Shown here: piece after piece, positions 1 to 64,000 of the stretch | Layout: every line of letters begins with the position of its first letter | How positions within the stretch are numbered: position 1 is the stretch's first letter | NCBI RefSeq assembly: GCF_036669915.1 | Contig: NC_089319.1 | Location: 18,300,204-18,364,203 of the forward strand | DNA length: 64,000 nt | Reading direction: 5' to 3' | Source of the DNA: Pocillopora verrucosa | Lineage: Eukaryota; Cnidaria; Anthozoa; Scleractinia; Pocilloporidae | The notes under the pieces: model-generated | Seen by the model: the letters and a program-made list of their open reading frames with translations, nothing else | Database searches by the model: none | What the model was told of the DNA's origin: nothing | Translations under genes and position numbers: made by a program

Positions 1-937
1 TTTTTTTCTCTTTTTTTACCACGGACTTTCTTTCGCTTTCGATTTTTTCAAATGAGCAAATAGATTCCACGAGTGAATTTTGTAAAGTGCGCGATGTAAA
101 CAAAATATGGAATAAACATGAAAATCTAGCCCAAACATGAACAGTTGCCGCGCGGGATTCGCCCAGGTGCGCGAGCGAGATTATGACACCTTCCTGATTT
201 ATTAACTTTTATTTGAAAATACGTTTTTCTAAATAACTCGGGTGCTTTTAAAGATTTCTGGAAATAATTTTGTGGAAACGTTAGGTTGAATGTTTGAATT
301 CAATTTAGTCAAATAAAAGAAAAATCGATTTTTTTTCCGCCTCTGAAGGTGGGAAGTTTGCCCTAAAAACAAACCTGTTATTTGAAAAATTATCCAGCGC
401 TGAAACTGTGCTGTTTTAATCATCAATGTGCGTAGTAGAATGCGTGATATGACACTTAAACGTTTGTTTATGTATCAAAAAGGGGAAACCTGTGTATCTG
501 AAAAGACATAAGATTGCTTTGTACGATTGTACAAACAAAGATTTTTTATACTAAAGGTATAAACGCTAAAATTGCAATAGCGCATATGAAAACATACGGC
601 TAAGGACCGAAAATTCCGTGATCCCGTCTGATAAGGTCAACGACAAAAGGAAGATATACAAATTTAGTAATTATATACTATATACACAGAGCAAACGATG
701 ATGCACAAGTCTACTCAAAAGCCACACGTATAACTCAACAGTGGAGGATCGTAGACGTGATATTTTCAAGAACAATTTAAGTCCAGTATTTAGGTGGCAC
801 TTTTGCATACGCATGACATAAAAAAGGAAGAAACGCTGCGGCCCAGCGCAAGAATTTTGGCACACAAAAAGTCAGTGGAAAAGCCGATTAAAATAATTTG
901 TATGATCGAGTAACAATGAAACAATACGGGAGGTATT
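1..937. other. intergenic, no gene recognised
   Basis: AT-rich sequence with short open frames only. I see no splice-bounded exon, no domain and no RNA gene in it. The frames near 671-937 run into the foldback element that follows and are not credible genes. Confidence 0.5.
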
Positions 938-1101
938 AAATATATGTTATTTGCCGGCTGGGAGGTCCGTATGGTGAAAAACTGTGACCGAGGTCTTGAA
1001 AATACTGCCCGAGGCCGTAGGCCGAGGGCAGCATTTTCAAGACCGAGGTCACAGTTTTTTACCATACGGACTGACCCTTAGCCGGTAAATAACATATTTA
1101 T
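938..1101. repeat. foldback (inverted-repeat) element, MITE-like
   Basis: An imperfect palindrome of about 165 bp. The left arm runs from 938 (atatgttatttgccgg) to about 1014 and the right arm from about 1017 to 1101 (ccggtaaataacatattt). The core arms (ccgtatggtgaaaaactgtg against cacagttttttaccatacgg) are nearly perfect and the centre is gaggccgtaggccgag. No coding capacity. The form fits a non-autonomous DNA transposon or foldback element; the family was not identified. Confidence 0.85.
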
Positions 1102-1311
1102 TGTTTTTAAACTTGACGAAATTCTTTCCGAAAGAACCCGAATGACTTATGGCCGTAAATACGGCAAGATCTTCCATAAACTGAACAATTTTTGAGTGAG
1201 TAAATGGTAGTTAAAATAGAGGTGATGCAAATTTAAGAGAGATGCCTCAGCGAAACATTTTCATTTCCGTAACGATAAAGGTGATTTAAAAGGCTTCCAA
1301 ACAAACTTTGA

Positions 1312-3460
1312 AACATTAAAGTTCACACGGCAACCAGGTGGACAATCAGACATAGCAAACAGAGAGAGAAACATGACAGAAAACTCCGTCACTTGCTCAG
1401 TAAGAGGTCTCCTGTTAATTCAGGCTCATCTCTGAAAGATAAATGGGTCATGAACCTTTCCTCCAAGGAATTATCCGCGCTGGAACGGAGTGGTTTAGAG
1501 AAGGGTCTAAAGTTTGCTATTGCTCCTCGCAAAATACCGACCGCCGAAATTGTCGCCGCTGTTGAGGTTGATCTCTCAACTCGACGACGATCGTAGGCAT
1601 TTGGTAAGAGCAGAAGTAAGTAGCGTACTCAGGCGTGCTAAACCTCCTCCCAAAAACATTCAAAAGGATGTTTTCAATGCGCTTATAACTCTCAAAAAGG
1701 ATCCGGACAGGCTCGTATTATCTGCTGACAAGGGTAATTGTGTTGTGGTTATGGACAAACAGCAATATCACGACAAAGCTTTGTCTCTGCTCAATGACAA
1801 GAGTACGTATGCTGTCTTAAACTCTGATCCAACCAGTAAAACTCAAAGAAAGTTAAACAAAATGTTGCTTGATTTGAAAAAAGCTGGCAGAATTAGTGAC
1901 TCTGCGTACAAAATGTTATACAGTAGTGACGGCTTATGTCCACGTTTTTATGGCTTACCTAAAATTCATAAACCGGGAATTCCTTTGAGACCCATTGTCT
2001 CTTTTGTTAATTCTCCGACTTATGCAATTTCTGGTTATCTTGCGAGAATTTTGTCGCCTGTTGTTGGGAATACTGATTACACTGTCAAAAATTCCTGCGA
2101 ATTTACGGATTTCATAAGAGATAAAACTCTTGACGCTTGTGAAGAATTAGTATCTTTCGACGTTGTTTCGCTCTTCACTAAAATCCCAGTTGATCTTGCC
2201 GTTAAGGTTGCGGAGGAAAGACTCAGAGAAGATGCTTCCCTAGGACAAAGAACTTCTTTGCCTGTGGAGGATATTATTCATCTGCTGTCTTTTTGCCTCA
2301 AAACCACGCAATTTACATATAACGGCACATACTATCAACAAGTTTTTGGTACAGCTATGGGTTCGCCTGTTTCTGCTGTCATTGCTAACATGGTAATGGA
2401 AGACGTGGAACAAAGGGCCTTGGCCACTTCACCGGTTAAACCCTTTTTCTGGAAACGATATGTCGATGATGTTATTTCTGCGGTATCCGGAAATGAAGCG
2501 GAGCGCCTCTTGTCGCATTTGAATTCAGTAGAGCCGTCGATCCAATTCACCCTTGAACGTGAAAAGGATAGACATTTGCCCTTTCTTGATTTAAATGTGT
2601 CCAGAGGGGTTCAGGGTAATTTAGAGACAAGTGTCTATCGTAAACCCACCCACACCGACAAATACCTCGCTTTCGATTCTCACCATCCTATTTGCCATAA
2701 AAAGTCTGTAGCCAAAACTTTACTTAGGAGGGCTGATTGTCTACCATCATCACTCGATTCGAAGGCTGAGGAGAGGAAATATGTTTCCAGTGTCCTAAAG
2801 GCAAATGGCTATACAAAAACTTTTCTCCGTAACTGCCAAAAACCAGTTACAAATAGTAACGCTCTTGATGAAAGGGAACCAGCGACTGGTTTTGCTGTTA
2901 TTCCTTACATACAGGGTGTTACTGAACCCATCAAGAGAATTTTGAATAGCCACAACGTTAAAGTTGCTCAAAAACCTTTTCAGACTTTGGGGCATATTTT
3001 CGCCAAGCCTAAGGATCCTGTCACGAAAGAACAACGAACCGACGCCATTTATTCTATTCCTTGCAATGACTGTGATAACGAATACATCGGACAGACCAAA
3101 CGCCAGTTTGGTACACGGTTAAAAGAGCACCAAAAAGCGGTTTTTCTTTGCAAAAAGGAAAATTCAGCTTTATCGGAGCATACTTGCCTAACCAACCATA
3201 CAATTGGGTGGGATAATTCTAAAATTATCACTACTAATCGGCGTTACCACCAGCGCCTTTGTTTGGAGGCTTGGCACATTAACTCCGCCCACGCTCCTTT
3301 AAATCGTGACGATGGCGGTCTGCTTCCTGACGCCTATTTACACCTCGTCAGAAAAAAAAGGCCGCTAATTAGTGATCATATAAAAGGACCTCTTGTTGCA
3401 GCGTTTAGATTACCCCTGATGAAGGCACTAGACAGGAGTGTCGAAACGTTGGGTCTATGA
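1312..3460 (+). mobile_element. Penelope-like retroelement, RT + GIY-YIG, one frameshift
   Basis: Nearly complete coding region of a Penelope-like element (PLE). PLE proteins join a telomerase-related reverse transcriptase to a GIY-YIG endonuclease. In frame 1 (1312-1596) the N-terminal part reads WVMNLSSKELSALERSGLEK and APRKIPTAEIVAAVE, a typical PLE leader. From about 1570 the protein continues in frame 2 to the TGA at 3458-3460, so one small indel (the run gatctctcaactc looks like a lost TC unit) breaks the ORF. RT motifs visible: YGLPKIHKPGIPLRPIVS, SFDVVSLFTKIP, GTAMGSPVSAVIANMVME, and the catalytic YVDD at 2459-2470. The GIY-YIG module follows: AIYSIPCNDCDNEYIGQT, with EYIGQ at 3080-3094. 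No in-frame stop lies in the 1.9 kb after the frameshift, so the copy is young. The 5' limit is uncertain; a TGA at 1309 closes the frame. The coding tail overlaps a ribozyme-like core, listed separately. Confidence 0.93.
3416..3455 (+). ncRNA. hammerhead-ribozyme-like core in the PLE tail
   Basis: The order of conserved hammerhead elements is present: CTGATGA at 3416-3422, a 6-bp stem II (GGCACT 3424-3429 with AGTGTC 3437-3442, one G-U pair, loop of 7), then GAAAC at 3443-3447, a 5-nt loop, and GTC at 3453-3455. The C3447-G3453 and A3446-T3454 pairs would form a 2-bp stem III. PLEs are known to carry minimal-stem-III hammerheads. One extra A (3423) sits before stem II, and I see no convincing stem I here, so activity as a monomer is doubtful. 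It also encodes the last residues of the PLE protein (MKALDRSVETLGL). Confidence 0.55.
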
Positions 3461-4764
3461 ATTGTAACTTCTTCGGTTACATTCATTAAATCTGCAAACC
3501 AGTGTAGCTTCAAACTATGTTTGAAACATTATTTTTACAAGTATCTGTCACAATCTGACACCTGTCAATTAGAGAGCGTGCAAGAAAAAAAAAAAAGTAG
3601 GAACATTTGAAAACCAACAGAACTAGTTTGGCAAGGACTGTCACGACAATGTTTTCTTAAAAATCAGTTAATGATCTAACGGAAAGTATTATTTACTCTC
3701 ATCGACCATTCATTCATGTACGAAGATTTAACTCTGTTCATTAAGTAAACGGCGAGGAAAGTAATTGTGAGTAAATTCAATTTTTTATTTTGAAGTTGTG
3801 GGAGTTTGCTCGTTTGTTTGCTGTAATGGCGTGTTTAACTCTGATCTTTCCTTCACAAAAACTAAATTCGAACGGCACACTCCAACGAGACACAAGGGAA
3901 TTTAATGCAGCCTTTTCTCAATTCCTTCAATTTCTGTTGTGCAATTTAAGGTACAAATGTCCAAATTGAATGGAATTGGAAAGACTCACCAGGAGCGTAT
4001 ATTTGTTGTAGAACTTAAATTAAAACTTCGCTCGCTTTTTTTTTACTATGAACAAATTGCTCGAGAAAATTCAGATATTAAATGAATGAAAGTTCCATCT
4101 TTCAGTTTAACTGTAACCAAATACCTCTAGTTTCAACTTTCTGGGTACTTTTTGTGAACGATTAAAATTAATTGCAGACGGTTTTTAGGCCGCTTGTCAA
4201 CCAACGTAATGACACTGTTGTTTATACAAATTCATTCTGAAACCAATATTTTTCTGTCAACCAAAGTGATTTGATAGAGAGAAAAGGGAGGATTCATAAG
4301 TTATTTATCGGCTTGAGGTAGTGACCGACATGTTTGCTTAAAAATACTGCCCAGCCGGAAAACGAGGTATATTTATGAAAAATGACAACGAAAGTTGGGA
4401 TGTACTCGGCGACTCACGAATGCGTTACCGTGGCCCGTGGGCAGAGATAGGAAAATACTGACCGGGTAAAGAACCAATCAGATTGCAAGATTCGTTACCG
4501 TGCCCTCTAAAAAAACAATAAAAAAACATATCATCCTATCAATTTTATCGATATATTTAGAGCAAGCCGCAAGAAAATATCCATCACTCAGTGGTCTGAT
4601 TATTCATAACTGTCACAGATATATTTACATACATGCACAGACACGTTGAGTGGAACGCTTGGGCTGCCTCGAGAAAGCGCTTCGGTTAAGCACACCTTCC
4701 TCGAGAAGCTGTCAGACAATGATCTTTTGTTAATACGGGTACCAGTCGAAGAGCCAGTTTATCC
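3461..4764. other. intergenic; degenerate repeat at about 4300-4515
   Basis: No gene seen. A small hairpin (tgtaac/gttaca, 3464-3482) lies just after the PLE stop and may belong to its 3' end. At about 4300-4515 the text (ttatttatcggctt, aaaatactgccc, gattcgttaccg) resembles a decayed half of the foldback family at 938-1101 together with a second MITE; this is a weak, by-eye match. The TRIM promoter should lie in the last few hundred bases, without a clear TATA box. Confidence 0.4.
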
Positions 4765-6933
4765 ATGGATGTTCAACAACTGTTTAAAAGCCTCAGGAAA
4801 GAAGCTGAATGTCCTCTGTGCTTAGAGACAGTCAAAGATCCCAAGACTCTGCCATGTTTACACTCATTCTGTTTGGTATGCCTCGACAAACACGCTAACT
4901 ACGCAAGAAGACAGCTTCAGACAGCAATCAAATGTCCAGTTTGTCAGGCTAGCTTTCAAATCCCTCAAGAAGACACATTTGGCGGCCTACCCGCGTCTTT
5001 TCATCTCAACCGATTGGTGGATCTCCTCGCTCTAACGGATGGTGGTTCAGAGTCCCAACAATGTGGCAGTTGCGAAGAAAACAACATTGCGACTCACTAT
5101 TGTTTTGAGTGCCAGAGCTTTCTCTGTACAACTTGTTATAAAGCTCATCAACGCTTCAAGGCCACAAGAGGTCACAAAAATATCTCTGTCGACAATTTGC
5201 AAGCAGACGATGTCGAAAAGTTGATTCGTAGACCAGTCATGTGTTCAGAGCAATATCATCAAGATCAACCACTGGAGTATTATTGCAAAGATTGTAACGT
5301 TTGCTCCTGCATAAAGTGCAGTGTTGTAAGTCATAATCACCACACTATGGTTGATATGCAGAAAGCTGCAGATGAACAAAAGATGCAAATAGACGAGGCT
5401 TTGAAGAAAGTGAAAGCGGAAGTTGTTATTTTTGAAAATGAAATGAAGAACCAAACTGAATTAATGAACAAAAACAAAACACAAATATCGGCTGCCAGAG
5501 AGAAGATGAACGAGACTGTGGACGATTGTATTCGCTTATTAACGGAGCATAAGGCGTCAATGAATGCCAAATTCGATGAAATTAATCAAGCCCATCAAAA
5601 AGCTCACGCAACACATCTGGAAAACTTCCAGCTCGCTGTCGCGCAGTTGAAAAGTTCTTTGGAACAAGGGGAGAATATCTTGGAGAGGAATATCAATGCT
5701 GAAATTCTGCAAACGAAGCCAGTGATTATTGGACGCTGCGAGGACCTTTTAAATGCGAAAAAACCCGAAATATACAAACCACCCCGTGTTCATTACGCAG
5801 TAGAGCAGAAATTGGATATTTCAAATCGAGTTGTTGTGAGCCATACGGATCCCTCATCGACACTTGTCGAACTCTGGCAGGAGAAGGTAGAAGAACAGAA
5901 TGAGACATATTTTACTATTATCACAAGGGATTCAGAGGAAAGACCGTGCTATAATGAGGATGATTACATAAAATGTGACATTCGCACTTTAACAGGGGAT
6001 AGCTTCGAAACCGTACATCTAAAGATTGAGGACAACGAAGATGGTAGCTACATAGTAGAATACACACCACCTCATACCGGATTGTATGAAGTGAAAGTTG
6101 AAGTCAATGGACAGCCGCTGAATGGTAGTCCGTGGAGTGTGCAAGTCATACCTCATCAGTATCAGTTGAAGTTCAGTTTTGGTTCAAATGGCAGTGGACC
6201 AGGACAGTTTGATGGACCTTATGATATTGCTGTTGATAAGGAAACAGGAATTGTTGCCGTATCTGACTATGGAAATAAAATAATTCAGCTGTTTGGCACT
6301 AATGGCAAATACCTGAGAGAGATAGGACTGAGGGCTAGCTGTTGCTCATTAGACTTTACCAAGTCCGGTCAAATAATTGCCGTTACTCCTGGTGATGTTC
6401 ACAAAATTTCTTTGTTTTCTAAGGAGGGTCAGTTTGTCAAGCACATCGACAATGAGCACTTGAAGTTTCCTTTTCATATATCGACTGATGATGAAGAGTT
6501 TCAAACGATTTGTGATCTAGGGAATAATGAAGTCATAGTCATCGCTCCTGACAGTACAGAGCCATTTACACGTATCACTGCTTCAGAGCATGATCGATCA
6601 GTAATGTGCGCCATTTGGCACGAAGAAACACACCGTTACTTTGTCTCTGATTCCAAAGCTGACCTTGTCAAGGTTTTTGATGAGGAAGGAAATTTTATGT
6701 ATGAAATTGGGCATGGAAGGTTACTGAATCCTTTTGGACTTGCTATTGACAAATTTAACAATTTGATTGTCTGTGATGCTGGGAACCAGAGACTCAAAGT
6801 ATTTACTACAGAAGGAGACTTTCTCTCAGAGACTGTACAATGTTTCCACACACCGCGGTTTATTGCCGTGTCTAAAAAAGGGGAAGTTCTGGTCACTGAC
6901 TATGAGAAAAACTGTATTTTTCTATTTCAATAG
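4765..6933 (+). CDS. TRIM-NHL protein (RING, two B-boxes, coiled coil, filamin, NHL)
   Basis: Single-exon gene for a 722-residue TRIM protein of the TRIM2/3/71 architecture, expected to be a cytoplasmic E3 ubiquitin ligase. The RING ligands are C16, C19, C31, H33, C36, C39, C57 and C60 (C3HC4). B-box 1 spans about 100-137 (CGSCEENNIATHYC) and B-box 2 about 160-193. Residues about 197-310 are a charged coiled coil. A filamin/ABP280 domain (about 360-463) ends in the usual GSPWSVQV strand. NHL repeats fill about 470-720, for example GPGQFDGPYDIAVD and NPFGLAIDKFNNLIVCDAGN. The ATG at 4765 leads directly into the RING, so the start is secure; the stop is TAG. Cnidarians carry many intronless TRIM genes of this kind. 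A tandem partial copy lies 1.5 kb downstream on the same strand. The substrate or RNA target of the NHL propeller cannot be read from the sequence. Confidence 0.95.
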   Translation: MDVQQLFKSLRKEAECPLCLETVKDPKTLPCLHSFCLVCLDKHANYARRQLQTAIKCPVCQASFQIPQEDTFGGLPASFHLNRLVDLLALTDGGSESQQCGSCEENNIATHYCFECQSFLCTTCYKAHQRFKATRGHKNISVDNLQADDVEKLIRRPVMCSEQYHQDQPLEYYCKDCNVCSCIKCSVVSHNHHTMVDMQKAADEQKMQIDEALKKVKAEVVIFENEMKNQTELMNKNKTQISAAREKMNETVDDCIRLLTEHKASMNAKFDEINQAHQKAHATHLENFQLAVAQLKSSLEQGENILERNINAEILQTKPVIIGRCEDLLNAKKPEIYKPPRVHYAVEQKLDISNRVVVSHTDPSSTLVELWQEKVEEQNETYFTIITRDSEERPCYNEDDYIKCDIRTLTGDSFETVHLKIEDNEDGSYIVEYTPPHTGLYEVKVEVNGQPLNGSPWSVQVIPHQYQLKFSFGSNGSGPGQFDGPYDIAVDKETGIVAVSDYGNKIIQLFGTNGKYLREIGLRASCCSLDFTKSGQIIAVTPGDVHKISLFSKEGQFVKHIDNEHLKFPFHISTDDEEFQTICDLGNNEVIVIAPDSTEPFTRITASEHDRSVMCAIWHEETHRYFVSDSKADLVKVFDEEGNFMYEIGHGRLLNPFGLAIDKFNNLIVCDAGNQRLKVFTTEGDFLSETVQCFHTPRFIAVSKKGEVLVTDYEKNCIFLFQ

Positions 6934-7349
6934 ATCAGTAATATGGCGATGAAAGTGTTGAATACATTTCGTACAGCACGAGTTTAGGGCACAATCATGA
7001 GCAAAACAACTTTTTCTTACAAAGTAACAAGCGAGAAAGTACAGAAGACAGTAAGCATGACTGACTTTTAAAAATGTTTTGACAAGGTAGAGTTGCATAC
7101 CTAGGACTCCCAACGGTAGCGCAGTGGACACATTTCATAAATAAAAAAAAATTCTAAAGCTTAATTATATAGAGCTTCCGAAGAAAGTCGTAAAATATCG
7201 TAAATGTACAAACTTACCTATTTTTTTGATGCTTATTCTTTCTTTCCATTTTTTTTTTATCGTCTGATAAATATAATAAATAAAACATAGCTTAATGATT
7301 TTAGATATGTGAAATTCAAATATTTTCTTTGCGGTGAAGAGAAGAATTT

Positions 7350-7552
7350 AAGAGTTCCACGCAGCTAAGAACACTACTGAACTAGTAGTTGAAAATAGGA
7401 CCTGAAAAAAATTCAGGCCCGTACGGGATTTGAACCCTGAGCTGCAACGGTGTCGCAGAAGTCATGGGTTCAAATCTCGTACGGGCCTGAATTTTTTTTC
7501 AGGCCTATTTCAACTACTAGTTCAGTAGTGTTCTTAGCTGCTTGGAGCTCTT
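7350..7552. repeat. long hairpin repeat with tRNA-like B-box segment
   Basis: Inverted repeat of about 200 bp with arms of about 84 bp. The left arm begins aagagttccacgcagctaag and the right arm ends ctgcttggagctctt; the pairing is broken by only a few mismatches. The loop is about 30 bp. The inner right arm reads gggttcaaatctcgtacggg, close to a tRNA TpsiC arm / B-box (GGTTCAAATCC type), followed by a T-run. It looks like two copies of a tRNA-derived SINE tail joined head to head. A related, more decayed single copy is at 16873-16960. Confidence 0.75.
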
Positions 7553-7659
7553 AAAAATATAGCTTATTAGACGTTTACAGGTAGTTGTTTAATGTGGACC
7601 TCCATGAAAATGTGATGTAGTGCGCTTACTTTATAAAAGTAAACGTAGGAATAATAATG

Positions 7660-7692
7660 GTAATCATGATCAGAATAATGATAATAATAATG

Positions 7693-7728
<36 letters not shown>

Positions 7729-7745
7729 TTAATAATAATGGTAAA
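7660..7745 (+). repeat. (AAT)n microsatellite
   Basis: Trinucleotide array of aat/ata units with a few tga interruptions, about 85 bp. Low-complexity sequence with no coding potential. Confidence 0.9.
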
Positions 7746-8485
7746 ATTTCGTCAAGAAATTAAGGATTGAAATAAAAGGGATCAACGTGTTTAAAAAAAT
7801 AACAACTACAAGATCTCTTCAATACAATCAAAAGACCTTCAGGAAGTGGTTTTAATTTTAGAGTTGTCCATTTCTCAGCCGAGCATGTTTTGAGACAGCC
7901 CCAGGAGTACTAGGTTGTATCACAGTCGTTGTGCTCTGGCGCTTCAGGGAACGCAAATGCTACGTAAAAGGGAGAGGTGCAAGTTTCTTTGGGAAAAGGA
8001 AAAAATAGAACCAAAAAGGATTTATATGAAAATATTTTTTGGTTGTCCTTCCATGAGCAACACGGGGGGGAGGGGAAGGGGTTTGTGTCCAACTCATCAC
8101 TGAGTTTCGTGTCAATTTTCCTGAAAAAGCTAGTTTGGATAATGCTTGATGCAAAAGCAAGAAAATCTGACGTAGAGAATTTCACGAAGTGTTTATAGCT
8201 TTCCTGCACTCCGTGAAGAGTGAAACTTAAACAAACCACAACAGCACAAGATACACTGTTTGATTAGAGAAACTTTAATAGAGAGTTTGATATACAAATA
8301 TTCTGTTTCTTTTTAAAAGCAGATTATCAATACTTTTTTTTTCAAATAGAAATTGTTAATACCTAATTTTCTAGATCATATATCACATCGAAAACGCTCG
8401 GCGTTAGAAAAAATTCAGAAAGGGGGAAAGAGCAACGCTTCTGTTTCCTTGACAACCGCTAATCTTCGTTCACACGTAATTTCGT

Positions 8486-9709
8486 TTGTCTACGCTGTGT
8501 GAGAGCCTGGAACAAGACCTTTTGAACGTGAAAAAGCCTGAGATATACAAACCACCCCGTGTTCATTACGCAGTAGGGCGGAAATTGGATATTTCGGATC
8601 GAGTTGTTGTGAGTCATACGGATCCCTCATCGACACTTGTCAAAGGTCTTTGTGAGAAGGTAGAAGAACAGAATGAGACATATTTTACTATTATCACGAG
8701 GGATTCAGAGAAAAGACAGAGTTATAATGATGATGACATAAACTGTGAAATTCGCACTTCAACAGGGGATAGCTTGGGGACGGATCTTAAGATTGAAGAC
8801 GCGGAAGATGGTAGTTATACAATTAAATACACACCAGATCAGATTGGATTATATGACCTAAAAATTGAAGTAAATGGACAGCCGCTGGATGGAAGTCCGT
8901 GGACTGTTCAGGTCATCCCTCATCAGTATCACTTGAAGTTCAGCTTTGGTTCATGTGGCAACAGACCAGGGAATTTTAATTATCCTTGCGGTGTTGCTGT
9001 AAGTGAGAAAACAGGAACTATAGCCATTTCTGATTATTCGAATAATAGAATTCAGCTGTTTAGCTCCAACTGGAACTACCTTAATGAAATACGACTGGGG
9101 TCTTCATGCTCGTCTGTAAGCTTTACTGAGTCCGATCAAATTATTTCCGCTACCCCTCATGATGTTAATAAGATTTGTCTCTTTGCTAAAGACGGCAAGT
9201 TTGTCCAGCACATCAACAGTAAGCACTTGCAGTGTCCTTCTCACATATCCATCGGAAAAGATGATTCCATTATCAGTAGTGATCCAATAAACCATGTCTT
9301 TGAGGTCATCTCCCCCGACGGGACAAAATTACTAAAACGCTTCCGTGCCTCAGAACATCATGATTCAATAAAGTGCGCAATCTACCACGAGCAGAAATTC
9401 TTTGTCTCTGATTGTAAGGCTCACCGTGTTGGTGTTTATGACGAGGACGGAATATTGTTGTATGATATTGGCAGCAAGGAGTCTGGCGACGGACATCTTG
9501 CTCACCCCAGTGGACTAGCAATTGACACATTCAACAATTTGCTCGTCTGTGATGTTGGGAAAAGTTCAGTTCAGGTATTCACACGAGACGGAAAGTTTGT
9601 GTCGATGTTTGGAATGTCTTCATTTGCACCGAATTATGTTGCCGTGTCTAAAAATGGAGATGTTTTTGTAACTGACCATGTGAACCACTGTGTTCATGTC
9701 TTTCACTAA
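8486..9709 (+). CDS. TRIM-NHL tandem copy lacking RING/B-box/coiled coil
   Basis: Open frame of about 407 codons homologous to residue 327 onward of the upstream TRIM gene: linker (KKPEIYKPPRVHYAV in both), filamin domain ending GSPWTVQV, and NHL repeats (AHPSGLAIDTFNNLLVCDVG). The frame opens at a TTG (8486) after an in-frame TAA at 8477, and no ATG precedes the conserved region. It is therefore either a 5'-truncated duplicate or the last exon of a gene with an unseen upstream exon; a possible acceptor AG lies at about 8500-8504. There is no stop or frameshift in 1.2 kb although the NHL part has diverged to roughly three-quarters identity by eye, which argues that the frame is kept by selection. 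Without RING and coiled coil it could not act as a ligase alone but could compete for NHL ligands; this is inference. Confidence 0.65.
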   Translation: MSTLCESLEQDLLNVKKPEIYKPPRVHYAVGRKLDISDRVVVSHTDPSSTLVKGLCEKVEEQNETYFTIITRDSEKRQSYNDDDINCEIRTSTGDSLGTDLKIEDAEDGSYTIKYTPDQIGLYDLKIEVNGQPLDGSPWTVQVIPHQYHLKFSFGSCGNRPGNFNYPCGVAVSEKTGTIAISDYSNNRIQLFSSNWNYLNEIRLGSSCSSVSFTESDQIISATPHDVNKICLFAKDGKFVQHINSKHLQCPSHISIGKDDSIISSDPINHVFEVISPDGTKLLKRFRASEHHDSIKCAIYHEQKFFVSDCKAHRVGVYDEDGILLYDIGSKESGDGHLAHPSGLAIDTFNNLLVCDVGKSSVQVFTRDGKFVSMFGMSSFAPNYVAVSKNGDVFVTDHVNHCVHVFH

Positions 9710-9833
9710 GAAAAGGTTGTAACGGAGTTAAAAGTTTTTATGGTTAGTCTTCCAGTTTTCATTTAACGCGACAAGTGTTATGTCACTTGTCATTATTAGC
9801 TGTCTCGTATTTTTTCTTGTATATTATTAATAC

Positions 9834-10000
9834 GTAATCACATGATTTTTCCCGTGCAATTTGGAGTAAATAAACACTTATTAATTTTTTCAAAGACCAC
9901 AAATTGCACTCGCCTTACGGGCTCGTGCAATTTCGTTAGTCTTTGAAAAAATTTGCTCTTGCTTATTTATTCCAAATTGCACTCGAAATCATGTAATTAC
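9834..10000. repeat. foldback MITE
   Basis: Inverted repeat of about 167 bp with arms of about 76 bp: gtaatcacatgattt with aaatcatgtaattac at the ends, then tgcaatttgga with tccaaattgca, then ttttttcaaagac with gtctttgaaaaaa. The central spacer is cgccttacgggc. No coding potential. Family unknown. Confidence 0.88.
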
Positions 10001-10730
10001 CTATACTTATTAGGAGGGAATAATTTAGGAAATTAGTAATTTGAGTGAGACAAATGAAAGGAATCAAAACTTAAAATATGCGTATAAAATATTATCACTG
10101 GATAAATTTCTTGAGAAAATCTTATTACAAGGAAGGTCCCACTCAGTCGACGGTTCGTTTGTCTCCGTTTTTGTTTAAAAGTAACATATCGGTCATAATG
10201 ATTTAGATGATTTAGGTTCTGGTGAGGAAAGGAAAATTGAACAAAAGCTGCTCGCGTGAACTGTTCATTTCAAAACTTGCTCCTTTGCAAAGAGCATTAC
10301 GCCAGGGTCCGGTCAACTGGCGTAACATGGTTTCCTTCCGACGTCGAGAAATTTTCTTTAAGGCAAATCTTTGAGGAAACATGCGACATTACGATTAACC
10401 CTTCTTTTGTCCTTTTACTTTCGTACACTCTGAGTTCTAGTGACTGCATTACTACATTTTCTCCCAAGAACTCAATGGGATCATTTTGGTTTATAATCTT
10501 ATAATTTGCAGTGTTACTAAAAAAGACATTTAAAAACCTTCCCAAAAACGAAGGTAAATTGCTCTTTTTAAATTTTGTTGAATGAATTGTGGTGTAATTT
10601 TCTCGTGTTTCGATATATTGTAGCATTTTTTGAAACACTACGTCTTGTTTGGAGTAAAGAATAGCATAATGAGCGAATCCTATCAAAAAAAAAATAATAT
10701 TTCTTCGGTCTTGCAACATCTGTGCGACAT

Positions 10731-10812
10731 TGGAAACATTCTGAGTCCTCATGAGGAATCGAACGTCAGACTTAGGAATCCACATACCTATGCCCTAATG
10801 GACTGTAATGCT
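10731..10812 (-). repeat. tRNA-derived SINE-like segment
   Basis: On the minus strand it reads gtccattagggcataggtat, then gtctgacgttcgattcctca. GTTCGATTCC (complement of 10755-10764) is a good RNA polymerase III B-box; the A-box is poor. I remember similar text as repetitive in coral genomes, but no search was run. The segment ends near gactcagaatgtttcc with no clear tail. Confidence 0.5.
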
Positions 10813-11024
10813 TTGTTGTTGTTATTTTTTTATCATGGAAACACACCGCAAATGACTTAGCTTATGACGTAAACACAGATGGGCCGTGATTGGATTTTCG
10901 ATCAATGATTGACAGAAAACACATCTCATGTAAAACTTTCGGCTTTCTTCATCGTCACAGTAAGCACTAACCTTCCTTGCTACAGTCAGACGAGAGAGAA
11001 TTTGTCATTTTCTGAGAGGCGAAG

Positions 11025-11252
11025 ATGGGCTGTATAGTTACACGCTCCACGCCAAAGGGAAACAGCGATTATGGAAGTGACCAGTCATTTGAGAATAACT
11101 CTCTCGCCGAAGACATCCACAAGAACAGAAAAGAAACAGAATTCGTCCCGCAAGTAGACGAGACAAACCAAGACAGAATGCCTCCTCGAGCCATCGCAGA
11201 TTTTTCTTGGCTGACAAGTAACTATATAACGGTGAATGGGACCTACGAGTGA
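11025..11252 (+). CDS. small candidate gene, MGC-acylated 75-residue protein
   Basis: The ATG lies in a strong context (gaagATGG; A at -3, G at +4) and opens a 75-codon frame ending TGA. The start MGCIVTRS has Gly2, Cys3 and Thr6, the pattern for N-myristoylation plus palmitoylation, so a membrane-tethered cytoplasmic product is predicted. The rest is polar and probably disordered (SDYGSDQSFENNSLAED, then RKETEFVPQVDE) and ends in WLTSNYITVNGTYE. A poly(A) signal (aataaa) lies at about 11647. I do not recognise the family, and a chance ORF is possible because there is no intron or homology to support it. Confidence 0.45.
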   Translation: MGCIVTRSTPKGNSDYGSDQSFENNSLAEDIHKNRKETEFVPQVDETNQDRMPPRAIADFSWLTSNYITVNGTYE

Positions 11253-12289
11253 CTACGGACTGAAGAACGCTGTATTCTCAGAAGAAAGAGTTTTTCAAGA
11301 TCGGAATTGAAAAATATATCGAGAACTAACACAAACACTTTGACTACAACAAAAAGAGTTGGATAGGAGTACCTAAATTTGCTTTGGAATGTATCAGACG
11401 AGGTGGATTAACCGCACTGATGTTTCACAATATTTTATCACAGCAGTGTTTATTTCGCCATTTGAAATGCATGATATACTGATTAGGAGTTTCTTCCCTG
11501 ATGTTTATTTGTTTTATGACGGAAAACTGTTTTTTTTTTGTCATTTGCTTTATCTCACGCTTAAAACTGAATTTTCTTTGTAAATGGCGCACCCTATCAA
11601 AGATTTGTATTAATTTAAAAAAGATGGGTTGTTGTTTACGCATCATAATAAAACTTGCGATTCTGCTTTCGCGGAACACGCGAAAAGCTTCGAATACAAA
11701 GGGAAAGTCGACACACAGAATTTCACCAAAATATGATAATTTTTCCGGAAAACAAGACTGTTTCGTTAGATAACTCTCTGTCGCGTCAAGAAAACAGGCA
11801 TCGAGAGAACTAGTTTTATTTCTCAGTGTTTTCGAACGCTGCTCTGAAGGGCTGAAAAAGTTGTCAGTTAAATTCGACACATTCTACATCTTTTTTCATT
11901 CAGTTTGCAGTGAAAGTGTTTGTTGTTTTGTTTTAAAAACTCGTAAGTTCAAGGTAAGCGGCAGAGAAAAGGACGTCACTTGACTGCGCCTTAAAATGAC
12001 CATCACGGGTAACTAAATACAATTTATGATCACTGACGACTTGATGAAAGTCTCAGCTTTACACGATCGTGTTCATGCCCATGTCTCTCGCCATCGGCAA
12101 AAAGTTTTTAACGCACTATACATCAGAGTGATGTGCAGAGAAGTTCACTGTTATGTAACTAACGATGACTAGGGAATAAAGGGAGAATAAAGGGAGTGAC
12201 TTTCTAGATAATTTGGTCAGTTTATCATCAACTGCCATCGTAAAGAGTTTCCAAAGCTGACTGCCCGGGCGCTAGACGACAAGACCTGA

Positions 12290-12356
12290 CGCCACGCTCA
12301 AAACGTCAGCCTAAGTATCGCTTTACGGTGGCCAATATTTACATTATCAACTCAGC
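12290..12356 (+). repeat. decayed PLE 3' tail with hammerhead-like remnant
   Basis: Reads cctgacgccacgctcaaaac, then gtcagcctaagtatcgcttt, then acggtggccaatatttacat and tatcaactc. The same string order recurs at 15330-15490, 19065-19300 and 60584-60780. The ribozyme core is damaged (CTGACGC where CTGANGA is expected, AAAACGTC where GAAACGTC is expected). Confidence 0.6.
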
Positions 12357-12618
12357 GGACGAATCCCAATTATCTTATGACGATGACTTGAGCCTGTCAT
12401 TTCATTTTTCTCGCAACTTGCCCTTCAAAGGGCGCAAGAAATTCTCCTTTCATAGTAGTTCTCAGAGATACGGTTCGCAAAAACTTCCAAGGTTACTTTT
12501 TCTTTGTGAGATGACTAAAGCTTGTATTTACTCCTTGTAATGAGACACCTCTCGTTGGCGACTTTATAAGAATGTCACCGCGACAGTTTACTTTTCTCCT
12601 TGGGTACGCCTACTCTTT

Positions 12619-12840
12619 AACCCTTTCACTCATAAATGTGATTAACATGTGACTTCTCCCCCACCGTATCCATTCATTTTCCAGCAAACTGGTAATGAGA
12701 ATACTCAAACTTATCGGGTAAAAGTTATCTTGACCTAACACCAAATTCTCATCATCGATTTAGTAAGAAATGTGTGGCAGCTACAGTGGAGAACTAACAA
12801 TCAGATCTTAGACATAAAAGGCTTAGTAGATCGTGGCACT
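12619..12840 (-). repeat. TTAACCCTTT-type MITE, subfamily A
   Basis: Begins ttaaccctttcactc and carries the marks acttctccc, gagaatac, gataa/ttatc and accaaattctcatc shared with copies at 20262-20475, 28705-28908 and 63188-63345. About 200 bp, non-coding. Confidence 0.65.
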
Positions 12841-13365
12841 GTTCGACTGTAATAGAATAAGGTATTTTGGGTCAACGAAACCAATTGTATACGGATTGAG
12901 ACGCTGATTCCACCACAAGCTATGATCCATAGAAAGTTTTATTTTAGCGTTTTTTTGGGGGAAGCAATTAGCCGGTATTTTAAACGAGTCTCAACCGTGT
13001 AAGAAATAAGATTTCTTTGTTTTTCTTCTTTTCCAAAGACAATTTGTCCAACAAGAACGGGCTTTTTATGTCATTCTCAATCTATCCATGTATAAGAAGC
13101 CACCAGCTTCGACATAAAATCAAAAAGCTGACAAGTGCATTTGCAATTGGTTGAAAAATTAATATCAGACTAAAATGTAATTTTTCAAGTGGCCACATTC
13201 CCACATTAAGATACAGGTTTCAAATTTACTTCCGTTTTACAAGAATTTGTCTCAGTACTTTACAAGTGTACGAAAAATACGATTATCTCCACCAAATCTG
13301 TCCACTTCTGCCTTTACTCATTCAGTTCTGTTATCCTAAATGCTCTCACGACAGGACAGTGCTCC

Positions 13366-13371
13366 TTTATT
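13366..13371 (-). terminator. PDAP1 poly(A) signal AATAAA
   Basis: Plus-strand tttatt reads AATAAA on the minus strand, 9 nt past the TGA (13381-13383) of PDAP1. This predicts a 3' UTR of only a few tens of bases. Confidence 0.7.
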
Positions 13372-13380
13372 AGGCCTCTA

Positions 13381-16228
13381 TCATCGTTTGGCATTTTTAG
13401 CAGCATCAGCAGCTTCTTTTGCTGTAAAGTAACAAAGATTTGTTATAAATCAGCAATTTTGAATTCAAACCATATGATCTTAAGAGAGCACATCTCAAGG
13501 CTGAAATATCTCAAAATAATTATTATCCTTGGAATGTAATTGATGTACAAGCTGTGCCAATCTACTTTTTGCAACTTCAAATCGTTTATGTAATAAAACA
13601 TCCTTAACCCTTCACATCCTAACATCAGAATGCATATTCTCCAAACTGTTCTCTACACATTTCCCAGGGAATTGACAGGGAGAATTTGTTTCACAATTAA
13701 GAGCTTCTTGGTTGGTGATCATTTCCTTTGTTCTCATGACCTTTAAGTTCAATTCAGGGGTGATACTGAAAGAAGAAATTAGATGCTGGTCACTCCTCAC
13801 AGTCAAATAATTAGTAGCCATCTCTACCCAAAAATCTCATACAATCAATATACAATTGATGATTAAAACTGTGAGTGACCTACTATCAACTGAAGAAATG
13901 CTTTCCCAATACAAAGCACATACAGTTACACTTAAAAGCCACAAACACCTGAAATGCTTGGTAGGGTAATACCTTTTTTCTGTTCTTCTTTTTTGCGTGC
14001 GGCTTCTTCTCTTTGCCTCCGTATAACTGCTAGTCGTGCCAGATCAGCCCTGGCCTCATCTGTTTTCCCTTCTTCCTGTAGTTTCCTCTTTCTCAGTGCT
14101 GCACGCTGCCGTTCAATCTCTTCCCTGAAGAGAAAAATCAAGGACAATAAAATAAAAAATAATGTAAAAATTTTGGATCAATCACGGCTCAAGATATTTT
14201 AAAATTCATAATATTAGTATCACCAAGAAGAAAATATACTCCTTGAAATATAAAACTATTGTGTTTTATGACAAACCTCTCTCTTCGAGATAGTTGCACA
14301 GTACTACTATCATCATTGGTTAACTCTGAGGCCTTTTTTGTTTTTGAAGTGACTCTGTTGGGATTTTCTATCTCTATGAGACCACTTACACCTTTTGGTT
14401 TAACCTGTTATAAAATGAAAGAGAAAAAAAGCTTTTCAGTGCTTTTGGTTAGGGAAGCAAGGTGAGATAGAGTCAAAATGCCCTTTATTCCACTACAATG
14501 CCATTTTACCATATTAAGGCATGAGAACATGCAAAATATGCCACAGTATTACACTGTGGCGCAGGGCAAAATATGGATGGAAAATGGAGATCATAGTGGA
14601 AAGTGGAAATCATAATGGAAAAATAATTCCTCTATTCCATGGTTTAACATATAATACAAGCACACATTTTACTCATTGCAAATGTTTTTCCTCGTCCCTA
14701 TGAGGTTCAGAAAACACCATGCAACTCACAAAATATCAGTGTGTGTTACCAGTTAAACCATTAAAAAAGTGTATACATTTTCTATCAAATAGTTTTGACC
14801 CATGGGTAAAATTTGACAGTGTGATGGGATTGCTTGGGTTAGTTTGGAACTAAAAAGGACTTTTCTTACTAGCAGTAACTAATGGTTTGACAACTGAGCA
14901 CAGGACATTATCAGGGTCAAGACTTGGGTGACTTGACTCTGACTTGACATAAGGTGTGACTATGATGATGACAATTGCTCCAGCTGTCAAAATGTCAACA
15001 ACTGTCCCTAATAACAATTATTATTTTGGACTACCTTAAGCTAGATGACCACAGCATCTATTTCCTACCTCTTCTTCACTATCAGATTCCTCCTCACTGC
15101 TGGCCTCAGGTTTTTCTGCAGCAGCACCTTCTTCATCTGAACCATCACCTTCTTTCTTCTCCTGAAGATGAAAGGTTAAAACAAGGTTACATGGATAATT
15201 CTAGTTTCAAAAGCCACAATTTATGTTGTTAAATGATAAAGGCTGAGCAATTCAGTTGAAATATTTTTTAAGGAAAACCAACTATGTTTTAGGCAGTTTC
15301 TCCTATAATAAGAATTGCTGGCCCTTTGCCAGGGCGAAGGGCTAACGGTTGAAATATCACCTTTAAAAACTATTTATGGTGGCCAATTTATAATTATATT
15401 AACTCTGTTGATTAAATCAAATTATCTTGTTATACTACCCCAACTGATGCAGCACCACAGTTTCTTTAGAAACTTATCTCGTTTATTCAGTAGTGTTTCA
15501 AAGACAATAAAAAAGATTCCAAGAGCAAATCATTTGAAAAAATTATATTTGAAGGTAAATACAAATACATCTCTGATATTAAAACAGGGGAGTGAAGTTC
15601 TTTAACAGTGACATATAGAAGCTTCCTGTGCTGATAAATTATACAAATGCATCGTTGTAAATAAATCAACAGCTGAGCGAGCAACAACAAACTTAACTCC
15701 TTGTAAATTCGGAGGAACTTATTCGACGGCGATTTAGTTTTTCAGACCATGACTAATTCAACATTGGAAATTTTAGTTGAAGTCTTACAACAAAAGATCT
15801 ATCCTCAATGATAAAAATAATCTGGCGAATAAGGCGTCGAATTTTTTGTTTAAAAGGGTACGTATCAGTACATGTGTGCATTGCATCATGTTTAATTCAC
15901 GTTGCATTTTCATTTAATTTAAGTTCCTCAGCATCCTCTGTTAAATTCTGTACATGTTGACGGTATCTGCACTGTTCATTTAATTTGTTTCAAGAAAAGA
16001 GTGCTAATGAGATATATCTAGAACACTATCAAGTCAAATTACCCTCCATTCTTGTCTTCTCTTTTCTCTCTCCATCTCCATTTGCAGCTCCTCTGCATCG
16101 GTAAAATGGCGTCTCCTGCCTTTGTGATGTGTTTTTCCTCGACCTAAAACAGCCAAAAACGTCTCATTCGGGGCTCAAAAGTTCAACTTGACGACGAAAT
16201 GCTCAAACCTACCTCCTCGTCTTGACAT
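13381..16228 (-). CDS. PDAP1: PDAP1-type 28 kDa heat- and acid-stable phosphoprotein
   Basis: Six exons on the minus strand: 16213-16228, 16043-16143, 15069-15161, 14277-14404, 13973-14124 and 13381-13421. All junctions are GT-AG and the phases close to 531 nt, 176 residues plus TGA; human PDAP1 is 181. The N-terminus [20 protein letters not shown] is the basic PDAP1 start. Next comes an acidic stretch ([20 protein letters not shown]) with casein-kinase-like sites, then the signature [15 protein letters not shown], then [20 protein letters not shown] and [20 protein letters not shown], ending [13 protein letters not shown]. In vertebrates the protein is an abundant cytosolic phosphoprotein that binds PDGF-A; its core role is unclear. 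It is divergent with CPSF4 across a 317-bp gap. Introns carry a MITE (13605-13808) and a PLE tail (15330-15490). A poly(A) signal lies 9 nt after the stop. Confidence 0.95.
13605..13808 (+). repeat. TTAACCCTTT-type MITE in the last PDAP1 intron
   Basis: Begins taacccttcacatcctaac and ends near gctggtcactcctcacagtc. Internal marks are catattctccaaactgttct and ggtgatcatttcctttgttc. A third subtype of the roughly 200-bp family that is scattered through the window. Confidence 0.65.
15330..15490 (+). repeat. PLE 3' tail remnant in a PDAP1 intron
   Basis: Reads gcgaagggctaacggttgaa, then tatggtggccaatttataat, then gatgcagcaccacagtttct and ttagaaactt. It is the fullest single-orientation copy of the tail seen also at 12290, 19065 and 60584. 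The ribozyme part (cagggcgaagg...tgaaatatc) has lost key bases. Confidence 0.65.
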
Positions 16229-16545
16229 TTTGATTCAGACTGAAATCGGTACACGAGGATTAAGACAAATTATTTAAAATTTTTCACTGCCCATGAATTG
16301 GAAAAAGGAAATGGTTGACCTAAGTTGAGCCCTCGAGGACCTCCGAGATAAGTCAGCGTGCATATATTAGCAACCTTGCTTTCATGTTATTTTGGCCGGG
16401 TATTAGTCCGCCATGTTTGACAGAGGACCATGTGCGACTGTATTGGAAAGTCTTTTTCAGTCATCTCTTTGGGAAGAATAACGCTAACTTAGAATCAGGC
16501 TATCTCTTGAAGGATTTCGCTCTATTTGCCTAGCTTTGTGTCACA
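16229..16545. promoter_or_regulatory. shared PDAP1/CPSF4 divergent promoter region
   Basis: Only 317 bp separate the two start codons, which face away from each other. No TATA box is evident. The stretch is expected to hold both core promoters and 5' UTRs, so the two genes may be co-expressed. Transcription starts cannot be fixed from sequence alone. Confidence 0.7.
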
Positions 16546-19500
16546 ATGGAAGACATCGTGGCGAGTGTAGCAGATCTCAAGTTTGAAATTGAGATGCAAT
16601 TGTACAACCAAGTTGGAGTTCAGCCTCTTCCGTTCCCGGGCATGGACAGTACCATTCAATAACGAGTTTTGGTCGCGACAAATGTCATTTTTGCTTTTTG
16701 CACGTTAATCTCTTTAAAATTAGTTTAACCCCAAATCCTAGCAATGTACCTGAACCCAGCAGACCTGGTTAAATATCAAACTCTCAACACGCTGATGTCT
16801 ACAATATTTAGACAATATTTATTGTTAATATGAAAGCGATCTTCGTAGTAATGAACACTTCTTAAGTTGTAGTGAAAATAAGGCCTATTAAAAAAAATTC
16901 AGGCCTGTATGGGATTTAATCCCATGGTGTCTGCAATACCAGTGCAGTGCTAAGCCAACTTTTATCTCTGCTTTTGTAGTGTTCATTTCTTAATCTGCAG
17001 TATATATATATATATATGAATTTCATATTTCCACAGTCATTAATGTTTATTGTGTTATCAAATTTGTGATAAAGATGCATGCAAACCATAAAACCATTAA
17101 CTAATTATTGTTGCTACTTGCAGTTTTCCTGTCTTGTTTTGTATGTTCAAAAAGTGTTATGATTTAAATGACAATGGTTATTTTTTGTTGTGTGTTCTTC
17201 TCTTGGCAATGTTTTGTTGTACAGAGTCTGGTGCAGCAGTGTGTGAATTTTTTATGAGGAACATGTGCAATCGAGGGCCAGTTTGTCCTTTTAGACACAC
17301 CAAAGGTGAAAAGACAGTTGTCTGTAAGCACTGGCTGAGAGGGCTGTGTAAAAAGGGTGATCAATGCGAGTTTCTTCATGAATATGACATGACAAAAATG
17401 CCTGAATGTTATTTTTATTCCAAGTTTGGTAAGTGCATACCATTATTATTTTGAAATTGTCATATTTAATGTAGATCAAGTAAACAGATTTTATTTTATT
17501 TAATGAAGAGTTACATCAGATCATGGTACCTTTATCTAAGAAGACAATTGACTCTTTCAGTGTTCTTTTCTTCCCAAGATTATGAGTGGTTCTTGGAGAA
17601 TTTCAGGAAAACTTGGGGAATGTTGGGGGTAACTTGTGATGGGAGAGGGGTTGCAATATTCAGGGTTTATACGGGTTCCAGAAAACCTGGAAAGTCCTAA
17701 AATTTTATTATGACATTTTCCAAGACTGGGAAGCTCTGAAAATCTTCTTTACTCAAGCAATAAAGTTTTCAGAATTAGTGTTTTAAGAAATGCATGTAGA
17801 CAGGAAAGAGAATTGATTTTGAAATCTTGGGAATGAAATGGTTTAAGGTGAAATTTGGAGTCCTGGAAAAATAAATCTGAGTTCTGGGAAAGTCCTTGAA
17901 ATTTGTTTTTGAAAAGGGGTACAAACCCTGAAAACTGTTTTTCACTCCATGCTAGGAATACTGGTATAAGCTGGAAAGATGGATGGGCCTCTTGGCTTGA
18001 ATACAGACTTTACCTTAACTTTAAACTTGTAAAGGACTAGTTTTCCATTCAGGAGGAGTCTTAATGATGTTGCAGAAACCATAAAGTGCGCCAGTGGATG
18101 TGCATGTCAGATTTGTTAATTAATCAAATGATACATGATACTAAGCTGAAACATGATTTAATTCATGAAGGTGAATGTAGTAACAAAGAATGCCAATACC
18201 TTCACATTGATCCTGAGTCTAAGATAAAGGACTGTCCATGGTATGACAGAGGATTCTGCAAGCATGGTATGTCATTACATATATCTATTACTGTCATGCA
18301 ATTTACTGGTAAAAGGTTGAAAAGATTAAAAGGGATGAACGTATAACTTTTTCTATAATATCAATACCAAGGCAAAAAGATGGGAATAGACAGTAGAAAA
18401 AAAAACTATTAGCCAGGATAAGTGTCTTTTAATGAACAACAACGAAGCCTTATGATAATAGATTTAAAAATGAAGTTCTATATGACTGGCAACCATCTCA
18501 GCATATGTTATTGTTTTATTCTTCAATATCAGGTCCAAGCTGTAGGCATCGACATGTGAGGAGAGTTATTTGCCTGAACTACATGTGTGGGTTTTGTCCT
18601 GAAGGCCCTAAGTGTAAACATATGCAGTAAGTTGTGCTGTGTGATTAGTCAGCTTGCATCTATCATTGCTTTCTTATGAGATTTGACTTTCTTATTTTAT
18701 TTTGTAAGTGATTTATTTGCTGTGTTGATACTACAAGAGACCACAGGGTTTAAATCCTTTGATCACTTTGTGACTTTGTTTTGTTGTTTTAACATAGATC
18801 AATCATTCTCTGCAGGTGCTCCTCTGATATTTATTTAATTATCTATTTATTGTCTAATAGTGGGCAGGGTGACAGTTTTTTTTCCTTTGGGAGGCAAACA
18901 GGCTCTTACTTTTTGTTTAAAATAAAAAAGGAGAGGACAAGTTGGAGCCATGGCAGGAATGTTTGCCTCCCAATGCTATTTCTTGGGTTCTATCTGAACT
19001 TGTTGTTGGATTTCATTCTTGCTACATGTACAAGAATCAACGCAACAAGTTCCAAAGTGAATAAAAGGGTTAAGTTTCTTATGAAAGTGTGGTGCTGCAT
19101 TGGTGGGAGAGTATAACAGGGTAATCTTGTATATCAACTGAGTTGATAACTTAAATTGGCCACCATAAAGAGTTTAAAAGCTGACGTTTTGATTGTTAAC
19201 CCTTCATCAGAGTGCTCTGACAAAGGGTTCACCCTCAGAATGTCAGCTTTTGTACTCTTTACAGTGGCCAATTTATGTTATCAACTCTTTTAATGATACT
19301 TAAGTTCCAAAGTGACCTAATACTACTTAGATGAAGAGCCCCCCATGTAATTGGACCATTTCTTTTTTTTATTGTTAAATGGTTGCATGGGGGACCTTTT
19401 TGATGACTGAACTGATGTTTGACTCAGAATGAACAAAGGCCTGTATAGAGAAGATAGGACTTTGATGCTTTTTTTTTTTTTTTTTCCAGTCCAAGATTTG

Positions 19501-22310
19501 AGCTTCCTGTGAAAGATGAAAGCAGCGAGAAAAAAGCCATGAACATTGTATGTCATTACTGTAATCAGCCTGGTCACAAAGCATCCAGCTGTCCATCAAA
19601 TCCCCACAAAGAAAACTATAAGGTTGGTTTAAAAATACCATATCGCAATGGATCATTTGAAGTATTTCAGTTCCCAAATCAATCATTTATACATCAAGGC
19701 TCAGTTGTTCAAGGGAAGGATAAAGCTATCCAATGGATAACTCGTTATCAAGTGCACAAGTGTTAACAGAACACACTGCACTATTCAGTGGACAGAGGTA
19801 TATCTAATGGATAGCAATATCCATCCTTCAAACAACTGGGGCCTGGATGACAGTTTTTAGGTATTTTCAATGTTATTTTTAGTTGCATACAACAGCCTTA
19901 TTCAGAGACAGTTGTTTACAACAAGGGGCATTGAACTGACTGGCTCAATGTTTGACCTGTAGTTGTCATGAGTTGTCCATAGATTTTTGTGTTTGAGAGG
20001 AAACGGTGGATTTGGATTCAATTGAATCTTCAAATGCCTACATGGACCCAACAGAAAATAATTGTCAAATACATCTTAATGCACTGAATAAGATCATTGT
20101 TACCCATAGCGTGAATGGGTAAAGTAATGAAAGCAGAAGTTCAAATCTTGCCATCTGCTGTTGTAACTAGCATGGATTTAAATCTCTGTCTTATTCAACA
20201 GATATTTTTATTGTTTTCAGTGAAAACATTGTGGTAACTTTTTTTAAAGCTGGCTGTCTTCTTAACCCTTTAACTCCCAAGATCTGATTGTTTTTTCTCC
20301 CCTCTAGTTGTTACACATTTCCTGGTAAATCAGTTAGGAGAATTTGGCATTAGATCAAATAACAACCTCTAAGTGACAAGTTTGAGTAATCTCGTTACCT
20401 TTTTTGCTGGATGATGCATAGATATTGTAGGGAGAAGTTACACGTTAATCACTTCTGGGAGTTAATGGGTTGAATGCAGTTACAGCTGGAGGTGGAAGTA
20501 TTTCTGTGTGTGACTGGGTTGCCCTAGTTATGAATTTGTTGGACTCTCAGGCAGGAATCCCTGTGTGTGTTCTTTGGCAAAACATGTTACTTTCACAATT
20601 TCTTCCTTCACTTAAGATGTGAAATGGGTTTTTTGGGAATTGAAAAAGGTGGATTGAAGACAAGCATCTAATCCAGTGGGAGCCTGTTTGCATGTTGCAA
20701 TGGAGACTGGAATCTCCTTTGCAGTGGACCTCTTTGCTGGAGTGCAGGCTTAACCTAAAATTGTTTTTTTTTTCTGCAGAATCAACAAGGGATGCATCAA
20801 AATATCAATGTAAATATTGTTCCAGTGACAACAAATGCACATTTGGATACTGATCGACCCATGATGAGAAGGCCTCTAGAAACAGTCACTTGTTTCAAGG
20901 TGGGTGTAAAGTTGTTATAGATCTGTCAAGGCTAATTAGATATGCAAACTACTTGGTTTGTCCCAAAGCCAACACCTTGCACTTTTGCATGTGATGAAGC
21001 CAAATTCTTCAATTAGAATGTTTCTGATTGACTTGCACAAACCTAAATTAATCACTGCAGTCAATAAAAACGAAGGGTGGTATGATGTAGAGCCCATAAA
21101 AACCCAGGGGAAAAGAAGCAAACAGTTAAAAGCATAGGAAACAGGAGTGAACATGTGGAATTTTGGCCCCAATTGTTCAAAGATTGGATAACGCTATCCA
21201 CTGGATAGATCTCTATACAGTGGATAATGCTATATGTTTTGTTATCACTTATCCACTGAATAGCAATTTATTTGTGGGATAGCATTATCCCACCTTTATG
21301 TAACTGGGCCCTGATTTTTTGAGAGATTGGTGCTATATTTCTATACCAATCAGAATGAGAAGGAAAACAAAAAAGAAGCAACCCTGTTTTACTTTTCTCT
21401 AACACTGGTTCATCTATAGGTACTTGCTTTTTTTCTAGAATGTTCTTGGTACATGCACATGTAGTCCAGGTACCAAAAGCTTGTAGGTTTCTTTGGAGTG
21501 TTTCGTGGATGTTAAACTTTTAACCCCCATGAGTGACCAACAACAATATCAGTATCAAGCAAACAAGTGATGAGAATAAAGAGAAATATTAACCAGGGGA
21601 TAATTGGTTGATCCAATACCAAATTCTCCAAACTAACATCACAAGAACTATAATACAGACAGAAAGGAGAATTACTAAAGAGATCTTAGGAGTTAAATGG
21701 TTAAAAAGCCAAAGAAAATCGGATTTTTGTTGATATTTAGAACAGCTGTGTCAACTTAATTTTTTTTCATTCCTTTTTCTCTCTGCTGTTCTCATAATTT
21801 TTTCATTTTATTTTCTGTTCAGTGTGGGGACAAAGGGCACTATGCAAACAAGGTGAGTCTGAATCACATCTGCTGTTAAAATTTTCAGTTTTTAATTTTC
21901 CTTCAGTGGTGTGGGTTTAAGCTTTGGCAGGGGTTGTGCTGAGTTCTGGAGCATGATGATCACCCTTAACTGTTTCTCAAGAGTGACCAAACAGAAATTT
22001 CCGCTCACAATATCTGTACATTTTCATTCAGAAAAGCAATGAGAAGTAAGAAAAATATCAACTATGGGATATTTCTTGATTGACACCAAATTCTCCAAGC
22101 TAAGAATGATGAAATATACCGCAGACAGTGCCAAGAATTGATCATTATACCTTAGAGGTGAAAGGATGGATGCCCCTAAACATTCTAAAAGCAGCTGCTG
22201 CCAATGTTGAGCTCAGAAAGTTTTGGCTCCTTGCGGTGGATCACTCTAAACCTATTTTTCTGTGAATTTTTCAGTGTCCTAAATCAAGATCAGAGTTAAT
22301 TGGATTATGA
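16546..22310 (+). CDS. CPSF4: CPSF4 / CPSF30, cleavage and polyadenylation factor
   Basis: Eight exons: 16546-16648, 17225-17428, 18171-18266, 18533-18626, 19490-19622, 20780-20899, 21823-21852 and 22275-22310. All are GT-AG and sum to 816 nt, 271 residues plus TGA; human CPSF4 is 269. Five CCCH fingers are visible in order: [76 protein letters not shown] and [19 protein letters not shown]. Two CCHC zinc knuckles follow: [14 protein letters not shown] and [14 protein letters not shown]. The protein is a subunit of the nuclear CPSF complex and helps recognise the AAUAAA signal before mRNA cleavage. The N-terminal motif [18 protein letters not shown] matches the family; its Lys is split by intron 1. 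Introns hold MITEs, a PLE tail pair and SINE relics. The second knuckle is built from the last three exons. Confidence 0.97.
16873..16960 (-). repeat. tRNA-like SINE relic in CPSF4 intron 1
   Basis: On the minus strand it reads gttggcttagcactgcactg, then catgggattaaatcccatac, then aggcctgaatttttttt. The tRNA-like order (weak A-box, B-box-like ATTAAATCC) and the T-run match the arms of the hairpin at 7350-7552. Confidence 0.55.
19065..19300. repeat. inverted pair of PLE 3' tails with hammerhead-like cores
   Basis: Two copies of the tail meet head to head inside CPSF4 intron 4. The minus copy (about 19065-19208) reads CTCTGATGAAGGGTTAAC, then AAAACGTCAGC. The plus copy (about 19209-19300) reads ctctgacaaagggttcaccc, then gaatgtcagc and agtggccaatttatgttatc. 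The minus copy keeps an intact CTGATGA; neither keeps a full GAAAC box. The outer end of the minus copy (tggtgctgcattggtgggag, complement gcagcaccac) matches 15470 and 60740. Confidence 0.65.
20262..20475 (+). repeat. TTAACCCTTT-type MITE, subfamily A, CPSF4 intron
   Basis: Starts taaccctttaactcccaaga and ends cacttctgggagttaatggg, giving terminal inverted repeats. Internal marks: ggagaatttggcattagatc and tagggagaagttacacgtta. Near twin of 28705-28908. Confidence 0.75.
21520..21705 (-). repeat. TTAACCCTTT-type MITE, subfamily B, CPSF4 intron
   Basis: Runs from ttaacccccatgagtgacca to aggagttaaatggttaaa. It shares gtgatgagaataaagagaaa and gatccaataccaaattctcc with the reverse complement of 27938-28142. 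Confidence 0.7.
21965..22175 (-). repeat. TTAACCCTTT-type MITE, subfamily B, CPSF4 last intron
   Basis: Runs from cccttaactgtttctcaaga to taccttagaggtgaaagg, with caatgagaagtaagaaaaat and tgacaccaaattctccaagc inside. Only about 260 bp from the copy at 21520. Confidence 0.65.
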
Positions 22311-24109
22311 GGCCAAGGAAGATGAAGTATTTTTATAAAGAGACACTTACTAGCTGTTCATACCTACAGAAGTGCTTGGACCATGGAGGAACTGATGCTC
22401 ACTCTTACTCTTTGTTAATATGTACCTATTGCATGTCCTTGATATACAAGTGTTATCATATACATCTTTGTAAGGGTAACATTTGGGCCTGATCCCATAG
22501 TCCTTCTAGTAAAATTTACCCAGGTGCAGTAGGAATGATCCTTTACTTTTTTTGTAACATTATCTTACAGTGTAGCTTTGTGGAAGGTACAAAAGCATGT
22601 TTAATGTACCAATGTGTGACAATGTGCCGCAAGGAAACTTAGATAAAGGCTAGTAAATGTTGAGTCTGTCATTTATGAAATTTGCATTAGTGATGACTAA
22701 AACATTTGAAAAGGGGTATTGAAATATTCTTCTGAATTCTTTAAAAAGGGTTGTAAAATCCTAGTGTTGTAACATAGCATATAAGAATGTTTTTTTTATG
22801 AAAAAATTTTAAGCGACATGGTTGTGTTGATAGTTGAAGATCTCTGAGTAAGGAGTGCTATTGTAAAGTAAGCTTTTTGCAAGAGCAGTATTGTCAAATA
22901 AATTAACTCAGTCCCCCATCTTATCTGTCACATCTCCCATTAAGAATTAAGGGACCTATTTAAGGAAGTGTGAGATTCTGTTTACATGACTTTGGTAAGT
23001 CTATGTTTGACAGTTCTCAACCTCCTTATGGTCCAGTCTTCCTCAATCTCCACCTAAAGGGGTACATCTCAGTCTTTGCAGATTAAAAAGTTTAGTGCAA
23101 ATGCTTCAAATTCCCCTATGGCAATTCACCTTGAAATTTCTGAAACATGATTTACCAAAAAGTACACACAAATATTGTAGCTCCTTTGTCTCAGTCGATG
23201 CTTTACCCGGAAGATTTGCCTGTCTCGTTCAGTTTGTGCTTTGAGAACAAACAAGTGTAAACGCTTTCAGTTATTATTATTATTATTTTTTTTTTGAAGA
23301 GTTTAGCCCAGATATTTCAAATTCCCCTCTTGCAATTCACCTTGAAATTTCTGAAACAGGATTTAACGAAAGGAGAAACAAATACTGTGGCCCCTTTAAT
23401 TCGGTCAATGCTCCACCCAGAAGTTTTCCCAGTGTCTCATTTGGGTTGCTTTGAGAGCGAACAAGTGTAAACTTTCTTAGTTATTTATATCTACCAAATG
23501 TACCTTGCTCACTTGAAAAGTTGAGAAGGTAAGACAAAAACGAGTAGTAGAAACAGCCACTAGGAAATTTAATTTTCGCAAGTGTCCGAAGAATGGGCGA
23601 GGTTAGCGTTTGCACTCCTAATGCGTCACTCCGGTACGTCGTGATAGCTTGGCTCCCTTGCGTGACTCACGCTTCGTGTTCGCCTGAGAGACGCAAAAAA
23701 AAAACCATCATTATTGAAGAAAAAAATAGCCCATGATGTATATACTGAGGCTTTTGTCTAAGAATGACTTTGACTGCGCCATCTTTGCTTATATTTCAAT
23801 GGGCTCCACAATTTTGCTCGTGAACCAGTACTGGAAAAGTTGTGATGAATTCTTTAGGTAAAAGGTCTATGGAATTTTAGGGTTGAAAAATGTCAGTGTT
23901 CTCTCATACTTCAGTAAAGGGTCTTTTCTTTAATTATAATTTATTTCAATTTTAGCAGATTTCATCCTTGTATTGTAATAATCCAGGCTATTCTATTCTT
24001 GTAGATGTCATAAATTATTAGTTTTGTGCCTTGTGACGCTCACATGGACGCTCACCTTGGCCGCTCACATGACAACCGAGAGACTGAGGACAAATTAATT
24101 TGATTTACA
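22311..24109. other. CPSF4-GALK1 intergenic region with a diverged tandem duplication
   Basis: CPSF4 3' UTR followed by the GALK1 promoter side. An aataaa at about 22896-22901 is a candidate CPSF4 poly(A) signal. It contains the roughly 200-bp duplication at 23085-23490. No further gene recognised. Confidence 0.6.
23085..23490 (+). repeat. diverged tandem duplication, unit about 205 bp
   Basis: Copy 1 (23085-23285) and copy 2 (23297-23490) share ttcaaattcccct, gcaattcaccttgaaatttc and gaacaaacaagtgtaaac (gagcgaacaagtgtaaac in copy 2). A short ATT run lies between them. Non-coding. Confidence 0.75.
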
Positions 24110-27100
24110 ATGGCGTCCGCAGACATTCTTCAGATAGCGAAAACTTCTTTCGAAGAAAAATTTCAGGCTTGTCCTACGATTGCTGTTTGTGCACCTGGAA
24201 GAGTTAATCTCATTGGGGAGCATACAGACTACAATGATGGCTTTGTTTTTCCAATGGTAAGGGAGTATTAGATAACTGTGTGTATTCGTGGCGTTGGACG
24301 CGCTCCTTGGATAATTATTCTCCTAAGGTTTAGTTTTATTTTATTTATTTATAAATTTATTTTTATTTTTTCCATGAATGAGCAGTTGATAAATGATGCA
24401 TCTTAAAGAAGAAATTTAGTATCCGTCAATTCTTGTGGTGGTTTAGTCGAACTAAACTATAAATTTCAAGTCTGTACGTATCTTTAAGCTTGTAGCTGGA
24501 TGTTCAAGTTCTTTCTAAGTTTTATGATATGTTTATTTTAATCCAATTCTATTCCTTGGTGATTTCTAACATATTTTTTTTTTCGTAGTTAGTTATAATC
24601 AGTTACAGTCTTTGAGTTTACGTTGTTGGTTAATGCATTTTATTAGGGAATAAGGGGGGGGGGAGAGAGAGGAATTCTCAAGTAGATTGCTAGGGGTGGG
24701 TAAGAGTAAATTGAGTGGCTATGTGGTATACGGATCTGGAAGCTCGCTGTCTTTTGACGGTAAGCTTCCTGATCTTGGTATTTCTGTCCTCAGAAATTCT
24801 AGATTTTGCCTTTTATTTAGGTTTGTGCTTATAAGAAAAGTCATTTTGGAAATTTTTTTCAAGTGGACAAGGGATAGAATTATAAATACCTTATAAATTT
24901 ATTGAGGTTGACTGATCTCTTTGGAAATGACACAGGATATTCTAGCTTGGTTAAACCTCTTTAATTTGCACACTTTATCTAAAAGGTTTTAAAACCCTAC
25001 CCCTCACAGTAACATTGTTATGGCCTTTCTTGGAGTGCAGCCTACTTAACTCAATAACCAAATGATTGAGCAGTGAACTAAATTGTGTTGCTTTGTATTT
25101 TCTGCAGGCTTTAGAGCTTGTGACAGTAATAGTTGGAAGAAAGTCAGACAGTGATGTTTGTCAGTTAGGTACTATTGCAAAAGGTGCAGATGAGCCATTG
25201 ATGATTTCATTTCCTGCCCCAACACCAGAGAAGCCCTTGATTCCTGGCAAGCCATCTTGGGCTAACTATGTCAAGGGTGTCATTGCTAACTTTCCAGGAG
25301 AAATCCCTACTTTTGATGCCATGATTGCAACCTCAGTTCCTTTGGGAGGAGGGTTGTCTAGTTCTGCATCTCTCGAAGTTGCCACTTATACTTTTCTTGA
25401 AAAACTAACTGGGAAAGAGCAAAAAGACTTGAAGGCAAAGGCTTTGGTATGTCAAAAAGCAGAGCATGACTTTGCTAAGATGCCATGTGGGATAATGGAT
25501 CAGTTTATCTCTGTTATGGGAAAGAAAGGCAATGCTCTTCTGCTTGATTGTAGGTAAGATATTTGATTCAAAGGAATATATGACATAGCTCTAGGGGTAT
25601 AGCTGGTGGGAGGGTGGAGGGTCAGGGTGCCATTCACCCCAAACCCTCATGAGATAAATTTTGGAAGGATATTTTGGCTTATAAGGACCAAGACTAGAAT
25701 GGAGTACTTAATGTTACATAGAATGCGATTCATTTCTGCGGCTACTTTCAAGGCCATTTCTTCTCCATGGCATACTTGCTTATAGTAATCAGTGCTGTTA
25801 CTTATTGATATTATTATTCAATTACTCAAACCGGCATAGTTGTCCAAGGAGCAGTGCTTGCAGAGTTTTTGTCAGTTGTGTGATAAACTCATGGCTTTGC
25901 CATGGTAATGATCACGAGAATGAATGTTGAACATTTTTTCTTTAGATCTATGGAAGCCAAACTTGTGCCAATGACAAACCCTGATTTAGTTGTTCTAGTA
26001 ACTAATTCCAATGTGCGGCATGAACTAACAGGAAGTGAGTACCCAACAAGAAGGAAACAATGTGAAACAGCAGCAGCAGCATTAGGAAAACTAAGTCTTA
26101 GGGAAGCTACCATGGCTGAACTGGAAGGTAACTGGTATAGAAAAGTATTTTTAATTTTTTTTTCCCTTTGGCATGCTCTCAGTAATCTTTGAAACTAAAG
26201 AGGAGGCGACTACTTACTTAGGAAGAGCACATGCTAGACAACTATAAAAAATATTCATAGTTCATGAAATTTTTTCACGCTTTCTTCAATTCAGAGCAAT
26301 AAAATTACCATTTATCAAAAAATACAACTTTTTTTCTTTTTTCTCTTTTATTTTAAGTTAAAGTCCATAATTAGAATTCAACAAAGTAACACAAGTGAGA
26401 GCTGAATGGCTTTTCCTGCTTCACCTGACATAAACTTGTACAATCCTAGAGCCAGATTAGTCATATATTAGGAAGTAATACGAATTACTCTTTTGAAATG
26501 AGCTAGAACAAACTGTTATTCTAATTTATAGCCAGCAAAGGAAAGCTAGAAGATGTTGTGTTCCGCAGAGCAAGGCATGTGATTGGAGAAATTCAAAGAA
26601 CTACTGAAGCTGCGGCAGCCATTGAAAAGGAGGAATATGAGAAGTTTGGAAAACTGATGGTGGAAAGTCACAACTCATTACGGTATTATATACAAACTGT
26701 GTTAGATTTGACTAAATACATCTTAATTTAAAAATTTTTGTATTTATTGTGTGGTTGGCTTGGCAAGAGGCACAGTGAAGCAGATCCTGTTCTTTTACTG
26801 GTTATATGTGTTCAGAAGGTGATCTGCTCTTGGTTGCATGCCTTGTTCTTGCGATGGCAATATTCTTTACTGTGATATTATGCATATTACAAAAATCCTT
26901 TTTTGTTTAAACTTGTCTCATCATTATGGTGTGATAATGGATTCCAAAGGAGATAGCCTTAAAATGGTCCACAAAACCACACATAACCAAAAACATCTGG
27001 CTTACATCCAGCCATCTTGAAAGGCTGAACTTGGTAAACTTAGCAAATTTTAGTGGAATGACTGTGCTCATTTTTTTTTAATCTCCATATTTTTCCATGT

Positions 27101-28237
27101 GTTCAGTTAAATTATTTGATACCATGTCAGAAATATTAACAATTGATGTTTCTTGTGTGTTTTGATTGTAGAGATGATTATGAAGTTAGCTGTGAAGAGC
27201 TTGACCTACTGGTTAAACTTGCTATGGAGGTAGGTGGGGTGTACGGTTCCCGTATGACGGGTGGTGGCTTTGGTGGGTGTACTGTTACTCTGGTGAAGAA
27301 GTCCTCAGTTGACAGTCTCATAAAACACATTCAGGTTAGTTTTACTACACTACTAATGGCTCTAAAGTTTGCTTGGAATGCAGGTGTATTTTTGGGGAGT
27401 GGATGCTAAGTTCTTCTTAGTCTAAAGTTTGACTGTGGTCTTGACTTTTTGAAGCAAATGAAAGTTCATGTAAATCACCTTTTTTGACTGGGGACTAATA
27501 GATCATCTGTGTTTTCTTTAATTTTTTTGTTTTTTGTTTTTTTTTTGTTAGAAACACATCATGACATAGCAAAATGGCCATTATTAAAAATGAATGTTTT
27601 AGTCTTGCAATCACTTTGCTTCAGGCAATGATGTGATCTATGATAATCTGTTGAATAATATTTTACATAAAAACATGTCAATAACCATGCAAAAATAGGA
27701 TAAATCTTTCATTATTCCATTGCAAATGTTGCAATCTGATTGGCTAAGCTAATTGCTCTCGATTTGATTATGGATAGAGTGTAAAATGAGTACACTGTTA
27801 GCAAATAGATTAAAAAACATTAGCTTGACTTGTTTGGTTTTGAAAAACTAGCAGATATATGCATGTGCCTGCACCAAACCAAAACCTAGAAGATAAAAGC
27901 ATGCACCTGCACCAATCTTTGTTTGGTTTCATTAACCTTTTCACTTCCAAGATCTCAATTGTAATTCTCCTTAATGCCTGTCATATGGTTACTATGATGT
28001 TATGTTGGAGAATTTGGTTTTGGATCAACTGATAATCTCCTAATTGTTATCTTTCTTAATTCTCATCACATGTCTGCTTGACACTGTATTGATATTGTAG
28101 GGAGAAATTCTGTGGTGGTCACTCTTGACAGTTAATGGTTAATATATATATATTTTTTTCACCAGGATGGCTATGGAAACAAGGCTACATGTTTAGTGAC
28201 CAGCCCAGCTGATGGAGCTAAAGCTCTAAGTCTTTAA
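24110..28237 (+). CDS. GALK1: galactokinase
   Basis: Six exons: 24110-24256, 25108-25553, 25946-26127, 26532-26682, 27172-27334 and 28166-28237. All are GT-AG and sum to 1161 nt, 386 residues plus TAA; human GALK1 is 392. The enzyme phosphorylates galactose at C1 using ATP, the first committed step of the Leloir pathway, in the cytosol. The galactokinase signature [15 protein letters not shown] is at residues 30-44, with Arg31 at the catalytic-arginine position. The GHMP ATP-binding loop [13 protein letters not shown] is at about 127-139. [12 protein letters not shown] holds the catalytic Asp180. The third GHMP motif [12 protein letters not shown] lies at about 334-345. All key residues are present. 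It is convergent with the BRF2-like gene. An intron carries a subfamily B MITE (27938-28142). A poly(A) signal candidate (aataaa) is at about 28505. Confidence 0.97.
27938..28142 (+). repeat. TTAACCCTTT-type MITE, subfamily B, GALK1 last intron
   Basis: Begins aaccttttcacttccaagat and ends cactcttgacagttaatggt. It contains ggagaatttggttttggatc and tgatattgtagggagaaatt. It ends about 25 bp before the last GALK1 acceptor. Confidence 0.72.
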
Positions 28238-28704
28238 TATTTGAAGTTATTGTGCTATTACTTGGGCATCACTTACATTATGTTTTCAAGAATTGAACTC
28301 TAAAAAAAAAGCAGTCTAAGTAAATCATTCAAAGGTGTGGTCAAGATGGTTTAGGTGATGGATTGCACATTATGCTGTTATCATGAAATTTCACGAAAAT
28401 AATTTAATTTATAGGTTTTCCAGTAATAGAATTATTTAACCTTGAGAGGTGTCAGTATTTTAGTTAGAAAGAATGTACTTTTTATGATGAAAATACACTG
28501 TACCAATAAAGCAAAATATTTTCTTGTCCATTGTGTTGTTCTTCCTAGTTTGGGTAAATTTTATATCCTCAGTAACTACCAAAAATCTTGTATGGGAGGT
28601 GTTTGCCTGTGGAGCAAATTGTGCTCTTTTCCCTGTTTGCATTCAAACTTGGCTCTATATCCCAGTGAAATGAGTCTTGCGCATTATATGCAAAAGTCTC
28701 ACTT

Positions 28705-28908
28705 AACCCTTAAACTGCCAGGATCTGGCCATTTTCTCCCCTATAGCTTCTACTCATTTCCTTGTAAACTAGTTGCGAGAATTTGGTGTTAGATCAGGAT
28801 AACTTTTACCTGATATATTTGAGTACTCTCAATACCAGTTTGCTGGACAGTGGCTGGATATTGTAGGGAGAAGTTACATGTGAATCACTTCTGGGAGCTA
28901 AAGGGTTA
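28705..28908 (+). repeat. TTAACCCTTT-type MITE, subfamily A
   Basis: Runs from ttaacccttaaactgccagg to cacttctgggagctaaaggg. Very close to 20262-20475 over its whole length. Confidence 0.75.
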
Positions 28909-29007
28909 AATGTAGTTGGATAGTCTCCTCCGGTCATTCATGATTCAAAATAACCTTGCAGTTTCAAGTATAGCTTGTTACAAAGTTCTGTCCATGTTAC
29001 AAAAATT

Positions 29008-29218
29008 TAACCCTTTCACTCTGAAGATCTCACTAGAAATTTTCCTTGCTGCCTGCCATACAATTCTCAAGGTGTTAATTTGGAGAATTTGGTATCGGAT
29101 CAACTAATAAATCCCTAATTTATATCTTTCTTTATTCTCATTACATTTCTGCTTGTTATTTTATTGATATTGTAAGGAGAAATTCTCTCTTGGTCACTCC
29201 CATTGAAGGGTTATTATA
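29008..29218 (+). repeat. TTAACCCTTT-type MITE, subfamily B
   Basis: Runs from ttaaccctttcactctgaag to cactcccattgaagggttat. Shares gagaatttggtatcggatca and ttgatattgtaaggagaaat with 27938-28142. Confidence 0.75.
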
Positions 29219-29794
29219 GATCTTGTTCATCTGATTGTTTCATTGTCCCAATAGAAATCATGTGATTGTACACAAGGGATTGTCTTCTCTGAAAATTGGA
29301 CTTCTTTGAGATCCAGAGGATTTTAGTCACCATTTTGTGTCATTTTCAATTGCCACTCAGCCCTAACAGGGGTTTTATAGAATTTTTTGAAGTAGCCATC
29401 ACACTCTGCAAAAGTAGGTGACAATGAAAAGTTAATTAAATGCCAAAAGGTAATTATCTTGACCAGAGAAACCAGCAATACGTTTTAAAGTTGCTGATAG
29501 AACTCCAGTGGTGGCTAGCATGATTTGAAACCCCTGCACTAATAGGACCACAGCTTGTATGTATTAATGAAAAAAGAATAACAAATATGATGGCAAAATG
29601 CAAAATGGGCATGAAGACATGAGGAATTTCACATGAAACACAAAATAGGCATGTCAACATTTCCTGCACTCAAATTAAGGCAGGAACCTCTGTCAATTCT
29701 AGTTGCTAAACAATAAATAGATAAACTGAGTTGAAATGAAAGTTGCGAGGACTGTCTTTAAATGATAATTTCACTGATTATTTCAGCCTGTCTT

Positions 29795-31288
29795 TTATTG
29801 ACTTTGTCCTTCTGCTTGATAAGAGTCATCTTTCTGAAGATTCCTTATTCGTTCCACTTCAGCAACAGACTTCAAATAATGATGCATATCAGACTCGCTG
29901 ATATCAAGTTCATCCAGATCTTCTCTCTCCCCCTCAGGGTCACAGCTGCCCTGAAGATCAACCATTCTTGATTCAAAATAACCATCCATCAACTCTTCTT
30001 CAGAGTAGCCACTTCTCAACAGGCCTTCTATCAAGGTATCATTATCATCCAGCTCACTGTCGATGCTAAACTCTAGAGCATCTGCAGAAGTACACTGCTG
30101 GCCTCTGTCAACACCATCAACATGCAAATTGTGTGTTACTGGATCCCCTGTTACACCACCATCCTTACTTTGGTTAGTTAAAGAACTGCTTGAACCTGAA
30201 GGATCAGCCAGGGCATCATTAGTAGAAGAACTGTCTTCACTTGAGCTGCAAAGCTGTTGTGTTTTTTCCTTGTCTATGCGCGCTTTAGCCATCTGTATCT
30301 TTCTCTTACGATTGTTTTGTGCAAGTTCTTTCCTCTTCATATACAGAGACTTAACTGCAGACAAATCCATCTTTCCGCAGTTTTTGTGGAAATCAACAAT
30401 GTCATCAATATGCCTTGCAATGGCAGTTGTCTTAAGTGATTTTGGAATCCAGGGTACATCTTTTGCCAGTTCAATTAAACCCCTTCTGGTATTCTTTGAT
30501 TGTGATTTTAGCTGGGTGTCTGTCACAGAATTTTTTCCTAACACTTCTGCAATCTTTTCTTTGCGTGGAGGGATTCTTTTACCTTCCAGTACAATAAGAA
30601 CCAAAGCCATAGCAGAGGCAAAGTGATTTCTCTCACCGACCAGACTGAAGTACTTAAAAATGTGAAACAAATCAAAGCAGGTCTTCTCAGCAGACTTATC
30701 CTCAACATCCAACTGAGCAAGAACACATCCTAGCGAAGACTCAGTTCCAATCGGCTCCAATTGAAGATCGAGAGCTTTTAAAATGATTTTCACCGATTTA
30801 CCGAGACTAAACATGTTACATTGCGCGATCTCGGCCATACGTCTGTAGTTTATTTGCATGTGATTCCTCCTGCAAACGATAAACAGGCAACTCGCAGCAA
30901 GAATGTCCCTGTGACGACTTATATGTCGAATTTCTCCTGATTTAATTTTTGATGTTACAGTTGTTAAGAGAAAATCCTTTGCTTCCTTTACAGTTTCGTT
31001 CGGAAGATTCATGCGCTTTGCAAGCTCAAACAGGAACTTCTGAAGTCGCTTTTTAGAAACTGAAGTATCGCTTGTCGGTAGTCGCTGCCTTACTGTACTT
31101 GGTAGATCGTAACGTCCATCAAACTTTGCCGTACCATCAGCTGTCATGGCGGTGTAGCCATTTTGACGATCAACGTCAAAGTTGAAAACTCTACCCTCCA
31201 CAACAGCTCCACACTCTGTACAAACTAGTTCTCCTCCTTCTTCTACATCAACTGCCTCTCTGTTGCAAACGGGGCACTTTGATGGCAT
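29795..31288 (-). CDS. BRF2: BRF2-like TFIIIB subunit (TFIIB family)
   Basis: Intronless 497-residue TFIIB-family protein. The zinc ribbon uses C5, C8, C23 and C26 (CPVCNREAVDVEEGGELVCT then ECG). Two cyclin-like folds follow, roughly residues 75-170 (CLFIVCRRNHMQINYRRMAE) and 180-290 (HFASAMALVLIVLEGKRIPP). The tail is basic, then acidic, and ends DISESDMHHYLKSVAEVERI, resembling the short C-terminal motif of vertebrate BRF2 rather than the long BRF1 tail. BRF2 works in TFIIIB at type 3 RNA polymerase III promoters such as U6; that role is assigned by homology. BRF2 of vertebrates is about 420 residues, so this copy is longer, mainly in the acidic region. The stop codon lies within CAATAAAAG, so a poly(A) signal overlaps the end of the ORF. 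The BRF2 over BRF1 assignment is likely but not certain. Confidence 0.85.
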   Translation of the reverse strand: MPSKCPVCNREAVDVEEGGELVCTECGAVVEGRVFNFDVDRQNGYTAMTADGTAKFDGRYDLPSTVRQRLPTSDTSVSKKRLQKFLFELAKRMNLPNETVKEAKDFLLTTVTSKIKSGEIRHISRHRDILAASCLFIVCRRNHMQINYRRMAEIAQCNMFSLGKSVKIILKALDLQLEPIGTESSLGCVLAQLDVEDKSAEKTCFDLFHIFKYFSLVGERNHFASAMALVLIVLEGKRIPPRKEKIAEVLGKNSVTDTQLKSQSKNTRRGLIELAKDVPWIPKSLKTTAIARHIDDIVDFHKNCGKMDLSAVKSLYMKRKELAQNNRKRKIQMAKARIDKEKTQQLCSSSEDSSSTNDALADPSGSSSSLTNQSKDGGVTGDPVTHNLHVDGVDRGQQCTSADALEFSIDSELDDNDTLIEGLLRSGYSEEELMDGYFESRMVDLQGSCDPEGEREDLDELDISESDMHHYLKSVAEVERIRNLQKDDSYQAEGQSQ

Positions 31289-34200
31289 TTTTACGGCAGG
31301 CTTGTGGATCGCAATCGATTAATGAGACTTACAGTGTGGCACGACGTCGAGCAAACGAAGAGCCCTCCATGAAAAAGTTCCAATGTTACAGGCGTACCGT
31401 CACTAGTGCCAGTTTCCTCCAGTCTATCCCCGAAAATAAAGGTCCGCAATGCGAACTTTGTAACCATTGAGGAAGCAAATCGCTGGAGACGATGTATTTT
31501 TTCATCAAAATTCGTGACTCTTGCTTAAAGAACAATCCATTGTTATCAAAGTTATCAGTCCCCTTAAGTATTTACCCTTCAGGACTCTCTGCCTTTCCCC
31601 ACTGACTTAGTATCTAAACTAAATATTAACAATATACTAAACTGGTAGGAGACAAACTTTTATTTGGGGGCAAATAAATGTATTTTTCGCACTCAGCCAA
31701 TAAGACCGTTAAGTTATTCTACTCGAAACTTCAACTGATCTCCGTGAATTTCACTTTCTTACGCTGAACGCTTCCTTTAAGGCCAACTTCACTTATTCAA
31801 TCCTTACTGAGCCCTGAGTAGGTAAAATCTTTACCTCGCAAGGCACCATCTTCCTCCGGGAAACTCTGTAAACTTTTATATTTTTTCATGTTCCTGCCCC
31901 TTGCACTTTCACCCCTCTTTCTTTCACGTGCTTGAAAATCGACTTTACGAAAAACTGTCGCCATAACAATCATGCAATTGATTTGCACTTCTTTGGCCAA
32001 GTTTTCGTCAATCTCGCTCCCAAGATATTTTTCGCGTGCCTGAATTTGCACGTGAAATATTTCAACTCATTTCCATTTTACGGTTCCTCGTGGTAAGAAG
32101 AGCTTTGCTTCGCAGGAAAGAACTTCCAGCTAATCAAATCTTCCTTCTAAACATGGACTTAGATTTGACCTGGACCAACGGTTTTTGCATTTCAAAACAG
32201 AACACCAGGTGAGATAGCTGTGAATTTTGCTGCTTAACTTCTTCTGTACAACGCGCCTTACGAATTAGGGAGAACTGTGAACTGATGTTTAGAATTTTTC
32301 GAACGTGTGTTCGCGAGAAGCAACTCCACACTCTTAGCTTTGTTTAATAGCAATAAAAGGTATCTGAGAACGTATCGAAGAAAATAATTATCAATAAATT
32401 GCATCAGTCCACCCAACCCGAGCATTAGCCTGGTTAGAACGTTGTCGCTTTGCGGTATATTCAATCCAAACTTGTGATAAAAGAAATGTGAGGACTGATT
32501 ATCGCTGAATAAGCATTTAAATAAGATATCTTGAACAGATGAGGTTTGTGGGTAGAAAATGTCTTAGTTCTTTTAGTTATTTATTTTTCTATTTTGAACG
32601 AGCGCTCTTTTATTTAACATTCCATAACCTAATTGAATAGCTGTAACAGTACAAGACAGTCTCATAAACCTCGGAGAATAACGGCGTTGTATCTTTCCCT
32701 TGAAGTAATATGGATGAGGCATCGTAAATCAAGCATGGGAGTGGACAGAAATAATGGAAAGAAGGAAAAAAAGGATAGAATTACTGGAAGGTGAGCTCCA
32801 GAATCCATTTTTTATTTTAAATAGGTCCATGACATATTTATGTGACTGCTATCTTAAGACATGCACAAAACCATGTTAATCACTCAGGCATAAAGCCAGA
32901 CAATGTCGAGCTAGGTAACGCGTTTGCTTGTGTCAGTAAGAAAAATGAATAGAAATGATATGCAAATAATTCCTCAGAGGATCGTTGAGGGTAAGGGTTT
33001 GTCGCTAACAAAGAATGATCGGAATGTTCACAAACTTGTCTCTGCGTTTTGCAAAAAGAGTTGTATCTATCAAAGGCATTGCCTTTTACCTGAAAAATGT
33101 GGAATAACTATATTTTGCTTTAACTAGCCAAGAAAGAATATTTAACGGAAAATTTTTTTATTCATCGAAAGTTTTGAAAAGTATTTGAGAAAGTGCTGGG
33201 GATGAAGCATGTAAACTTCTTTGGCTTGTATGTTTTCTTTACTTGTCTCAGACCTCAAGGGAATTTCCAGCTTCATCTTTTGCAAGTCATGCGTGCATAT
33301 AGACGTGAAAAAGAGGAAATTTAAAAGAAACAGTTCTCTAGGGAATTATCACATGACCTGACAGTGGTAAACAAAACATACAAGCTAAAGAGGTCTCTTG
33401 TTCCAAAATTTCGAGTATTTGTAAGTCGCTTTGTTCAGGTGTAATTTCAAGATATTTGGCTCCACAAAATAAGCGATTTTTTTAAATTTTCATGATGACC
33501 TTGCCTACTTTAATGAGATGTACAGTTCGAGATCTAAATCACAAGTACTGTCGTGAAGAGATACGGTCATAAAGTGTAACCCGAAGACAGTGACAATTTG
33601 TTGGGTTTAATAAGAACCCATACTTTATAATACTTAAATACTTTATAAACCCATGCTTCATTACACATACAGTTCTTTGACAGAAGAAGGCAATGACACA
33701 AATTGCAGATTACTTGTGTGATCGATGCTTTGTTTTGGAATAGTATGGAGTTATACGGAAATCTTCCTTGACGGCATCACTTACCTTAATATTTGTTGAA
33801 AACGAAATAGTTCTCGAAAACGTAACCCAGTTGCAGGATTTATGTCATTGTGCTATTGAACTGCAAAAACTACATTTGAGTCAGCCTGAAACAATTTATT
33901 CGGAGAAAGAAGTATAAGATCTTTACATTTATCAGAGCTGCATGTGTAATGAATTGTGATCACTGGAATAAAAAGGACCAACTTGCAGTTGAGTTTAGGA
34001 TGAAAAATTCGCCTTGCAATGATCATGATCATTAAGTTTAGACATGACAACAAATTTATGAGAGAGGCGAAGCGAAATACCTTTATTTACAACGCTTTAT
34101 CATTTTCATCAATTTTATTTGTTATAACCAGTTTAATTTCGTCGAATTTTAAGACGTTTGTTTGTATTATATTGCAGTCCTCTGATGTCCATGTGATCAT

Positions 34201-35299
34201 GTGACACGCCTTCTTTACCTGGACCACAAGCTTTGAAAGCCAAGACAGGATGGAGCTGAAGAAAATGAAACTTAGTTATGGGAGAAAGACAGTTGTGAAT
34301 CAATATTTAAGGTAACAAACTTTAATCTAATCCTACTGACTACGTTTCCCGAAGAACAAATTTGGTTACGCCAGTTGCTGAAAAAAGAAAATAGATAATT
34401 TCTTTGAGAACAAAAACAGAGCTCTGAAAGTCAAGTATTAATTTTCTGGTGATGGGCAAGATTTCTATCTCATTTCAAGTTAAGACCATTTGAGAAGAAG
34501 CTCAAATGCGAATGGAAGTAATTTGGCAAGGTAGACAAACACAGTTGATCTCTTCAAATGTTAAAAATCCAAGTGACTGCTCAAAAATTCGTATTACATC
34601 ACAAGTGTAGTGAAAACGTCAAAGATTTTAAAGGCTAATTTCATCAAATAAAATTTAGCAGGATCAAAAACACAACGACAAAAAAATTAAGCAAGATCTA
34701 GGGAAGGACACAAACAATGATTGCTTGAAAGAAGAAGAAGAACGCTACAACGTAAATTCCTGCCGGTATGAAACTTTTTAATCTCATCATAACATTTATT
34801 TTGATCACATTGATTTTATGCCGATGGCAGTGATTTTCTTTTCAATATTCGAGTAAGTTGAAATCATTTTGGCTGGAACTACTTTCTTTCAACAGCAACT
34901 GCATGTCGCTAGTTTCAAATTTCGGGATGGAATATTTATTTTGAAACTATCCACTACGAAATTCGACTATTCTTTAATTCTCTATGCTATTGTCACGATT
35001 TGGTAAATTCTCTTTCAGTCATATTTTTAATTTGCTTCAGTAAGTTGGTCGGAATGTTCCAACATGTAATAGTTTGCTATGCCATTATTATACTTAAGCT
35101 ATTTTTGCCATTTGATTTTGTAAATCTTTTCAACTTATAATTAGTTATATTCATGAGTTAGACCTAATATTTTATGTTATAATCCAAGAGAAACAATTTT
35201 AATTAATAAAGAATTGTACTGAATGACAAGAAAAACAAATAAAAACTTCATTTCCGTTATTTTGTCTTTTCTCTTTATTGTCTTTTCCGAGTACAAATA
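31289..35299. other. gene-poor intergenic region
   Basis: No gene recognised in about 4 kb. Possible isolated first exons (ATG then GT donor) at about 32740-32800 and 34250-34315 have no partner exons that I could find. Composition is AT-rich throughout. Confidence 0.45.
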
Positions 35300-35710
35300 A
35301 TAAAAAAAAAGAGTTGCGCTTTTAAAAGGGCCTGGTAACTAGTCAAGATATAGGCTATCTCTTTTACTTTTTTTTGCGTATGGAGGGTTGCCAAGAGGAA
35401 AAAAAATTCTGCGGATTTGAACAGCATCTAGTATTCTAACAGAAAACCCGAATTTTGATGGGAGGAAATCTCTAGCATGGAGCAAGATTTTTCCCGCCAA
35501 AAGACTTAGTATATTTTTCGATCAAAACTAGACACAATTCAAAGGCACAGACCTTTTTTTTTCCATGGACAATTTTCCCGCCAAAAGACTTAGAATTTTT
35601 TGCAAACATTTTTAGTTTCACAGTTATTCTACTAAAAGGAAGAATTTCTCGCCAAAATACTTTTTGTTTCAAAATACTGTTGGCCCTTTTAAAAGCGCGA
35701 ACTTATTATA
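35300..35710. mobile_element. candidate non-autonomous element with terminal inverted repeats
   Basis: The ends read agttgcgcttttaaaagggc (35313) and gcccttttaaaagcgcgaac (35683), an inverted repeat of about 21 bp with one mismatch. Inside, ttcccgccaaaagacttag occurs at 35491 and 35575, with a degraded third unit (tctcgccaaaatac) at about 35647. The frame at 35472-35672 is only these repeats read through. Family unknown. Confidence 0.6.
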
Positions 35711-35792
35711 CAGAATTTCCCCGCAAACACCGCTCGGCTATTCGCGACTTCTTTCCCAATCAGAAGAAACGTGAATTTTGATAAGCTTTATT

Positions 35793-38700
35793 TCAGTCAA
35801 CAGATTTCTCGAGTCCTCTGGCATCATCATTTCTTGAATCTTCTCGCTTCATAAGATCTTGAAATCTTTCAAATCTAAAGAAATAAAAAATGATTAAGTA
35901 ACAGTACTTTCGTGTATACACTGAATCAAGCTACTCATTATGCCGTCTCGGTTCAAGAGATTTTCTCCTTGCGTTGTTCGTCTGGCTGTACGAACTATGA
36001 GCATTATGCTAGATTGATTTTCAAGCATCATGTTACGACGACAGACGACTAAACCTCGCAATTGAGAAGTCTTGAACAAATTTAAAGGAATAAATTGAAA
36101 AGAGGGCATTTTCTCTGACGTGCAAATTATTACTGCTCGCCGTCAAGCTGGGTTAAGATTCAAAGAATGCAAATATCATTTGCAGCTGAAGAAGCAATTC
36201 TCAATCTTCAAAGAGTTGTTAAGTATTTCATTCGCTTGAATGAAGTGAAACCATAAGAACAAAACTAAACGACTCTGTTTGCCGCATACGTACATTCAAA
36301 CGACATGAATCGAGTCAGTAAACCTCTTTATTTCAAACATCTGAATATCAGTTCTCATCACTATCTGACGAATTTCTAAGGATTGTAACTTAGAAAAATT
36401 TTGCCTTAAATTGAATAATATCAGATCGTTGCTATTTTTTGCTTGCAAATTATTGATATTATTGGGGGAAATTTTTTTAGTTGATTACTCATAGGAGTGG
36501 AAAGGTCGAACAAGAAGTTCACGGAAAGTTACTTTTTATACAATTCTTGGTTAAAAATTGAAAATAAAAAAGCGAAAAAAAGGAAACTCTCGTCCACAGC
36601 TAGTGCTGATGTTTTAGTTTTACGGGAAATCATTGAACCCAAACAGCACGAGGTTAAATTTGTGTTGTTCTCATTGGATTTCATACCTGACCCCTCTCTC
36701 TGTATTCTAAAATGACTTCACAAGTAATTTTCATTCTTCGTCCAATATTTGAAAATCAGACGAAAATTACTTCAAATCCTATTGCCGTTTATCCTGATCC
36801 AATTTTGTCTGCTCTATTACCTCGAAGAATTCAGAAATTCTGATTGTTACTAAAACTTTACTGGTTACACAACGTGTCCTAATCAATATGTTGCTAAAGT
36901 ATATTTACATGTTCCTTTCGGGTCAATGAGCGTAATAACGAGGAGGCTCGTACAAGTTTACTTCCTTTTCATCTTTAACTTTTGTACGGCTCAAACCTTC
37001 AGAGAACGTTGAATAAGGACACTTAGGATACCAATATACACACGAGGTCAAAAATCGTTGCAAAGGAAACGTCAAAAGAGGTCAAACGGACCGTGGTTTG
37101 TTTCCGACCTTTGAAGAGCTATATCTTTTAAAATCCAATTCTCGATTTAAATTTTACTGACGGTTTAAAATAACTTTGTCGCGAAAAAACGTTGATAAAA
37201 GTTAGAAAAAATTGTCAATAAGATTCAGTAATAATTTAAAGTTTCGTTATTTCACTATTTTGGCGATGACGAAACACTCCTCGTTATGTTTGTTCTCAAG
37301 AAACCAAAAGTGGATCAATGCCTGAGCAACTGTCCACCTATCCCTCCCTTAACCCAACAACAGTCAATTTATGACACGTTAGGGCTACTGTTGGGTAAGG
37401 GGAAGGGTAGGTGCGCAGTTACTTAGACATTGTCATTGATCCAAAAAAAAACTATACAGGTAGAGATTTAAATCACAAAGTAGTTCAAAGTCGCCACTCG
37501 TTACGTTGCCATGGAAACTTCTTTTGGTGTCTTTCTCGAACGACTCTGTACATTGATAGTTGTTTTACAGATTTTCATAAATTTTCCTTAAAGGTATCAT
37601 CCGTGTTGTAATGCAATAGAATGTCAAAGGCGAAAATGCCTACAATTGTAGTTCAAAACACAATTGAGAAAATCCTTAATGCCTTTTTTCCAATTCAGAC
37701 CTAACCTTCCTAACGAACTCTTGTTCCGCAAATTTGAATCTTCTTTAGTTTTTCCTTCTCTCTGTTCAATCTTCGGATTTGGAAATAATTCTTTTAAAAT
37801 TAAGAGTAAAACATTAAAGTGCGACAAAGATTAAGAAAGATAAGCTCCAACTGTCTCTAGAAAAACCGGACAAGGAAATAATATTAAACTGACCTGTACT
37901 GACTGTATCTGTTTCCATGGACATCATCTTGTTCCTGATCCATCGTCATCCTTCTTGTTTTATGATTACCTGAAAGTGGTAGAGGAACAAGTTCAGTGGC
38001 GATGGACAATCGGTAAAAATCAGGACAGAGTAGGTTTAGCGTTTCACCACACAGCAGTAAAGTTTAATGCGGTAGTGGGCAGGCTCTGAGAAAAAATCTG
38101 AAATTTTTAGGACTTTTTTTTTGAAAAGTCCTTTCGAATAAAACGTTATCTGGGGAAATTAAAATGCCCTCGGCATACCCCACTCCCCAAGAATACCTAA
38201 TCACAATTGATAAAATGTAAAAACAAGTGGCTGGTGTACTAGTTGAAATTAATCGATTTAAAACTTTATGGGCCGATCATTTACATGAGCCCTGAGGAAA
38301 CCGCGGTTTTTACGCAAGCAGCGGGCCTCAAGAATTCTCTGTAAGAGGAGTGATGCCGTTTCACAAATAACTTTCGGCCTTCCTGACATTGATCACATAA
38401 ATAACTGTTCAGATAAAAGTTTTGGCTAAATTGAGGATGGCGGTTTGTTAAACAACGGCTACACTTTTTTTAAATAACCAGCTCTATATGTCTTAAAAAG
38501 CGATTAAAAAGTAGGTGGTGACGGTGCGTTCCTAACAGATGCTGGAAGGCTCGGTGCAGCGATGGAGAAAGCCCAATCCTCATATCATGACGATATTTGT
38601 TCGTTTTTGCCTCCGTTCAGTTGTTTACTGATATCAATGAATTTCCGAGGTCTTTTCAATTAACCTTTAAGCAGTAGAGTTACACTAAATGATAAAACAT

Positions 38701-38976
38701 ATTCTCCCAGGATTAAGAAGATGCATACAAGTAATTCAATTATGAAACCTCTGAAGTCTCTAAGTGTCGCTATTTCGGTATTGTTTGCGAAGAGCTGAGA
38801 CTCTCTAAAAATACACAATATTGTAAGTAAATTACAATGAACAGTAGAAGGAAGAAGCTAAATAACTTACATGAGTTCAAAGAAGACCAAACTTCTGTCT
38901 TCTCGTAGTTTGAATCAGTTGACTTGTCATCCTGTGCAACTTGTGTGCGAGGACCGTTACACACCAAAGATCGACA
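35793..38976 (-). CDS. uncharacterised multi-exon gene, three 3' exons
   Basis: Three minus-strand exons with matching phases: 38871-38976 (ends one base into a codon), 37894-37969 (2 + 72 + 2 nt) and 35793-35874 (1 + 81 nt, TGA). The junctions are canonical: TCAT|GTAAGT, TTTCAG|GT, TACAG|GTCAG and TTTAG|A. The product so far is about 87 residues: CRSLVCNGPRTQVAQDDKST, then KTEVWSSLNSCNHKTRRM, then DVHGNRYSQYRFERFQDLMK, ending GLEKSVD. The last exon ends in TGAAATAAAG, so stop and poly(A) signal adjoin. I do not recognise the family. It is very polar, has three cysteines and has dibasic sites (KTRR, MKR), so a secreted prohormone is one guess, but no signal peptide is visible. The 5' limit of the first listed exon (acceptor AG at 38977-38978) is uncertain, and upstream exons including the start codon are missing. 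Confidence 0.6.
37312..37442. repeat. foldback element, copy 1
   Basis: Ends ggatcaatg and cattgatcc. The arms include caactgtccacctatccctc against gggaagggtaggtgcgcagt, and ttaacccaacaacagtcaat against gttgggtaa. It lies in an intron of the uncharacterised minus-strand gene. A second copy is at 52680-52805. Confidence 0.75.
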
Positions 38977-39429
38977 CTTAAGATACCAAACATTTTAACT
39001 TCAACCGTCAGATGTCCGAACTGTCTGGGACAAGTAAGACGAAGAGTTTTGCGACCAAAATCTGCGATTTAAGGCTTTGAATCAGACAGACTGGCGTAGT
39101 TCTAACTTCCACGTGTAAAGATCCTGACACAAGTAAAATGAATACTTAATGACTACGAGGTATTTGCAATTCAATTCGAGCTATCCGCGTGCCTCACAAT
39201 CAGTATTTAAAATGACACCGTGAGGAGTGGGGAAGACAGAATGTTTGATTTTTGATGGCGATGTCTTCATCCCAGAGGTTTAGGATTCTTTTGCAGCAAG
39301 AGATTTTTTCAAATGTTGAATAAGAACTGAAACGATTCCAAAAGTGCCGTAAATATGAATAGCCTTTGTCACAGGTTTTGTTCTTCTTCTCCCGTTTAAT
39401 AGCTTATAGGAGCAAAATGATCATAACCT
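38977..39429. other. no recognised gene; possible 5' flank of the minus gene
   Basis: Should hold upstream exons or the promoter of the minus-strand gene if they are close. I could not identify one with matching phase. Confidence 0.35.
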
Positions 39430-40915
39430 ATTTGTTTCCTGGTTTGTTTGACTGTTACGTAAGTATCTCGCGCACTTTTTGTTTTTTGGTTTGTTTGACT
39501 GTTATTTGTTCCTTGGTTTGTTTGACTGTTACGTTAGTATTTCTTGCACTGTTTGTCCTTTGGTTTGTTTGAATGTTACGTTAGTATTTCGCGCACTATT
39601 TGTTTCTTGGTTTGTTTCACTGTTACGTTAGTATCTCGCGCACTAATTGTTCCTTGGTTTGTTTCACTGTTACGTTAGTATCTCGCGCACTATTTGTTCC
39701 TTGGTTTGTTTCACTGTTACGTTAGTATCTCGCGCACTATTTGTTTCTTTGTTTGTTTAACTGTTACGTTAGTATCTCGCGCACTATTTGTTTCTTTGTT
39801 TGTTTAACTGTTACGTCAGTATCTCGCGCGCTTTTTGTTCTTTGGTTTGTTTGACTGTTATGTTAGTATCTCGCGCACTATTTGTTCCTTGGTTTGTTTG
39901 ATTGTTACGTTAGTATTTCGCGCACTGTTTGCTCTTTGGTTTAACTGTTACATTTGTATCTCGCGCACTATTTGTTCCCTGGTTTGTTTGACTATTACGT
40001 TAGCATTTCGCGTGCTGTTTGTTCCTTGGTTTGTTTCACTGTTACGTTAGTATCTCGCGCACTATTTGTTTTTTTGTTTGTTTAACTGTTACGTCAGTAT
40101 CTCGCGCGCTTTTTGTTCTTTGGTTTGTTTGACTGTTATGTTAGTATCTCGCGCACTATTTGTTCCTTGGTTTGTTTGATTGTTACGTTAGTATTTCGCG
40201 CACTGTTTGCTCTTTGGTTTAACTGTTACATTTGTATCTCGCGCACTATTTGTTCCCTGGTTTGTTTGACTATTACGTTAGCATTTCGCGCGCTGTTTGT
40301 TCCTTGGTTTGTTTCACTGTTACGTTAGTATCTCGCGCACTATTTTTTCCTTGGTTTGTTTGACTATTACATTAGTATTTCGCGCGCTGTTTGTTCTTTG
40401 GTTTGTTTAACTGTTACGTTAGTATCTCGTGCACTATTTGTTCCTTGGTTTGTTTGACTGTTACGTTAGTATCTCGTGCACTATTTGCTATCTGGGTTGT
40501 TTGACTGTTATGTTAGTATCTCGCGCACTATTTGTTCCTTGGTTTGTTTGATTGTTACGTTAGTATTTCGCGCACTGTTTGCTCTTTGGTTTAACTGTTA
40601 CATTTGTATCTCGCGCACTATTTGTTCCCTGGTTTGTTTGACTATTACGTTAGCATTTCGCGCGCTGTTTGTTCCTTGGTTTGTTTCACTGTTACGTTAG
40701 TATCTCGCGCACTATTTTTTCCTTGGTTTGTTTGACTATTACATTAGTATTTCGCGCGCTGTTTGTTCTTTGGTTTGTTTAACTGTTACGTTAGTATCTC
40801 GTGCACTATTTGTTCCTTGGTTTGTTTGACTGTTACGTTAGTATCTCGTGCACTATTTGCTATCTGGGTTGTTTGACTGTTGACTTGTTTGACTGATACT
40901 TTAGTGTCTCGCGCC
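39430..40915 (+). repeat. 47-bp minisatellite with higher-order repeats
   Basis: About 31 tandem units of roughly 47 bp, typified by ttggtttgtttgactgttac then gttagtatctcgcgcactat then ttgttcc. Units vary at a few positions (atctcgcgc/atttcgcgc; gactg/cactg/aactg) and one variant is about 4 bp shorter. Larger blocks repeat at 278 bp (39852 to 40130) and 374 bp (40130 to 40504; also about 40331 to 40705). The unit length is not a multiple of three, so the open frames here are by-products. Confidence 0.95.
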
Positions 40916-41162
40916 ATTCGAATGAAATCCAACATTACGAAGACGAGTAATGTTTTACCTCACGTCCCTTAATAAGAAGTTGAATTGAGTACAAAAAATC
41001 ATTGGCTTTATTAGTCAACTTTCATACACTGTTCGAATTTCAGTTTTCTGATTGGCTGATTTTTACCACGTGACACTGGGTTGTGATGAAACAACCTCCT
41101 TGATGTCATTATCGTGGTGTAATAGCCGTGGTGTACATTCAACACACCTCTGTCATTACACA

Positions 41163-41283
41163 ATGGCTTCGGCTGACTCAGTGTTTGACGATTTGTCAGA
41201 TGCAGACATTGATTCTTTTATTGATGATACAATTCCTAAAAACACCGAGAAAGCAACTGCTTGGGGAACGTTTGTTTTGAAAG
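41163..41283 (+). CDS. putative first exon of a DUF3504/Crypton-related gene
   Basis: An ATG (41163) opens 40 codons, MASADSVFDDLSDADIDSFI then DDTIPKNTEKATAWGTFVLK, followed by the donor G|GTAAGG. In my recollection the pattern D-L-(S/T)-(D/E)-x-D-I-x-x-F-I-D...KNT-x-K-x-T-x-x-x-x-x-F is the N-terminus of cnidarian proteins that carry a Crypton-derived tyrosine-recombinase-like (DUF3504) domain. No downstream exon was found before 43 kb, so the gene is either incomplete or continues beyond an intron I could not resolve. It begins about 250 bp after the minisatellite. Confidence 0.45.
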
Positions 41284-43163
41284 GTAAGGTTGCGATTTTT
41301 AAATTTTTCATTCAAGCTAGTTGAAGTGTTTTTGCGTGTTGTCTGAGCTTAGAGAAGGACGTTATGCTTATTAAATCTTTACAGAAAGTCATTTTAAATT
41401 TTTTGTAAGGCATTCAGTAATCATTTCGTTATCATGTTCATGTATTTTTGGATAGATTTAGTAAAAAATATGATTAATTTTGTTAAACTTTAAATCATAT
41501 TAAATTTAAAATCAACATTTTGTCTGGTTTACCTAGTATATAGTGGTTTCAATGCAGTGTTTCTTTGTGCAGTGTATTCAATTTGAATAATAAAAATGTT
41601 AACACATTCGTTACTCGTGAATTAACGGGATTTACCTTTACTCGTTCACAAACAATCAACTCGAAATTTTCAACACCGCACGACGCAAAGCCTCGTGCGA
41701 TATTGAAATTTCTCCTTCTTTGACAGTGAACTCGTGCAGGCAAATCCCGATAGTTCACTCACTGAGTGCGTTAACCTGTAATTATAACCCACCAATTTAT
41801 TTACGTTGCGCGATTTTTTTGTTACTTTGCGGAAAAAACGCCCCCTGAAGAGAATTACACTAAAAATTTCATATTTGCCCGCGACGTTTCGGACCCCCGC
41901 CCAGCTGGGGACATTATCAGCAAACATACCAGCCGGCTGAATAGGTTTATTTGCTGAATGACGTTTCCTTTCCCGCTGGCAATGCTTAAAACAAATCGGG
42001 AGCAAATGTTTTCTCAAAATGAACCTTTTGAAAATATCTAATAGAAAATCTCATGGCGACAGGGCAAAGGCATAATCTTTTTCTGAATGGTGACAGAAAA
42101 ACACGCAAGAACACTCGAAATATGTTTGGCTCACAGAGGCTCAGCAAGCCTCGTGAGTTCAATCGATCCAGATCTGTAGACGATTCCTGTCAAAGAATAA
42201 CGAAACCTAAGTAGGTTTACATTCGCATTAGCCCAATAAGTCCTTCACTTTCCCCAGTGGACATCATTAAACCTTTGAAAAAATCTTCTGTAGGTAGGAT
42301 CTCTGGCCCCAAATCGAAATTAGGGAACGTTTGAAATCAGCCTTCATGATAAATAACTGCGTACTGTCTCGTAAACGCTGAGGTTTGCTGCCTGCAAATA
42401 TTTTCCGTCGAATTATTTTAACCCTTGAGAAAGAAGCACTTAAGGAAAATCTTCTTTTAACTGATGGTAATCCTTGCCTACAACCTAAATTTTATCATCT
42501 TGATGGTAAAAAATCATATGTTTATTGTTTAATACTTAATTTGGAAGAAATCCCTGTGAGTTGATATCTTGCATTGCTTTGTAGCCGATCGCTACATTCA
42601 ATAATGATACTACTTCGTCCTCAGAGCACCAAAGGTAGTTTCCTACACGAAGTTTCTTCTTTCTCCACTGTTTACCATGGACTCAGTAAAATTCATATAG
42701 CGTAGTATAGACGAAGCCTTGGTTGGGTAAACCAGCTGCCGATCAAGCTCCTTTGTCTTCGTTCTATTTTTGTCCTGCGATTGTGACTTAAACTGGAAGA
42801 AATGTAAATTTTTGGAAGAAAACGGCTATTATCTTCACAGTTTCTCTCCTGTCATAATAACCTGAGATATTTGTTCGTCATGGAATAAGCGACATAATTT
42901 TTTGAGAAAGGTTCTACTTTCAGGACAGCCAATAACAGATGAGGAAACTTGTGGAGAAAGCTTCGCTATTGGCTGTGTTTTGATAATGATATTGTTGTAC
43001 GTTAATCTTTCTGTCTTAAAGTGGTGATATTGTTGTCGATTAAATTCATCAACAGTAGAATAACATATTTAAGCAAATTTTACACTGAGGAAAGCGTTCT
43101 ATCTCTTTGTTACCGTAAGCAGTTTGCGAGGAAAGAAAGTCATTGAAATATTGGAATCGAATC
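41284..43163. other. no recognised gene; hammerhead-like segment near 41880-41925
   Basis: AT-rich, with the minus-strand ribozyme-like segment at 41883-41924. The 115-codon frame at 41670-42017 (minus) overlaps that segment and starts without supporting homology. Confidence 0.4.
41883..41924 (-). ncRNA. hammerhead-like motif, PLE type
   Basis: On the minus strand: CTGATAATGTCCCCAGCT, then GGGCGGGGGTCC, then GAAACGTCGCGGGC. The box order CTGANNA, a GC-rich stem II and GAAACGTC resembles PLE-associated hammerheads, but the first box reads CTGATAA instead of CTGATGA, so the motif is probably inactive. Confidence 0.4.
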
Positions 43164-43442
43164 ATGTTTGATGTTCTAGGATTTGGTTTGGCGTCTGCAG
43201 TTTTGCTCGTCACATTTGGAAAGTTGATCACAGCCAGCTGGTTCTCCTACTTGATGGTCGCCATAATTCACTTTCAAGTGGCTATGGCTTGGCTTGGCCT
43301 GAAAAGACCTCTAACCAGTGAAGATGACGATCGATACCAAGATATCATTGACGCTGAACATTTCAGACATGATACTTCTAACGAAAAAAGGTCAAGGTCA
43401 TCCAAAAAGAATCCCAAAACAATTGACATAAACTGCGACTGA
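43164..43442 (+). CDS. candidate small membrane protein, 92 residues
   Basis: An ATG at 43164 opens 92 codons to TGA. Residues 4-46 are hydrophobic (VLGFGLASAVLLVTFGKLIT, then SWFSYLMVAIIHFQVAMAWL), enough for two membrane helices. The tail is charged: RPLTSEDDDRYQDIIDAEHF, then KRSRSSKKNPKT. The frame is open upstream to a TAA at 43116, and an acceptor-like AG (gtaagcag at about 43115-43122) allows it to be a last exon. I do not recognise the family. No close poly(A) signal was found. It may be a chance ORF. Confidence 0.4.
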   Translation: MFDVLGFGLASAVLLVTFGKLITASWFSYLMVAIIHFQVAMAWLGLKRPLTSEDDDRYQDIIDAEHFRHDTSNEKRSRSSKKNPKTIDINCD

Positions 43443-45866
43443 TTTCAAAAGGATCCTGTCAAGAAACATCTTTTGACTTACTTCAGCTTGATTTGCGACA
43501 GTTAATTGTTTATATGGTCATTTCTCTGTTCACATCAACTCACCGAAGCCGATTCCGCTCTATCTTCAGGTCTTTAATATAAATATATATATATAAAACT
43601 GGTGCAACGAAAACTTTAAAGTATCCGTGAAATTATTCATCGAAAGCACTCAGGCCCATACGATTAGTTGTTGAATACTGAGACGAGTAGATCAATAAGT
43701 CAAGAAACAAAATAGAGTGATTATTAGTACACAGGCTCAGTCGGTTGGCAAAATCCGAGAAGCTGAAGCACGAGATGGAGGTGTGAGAAAAGCTTCAGCG
43801 CATTACGTCATACTCCTGTACAGTTGCCATGACAATTCTCTACCAATAAGAAGTCAGAAAAAACTAAATGTCCAAAATTTGGTTGCTGCTGTCACTAAAC
43901 TAATTATTCAACCATTTTTCTCGTCACCTGCGATTTAGGATGGCCGTCATTTACATTTTGAGCTGTCCAAGACAAACAGCTTATAGTTTCAAATAGATGA
44001 CATAAATAAGACTTTTACTTGTAGATTCCAAACCAAAGCTAACTAAAGAACGAAATAATCTTTACATGTGCACTACAACTAAAGAAACTACAAGAAGAGG
44101 AAGCCTGAACAACTCAGCCTCGACGGCACTTTCTTTCATTGCAGTTCACCTGTGAAGATACTTCGTTATTTCATTAGCTAAGGTTTGGAATAAAGTAAAT
44201 AGTTTGAGATTTTTAATTTTTGTTCCCACTGGATGGAGATTTGATGAAAAGTAACTCAAATATGAGACGATGATATTACAAATAAAAGGCGAAGCCGGTT
44301 AGATTCAGGTGCTAAAAAATTAAGGTGCCACGAAGGTTACATGTGTTAATTTGTTAATTCGTTAATTCATGCAAACAAAATCTTTTTTCCACCTCTGAGA
44401 AATAAAATACGTCACTATCTTCAGTGTAAAAATTCAATTTGAGCCGCTAATTTACTTTCTTAACCCCAAGTATCTGAGTACACTGTGTCCCTGATGTGCG
44501 CGAACATCCTTTTCGATCTCTTGCATTCGAACAAACGTGAACCTTGCCAATTACATCTCGAGTCTGTTGCAGAGTGAAATGGCAGTGTGCTAATTTTTAC
44601 AACTGTTTCTAACGCTCTAAGAAAATAAACCTACTCGTCCATGCAGTTTTTTGACACGGGAGTTTATCTACAAAAACAAACAAATCGTGTCACTTTACGA
44701 ATTCTTTCATCATAAGATACATCGCATATTTGTTCAATATTGTTAATGATAAAATTAAACCATATCTTATCTAGAAGCATTGATAAGAGCTTCCTCACCT
44801 TGGTGTTGGGGAAAGGATTGGAAATGGTATACTAGGATAAGTCATCCCGTCAAAAAAAACATTGTAAGCCAGTTGATAATTTCCTATTTCTTTCGCGGTC
44901 TTACTTTGTACGTAAGAGTGATTTTTATCTTTTCTTTCTGGGAGAAATAGTCCATTTAACTGTATTAAGCTGTTAATGATTATGGCAGATTCTTCTATAG
45001 CGAATTTGACATGGAAGCAGATGTTCAGTTTCAACGGTAAATGCAACTTGCGGTGAGATATTTCAATTATCTTGCGGTAAGATATATCTCAATTATGATA
45101 ATCCGATTGATGAAGAAGAAAGTAATCTGATCTGGTAAAAGTTAGTCTCGTACAGGAATTTCCTGGAAATTTCTCCTTCTTGTATTTTCGATTCTTTTTC
45201 ATGCTCGTTTTTTAGTTTAAATCAATATTGAACTCCCGATCAGGAAAATAATTCTTAATTTCCAATTTAGCACGTCCAACAACTCTTTCTGTAAGGTGAC
45301 TAAAGATGTACACAACTTGTTCTTCTCATCTTCCGCACTGAGTTTATAATCAATTAACTTACATTAACGGCAGGTTGTTCTTTTGGGGGCTGTACCTTGG
45401 GTACGCCCTTTCTTCCTCGAATTCTTCGTTTATTCTGTTCTTATGTAAGAAACTTCAAGGGCTATTTTTTCTATAGTTTTCTTTTTAAGTGCAATTCTGA
45501 TTTACGAAATGAGTCCTTTAAGATTTTTCTTTTACCAATCTTGTTTTTGTTTTGCCCGATCTTAATCGCAAAAGTATGATCTAGTAGGTACAAAGTCGTT
45601 TTGTCAAGATTTAACAAATCGAAGATGCATACCCAGTATGCGGGAACTGTTTCAATTAATTCAACACTATTCGCTAGCTAAGTGAGAGATAGAAATAGTG
45701 ACGTTTGTCAAATATTGACAGCTTGATAAGTGTCACCTTTATAAGCTGGAGACCAACACTTTCCGTTGAGAGAGCAGAGCTAGTCCCCGAGCTAGTAAGT
45801 TGTATAAAATTTTTAAAGAAGAAATAAAGAAAGTATCAACTGTACAAGGATTGTTAGAAAATTTTT
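43443..45866. other. gene-poor intergenic region
   Basis: No gene recognised. Small features: a (TA)n stretch at about 43583-43595, short direct repeats of gttaattcgttaattc at about 44348-44370, and a duplicated ttgcggtaagatatatctca-like segment at about 45050-45097. Confidence 0.5.
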
Positions 45867-45943
45867 TTAAGAATATCTACTTTCATGTTATATACTTTGA
45901 AACTTCTAATTCAAAGAAATGCAAATGAAGTTGACTAATCGTT
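45867..45943 (+). repeat. 77-bp direct repeat, left copy (PLE target-site duplication)
   Basis: Identical over 77 bp to 46748-46824. Begins ttaagaatatctactttcat and ends aagttgactaatcgtt. It brackets the truncated PLE exactly. Confidence 0.93.
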
Positions 45944-46747
45944 GATTGAAAAGGTCATAGACAGGCCTACACAGACTCCCCTGTGTGGTTTTACGTTTGC
46001 GACGCAAAAGCCTTTAATTAAAGCTTCGCTCTGACGAGTATGTCTTTGAGCGATTTACCTCTTTTGTATGATATAATCGGAGGCGTTTTGTAAATTGTTT
46101 TCAGCAGTGGCTGATTTTGGATGAGGTTCCATTCTTGCATCAGTATTTGTTTTAAATTTTTAACCCCTGGGTGGTATGCTGTCACAAAAGGCAATATTTT
46201 GCCTTTAGTTTTTTTGGTTTGTTTTTTAAGTGTCGACTGCCTTGCGGCAAACGAGACCTCAGATAACGTTTTTTCAATTAGGCTTTTTGGGTAACCACGT
46301 GCTTCAAGTCGTGTTTTGAAGTTACACATGGCCTCCTGGAAATTTCTTTCCAAGGAGTTTGTTCTTAGAAGTCTGATAGCTTCTCCTTTAATAAAGCCTT
46401 TCTTAACACCTGGCGGGTGGCAAGATGAATAGTGTGTATATTGAAAGGTCTCGGTCGGTTTGTAGTGAGTTTTGACGTCGAGGATAGCTTCGTTTTGGAA
46501 TCTTTCACCTTTGTAGACAACCGTGTCTAAGAATGTGATTTCAGTCTCTGAGATTTCAGCCGTGAACTTTATAGTTGGATGGAACGTGTTAGCTTGTTCT
46601 ATGAATAGATCAATGTCTTGTTTACGAACATCCCACAGGGAGAAAACGTCGTCAATGTAACGCTTCCATGCTCTCGGCTTGATACTGCTTTGGTGAAGCA
46701 GTTTTGTTTCAATTTCTGCCATAAAGAGATTGGCGAAAGCAACCGCC
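45944..46747 (-). mobile_element. truncated Penelope-like element (RT fragment)
   Basis: An 804-bp insert between perfect 77-bp direct repeats. The minus-strand frame (46018-46747) starts inside the RT at MAVAFANLFMAEIE and keeps the catalytic YIDD (KRYIDDVFSLWD), the FLDT motif, and the PLE thumb region (KPTETFQYTHYSSCHPPGVK, then GFIKGEAIRLLRTNSLERNF). It ends SYKRGKSLKDILVRAKL and then stops at TAA, with no GIY-YIG domain. About 75 bp of 3' flank remain. It belongs to a different PLE lineage from the element at 1312-3460 (YIDD against YVDD, different linker). The frame is open, so the insertion is recent, but the copy is truncated at both ends and cannot be autonomous. Confidence 0.92.
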
Positions 46748-46824
46748 ATTAAGAATATCTACTTTCATGTTATATACTTTGAAACTTCTAATTCAAAGAA
46801 ATGCAAATGAAGTTGACTAATCGT
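46748..46824 (+). repeat. 77-bp direct repeat, right copy (PLE target-site duplication)
   Basis: Identical to 45867-45943. Sequence to the right (tgtcaactttcac) differs from that after the left copy, which shows where the ancestral target resumes. Confidence 0.93.
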
Positions 46825-47049
46825 TTGTCAACTTTCACTAACGCTCGCTTATCTTTCATAAAGTGTTCATTATTTTTGTTCTACAATTCACTCAATGTCA
46901 CATTCAAAACTCAGTTTCACATAAAAAATTGTTCTTTACGTCTCGCTTCGCTCAGTTTCCACATGTTCTGTCGTTTGACTTAATACAAGCTGTGAAAAGA
47001 AATAGCGTGCACATAGAATATCAACAAGAGAAAAAGACTGGACCTAAGA

Positions 47050-47963
47050 TTACTGTGAAGCGCGGTTTCTGTTCCAGGCCAAGTTCTGCAGTATGTCCAT
47101 GATAGCGCGTCGAATGCGTCTCATCCTCCAGCAGTAAATAACAGGTTTCAGAGATGAGTTAAGGTTCAAGATTCTTATTGAAAAAAGTAAAAGTTCCTTC
47201 AAAGAGATATTCGGGCCGTTTATCTTGGTGGCAGCCAAGCAGATGAAAAGTGGCAAATAACAGACCAAAAACACAAGATACACGTAAAATTTACCGGATA
47301 AAGAATTGAAAAGGCGATCAAAATTTAGCGTTGAGCACGTTTTTTCGCCTCGTTCTACCTGCAGAGCCTGAATCTGATTCTTGTGACGTTGTGCGACGAA
47401 AAAATCTTGGTGTATATAACTACTGTTAGGAGAAAACCAATAAGTCCACCAGTTATACGAATTAGTCTCTGAGCTTCGTACAGATTCCACAGTGGTAGCA
47501 AAGAAAAAATTCCGCTTAAAACCCATACCGATATCACCACAACAACAACACGCCTGTGAGTCACAAGTTCCTTGTATCTGAGATGAAGATGAACAGCTAA
47601 GAACCACAACACCCAGGAACGAAGTTGTGGCAAAAAATTACCCAAAATCTGAAAAATCATAACGGTATTACAGCCAGAATCGTTCTGTTGCAACCAGTTG
47701 ACCAGAAGTACTGAGTAAAATGGCTGAACAACCAAACCAACACCAACATCAGAAACAGCAAGACTCAAAAGAAACGTTTTCCAAGTCTGTGGTAGCGACG
47801 AACATTTTCGTATCCCGTAGATCATCAATAAATTCATCATGATAGTGAGGTAAGTTAGAAAACTGTTGCAGACACAATTACTAATAAACGTTAAATGCAA
47901 ACCTTTTAAGTCTGAGGACGAGGGATAATGATGAAACAACTCGTCGCAAAACAATTGGTTCAC
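47050..47963 (-). pseudogene. class A GPCR pseudogene
   Basis: A copy of the receptor family seen intact at 50586-51509. Lesions: the expected start reads GTG (47961-47963); one T is missing in a T-run (about 47637) and about 17 nt are deleted just after, together removing the DRF motif while restoring frame (aberrant LPQLRSWVLW patch); one T is missing in another T-run (about 47400), which shifts the C-terminal part into a second frame (47050-47400); and NPVIY has become KPVIY. The TM2 motif LLSLAVSDVGVG and the tail RRAIMDILQNLAWNRN are still readable. Non-functional. Confidence 0.88.
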
Positions 47964-50585
47964 GTCTATTACTTAGAAGAACTGAACAAACAAGTTGCTT
48001 CCCCTAAGGCGAAAATATCTACTCCGTCTGTTTCAGTGAATCATTCGCCAGAATACCAGCGTAAAAAAAAAACTACAAATTACTTGTTACATGCGCTGTT
48101 CTGGGATCTGAAATGAGCAATTCACGAAGTCAGAACTTTTCTGTGATTCAGGTGCTTGTAGTTAATGGCAAAGACATTCGAGGAATTATGGGATATAAGA
48201 CATCCGGAAGGCAACAAAGAAATGATAATGTTCCGCTTACTGTCAGATACAAAGGCCCTTTGACAAACTTCCTGTATGAGCGGGTACATCTTTATCTGTA
48301 TGCTTTTACAAATTAAATGGCATAAATAATTTAACCTAAAGCCCGAGTCGTTAAGCATCTTCTTCCTATTTTGTAAACGCTCTATCAACATTTCAAAAGA
48401 TTGACAGCGCAGTAGGATTCTCGTTAAGGAGGCTCCATAGGGTTTTTGCTTAATTTTGGCGCGCGTGCTAGCGTAATGTTTTTATAGAAAATTCTTATGT
48501 TTTCGCTTCTCTAGGTTACTAAAAGCCACCAAAGGCGATGAGCGAGGTTCTGTGAAATCTCTCAAAATTTTCCACAATTTGTGAAATTTGTCCTGCCAAT
48601 CATTCAAAATCTAAAAAAAATAGGGGTTACAAGGGCAGTTCCTCGCTATTTGCAATTTTTGTGTTTTCTTCCTCAACTTTGGTCTCGTTATTTTTTTTTT
48701 TTTTATCAACAGGCACTAGGAAGGGCACAAATCAGTTTAATGGTCCAGCAAATCTTAGGAAATTCTACCGAAGGAAACGCAAGAAATCTTGCGCGAAATA
48801 TCCCTACTTTCTTTATCGCAAAACACTAAGTAATGAAATAGAACTTCGCCCAAATCCGTAGCTGACCATACTTAAACTTTCAAATCTGTCGCGATCTGTC
48901 GCCTTTTGGACCTTTCCTATGTCTTGGTAAGCCGAGAAAGGGTCACAGCTGTCGCAAGTTGTAAGCTTCACGCTCCTTTTGTTACAGGTCCATTTTGTTA
49001 CAGAGTACGACAAAAAAAAATTCAATCTGACCCCCGTTGATAGAAAAAAAAAGAGTTTCGCTACAATACACCTCTTGGAAAATTTCTATGATAATTTGTC
49101 TCAAAGTGGGAGGCGAGCTACTGTAAGTTAAACGAGGAAAAATCTAACGAAAACAACAAAAAAACAGGTGAGTAAGAACGAATCATAGTCTTCATCGGTT
49201 TATACTCATCGTTTCCTTATGAAATATTTTTACCCTTTGACCCACTACGAGTGATTAGCATCTAACTTCTCCCTGCAACACTACCCGTGAATCACACATA
49301 AATGTAACGAGAATTAAGGAATGAACAGAAGGTCAGTTGATTGTCGAATAAATTCTCCTTATCAGCACCTTAGGAAATGTATAGAGTACAGTATGAAGAA
49401 TATGCATACTGATGTTAGGGTTTAAAAGCTTAGCAAACTCAATTTGTTCAACAGAAGTGCGTCCTCTTTACAACGCTATCTGAACATTCATTATTATACG
49501 ACCTCTACTGTCCTGTGCGCGTTTTTTTTTTTCGAAAATAAATGAGAGACGCAGGTATTGGCGTGAATAGAGCCTTGGAAAGCCGCTCGCTGGGGCGTGC
49601 GACCTGCAAGAAGAAAGAAAAGGAGAGGCGGTCATCTGATAAGATGCTTAGTAACAGTGTTGGGTCGGGTCGAACGGGAAAATATTTGGCTCTATGTTCT
49701 GATGAACGGACATGAACGGGCCAAACATTTCCTCATCCAGCACTTCCCACTCAGTCAATACGCACGTATTATCACGTAATCTTCGTTGCGTAAACGCAAA
49801 TGAGACACAATGATGCAGATTTTGATGTACGAATACACTTCGCATGCAATTTGTGAGAAATTCAATTTTGCGTTGTTGCAGGTGTAAAATGATATTACAT
49901 ATTGCATTTGGCATTTATGTTTTCATATTTTTCGTTAGTATGGCATTTTGCTGTGTAAAACTCAGGTGGCAACAGGGTCAAAAACGCAAAGCCAAGCATT
50001 TCTAAACGCTAAACGCTACGTTAAACATGACTATTCACCGTCTTTTCTGGCAAAGAATCAAACCATCGACGATATCTGATCGATGAAAAGGAAAAAGACA
50101 GATTTTTGTTGCCATATGTAAATAGAACGTGCCGCTTGTATTTATCTAAATATGTCTCAAAAAATTCAGATTAAAATCTCTTTTGTAGCTTTAGGGTTGA
50201 AATTTTTTTTTCGAAGTCCAAACATAACGCACGAGTTGATAGAGTTGTTAAGTTTCACTGTGAATGTCTTTTGTTTTTCGTTAAGGGCTCTAGGGCACGA
50301 TTAGTGATCTTTAAACCTGAACATAAATTATTCAAGTTTGGCATTTGCAATGTGTGTCAATCTTCTTCATCTCTGACCATCACTGTTCCTTCTCACGTCA
50401 ATCTTTCCATTTTAGTCTTCTTCTTAGTGAATTAATATTTTCTGTTTTCCATCATTTCGAAGATAATCTGGATGGTCCCAACCAGGTTTTTAAAACATCG
50501 CGATGTGGCGCTTCATACATGAAATAATCGATATCGGAAGCTTTACTTACAAACATCCACAAGGACTGAATGACATCTGCTGAGG
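47964..50585. other. intergenic spacer in the GPCR array
   Basis: No gene recognised. A subfamily B MITE-like segment lies at about 49232-49425 (acgagtgattagcatctaac, taacgagaattaaggaatga). Confidence 0.5.
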
Positions 50586-51509
50586 TCATTGAGATGCACG
50601 ATTTTTAGCCCAAGACATGTTTCGTAATAGGTCCATGATAGCACGTCGAATGTGCCTCATCTTCCAGCAGTAAATTACAGGATTCAGAGATGAATTGAGA
50701 TACAACAAAGTCAACGAAAAGACAAAAAGTTTTTTCATGGAGGTACTGGAATTGTTAGGCCCCAACGTTCCCAGGCAGATTAAGAAGGGTAAACAACAGA
50801 TTATAAGAAGGACGTATATGTAGAAAACACCGACAGCCGAGTTGATGAGACCAGAAAAATTTGCCATCTCACCTGACTGTAGAACTCGCAAAGACTGAAT
50901 ATGAATCTTGTGGCGTCGTACCACAAAATAAATCCTCATGTAAATCAATGTTGTCAAAAGAATACCAGTAATACCGAACAGGGAAAGAATTAACCTTTGC
51001 ACATCGTGTAGGTTCCATAATGTTAGTAAAGGCACAGTTGCACTTAGCAGCCATATTATTATCACCACAACAACAACACGCTTGTGGGTCACAAACTCTT
51101 GGTATCTGAGATGAAGATGAACAGCTAAGAATCTGTCTACACTCACAGCTACCACACTTAGGAAGGAAGACGTAGCAAAAAGGAAACCAATATTCCTAAA
51201 AATCACATAGGCGTAACAGTTTGGATTGTTCTGTTGCAACCAGTTGACTAAAAGTGAGGTGTAAAATGGCTGAACAAAAAAACCAACGCCAATATCGGAA
51301 GCAGCGAGACTCAAAAGCAAAGTTTTTGAAGTATTCGGCAATGACGAGGATTTCCTTATCGCTAACATTGTAACAATGTTTGACACAATGGCGGTATGGG
51401 TAAGAAAATTGTTTAAAACACAATTAACGATGTAACTTGAACGAAGATCTTTGAAGTCGGAGATAGATGGAATATACTGCAACAACTCTTCACAAGACAA
51501 TTCGCTCAT
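50586..51509 (-). CDS. rhodopsin-class GPCR, intact (307 residues)
   Basis: Single-exon class A receptor starting at a true ATG (51507-51509). Seven hydrophobic segments are visible. TM2 has LLSLAASDIGVG (Asp72). TM3 ends VAVSVDRFLAVHLHLRYQEF, with DRF (125-127) where DRY is usual. TM6 has CCLPFLI in place of CWxP. TM7 has SLNPVIYCW (NPxxY, 276-280), followed by a short basic tail with no palmitoylation Cys near its end. Cys98 stands at the usual TM3 disulfide position, but the TM4-TM5 loop (LWNLHDV) is very short and has no Cys. A short second loop without that disulfide is a hallmark of melanocortin-type receptors and relatives, and LRYxxLVTxxR recalls adenosine receptors, so a MECA-like group is the best guess. 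The ligand is unknown. It sits in a same-strand array of five related copies. Confidence 0.92.
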   Translation of the reverse strand: MSELSCEELLQYIPSISDFKDLRSSYIVNCVLNNFLTHTAIVSNIVTMLAIRKSSSLPNTSKTLLLSLAASDIGVGFFVQPFYTSLLVNWLQQNNPNCYAYVIFRNIGFLFATSSFLSVVAVSVDRFLAVHLHLRYQEFVTHKRVVVVVIIIWLLSATVPLLTLWNLHDVQRLILSLFGITGILLTTLIYMRIYFVVRRHKIHIQSLRVLQSGEMANFSGLINSAVGVFYIYVLLIICCLPFLICLGTLGPNNSSTSMKKLFVFSLTLLYLNSSLNPVIYCWKMRHIRRAIMDLLRNMSWAKNRASQ

Positions 51510-52679
51510 GATAGTAACTCTCGTATCTTAACTCAAGACATTCAATTTTAAATAAACATGAAAAATCACGATTTAAAGAAACTTCTCTCTTGAGCTTAAA
51601 GAGAATCGAACTCTTTCACATGTGACGAAGCCTTCACTTGCCAACCACACGTTTGTACTGAACGATTAACGAATTCAGGGTGCTATACAAAGAGAATTAG
51701 AACTGACCCTTTTAAATCAGTTCCGTTTACCGATGAGTTTGATTGATTTGTCAAATTCGGAGTCGCATTAATCAAAGGCAGTAATTGAAAAGGTACACGT
51801 AAACGCCGTGCCCGTAAAAATCAGGTACTTGAGTACCACTGGTGAAGTAAACGAGATACTTGTAAAAGCGCACCCACATTAATGTTCATAATGGAAACAC
51901 TTGTCTTGAACAAGCCAATATCTTACATCCGATGGCAGTGGAAGTGGGCTTTCTATCACTGCCTCGTAGACCGTTCTTTTAATTGTTCATGCTAATACTT
52001 CCTTGTGTTAATTAAAAAAAAGCTGCACGATGCCCAAACAGCTTGTAACAATCCGTATTATCACATGACATGTGCGCGCCTTTATAGAATACCTGACAGT
52101 AAAAAAAAATCCCTGTACGTAGTGGCGCAAGCACCAAACAACCCTGGGAATGCGCAAAGAAAGAAAAGAATAGAGAAAAAAAGAAAAAAGAAAAGGGACC
52201 GTATTGTTAAATAGCTTTTAGTGAGGTTATTAAGTCGGGCCAAAAAGGTACAATATTTTTCTCTCGGGCCGTGACGGTAAAATATGACACTCGCACATGA
52301 CGTACGAAGAGGCAAATATTTTCCCATCCGGTCATCACACTCCGTCATTAAGTACATAACACTCCATTAAGTCGGTTTTTATAAGAAAGGCACAGTGAAA
52401 CATCGCTTAAACGTAGTTCGCACGAAAATCTAATGTCAGATTGTTTGTCAAGTTAAGTCACGTCTTCGATCTAAACGGGAAGTTAACCTTCAATGAATGT
52501 TTTAACTTTTTGCAACCTTTCAGTTGAGATTCAAAGCATCGAATTCGAGAATACAAACGAAAATTGCTCCTGCGATGGATTAGATAAAATTTTGAAATTT
52601 GACAGATGGCATAACAAAGCAAATCAAAGGTCAATGTCAGTATCAACCTCGTTCCCGGGGTCTCTCATCTTCCCGCCCC

Positions 52680-52805
52680 CTGGAGCAACTGCACACCTAC
52701 CCCTCCCCTACCCCAACCACAGTCAATTGATAACAACTCATCACGGGTCAATGTTGGGTTAGGGGAGGGGTAAGTACGCAGATGCTCAAATGCTGAGATT
52801 GATCC
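52680..52805. repeat. foldback element, copy 2
   Basis: The arms cacctacccctcccctaccc and gggttaggggaggggtaagt, and the end gattgatcc, match the element at 37312-37442. The left terminal ggatcaat is missing. A run of A follows at 52842. Confidence 0.72.
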
Positions 52806-53404
52806 TATTGATAAGTGTGGAAGAAAAATAAAAAGAAAAAACGAAAAAAAAAAAAAAAAACCTGCTTCTCCTTTCAGATAATGGTATTCAAGAGAAGAAG
52901 ATCATATGCTTGTCCATCCTATCCGTGACCCGCGCACACATGTTGGTGTCTGCGCAATAAGTGATCGTTCACACTCTCTGGCACAAGTCGGCTGTTACGA
53001 ATTCCTTATTTTCTAAAAAGTTATAAATGTGCTGTTAACAAGACATCTCAGCACATGGCCATTTCCCCGATTCTCTTAAAAACCAAATCCAAATTTATCA
53101 GTTCGGTTTGTCAAAAGAAAGGTGCAGGAAAAAGCGAATGGAAGAGTCGCGATGTAGTCTTGCATCTAGTGCAAGAGCTGGTGCGACATCTAAATCAATC
53201 TCAGAACGTCTGATTGGTTTAGGGCAAGGCGCAAATTTTCTGGACCAATCACAGAACGACTCTCAGTTGAAAAATTATTCTTAACACCTTGCAGTAAATA
53301 ACCCACCAGTTGCTGCAATTAATTTAAAACCCAATACAATCCTAACATTCAATTAAACTTCGGGACAATATCAGCCGTGAAATAGCGAGTTAAATCATTG
53401 CCCT

Positions 53405-53543
53405 GCTATAAATATGATAGATTAGTGAGCATCATACCAGAAGGATCTCGTTACAAAGTGTGTGAGCACGCTTTGATTTGTATGCTCAAGATTGGTGTGG
53501 TCTGATGAGGAATAGGGTAACCAAGATGGACGCAACAGCACAG
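53405..53543 (+). promoter_or_regulatory. possible TATA promoter and mini first exon
   Basis: A tataaata at 53407-53414 lies about 110 bp before ATGGACGCAACAGCACAG (53526-53543), which is followed by a donor-like gttagt. It would code MDATAQ only. No partner exon was found, so this is a weak call. Confidence 0.2.
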
Positions 53544-55973
53544 GTTAGTTAGTCTTTGCACTCTCGTCAATTTCCTTCTCAGCGTTTGGGAGTAAGGCAA
53601 AAATGAGTTAAAGATTGACGTGTACGGAAAAAAAATCTTGTTTACAGCTGATGCAAATATTTTCTCTATACTGAACTGACAAACGGCTGTAAGAAGACAG
53701 AGAGAATCTCAATTTTGTCATTTGACATTTGCCGCAAATGTTTGGACCTCCTGGATATATTAGAAATGTCTGACTAGAGATCCAAAAATCCACCTTCAAG
53801 ACATTAAATCCAAGCCAATTTGATCTGACTTCGCACAACTGGCCTCTAAGAAATGTGCTTCATTGACCAAGCGTGAGGTCAAGATGGCTGGATACTGGCT
53901 GACTCCTTTTTTTGCGTTATTATGGACCAAAATGAGGTTTCGGTCCGTAAAAACGCAAGTATCTAGCCTCGTTTTTTTTTATCCAAAAAGTGTAAAGGAT
54001 TTCTAGCAAAGAGATTTCCGCCCCAAGAAGGACTTGTTTCTTTCGAGAGCCGGAAAAAGAAAGCAAACTGTGTTTGTAGCACAATGAACCCAGGAGAGTC
54101 GTTTGTTTGTTTGTTTTTTTTTTTGTTTTGACTCTCTTCTGCCGCTTTTTTACGAGCTTTGTAAGTTCGCTCCATACAATTCCTAGCGGAAAAGATGGGC
54201 TCATCTTACCCATTCAGGTAGCCGATCAAAACTCAGGATTCGCTTTATTTTATTTTGTCCCCGGGTTCTTCCAGCGATTTAATAAATACTGTTACTGAGC
54301 TACCAAACCAACAGGCATGGTTGCACTTGATTGTCTGCGCTAGATCACATCGAATCAAAAGCTGAATACAACTTATTTCAGTGTAGAATTCGGAAAAGTA
54401 GAAAGCGCATTCTGTTCTTCAGTCTGCGTGTGAGGCACTCAGCGAGTTAATAGGTAACACGCGCTAGAGAGCAGAGAAGCGTTTCTCGCTTGCTTGATTT
54501 CATGCCCGGTCTTAGCCCATCACGCTACGTCACAGGAAGCTCTCACACCGACCTAGCATTTTTATTTGGATTTAATACGTGAGCACTTTAGATTGTAGTT
54601 TCGCTTGTGGACGGTCCGCGATCTTTAATTGGCAGAGATAAAGCAGTTCTTAGTGCTCGGCTTGTAATTCACCAACGTTTCTCGCTGATTTTCAGGACAT
54701 CCCGCGTGGCGGCGTGAGTTAATGCGGCGGTAAACCGATAGAAAGTGTGTTATATTACTTAATAAAAGGAAAAAAAAAAACAAGTTATTCAATATATATG
54801 AGAAGTCCCAGCTGTTTAGCTGAAATGAAAACCCGCGTTGCTTCGTCAGTATACCCACTTGAAAACTCAGAGGTGAGTTGTTATGATTGCCATATGTTCC
54901 GGTGCAGGACCCAGTTTCTTCTCTTAAGTAATAATACGGCTGGAAAAGAAAAAATCTAAATTTTGTTTCGTATTTAGAAGGGCTTCCTTTTCCTTCTTGA
55001 ATTTAACAAGCAGTGACCTGCCGGCTGCGATTTCAGAGAGACTGTTTACATAACAAACCTGAGAGACAATTTGCCGATAGATATCTGACTCTTTCATGAA
55101 AACACATTCACAGCTTCATTACGGAAAGCCACACAATTTTTTTAATTACTCAAAAGTTAACCATTCCTCGATAACACTCAATAAAGCGTTGTATAAAATA
55201 TTCATAAGGGTCAATACAAGTTTTAACTCTAACAAGTTGAAAGAAAAACTGTTAAATTTAAGTTGTGATACTTGAAAAGAGAAAATTAAAAGAAACTAAA
55301 GGTTTAAACACCCACTTCTCATAACAGCAGGAAAACCTTGAAGTTTTACCCACAATATCAGTCAAAATATTTGCCTGTCGTCCTAAATATTTGCCAAAAA
55401 CAAATTTTCAATTCGAGTTGATTGACGACACTGTTCAACAGACCTCCTTAGTATTTTACAGGCTCGTGTGGCTCACTTCGACCTCTTTGTTATTTCACCT
55501 TGAAAACGTCTACAGTAATTTGTAAACAAGCCCTTGAGGCAGCGGATTAATCCGACGATTACACTCGAAATTGAACGATTTTCTAATAAATGAACAATTG
55601 GCAATGAAAGCGAAGTATTGAGGGCAAATCACTCAGCCAAGACCATTATTCTCCGTTCGAAACTTAGAGCGTCTTCTTTTTTCAACTTCCCATCACTTTC
55701 CCAGCTTCTTAAAACTAATCGTCCGTAAACGGCTTTACAAACAAAAAGCACGGAAGATCACCATAATTCCGACATGTTTCTTACCAAGTTACTCTTCTTA
55801 ATAGCTAATTTAAATTAGACAGGTTTCGTCGAGGCATCTTAAGATTTTTACCTAATGAAATCTAGAAAAAGTTGAAATGTAAGTCTCGCTACGAAAAGTA
55901 GGTTCGAAACTCTTTGCATTGTCGCATTGAGAAATCTCGCATCCCTTAGTGTCTGTCATTTTCTTTACTTCAT

Positions 55974-56990
55974 TCAAGCAATCCTCGAACATACTACATA
56001 TTGAACCTCATCCTGAACACTCTCCGTGGTGACCGATCGATGCCAAGTTGAGTATACGTGCTTTCTGTTCCAGGGCATGTTCCGCATAATGTCCATGATA
56101 GTATGTCGAATGTGTCTCAGCTTCCAGCAGTAAATTACGGGGTTCAGAGATGAATTCAGAAATAAAATGGTATACGAGAAAAGGTAGAGGCTCTTGATAG
56201 AGTTACTTGTCACAGTTGTGTCAGCTACCACCAAACACACCAAGTAAGGTAAATAACAAGCCACAAATACGAGATACATGTAGAATATGCCGACTGCAGA
56301 CTTTAGGACGCTGACCATATTTGACATCTCACCAATGTGTTCCACCTGTTGTACACGTTGCAAGGACTGGATCTGTTTCTTGTGGTGTCTAACAGTCTGA
56401 TAAATTTTAACGTAGACTGTTGTTGTGACAAGGAAAAACGACAATCCAAAAATGATTAAAAATATCGAGTGTACTAGAAACGGAACCCAGAGGATCAATG
56501 ATGTAAGAAATACACTTAGCAGCCAGATTAAGATCACCACAGCAATAACACGCTTGTGAGTCACAAGTTCCTGGTATCTGAGATGAAGATGAACAGCTAA
56601 GAACCTGTCTACACTTACAGCCACAACACCCAGGAACGAAGCAATAGAAAACAAACCCAACGTGATCCCAAACATGTTGTACGTGTTGCAGCTAGGGATC
56701 TTGTCCAGCAGGTTCTTGATCAAGAGTGAAATGTAAAACGGCTGAACAATACAACCAACTCCAATGTCGGAAACAGCTAGACTTAAAAGCAATGTTTTCA
56801 GAGTCTTTGGCAACGAAGACGTTTTTCGAATCGCGTGGATAGTTACAATGTTGAGCATGATCGCGGGATGCGACAATAAACTGTTTAAAATACAGTTTGA
56901 GATGTATGTATAACGGAGATGGTCAACTTCAGTAGTGACGGCGTAATGATGCATTAAAACTTCGCACGTCGAATTCTGAGAGTCATTCAT
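55974..56990 (-). CDS. rhodopsin-class GPCR, intact (338 residues)
   Basis: Paralogue of the 307-residue receptor. The frame is open further upstream, but the first ATG aligned with its relatives is at 56988-56990 (MNDSQNSTCEVLMHHYAV), giving 338 residues; Asn6 is in an NST glycosylation site. Motifs: TM2 LLSLAVSDIGVG, TM3 VSVDRFLAVHLHLRYQELVT (DRF 128-130), TM6 ACYLPYLVCL, TM7 SLNPVIYCW (283-287). The second extracellular loop again lacks a Cys. The C-tail is longer than in the sister gene and ends in DEVQYVVCSRIA. No lesion seen. It probably signals through G proteins at the plasma membrane; ligand unknown. Confidence 0.92.
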   Translation of the reverse strand: MNDSQNSTCEVLMHHYAVTTEVDHLRYTYISNCILNSLLSHPAIMLNIVTIHAIRKTSSLPKTLKTLLLSLAVSDIGVGCIVQPFYISLLIKNLLDKIPSCNTYNMFGITLGLFSIASFLGVVAVSVDRFLAVHLHLRYQELVTHKRVIAVVILIWLLSVFLTSLILWVPFLVHSIFLIIFGLSFFLVTTTVYVKIYQTVRHHKKQIQSLQRVQQVEHIGEMSNMVSVLKSAVGIFYMYLVFVACYLPYLVCLVVADTTVTSNSIKSLYLFSYTILFLNSSLNPVIYCWKLRHIRHTIMDIMRNMPWNRKHVYSTWHRSVTTESVQDEVQYVVCSRIA

Positions 56991-58869
56991 AATGTGGACA
57001 TAAGCCTCTTGACAAATAACCGACTGATAGTAAGACAGAGTCCTATAAGGTTCCAGAGCAAATAAAAAATGACAAATTAACAAAGGTAATTGCTCTTTGA
57101 CAAAATGAAATGCGGTGAATTCAGTTTCCAAAGTGTTAATTTTTTTTTCGCATGAAAATAGCTCATTTGGTTACGTATATTACTATTCATAGACTAGACC
57201 TTTTAAAGGTTCAATACCTTCAAAACCGCTAATAAAAAGGTTACTATATTTAAATGCGAGTGCTTTTTCGATAAATCTTCGTACCGTAAAAACGATAATA
57301 CGCCTGTGATCCAAATCATAAATTTTCCTCAAAATCATTTCGTTTTGATGGCCGTTAAATACAACTAATGGGAGGAGGAAAATTCTTATCAGATGGTTGG
57401 AAAAAATACTTGCAGGTCATGTCCGGAGCGAAGAAAAGCCTAGAAGACTAACTGAGATTTTGATAAGACTTTGCGATAAGCTCCAAAGCTTTTGTGTGTG
57501 GACCGAAAGGAACAATTAGATTTATATTTATAAACTTAATGAAGGAAAAATACAAAACAAACTTACCACAACAGCAGTATTAACCAACTAAAATGTCGAG
57601 TCGCAATATAAATTCAAATAAACAGCGAGAATTTTAAGTAAAGAGTTCTCACAAGTTTTGCTTCGTAGATAAAAATGACACACCAGAGCACCTCAAAAGT
57701 AAATCGCAATGAAGCTGAAAGAACACTCCAAAATTCAAAGCACAGGTAAATTAAAATACTATTTAAGAAGAGAGCGTCAATTTCTTGTACCGTGTTTCCT
57801 GTTTTGAGTAAGTGGCACTTGAGAACCCATTACTACGATAATATTAGCACGATTCCTTAGGCAATCACGCATAAAACATTAGATAAATAAAACGCTGGCA
57901 TTCTTCTGTTAAATAAGTGCGAAGGTTTTGAACTCCACGCATCTAAATGAGCAAAAAAACAAACAAACAAACAGACAAAGGGCGCGTAAACGGTCGCAAT
58001 CGCAAAATTTTGATAAGACCGAAATGAAAAGTTTAGATCCTTTTAGCAAACAAATTGAACAGTTCAATATTGGTATCTGTCGCGGTATCCCGGAGTCCCC
58101 TAACTTTTTATTACAAAACAAAGGAAATGAAAGTCATAACGACTTCTTTAGCAGCGTCATCGGTTATTCCGGGAGCCGTGTGTTTTTCATATTTGACTGG
58201 CTCAAGCGTCCTTAAATAGACAACAATAGGGCTGAAAACTGGAAATATACCGAAAAAAAGAAAATTTGCGTTCAATATCCGACCGGTACCACACTGTGGT
58301 TTTAGAAATGTCCGGAGAAGGTTCCAGGAGTCGTATATCACTGCAAATATTTACTTTTAAGTCTAATCAGCCTGAAGTTAACATGAGTGCCCATCAGAGA
58401 CCGACGGAAGGATAAGCGCACGAATAGCTCAAAGTACTAATTAATTTGACGTCAACCTGCAATTGGAGCAATTATAAACTGAGAGTGGAAAGTAATTCCG
58501 TATTGCATTGGTCTCTCTTCACTTCGCTCTCTAATTGGTTGACTGAGAAACTCGAACCACCCCTTCAACCAATCAGATGCGAAACTGTAACCAACCGCGG
58601 CTTGGTCACCCGCGTTTTCCCGCGCTTCAGGCAGTTTGCTCGTTTATCATTCGAGTTGTCATTGGTTCCTTATGACATTTACCTTTGTTCTTATAGGCCT
58701 TTGTCATTACTTTGGTTTGGGCGTTACGTGACATCCCAATGATCAGCTGTAAAGGACACTAGGTTTCCCTCCGTGTAACCGCCTAAGACTGAGTGTGACC
58801 AAGAATGCTTTACAAAAGACGTTGAAATTTTGACATCAATAGAGCTTGCCTATCCCTATCATTCAACTT
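56991..58869. other. intergenic spacer in the GPCR array
   Basis: No gene recognised. Short frames at 57909-58341 overlap on opposite strands and have no motifs. A poly(AAAC) patch is near 57956-57980. Confidence 0.5.
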
Positions 58870-59195
58870 ACTGGTATTTTTTGTTCCGCAATATGTCCAT
58901 GACGTCCATGAGAGCGTATACTAAGCGTCCCCTTTTCCTCAACAAGTCTCACGAACCAAAGAAAAATTGAGGAATACAAGAATCAATTTTCTCGACCCAT
59001 ATCTCTTAAAGGCGATGCTCTCGCCAATTGATGTGAAGACAATTAACGGCACAATGACGTAAATATAGATTTAGAATATGAGATACAGGTAAAATGTACC
59101 TGCAGCAGATTCCACGACACTTGCAAAATAGGCCAATTCATCAGACTGTTCTACTTGCGTTTGCAGAGCGTTGATTTTATTCCTATGGGATCATA
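58870..59195 (-). pseudogene. GPCR pseudogene fragment (C-terminal half)
   Basis: On the minus strand the relic starts HRNKINALQTQVEQSDELAY, then FASVVESAAGTFYLYLIF, which align with the TM5-TM6 loop and TM6 of the array members (HNNQIQALQ...FASVIKSTVCVF). It then meets stop codons and shifts, with a last trace at WTYCGTKN. The whole N-terminal half is missing. It was too broken to form a long open frame. Confidence 0.75.
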
Positions 59196-59461
59196 CGACT
59201 GAACAAAGTTTGATGTGAATTAGTTTTACGGGGTGGAAACTACTGAGTCCTTTATATAACGATGAAAATCGATCGAAAATAACAGGCTTGACGAAACCAC
59301 ACTGCCTTGAGAAAATCAAATGCACTGTACCAGCGTATGTCAGCACACACCCATTGGCTGCACGTGATATTTCCTTTGCTCTGATTGGCTGTAATGCAGT
59401 TGATAACTTTCGTTTTGGTTTTAGAACACTCGATCAAAAACGGCTCGATTAGACTTTATAA
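59196..59461. other. short spacer between two GPCR relics
   Basis: About 270 bp with no receptor sequence I can align. Confidence 0.5.
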
Positions 59462-60382
59462 CTACGACGCCTGGTTTCTATTTCGAGCTATGTTCTGTAG
59501 TAAGTCCATGATAGCGTGTCGAGTGTGTCCCATCTTCCAACAAAAAACAACCGGATTCAGAGATGAATTCAGAAATGTGAGGGTCAACGAGTAAAGAAAA
59601 CATTTCTTAAAAGCAATACCCGGAACAATGACGATGGAGGCCACGGAAAGTAAAAAGGGAGGTAGATAACAGCACAAAAAAGACGACATGCACACAGAAT
59701 ACACAAACTGTAGACTTTATGACGCTAGCAAAGTTCATTACCTCTTCAGTCTGCTGTTGCACTTGGAGGGCTTGAATCTGATTGTTGTGCCGTCGCACAA
59801 TTACATAAATCTGGAGATAAATTATTGTTGTTATAAAGAGACCAATAAACCCAACGACGAAAGATATTACGCTTTGGATAAAAATAAATCCCGAAAACGC
59901 CAGAAAAGAGAAGAACGCGCTTAGAATCCAAACTGATATCACCGCCACAACAACACGCCTGTCAGTCACAAGTTCCTAGTATCTCAGATGAAGATGAAGA
60001 GCTAAAAACCTGTCTACACTTACAACTACCACTCCTAGGAAGGAAGCTTCAGCAAACAAAATACTTGTCAAGTCCAAAAGCCTGTAAATGTAGCAGCTAG
60101 GAGGGTTTTGTTGTAACCACTTGATCAGCGTGAGAATGTACAGCGGCTGCCCTAATAAGCCAACACCAACATCAGAAACAGCCAGACTGAGAAGCAATGT
60201 TTTCAAAGTTTGCGGTAACGAAGAAACTTTACGTAACGCATAGATTGTCGCGATGTTCATCATTATGTTTATGATATAAACACATTAAAAACGCAATTAA
60301 CGATGTAGGTCGAGCGAAGGTTTTCCAATTCGAACATTTGTGGGTAAAAGTCCAGCAAAATGGCACAAGTTGAATTTATCAT
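59462..60382 (-). pseudogene. class A GPCR pseudogene, three lesions
   Basis: Full-length relic from an ATG at 60380-60382 to TAG at 59462. Lesions: a stop and a frameshift before TM1 (near 60275, after NCVFNVFIS); an in-frame TAG at the end of the second intracellular loop, where relatives have LRYQELVT (about 59974-59976, probably CAG to TAG); and a frameshift near TM6 (about 59690). The remaining parts read LLSLAVSDVGVG, VSVDRFLALHLHLRY, ELVTDRRVVVAVISVW and SSLNPVVFCWKMGH. Most family motifs survive, so inactivation is fairly recent. Confidence 0.9.
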
Positions 60383-60583
60383 GATGGAAGGATTTTCGCA
60401 CCGAGAAATCCAGCGGTTGATAAAGAGAATGTCTGACACCGCTAGAGAATTTTATTTTAGACGGGAATATAAATAACTCGGTCTAATTCAATGCCTTTCA
60501 TTAATTTTACATCTTGAGGTGGACTCAATAATCCAAAGCTTATGTTTTCAAAACGCTCTGTTTACACAACTTTAATTATTTGT
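60383..60583. other. short intergenic spacer
   Basis: About 200 bp upstream of the last GPCR relic; nothing recognised. Confidence 0.5.
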
Positions 60584-60723
60584 GCAGGTAATTTAGTGTT
60601 AACAACTGGGTTGAAAACGTAAATTAGCCACCGTAAAGGGTAAAAAATCTGACGTTTTTTTACCCTTTACGGTGGCTAATTTACGTTTTCAACCCAGTTG
60701 TTAACACTAAATTACCTGCTATA

Positions 60724-60768
<45 letters not shown>

Positions 60769-60780
60769 TTTATTTAATTA
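60584..60780. repeat. perfect 64-bp-arm palindrome plus PLE 3' tail
   Basis: The left arm 60584-60647 and the right arm 60656-60719 are exact reverse complements, with an 8-nt loop (tctgacgt). The right side continues to about 60780 through tatactctcccaccgacgca and gcaccacagtttctttagaa, the 3' tail of the PLE-related family at 15330 and 19065. The loop holds the only remaining ribozyme text (CTGACGT). Confidence 0.9.
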
Positions 60781-61412
60781 TTTGTGGTTGACAGTGAATA
60801 ATTTGTAAGGCTTGTTATTAAAAGAGGTTTTGAATTTTTTTAATAGTGAAGAGAATTGTACCAGGAGACAAAAATTAAACAGAATTCATTAACCTACAAG
60901 CTGCCTTCAATTTGGATACAGAAAACAGCAATCTTTTTGGCATATCAATGATTGTGTTTGAAGTATTTGTAGTACTGCATGCAAAAAAAAGCGTGGTGAA
61001 TGTTACTAATTAAACACTGTTGAAAGCAAAAAATTGAACTAAATTAGCATTTATACGTACATAATCAGCATGCAAAACAATGAAATTGGGTGAGAATGTA
61101 AAATTAGTGTTGTTGTTCACACTGACAATTCACAAAGCCAAGTTTTAAATAAACACAGCTTGAGTCATGTCAGGTTTAAAGAAGAGGCTCCAAGCAATTG
61201 AGATGAAATGTAAATACTTGTTAAAAGACATTTCTTTTAGAAAGGAAAACAAGAGGACATCCAGGAATTTTTTTATTGGGGGGTCCTAACTTTGATTAAA
61301 TTTTTAATACTTCAAATTGAGTAGTAATGTGTGATCCTGTCACTGTAAAAATTCTATTGTAAGGCATGTAGTAACAAAACCTACGGGTCTGATGAGAAGG
61401 GACTCTGCTTAC
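60781..61412. other. no gene recognised
   Basis: AT-rich. It should be intron if the exon at 61413-61568 is real, but I found no downstream exon with matching phase. Confidence 0.4.
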
Positions 61413-61568
61413 CTTGATCTTACGGTTGGTTTGCGTAGTGAAACCTCTGTAACGTCTTTCTTGCCTAGTTTTGCTCGGTGAAATCGCCATGTGACGTAGC
61501 TCGTTGTCCTCGGTCAGCTGTACCGTTTCAAAACAGTGATTTGGTGTAAATATCACAGGGCGCTCCAT
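61413..61568 (-). CDS. putative first exon, unknown gene
   Basis: An ATG at 61566-61568 opens exactly 52 codons, MERPVIFTPNHCFETVQLTE then DNELRHMAISPSKTRQERRY and RGFTTQTNRKIK, ending at a strong donor AAG|GTAAGC in phase 0. The ATG context (aatATGG) is good. Codon content looks coding-like, but no partner exon or homology was recognised. A second minus-strand frame (to 61876) overlaps its start. Confidence 0.4.
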
Positions 61569-62381
61569 ATTTGCAGAACAAAAAACGTCCGCAACGCACA
61601 AAAACAAACAACCGAGCAAACGGACCAAAATATACTCTGAATAACTTTCACAACAAAATAATTTTCATCCTTTCCGATCATTTCTATGCCTGATATCATG
61701 GCTATAGTCCGAGAGAATTTAAATGGTACAAAACCGCTTTTGATTATGTCATTAGAAACTTGGCATAAACATCCCACATACGCAGAAGTAATTATGAAAT
61801 GATGGACTTGATTGCTGTAACTAATGATAAGGATTTTTTCCGCTTTGTTCCCAAATTCCGATACCGTAAGTACCATTGTTAACTGCTTTTACAAGCTATT
61901 TTTCTTCCATACGTTTCTTCAACCTAGGAAAAAAGCTTGCTTAGGGCTTTCCCGGGTGACTCTCCCGGAAGGCGACATGAGAACCCAGTGATAGACTATC
62001 GGAGATCAAATCCTCAGCATAATAAAGCTGATGTCGCTCAGGAAAATTAGGGCGGGAGAAATCTCGATAATAATTAACATCACAACCAAGGCATCATCTC
62101 TTCTTTCCTCAGGAGAGAACAGAAAAAGAAATACCAAAATATGAGTGGCGATTGACATTTCGCACTTTCGGTAACGATTGGGTCTCGTTCTATTTAGTGC
62201 TTCCTGTTAACGTCGTGAATGAGTCGTTTAAAAACGTGTAAGTAGTTAAATATCCAACGAATGGGAAAGTACAGAGAATATCATCTATGTTTTACACTTT
62301 TTATTGACTAGCACAAGACAACTATTGGACTGTATAAATTGAAATAGTAACAGACATGGTCTCAGTCAAACACAGAATAAG
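61569..62381. other. intergenic region; PSMD12 3' flank
   Basis: Between the orphan exon and PSMD12. A minus-strand AATAAA at about 62302-62307 is a candidate PSMD12 poly(A) signal. A 107-codon minus frame (61553-61876) begins with ATG but has no recognised domain. Confidence 0.5.
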
Positions 62382-63575
62382 TTACATTTGTACAAGTTTG
62401 TGCACCATTTCTTCCTTGGTAATGATATGAGTTGTGCGATTGAGAAGCTGCATCAGAGTGTTGAGGTTGTGAGACCATTCATTAAGAATCTCATTAGATT
62501 CCTTGTGTGCACTGAACGTAACGATGCCTGCAGGGCGGTCAATTCTGGCAAAAACTGTTTTGGACCCCACTAACTCAGAGAGGAACAGTTCAGTCCTCCT
62601 GAAACAGGATAAAAAAATTGGGTTAGCTGGGGTAATAGTGACACTTAATCGTTCTTTTCACTTCCGTTCCAATTCTTAACACTTCAAAGAAAGACAAAAA
62701 ATTCCATAGATGGATATTGAAAGTCTACAGCCTTGATGTAATAGTACATAATTTTGAGATTAGAAGTACTCATTCAGAATTGATTTAACTCATCATGATT
62801 AATTTTGTCATAATTATTTCCTCAAACATTACACAGGCTTCGGAGACCTATATCAGTTGCTGTTTCATGAAGTTAATGAGAGGATGTCTGGAAAAAAGAT
62901 CGCGTTATGCAGGCATAGGACAAGATTGGATTCAGCTATGAGAGGATTGGGCCTGTTTTGCTTCAATTGATGACAAAGCGCAACATTTTTATGCCACTTT
63001 TTAGAACAATTTTGCATTCATTTTATAACATCTACAACGTAAACTTACCTCAACAGTTAAGTCCAACAACTGGCTAATTCTTCTTAGTGTTATTCTGGTG
63101 TAGTACTTGGCCATGACCCGGATATTCTGTTAAAAAAAAAAACGATCAAACACTCACATTATAAGCTTAAAATTACCTGAAGTCTTTACATTTAACTTCT
63201 CCCTTTAATATTCACACATTATCCACAAACAGGATATGAGAATATTGAAACCTATCAGGCAAAAGTGGTTATCTTGATCTTACACCAAATTCTCATAACT
63301 AATTTACAGGGAACTGTGAAGCAGCTAGAGGGGAGAATTAACATAAGCATCAAGTGAAATTCATAACAAAAGAAATACCTTCAAATGAAAAAAACAATCA
63401 AACTCACATGTTCAACAACCCGTTTTGTAAGTCTTCCCAGCGCTTTTTGCCTTCATCTGTGTGTTCCTCAAACACACCAGTTGCAGATGGACCTGTTCTT
63501 AGTTCAGCTTCATAAACCTCTTTTATGTAAGACCAACGCATAAGTTCAGCTGTGGTGAAGCATTTCAGGAGATCT
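62382..63575 (-). CDS. PSMD12: PSMD12 / Rpn5, 26S proteasome lid subunit (3' exons)
   Basis: The last three exons on the minus strand: 63408-63575 (DLLKCFTTAELMRWSYIKEV, EEHTDEGKKRWEDLQN), 63049-63126 (NIRVMAKYYTRITLRRISQL, LDLTVE) and 62382-62598 (TELFLSELVGSKTVFARIDR, PAGIVTF, LNRTTHIITKEEMVHKLVQM, TAA). These match the PCI-domain end of Rpn5, a scaffold subunit of the 19S regulatory particle lid. Upstream exons lie beyond 64000. Two oddities: in the first exon AACGGG stands where AACCGGG would keep the RVVEH frame (about 63420), and the third exon begins GAGGACTGAA where GAGACTGAA is needed (about 62595). Each is a 1-nt frameshift. Introns are kept, so this is not a retrocopy; sequence error or a decaying duplicate are the options. 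Confidence 0.88.
63188..63345 (-). repeat. TTAACCCTTT-type MITE, subfamily A, PSMD12 intron
   Basis: Partial copy: the minus strand reads aattctcccctctagctgct, then gagaatttggtgtaagatca, then aaagggagaagtta. It is truncated at the outer ends. Confidence 0.65.
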
Positions 63576-64000
63576 CTAATAGATGTCATACACAAACAAA
63601 ATTGTAGATTGGTTGTAAAAATACAATTAACTTAATGTAGCAAAGTTCAAAGTCCCCTCCCCCTACCCTCACCTCCCCCCTCACTTCTCCACATCGAAGA
63701 TTGGCAATTATCTTGATTAGAATGTCAACAAGGACTAGTTAACATAATTGCAACTGCACCCTGGACAATAAAACTGGACCCAGATTTCTGTAAAATCAGG
63801 CTTATGACTCATCTTGGGAGAAGTCACCTTATATGACTCCTTTTTGACAATTTCGCATGGCGCTCAGTGAATTAGCCTTTACCTATCATGTTGCAGGCCT
63901 CTCCCTACATCTACACAGGTTGGAAAGCTACAAACACTCTAGAACAAAAATTTATCTTTTAAAAGTTAGCACTTCTGTAATCACCATGGCATCAACAAAT
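63576..64000. other. PSMD12 intron, window edge
   Basis: No exon recognised. A C-rich stretch (cccctccccctaccctcacc) lies at about 63653-63672. The next upstream PSMD12 exon is outside the window. Confidence 0.5.

Follow-up and report, generated by a model that had tools for sequence, protein, structure and literature searches.

A minimal type I hammerhead ribozyme of the kind carried by Penelope-like elements (PLEs), dimeric through the self-complementary stretch ACGU and with predicted cleavage after U3450, is very probably present near the 3′ end of a PLE insertion in the stretch of Pocillopora verrucosa DNA analysed here (the window; 64,000 nucleotides of contig NC_089319.1, positions 18,300,204 to 18,364,203 of the forward strand). 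The RNA would belong to an already-known type, with catalysis predicted from its sequence, and minimal type I hammerheads of PLEs are reportedly the subject of work by Cervera and De la Pena in 2014 and, as dimeric forms, by Lunse, Weinberg and Breaker in 2017. As far as published accounts of the minimal type I dimeric hammerheads of PLEs describe them, the location in a PLE, the lack of a proper helix III and the dimeric fold are the same as here, and these RNAs occur in thousands of copies in many animal genomes (PMC7761336, PMC6155905, PMC6466107); a double-hammerhead layout has also been described for PLEs (PMC6466107, PMC7761336). An earlier reading of the window, made from the sequence only, had proposed a minimal hammerhead in a Penelope-like element and raised the question of whether it works only as a dimer; such a hammerhead, probably working only as a dimer, is supported by the evidence below. 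The features of the insertion and of the motif are given in Table 1.

Table 1 Features of the PLE insertion and its predicted hammerhead (positions in the window)
Feature	Position	Strand	Remark
Left target-site duplication TTTGAAACATTA	1307-1318	.	Identical 12-mer at 3520-3531
Inverted 37-nt long tail (element 3′ terminus, antisense)	1319-1355	-	Joined to body via shared TAG 1353-1355
5′-truncated PLE body, family A	1353-3519	+	
Open frame, RT and GIY-YIG	1511-3460	+	N-terminal part in another frame, 1312-1596
A-run	3352-3359	+	Length goes with ORF ending before or running through motif
Stem I 5′ strand ACCC	3412-3415	+	Pairs with 3451-3454; register backed by covariation over families
Catalytic core C3-A9, CUGAUGA	3416-3422	+	Read directly from window sequence
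Inserted A between A9 and stem II	3423	+	Family-wide, A or U
Stem II GGCACU 3424-3429 / AGUGUC 3437-3442, 7-nt loop	3424-3442	+	6 bp, one G.U pair
Core G12-A14, GAA	3443-3445	+	Window sequence; GAAAC starts at 3443
ACGU, self-complementary	3446-3449	+	Stem III only between two copies
H17 = U	3450	+	Predicted cleavage 3′ of U3450; register from stem I
Stem I 3′ strand GGGU	3451-3454	+	Covariation over families
Right target-site duplication TTTGAAACATTA	3520-3531	.	Flanks insertion end 3519

The components listed in the sequence-only reading (CTGATGA, a 6-bp stem II, GAAAC and GTC, in that order and inside the reading frame) were all confirmed at 3416-3455, with GTC at 3453-3455 and every named element inside the open frame 1511-3460, and the hammerhead core order CUGANGA...GAA-A15.1...U16.1-H17 was found at 3416-3422, 3443-3446 and 3449-3450. 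The bare pattern CTGANGA..GAAAC was at chance level, with two occurrences in the window versus 1.42 expected and 41 of 100 shuffled sequences reaching two. The whole arrangement (at least 4 bp of stem II, ACGU or ACGCGU, H17, and at least 3 bp of stem I; a pattern set after the family study) was present once in the window, both strands considered, and in none of 200 dinucleotide-shuffled windows. Searching the genome, a 353-Mb assembly of 52 contigs, with the string CTGANGAAG..CGAAACGTTG gave 599 matches versus 0 for the reversed control. A chance origin of the motif is ruled out by these shuffled-window and genome counts, and the 599 matches also bear out the conservation of the core in other copies, on which the reading had been made to depend.

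Parts of the reading had to be revised. Stem I, which it had described as missing, exists as 4 bp of ACCC/GGGU in another register, and the predicted cleavage site, which it had placed at GTC, is put by the covarying register at GUU^GGG, 3′ of base 3450; a cut at GTC 3453-3455 was rejected, as C3415 would then face U3456 and form no pair. The search patterns fixed CTGANGA and CGAAACG, and in the genome counts also the G after the insert and with it the first stem II pair, whereas H17, stem I and stem II beyond its first pair were left free, so that stem I is independent of the patterns. When each instance was paired with its own flanks, at least 3 contiguous stem I pairs formed in 34 of 53 distinct flank pairs, versus a mean of 12 and a maximum of 23 in 10,000 shuffles, with instances that lacked ACGU or ACGCGU, had G as H17 or lacked G..C stem II ends dropped from the test. 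The register was specific (51/71 paired here versus 0-2/71 in five slid registers), and for six hand-chosen family representatives only one of 720 flank permutations, the true one, reached the observed stem I total.

Covariation was scored in 21 sequences, with family A left out, taken from a set of 53 in which locus L052 is a family-A copy missed by the filter. In this set 80% of cells were paired versus 57.1% after shuffling, 57 cells changed on both sides versus 26.1, and the covariation score was 0.635 versus 0.216, with no slid register above 0.173. Each of the five stem I pairs showed a change on both sides in one sequence or another. Counts of pairs with a both-side change (8 versus 7.4 shuffled, a value reached by 251 of 500 shuffles) and of pair types (24 versus 20.1, reached by 15 of 500) lay nearer to the shuffled values. 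Pairing fails at the outer two stem I positions in 8/21 and 9/21 sequences and at the fifth position of stem II in 14/21, and the core C3-A9 is invariant except for N7 in these 21 other-family sequences, partly since the search patterns fixed it. Stems I and II of the hammerhead covary across the families. A covariance model built from the 21 sequences had window 3409-3457 as the best of its 5 matches, in the same register (42.1 bits, with a rough E of 2.4e-10), and scored six other family-A motifs at 34.7-41.4 bits. The Rfam covariance models gave no hammerhead match in the window and none in 20 of 20 related loci, seven of them insert-free, and a search of the genome with RF00163 gave no match, its controls likewise giving none. 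The reading had counted the absence of a covariance-model match against itself; that absence holds for Rfam, but as a low-power result, since all 20 related loci were blank too, and the window is matched by the model built here.

The extra A before stem II, which the reading had treated as an oddity of one copy, is indeed present at 3423, where it lies unpaired between A9 and stem II in the hammerhead fold, but several families regularly carry it, and in others U stands in its place. Genome matches with A at this position numbered 2,489 (481 and 2008 from two disjoint patterns; reversed controls 8 and 1), those with another base 493 (control 14), many of the matches listed showing U, and those without an insert 150 (control 26), a set that overlaps the 493 where the base is G; the 481, 2008 and 493 are pattern matches rather than checked copies, and some of the 493 can be read as insert-free. 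Stem II formed at least 3 pairs with one base skipped in 43 of 58 middle segments, versus 1/58 with none skipped and 1/58 with two, the first pair being fixed by the pattern. Inserts of one or two bases at the A9/stem II position are allowed in known hammerhead alignments, as these are presented in PMC10085705. An insert of A or U as the rule may set the motifs here apart from the PLE minimal hammerheads published earlier.

Five main groups of motifs were read: A, to which the window belongs, B, C, D and U. Family B has the form ..AUCGC CUGAAGA A GACU..AGUC GAA ACGU C GCGAU.., family C has ACGCGU in place of ACGU, family D has a short stem II and stem I GCU/AGC, and family U has U as the insert and stem I UGACU/AGUCA. 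The window ORF matched coding sequence beside the motif at four family-B loci (L065, L086, L087 and L090; 29-36%), at a D locus (L066; 31%) and at a U locus (L091; 48% over 33 residues), which makes those families PLEs as well; no coding match to the window ORF was found in a C locus. Loci L061-L090 are the first places on contig C1 in list order and not a random sample. Motif numbers here are on a scale similar to that in the coral Acropora millepora, whose type I motifs are said to number more than 6000 and to fall into 16 families, 1508 of the motifs being canonical and the others like PLE/Terminon minimal variants (PMC7229834). Thousands of motif matches, several covarying families and readable target-site duplications make this a usable data set. 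A small insert-free group with stem I CCC/GGG was also seen (C6:11906360 and C2:11104753); its members have an apparent 2-bp stem III with a loop (GAA AC GGGCUU GU C/A GGG) and are possibly hammerheads that fold alone. A decayed head-to-head pair of D type lies at window 19140-19290, the minus copy at 19176-19217 scoring 22.5 bits (E 2.4e-4) with the model built here and a mutated plus copy, read by eye, following directly after it.

The insertion itself has the inverted head-to-head ends, one-sided tail and target-site duplication of a PLE. YVDD and YIG are typical of PLEs. Profile searches with the ORF gave RVT_1 at E 1.3e-5 and GIY-YIG at E 0.026, neither reaching its Pfam cut-off, so that the PLE trait of both domains in one ORF is suggested only weakly by profile; a search of solved structures with the ORF returned nothing at E 0.01. 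Among the best-scored candidates, 39 other places matched the body from query position 35 or 39 at 93-98% identity. Position 1353 was rejected as a fixed 5′ end of the element, as other copies extend further upstream, and the reading's description of a nearly intact copy does not hold, the window copy being 5′-truncated at 1353 relative to those copies and its frame being split between 1312-1596 and 1511-3460. The motif lies about 65-100 nt from element 3′ ends. Of 65 family-A 3′ ends, 25 carried the full 37-nt tail, 32 matched 5-15 nt of it and 8 were unplaced, and wherever both tails of a pair could be read (9 of 9 pairs) a long tail stood opposite a short one, with a shared flank of 8-13 bp (the longest common string, taken without a chance control), 4 more pairs not being callable. 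The Penelope of Adineta vaga is described with the same anatomy: its pLTRs are inverted and head-to-head, one of them may carry a 31-bp tail, and the target-site duplication is short (PMC3846280). Here the tail, measured from CTATG, has at least 37 nt, and the duplication in the window has 12 bp. The pairing of long and short tails agrees with that element and with the extension of both target strands reported for PAc, the Poseidon PLE of Anolis (PMC11167929). To the left of the insertion, at about 934-1318, the window holds a high-copy palindromic repeat with 52-nt arms at 965-1016 and 1020-1071; a query of 700-1700 gave 1718 first-look genome candidates, of which 40 were scored.

As in the minimal dimeric hammerheads of PLEs, helix III is absent and a self-complementary stretch, ACGU at 3446-3449, stands in its place. 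The 110 instances examined, which include many from family A and some genomic copies counted twice, had ACGU or ACGCGU in 103 cases, with ACG fixed by the patterns. Both stretches are self-complementary and too short for a hairpin, and stem III would therefore need two copies. These would pair through ACGU, either as tandem pLTRs in one transcript or as two RNAs, and the resulting double hammerhead would cut after U3450 to leave a 2′,3′-cyclic phosphate and a 5′-OH. Among the matches listed (the first 200 of the 599 and 2008), close neighbours were head-to-head in 18 of 21 cases, on the same strand in 3 and tail-to-tail in none; a first count had used 92 and 88 places from the two lists of 100, a few of the omitted ones being A-like or D-like, and a recount of all 200 gave the same result. 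A partner in cis would thus usually be absent. The window insertion has no upstream same-strand partner motif, so that on its own the window copy would be limited to action in trans or within a longer read-through RNA. In two copies a same-strand motif ends 433-434 bp before the body start, and one of these, locus L135, is by its coordinates a partial direct tandem (whole motif read at C3:27400277-27400312, bases read up to 27400440, body placed from 27400779 by coordinates), the arrangement that cis-dimers need. By nearest-neighbour energies for two copies joined by a linker, the double hammerhead was less stable than two separate stem I/II folds in four of five families, and in all five it fell short of the minimum-energy fold of the tandem.

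If cleaved 3′ products were integrated, copies would begin at GGGUCUAUG with a random preceding base. Among exact family-A matches to the 34 bases 3′ of the cut site, 422 had U in the preceding position and 6 had another base, which point mutation could explain, and family-A 5′ ends showed no pile-up at the predicted position of the cut. To this extent, integrated family-A copies would derive from RNA uncut at U3450, in agreement with the in vitro work on PAc. The PAc hammerhead likewise overlaps a PLE ORF boundary and its uncut RNA is described as the main insertion template, but it overlaps the ORF start at the pLTR junction, whereas the window motif is found at the ORF end or immediately beyond it; cleavage by the PAc hammerhead is reported not to occur without the protein of the element (PMC11167929). 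Cleavage of a lone copy would separate the ORF from the point where reverse transcription starts. Possible roles of the ribozyme are the resolution of tandem transcripts, a restraint on activity or the pairing of templates. The 5′ ends of D-type instances with long flanks (L027, L061-L084 and L134) were distributed differently from family-A breakpoints: 16 of the 20 begin 0-16 nt upstream of the core, often head-to-head and a few bases apart, and only L066, L068, L082 and L084 extend more than 70 nt upstream, whereas the breakpoints in 24 family-A copies, taken with three reference copies, spread from 0 to 576 nt, where a value of 0 may also mean that no alignment was anchored. From these positions the 5′ edge of the ribozyme looks like a stop or start point.

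Several of these observations would also fit a motif conserved for RNA dimerisation or structure, which pairs templates or stops the reverse transcriptase, with cleavage absent or incidental. The palindromic ACGU is kept, the head-to-head neighbours (18/21, among the matches listed) have their 3′ ends outward, D-type copies begin just upstream of the core (16/20) and family-A copies do not pile up at the cut site; for PAc, moreover, it is reported that ribozyme mutants insert, that the protein extends both target strands and that cleavage needs the protein (PMC11167929). We nevertheless consider this explanation unlikely, as the catalytic residues CUGANGA, GAA and NUH are kept although a plain kissing element would not need them, with the proviso that the search patterns fixed most of these residues. 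Slightly less likely again is a scheme in which the double hammerhead pairs two PLE RNAs via ACGU and so primes both target ends in one complex, giving head-to-head copies with one long and one short tail; the 5′ edge of the dimer would set the reverse transcriptase stop in D-type copies, and cleavage would act in release or quality control and not in making the template.

It is very improbable that the motif is a simple hairpin, CCUGAUG/CGUUGGG around stem II, and no hammerhead. This hairpin is the minimum-energy fold of the window RNA alone (-13.5 versus -11.7 kcal/mol for the hammerhead) and its cells are 83% paired over the 21 sequences, versus 6-44% in slid registers; yet none of its pairs changes on both sides, pairing equals that in shuffles since the columns hardly vary, and 3 of its 6 pairs change on one side only, whereas the hammerhead stems covary. 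As a conserved structure it was rejected for this lack of covariation. Among members of six families that were folded, the stem I and stem II fold was the minimum-energy fold in one B member (with three added pairs) and one U member (with one added), and the A, C, D and E members preferred another fold, which for C, D (two members) and E was 5.3 to 13.9 kcal/mol away from the hammerhead.

Conservation of the bases for the sake of a protein C-terminus is as improbable as the hairpin. The window frame does run through the motif (..LMKALDRSVETLGL, then stop), as it does in 4 of 22 other readable copies; against this, of the 23 readable copies, 18 have an ORF that ends 43-47 nt 5′ of CTGATGA. Run-through would be expected by chance in about a third of copies. 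The 23 come from 63 family-A copies examined, 31 of which had the exact 27-mer before the ORF end, and both halves of one insertion (L004) are counted among the five that run through, as both halves of L016 and L021 are among the 18. Outside family A, only the B copy L090 has an open frame of at least 70 codons reaching the motif, and its frame ends at the UGA inside the core. Dual use of the bases as a feature of the element, which had been raised in the reading, was therefore rejected as a family trait. The overlap with the last codons probably depends on the upstream reading frame and is incidental; it varies from copy to copy and is not to be taken as a designed overlap of protein and ribozyme. 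Where the A-run upstream of the ORF end was plain, in 18 copies, it was 6-11 bases long; in one copy the run was interrupted and in four it was unmeasured. Frameshifting at this run may be an alternative source of the overlap. A literature search on the overlap returned nothing related by title and abstract. Five near-identical PLE copies at C1:14363799-14693292 (L044-L048) lie within 330 kb, share their flanks and are apparently segmental duplicates of one insertion; a subfamily that stops before the motif, based on these five, was for that reason rejected as an argument.

The least probable alternative is that the motif in the window is a functionless relic whose copy number reflects past transposition, to which the truncation and split frame of the window copy and the presumably near-neutral state of copies after insertion would be suited, but the window CTGATGA..GTTG is the same as the commonest family-A sequence, and a relic would in any case be compatible with the dimeric PLE hammerhead preferred here, as constraint would act on active lineages. 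Elsewhere in the window, a TRIM-NHL-like gene with RING, B-box, filamin-repeat and NHL matches by Pfam lies at 4723-6933.
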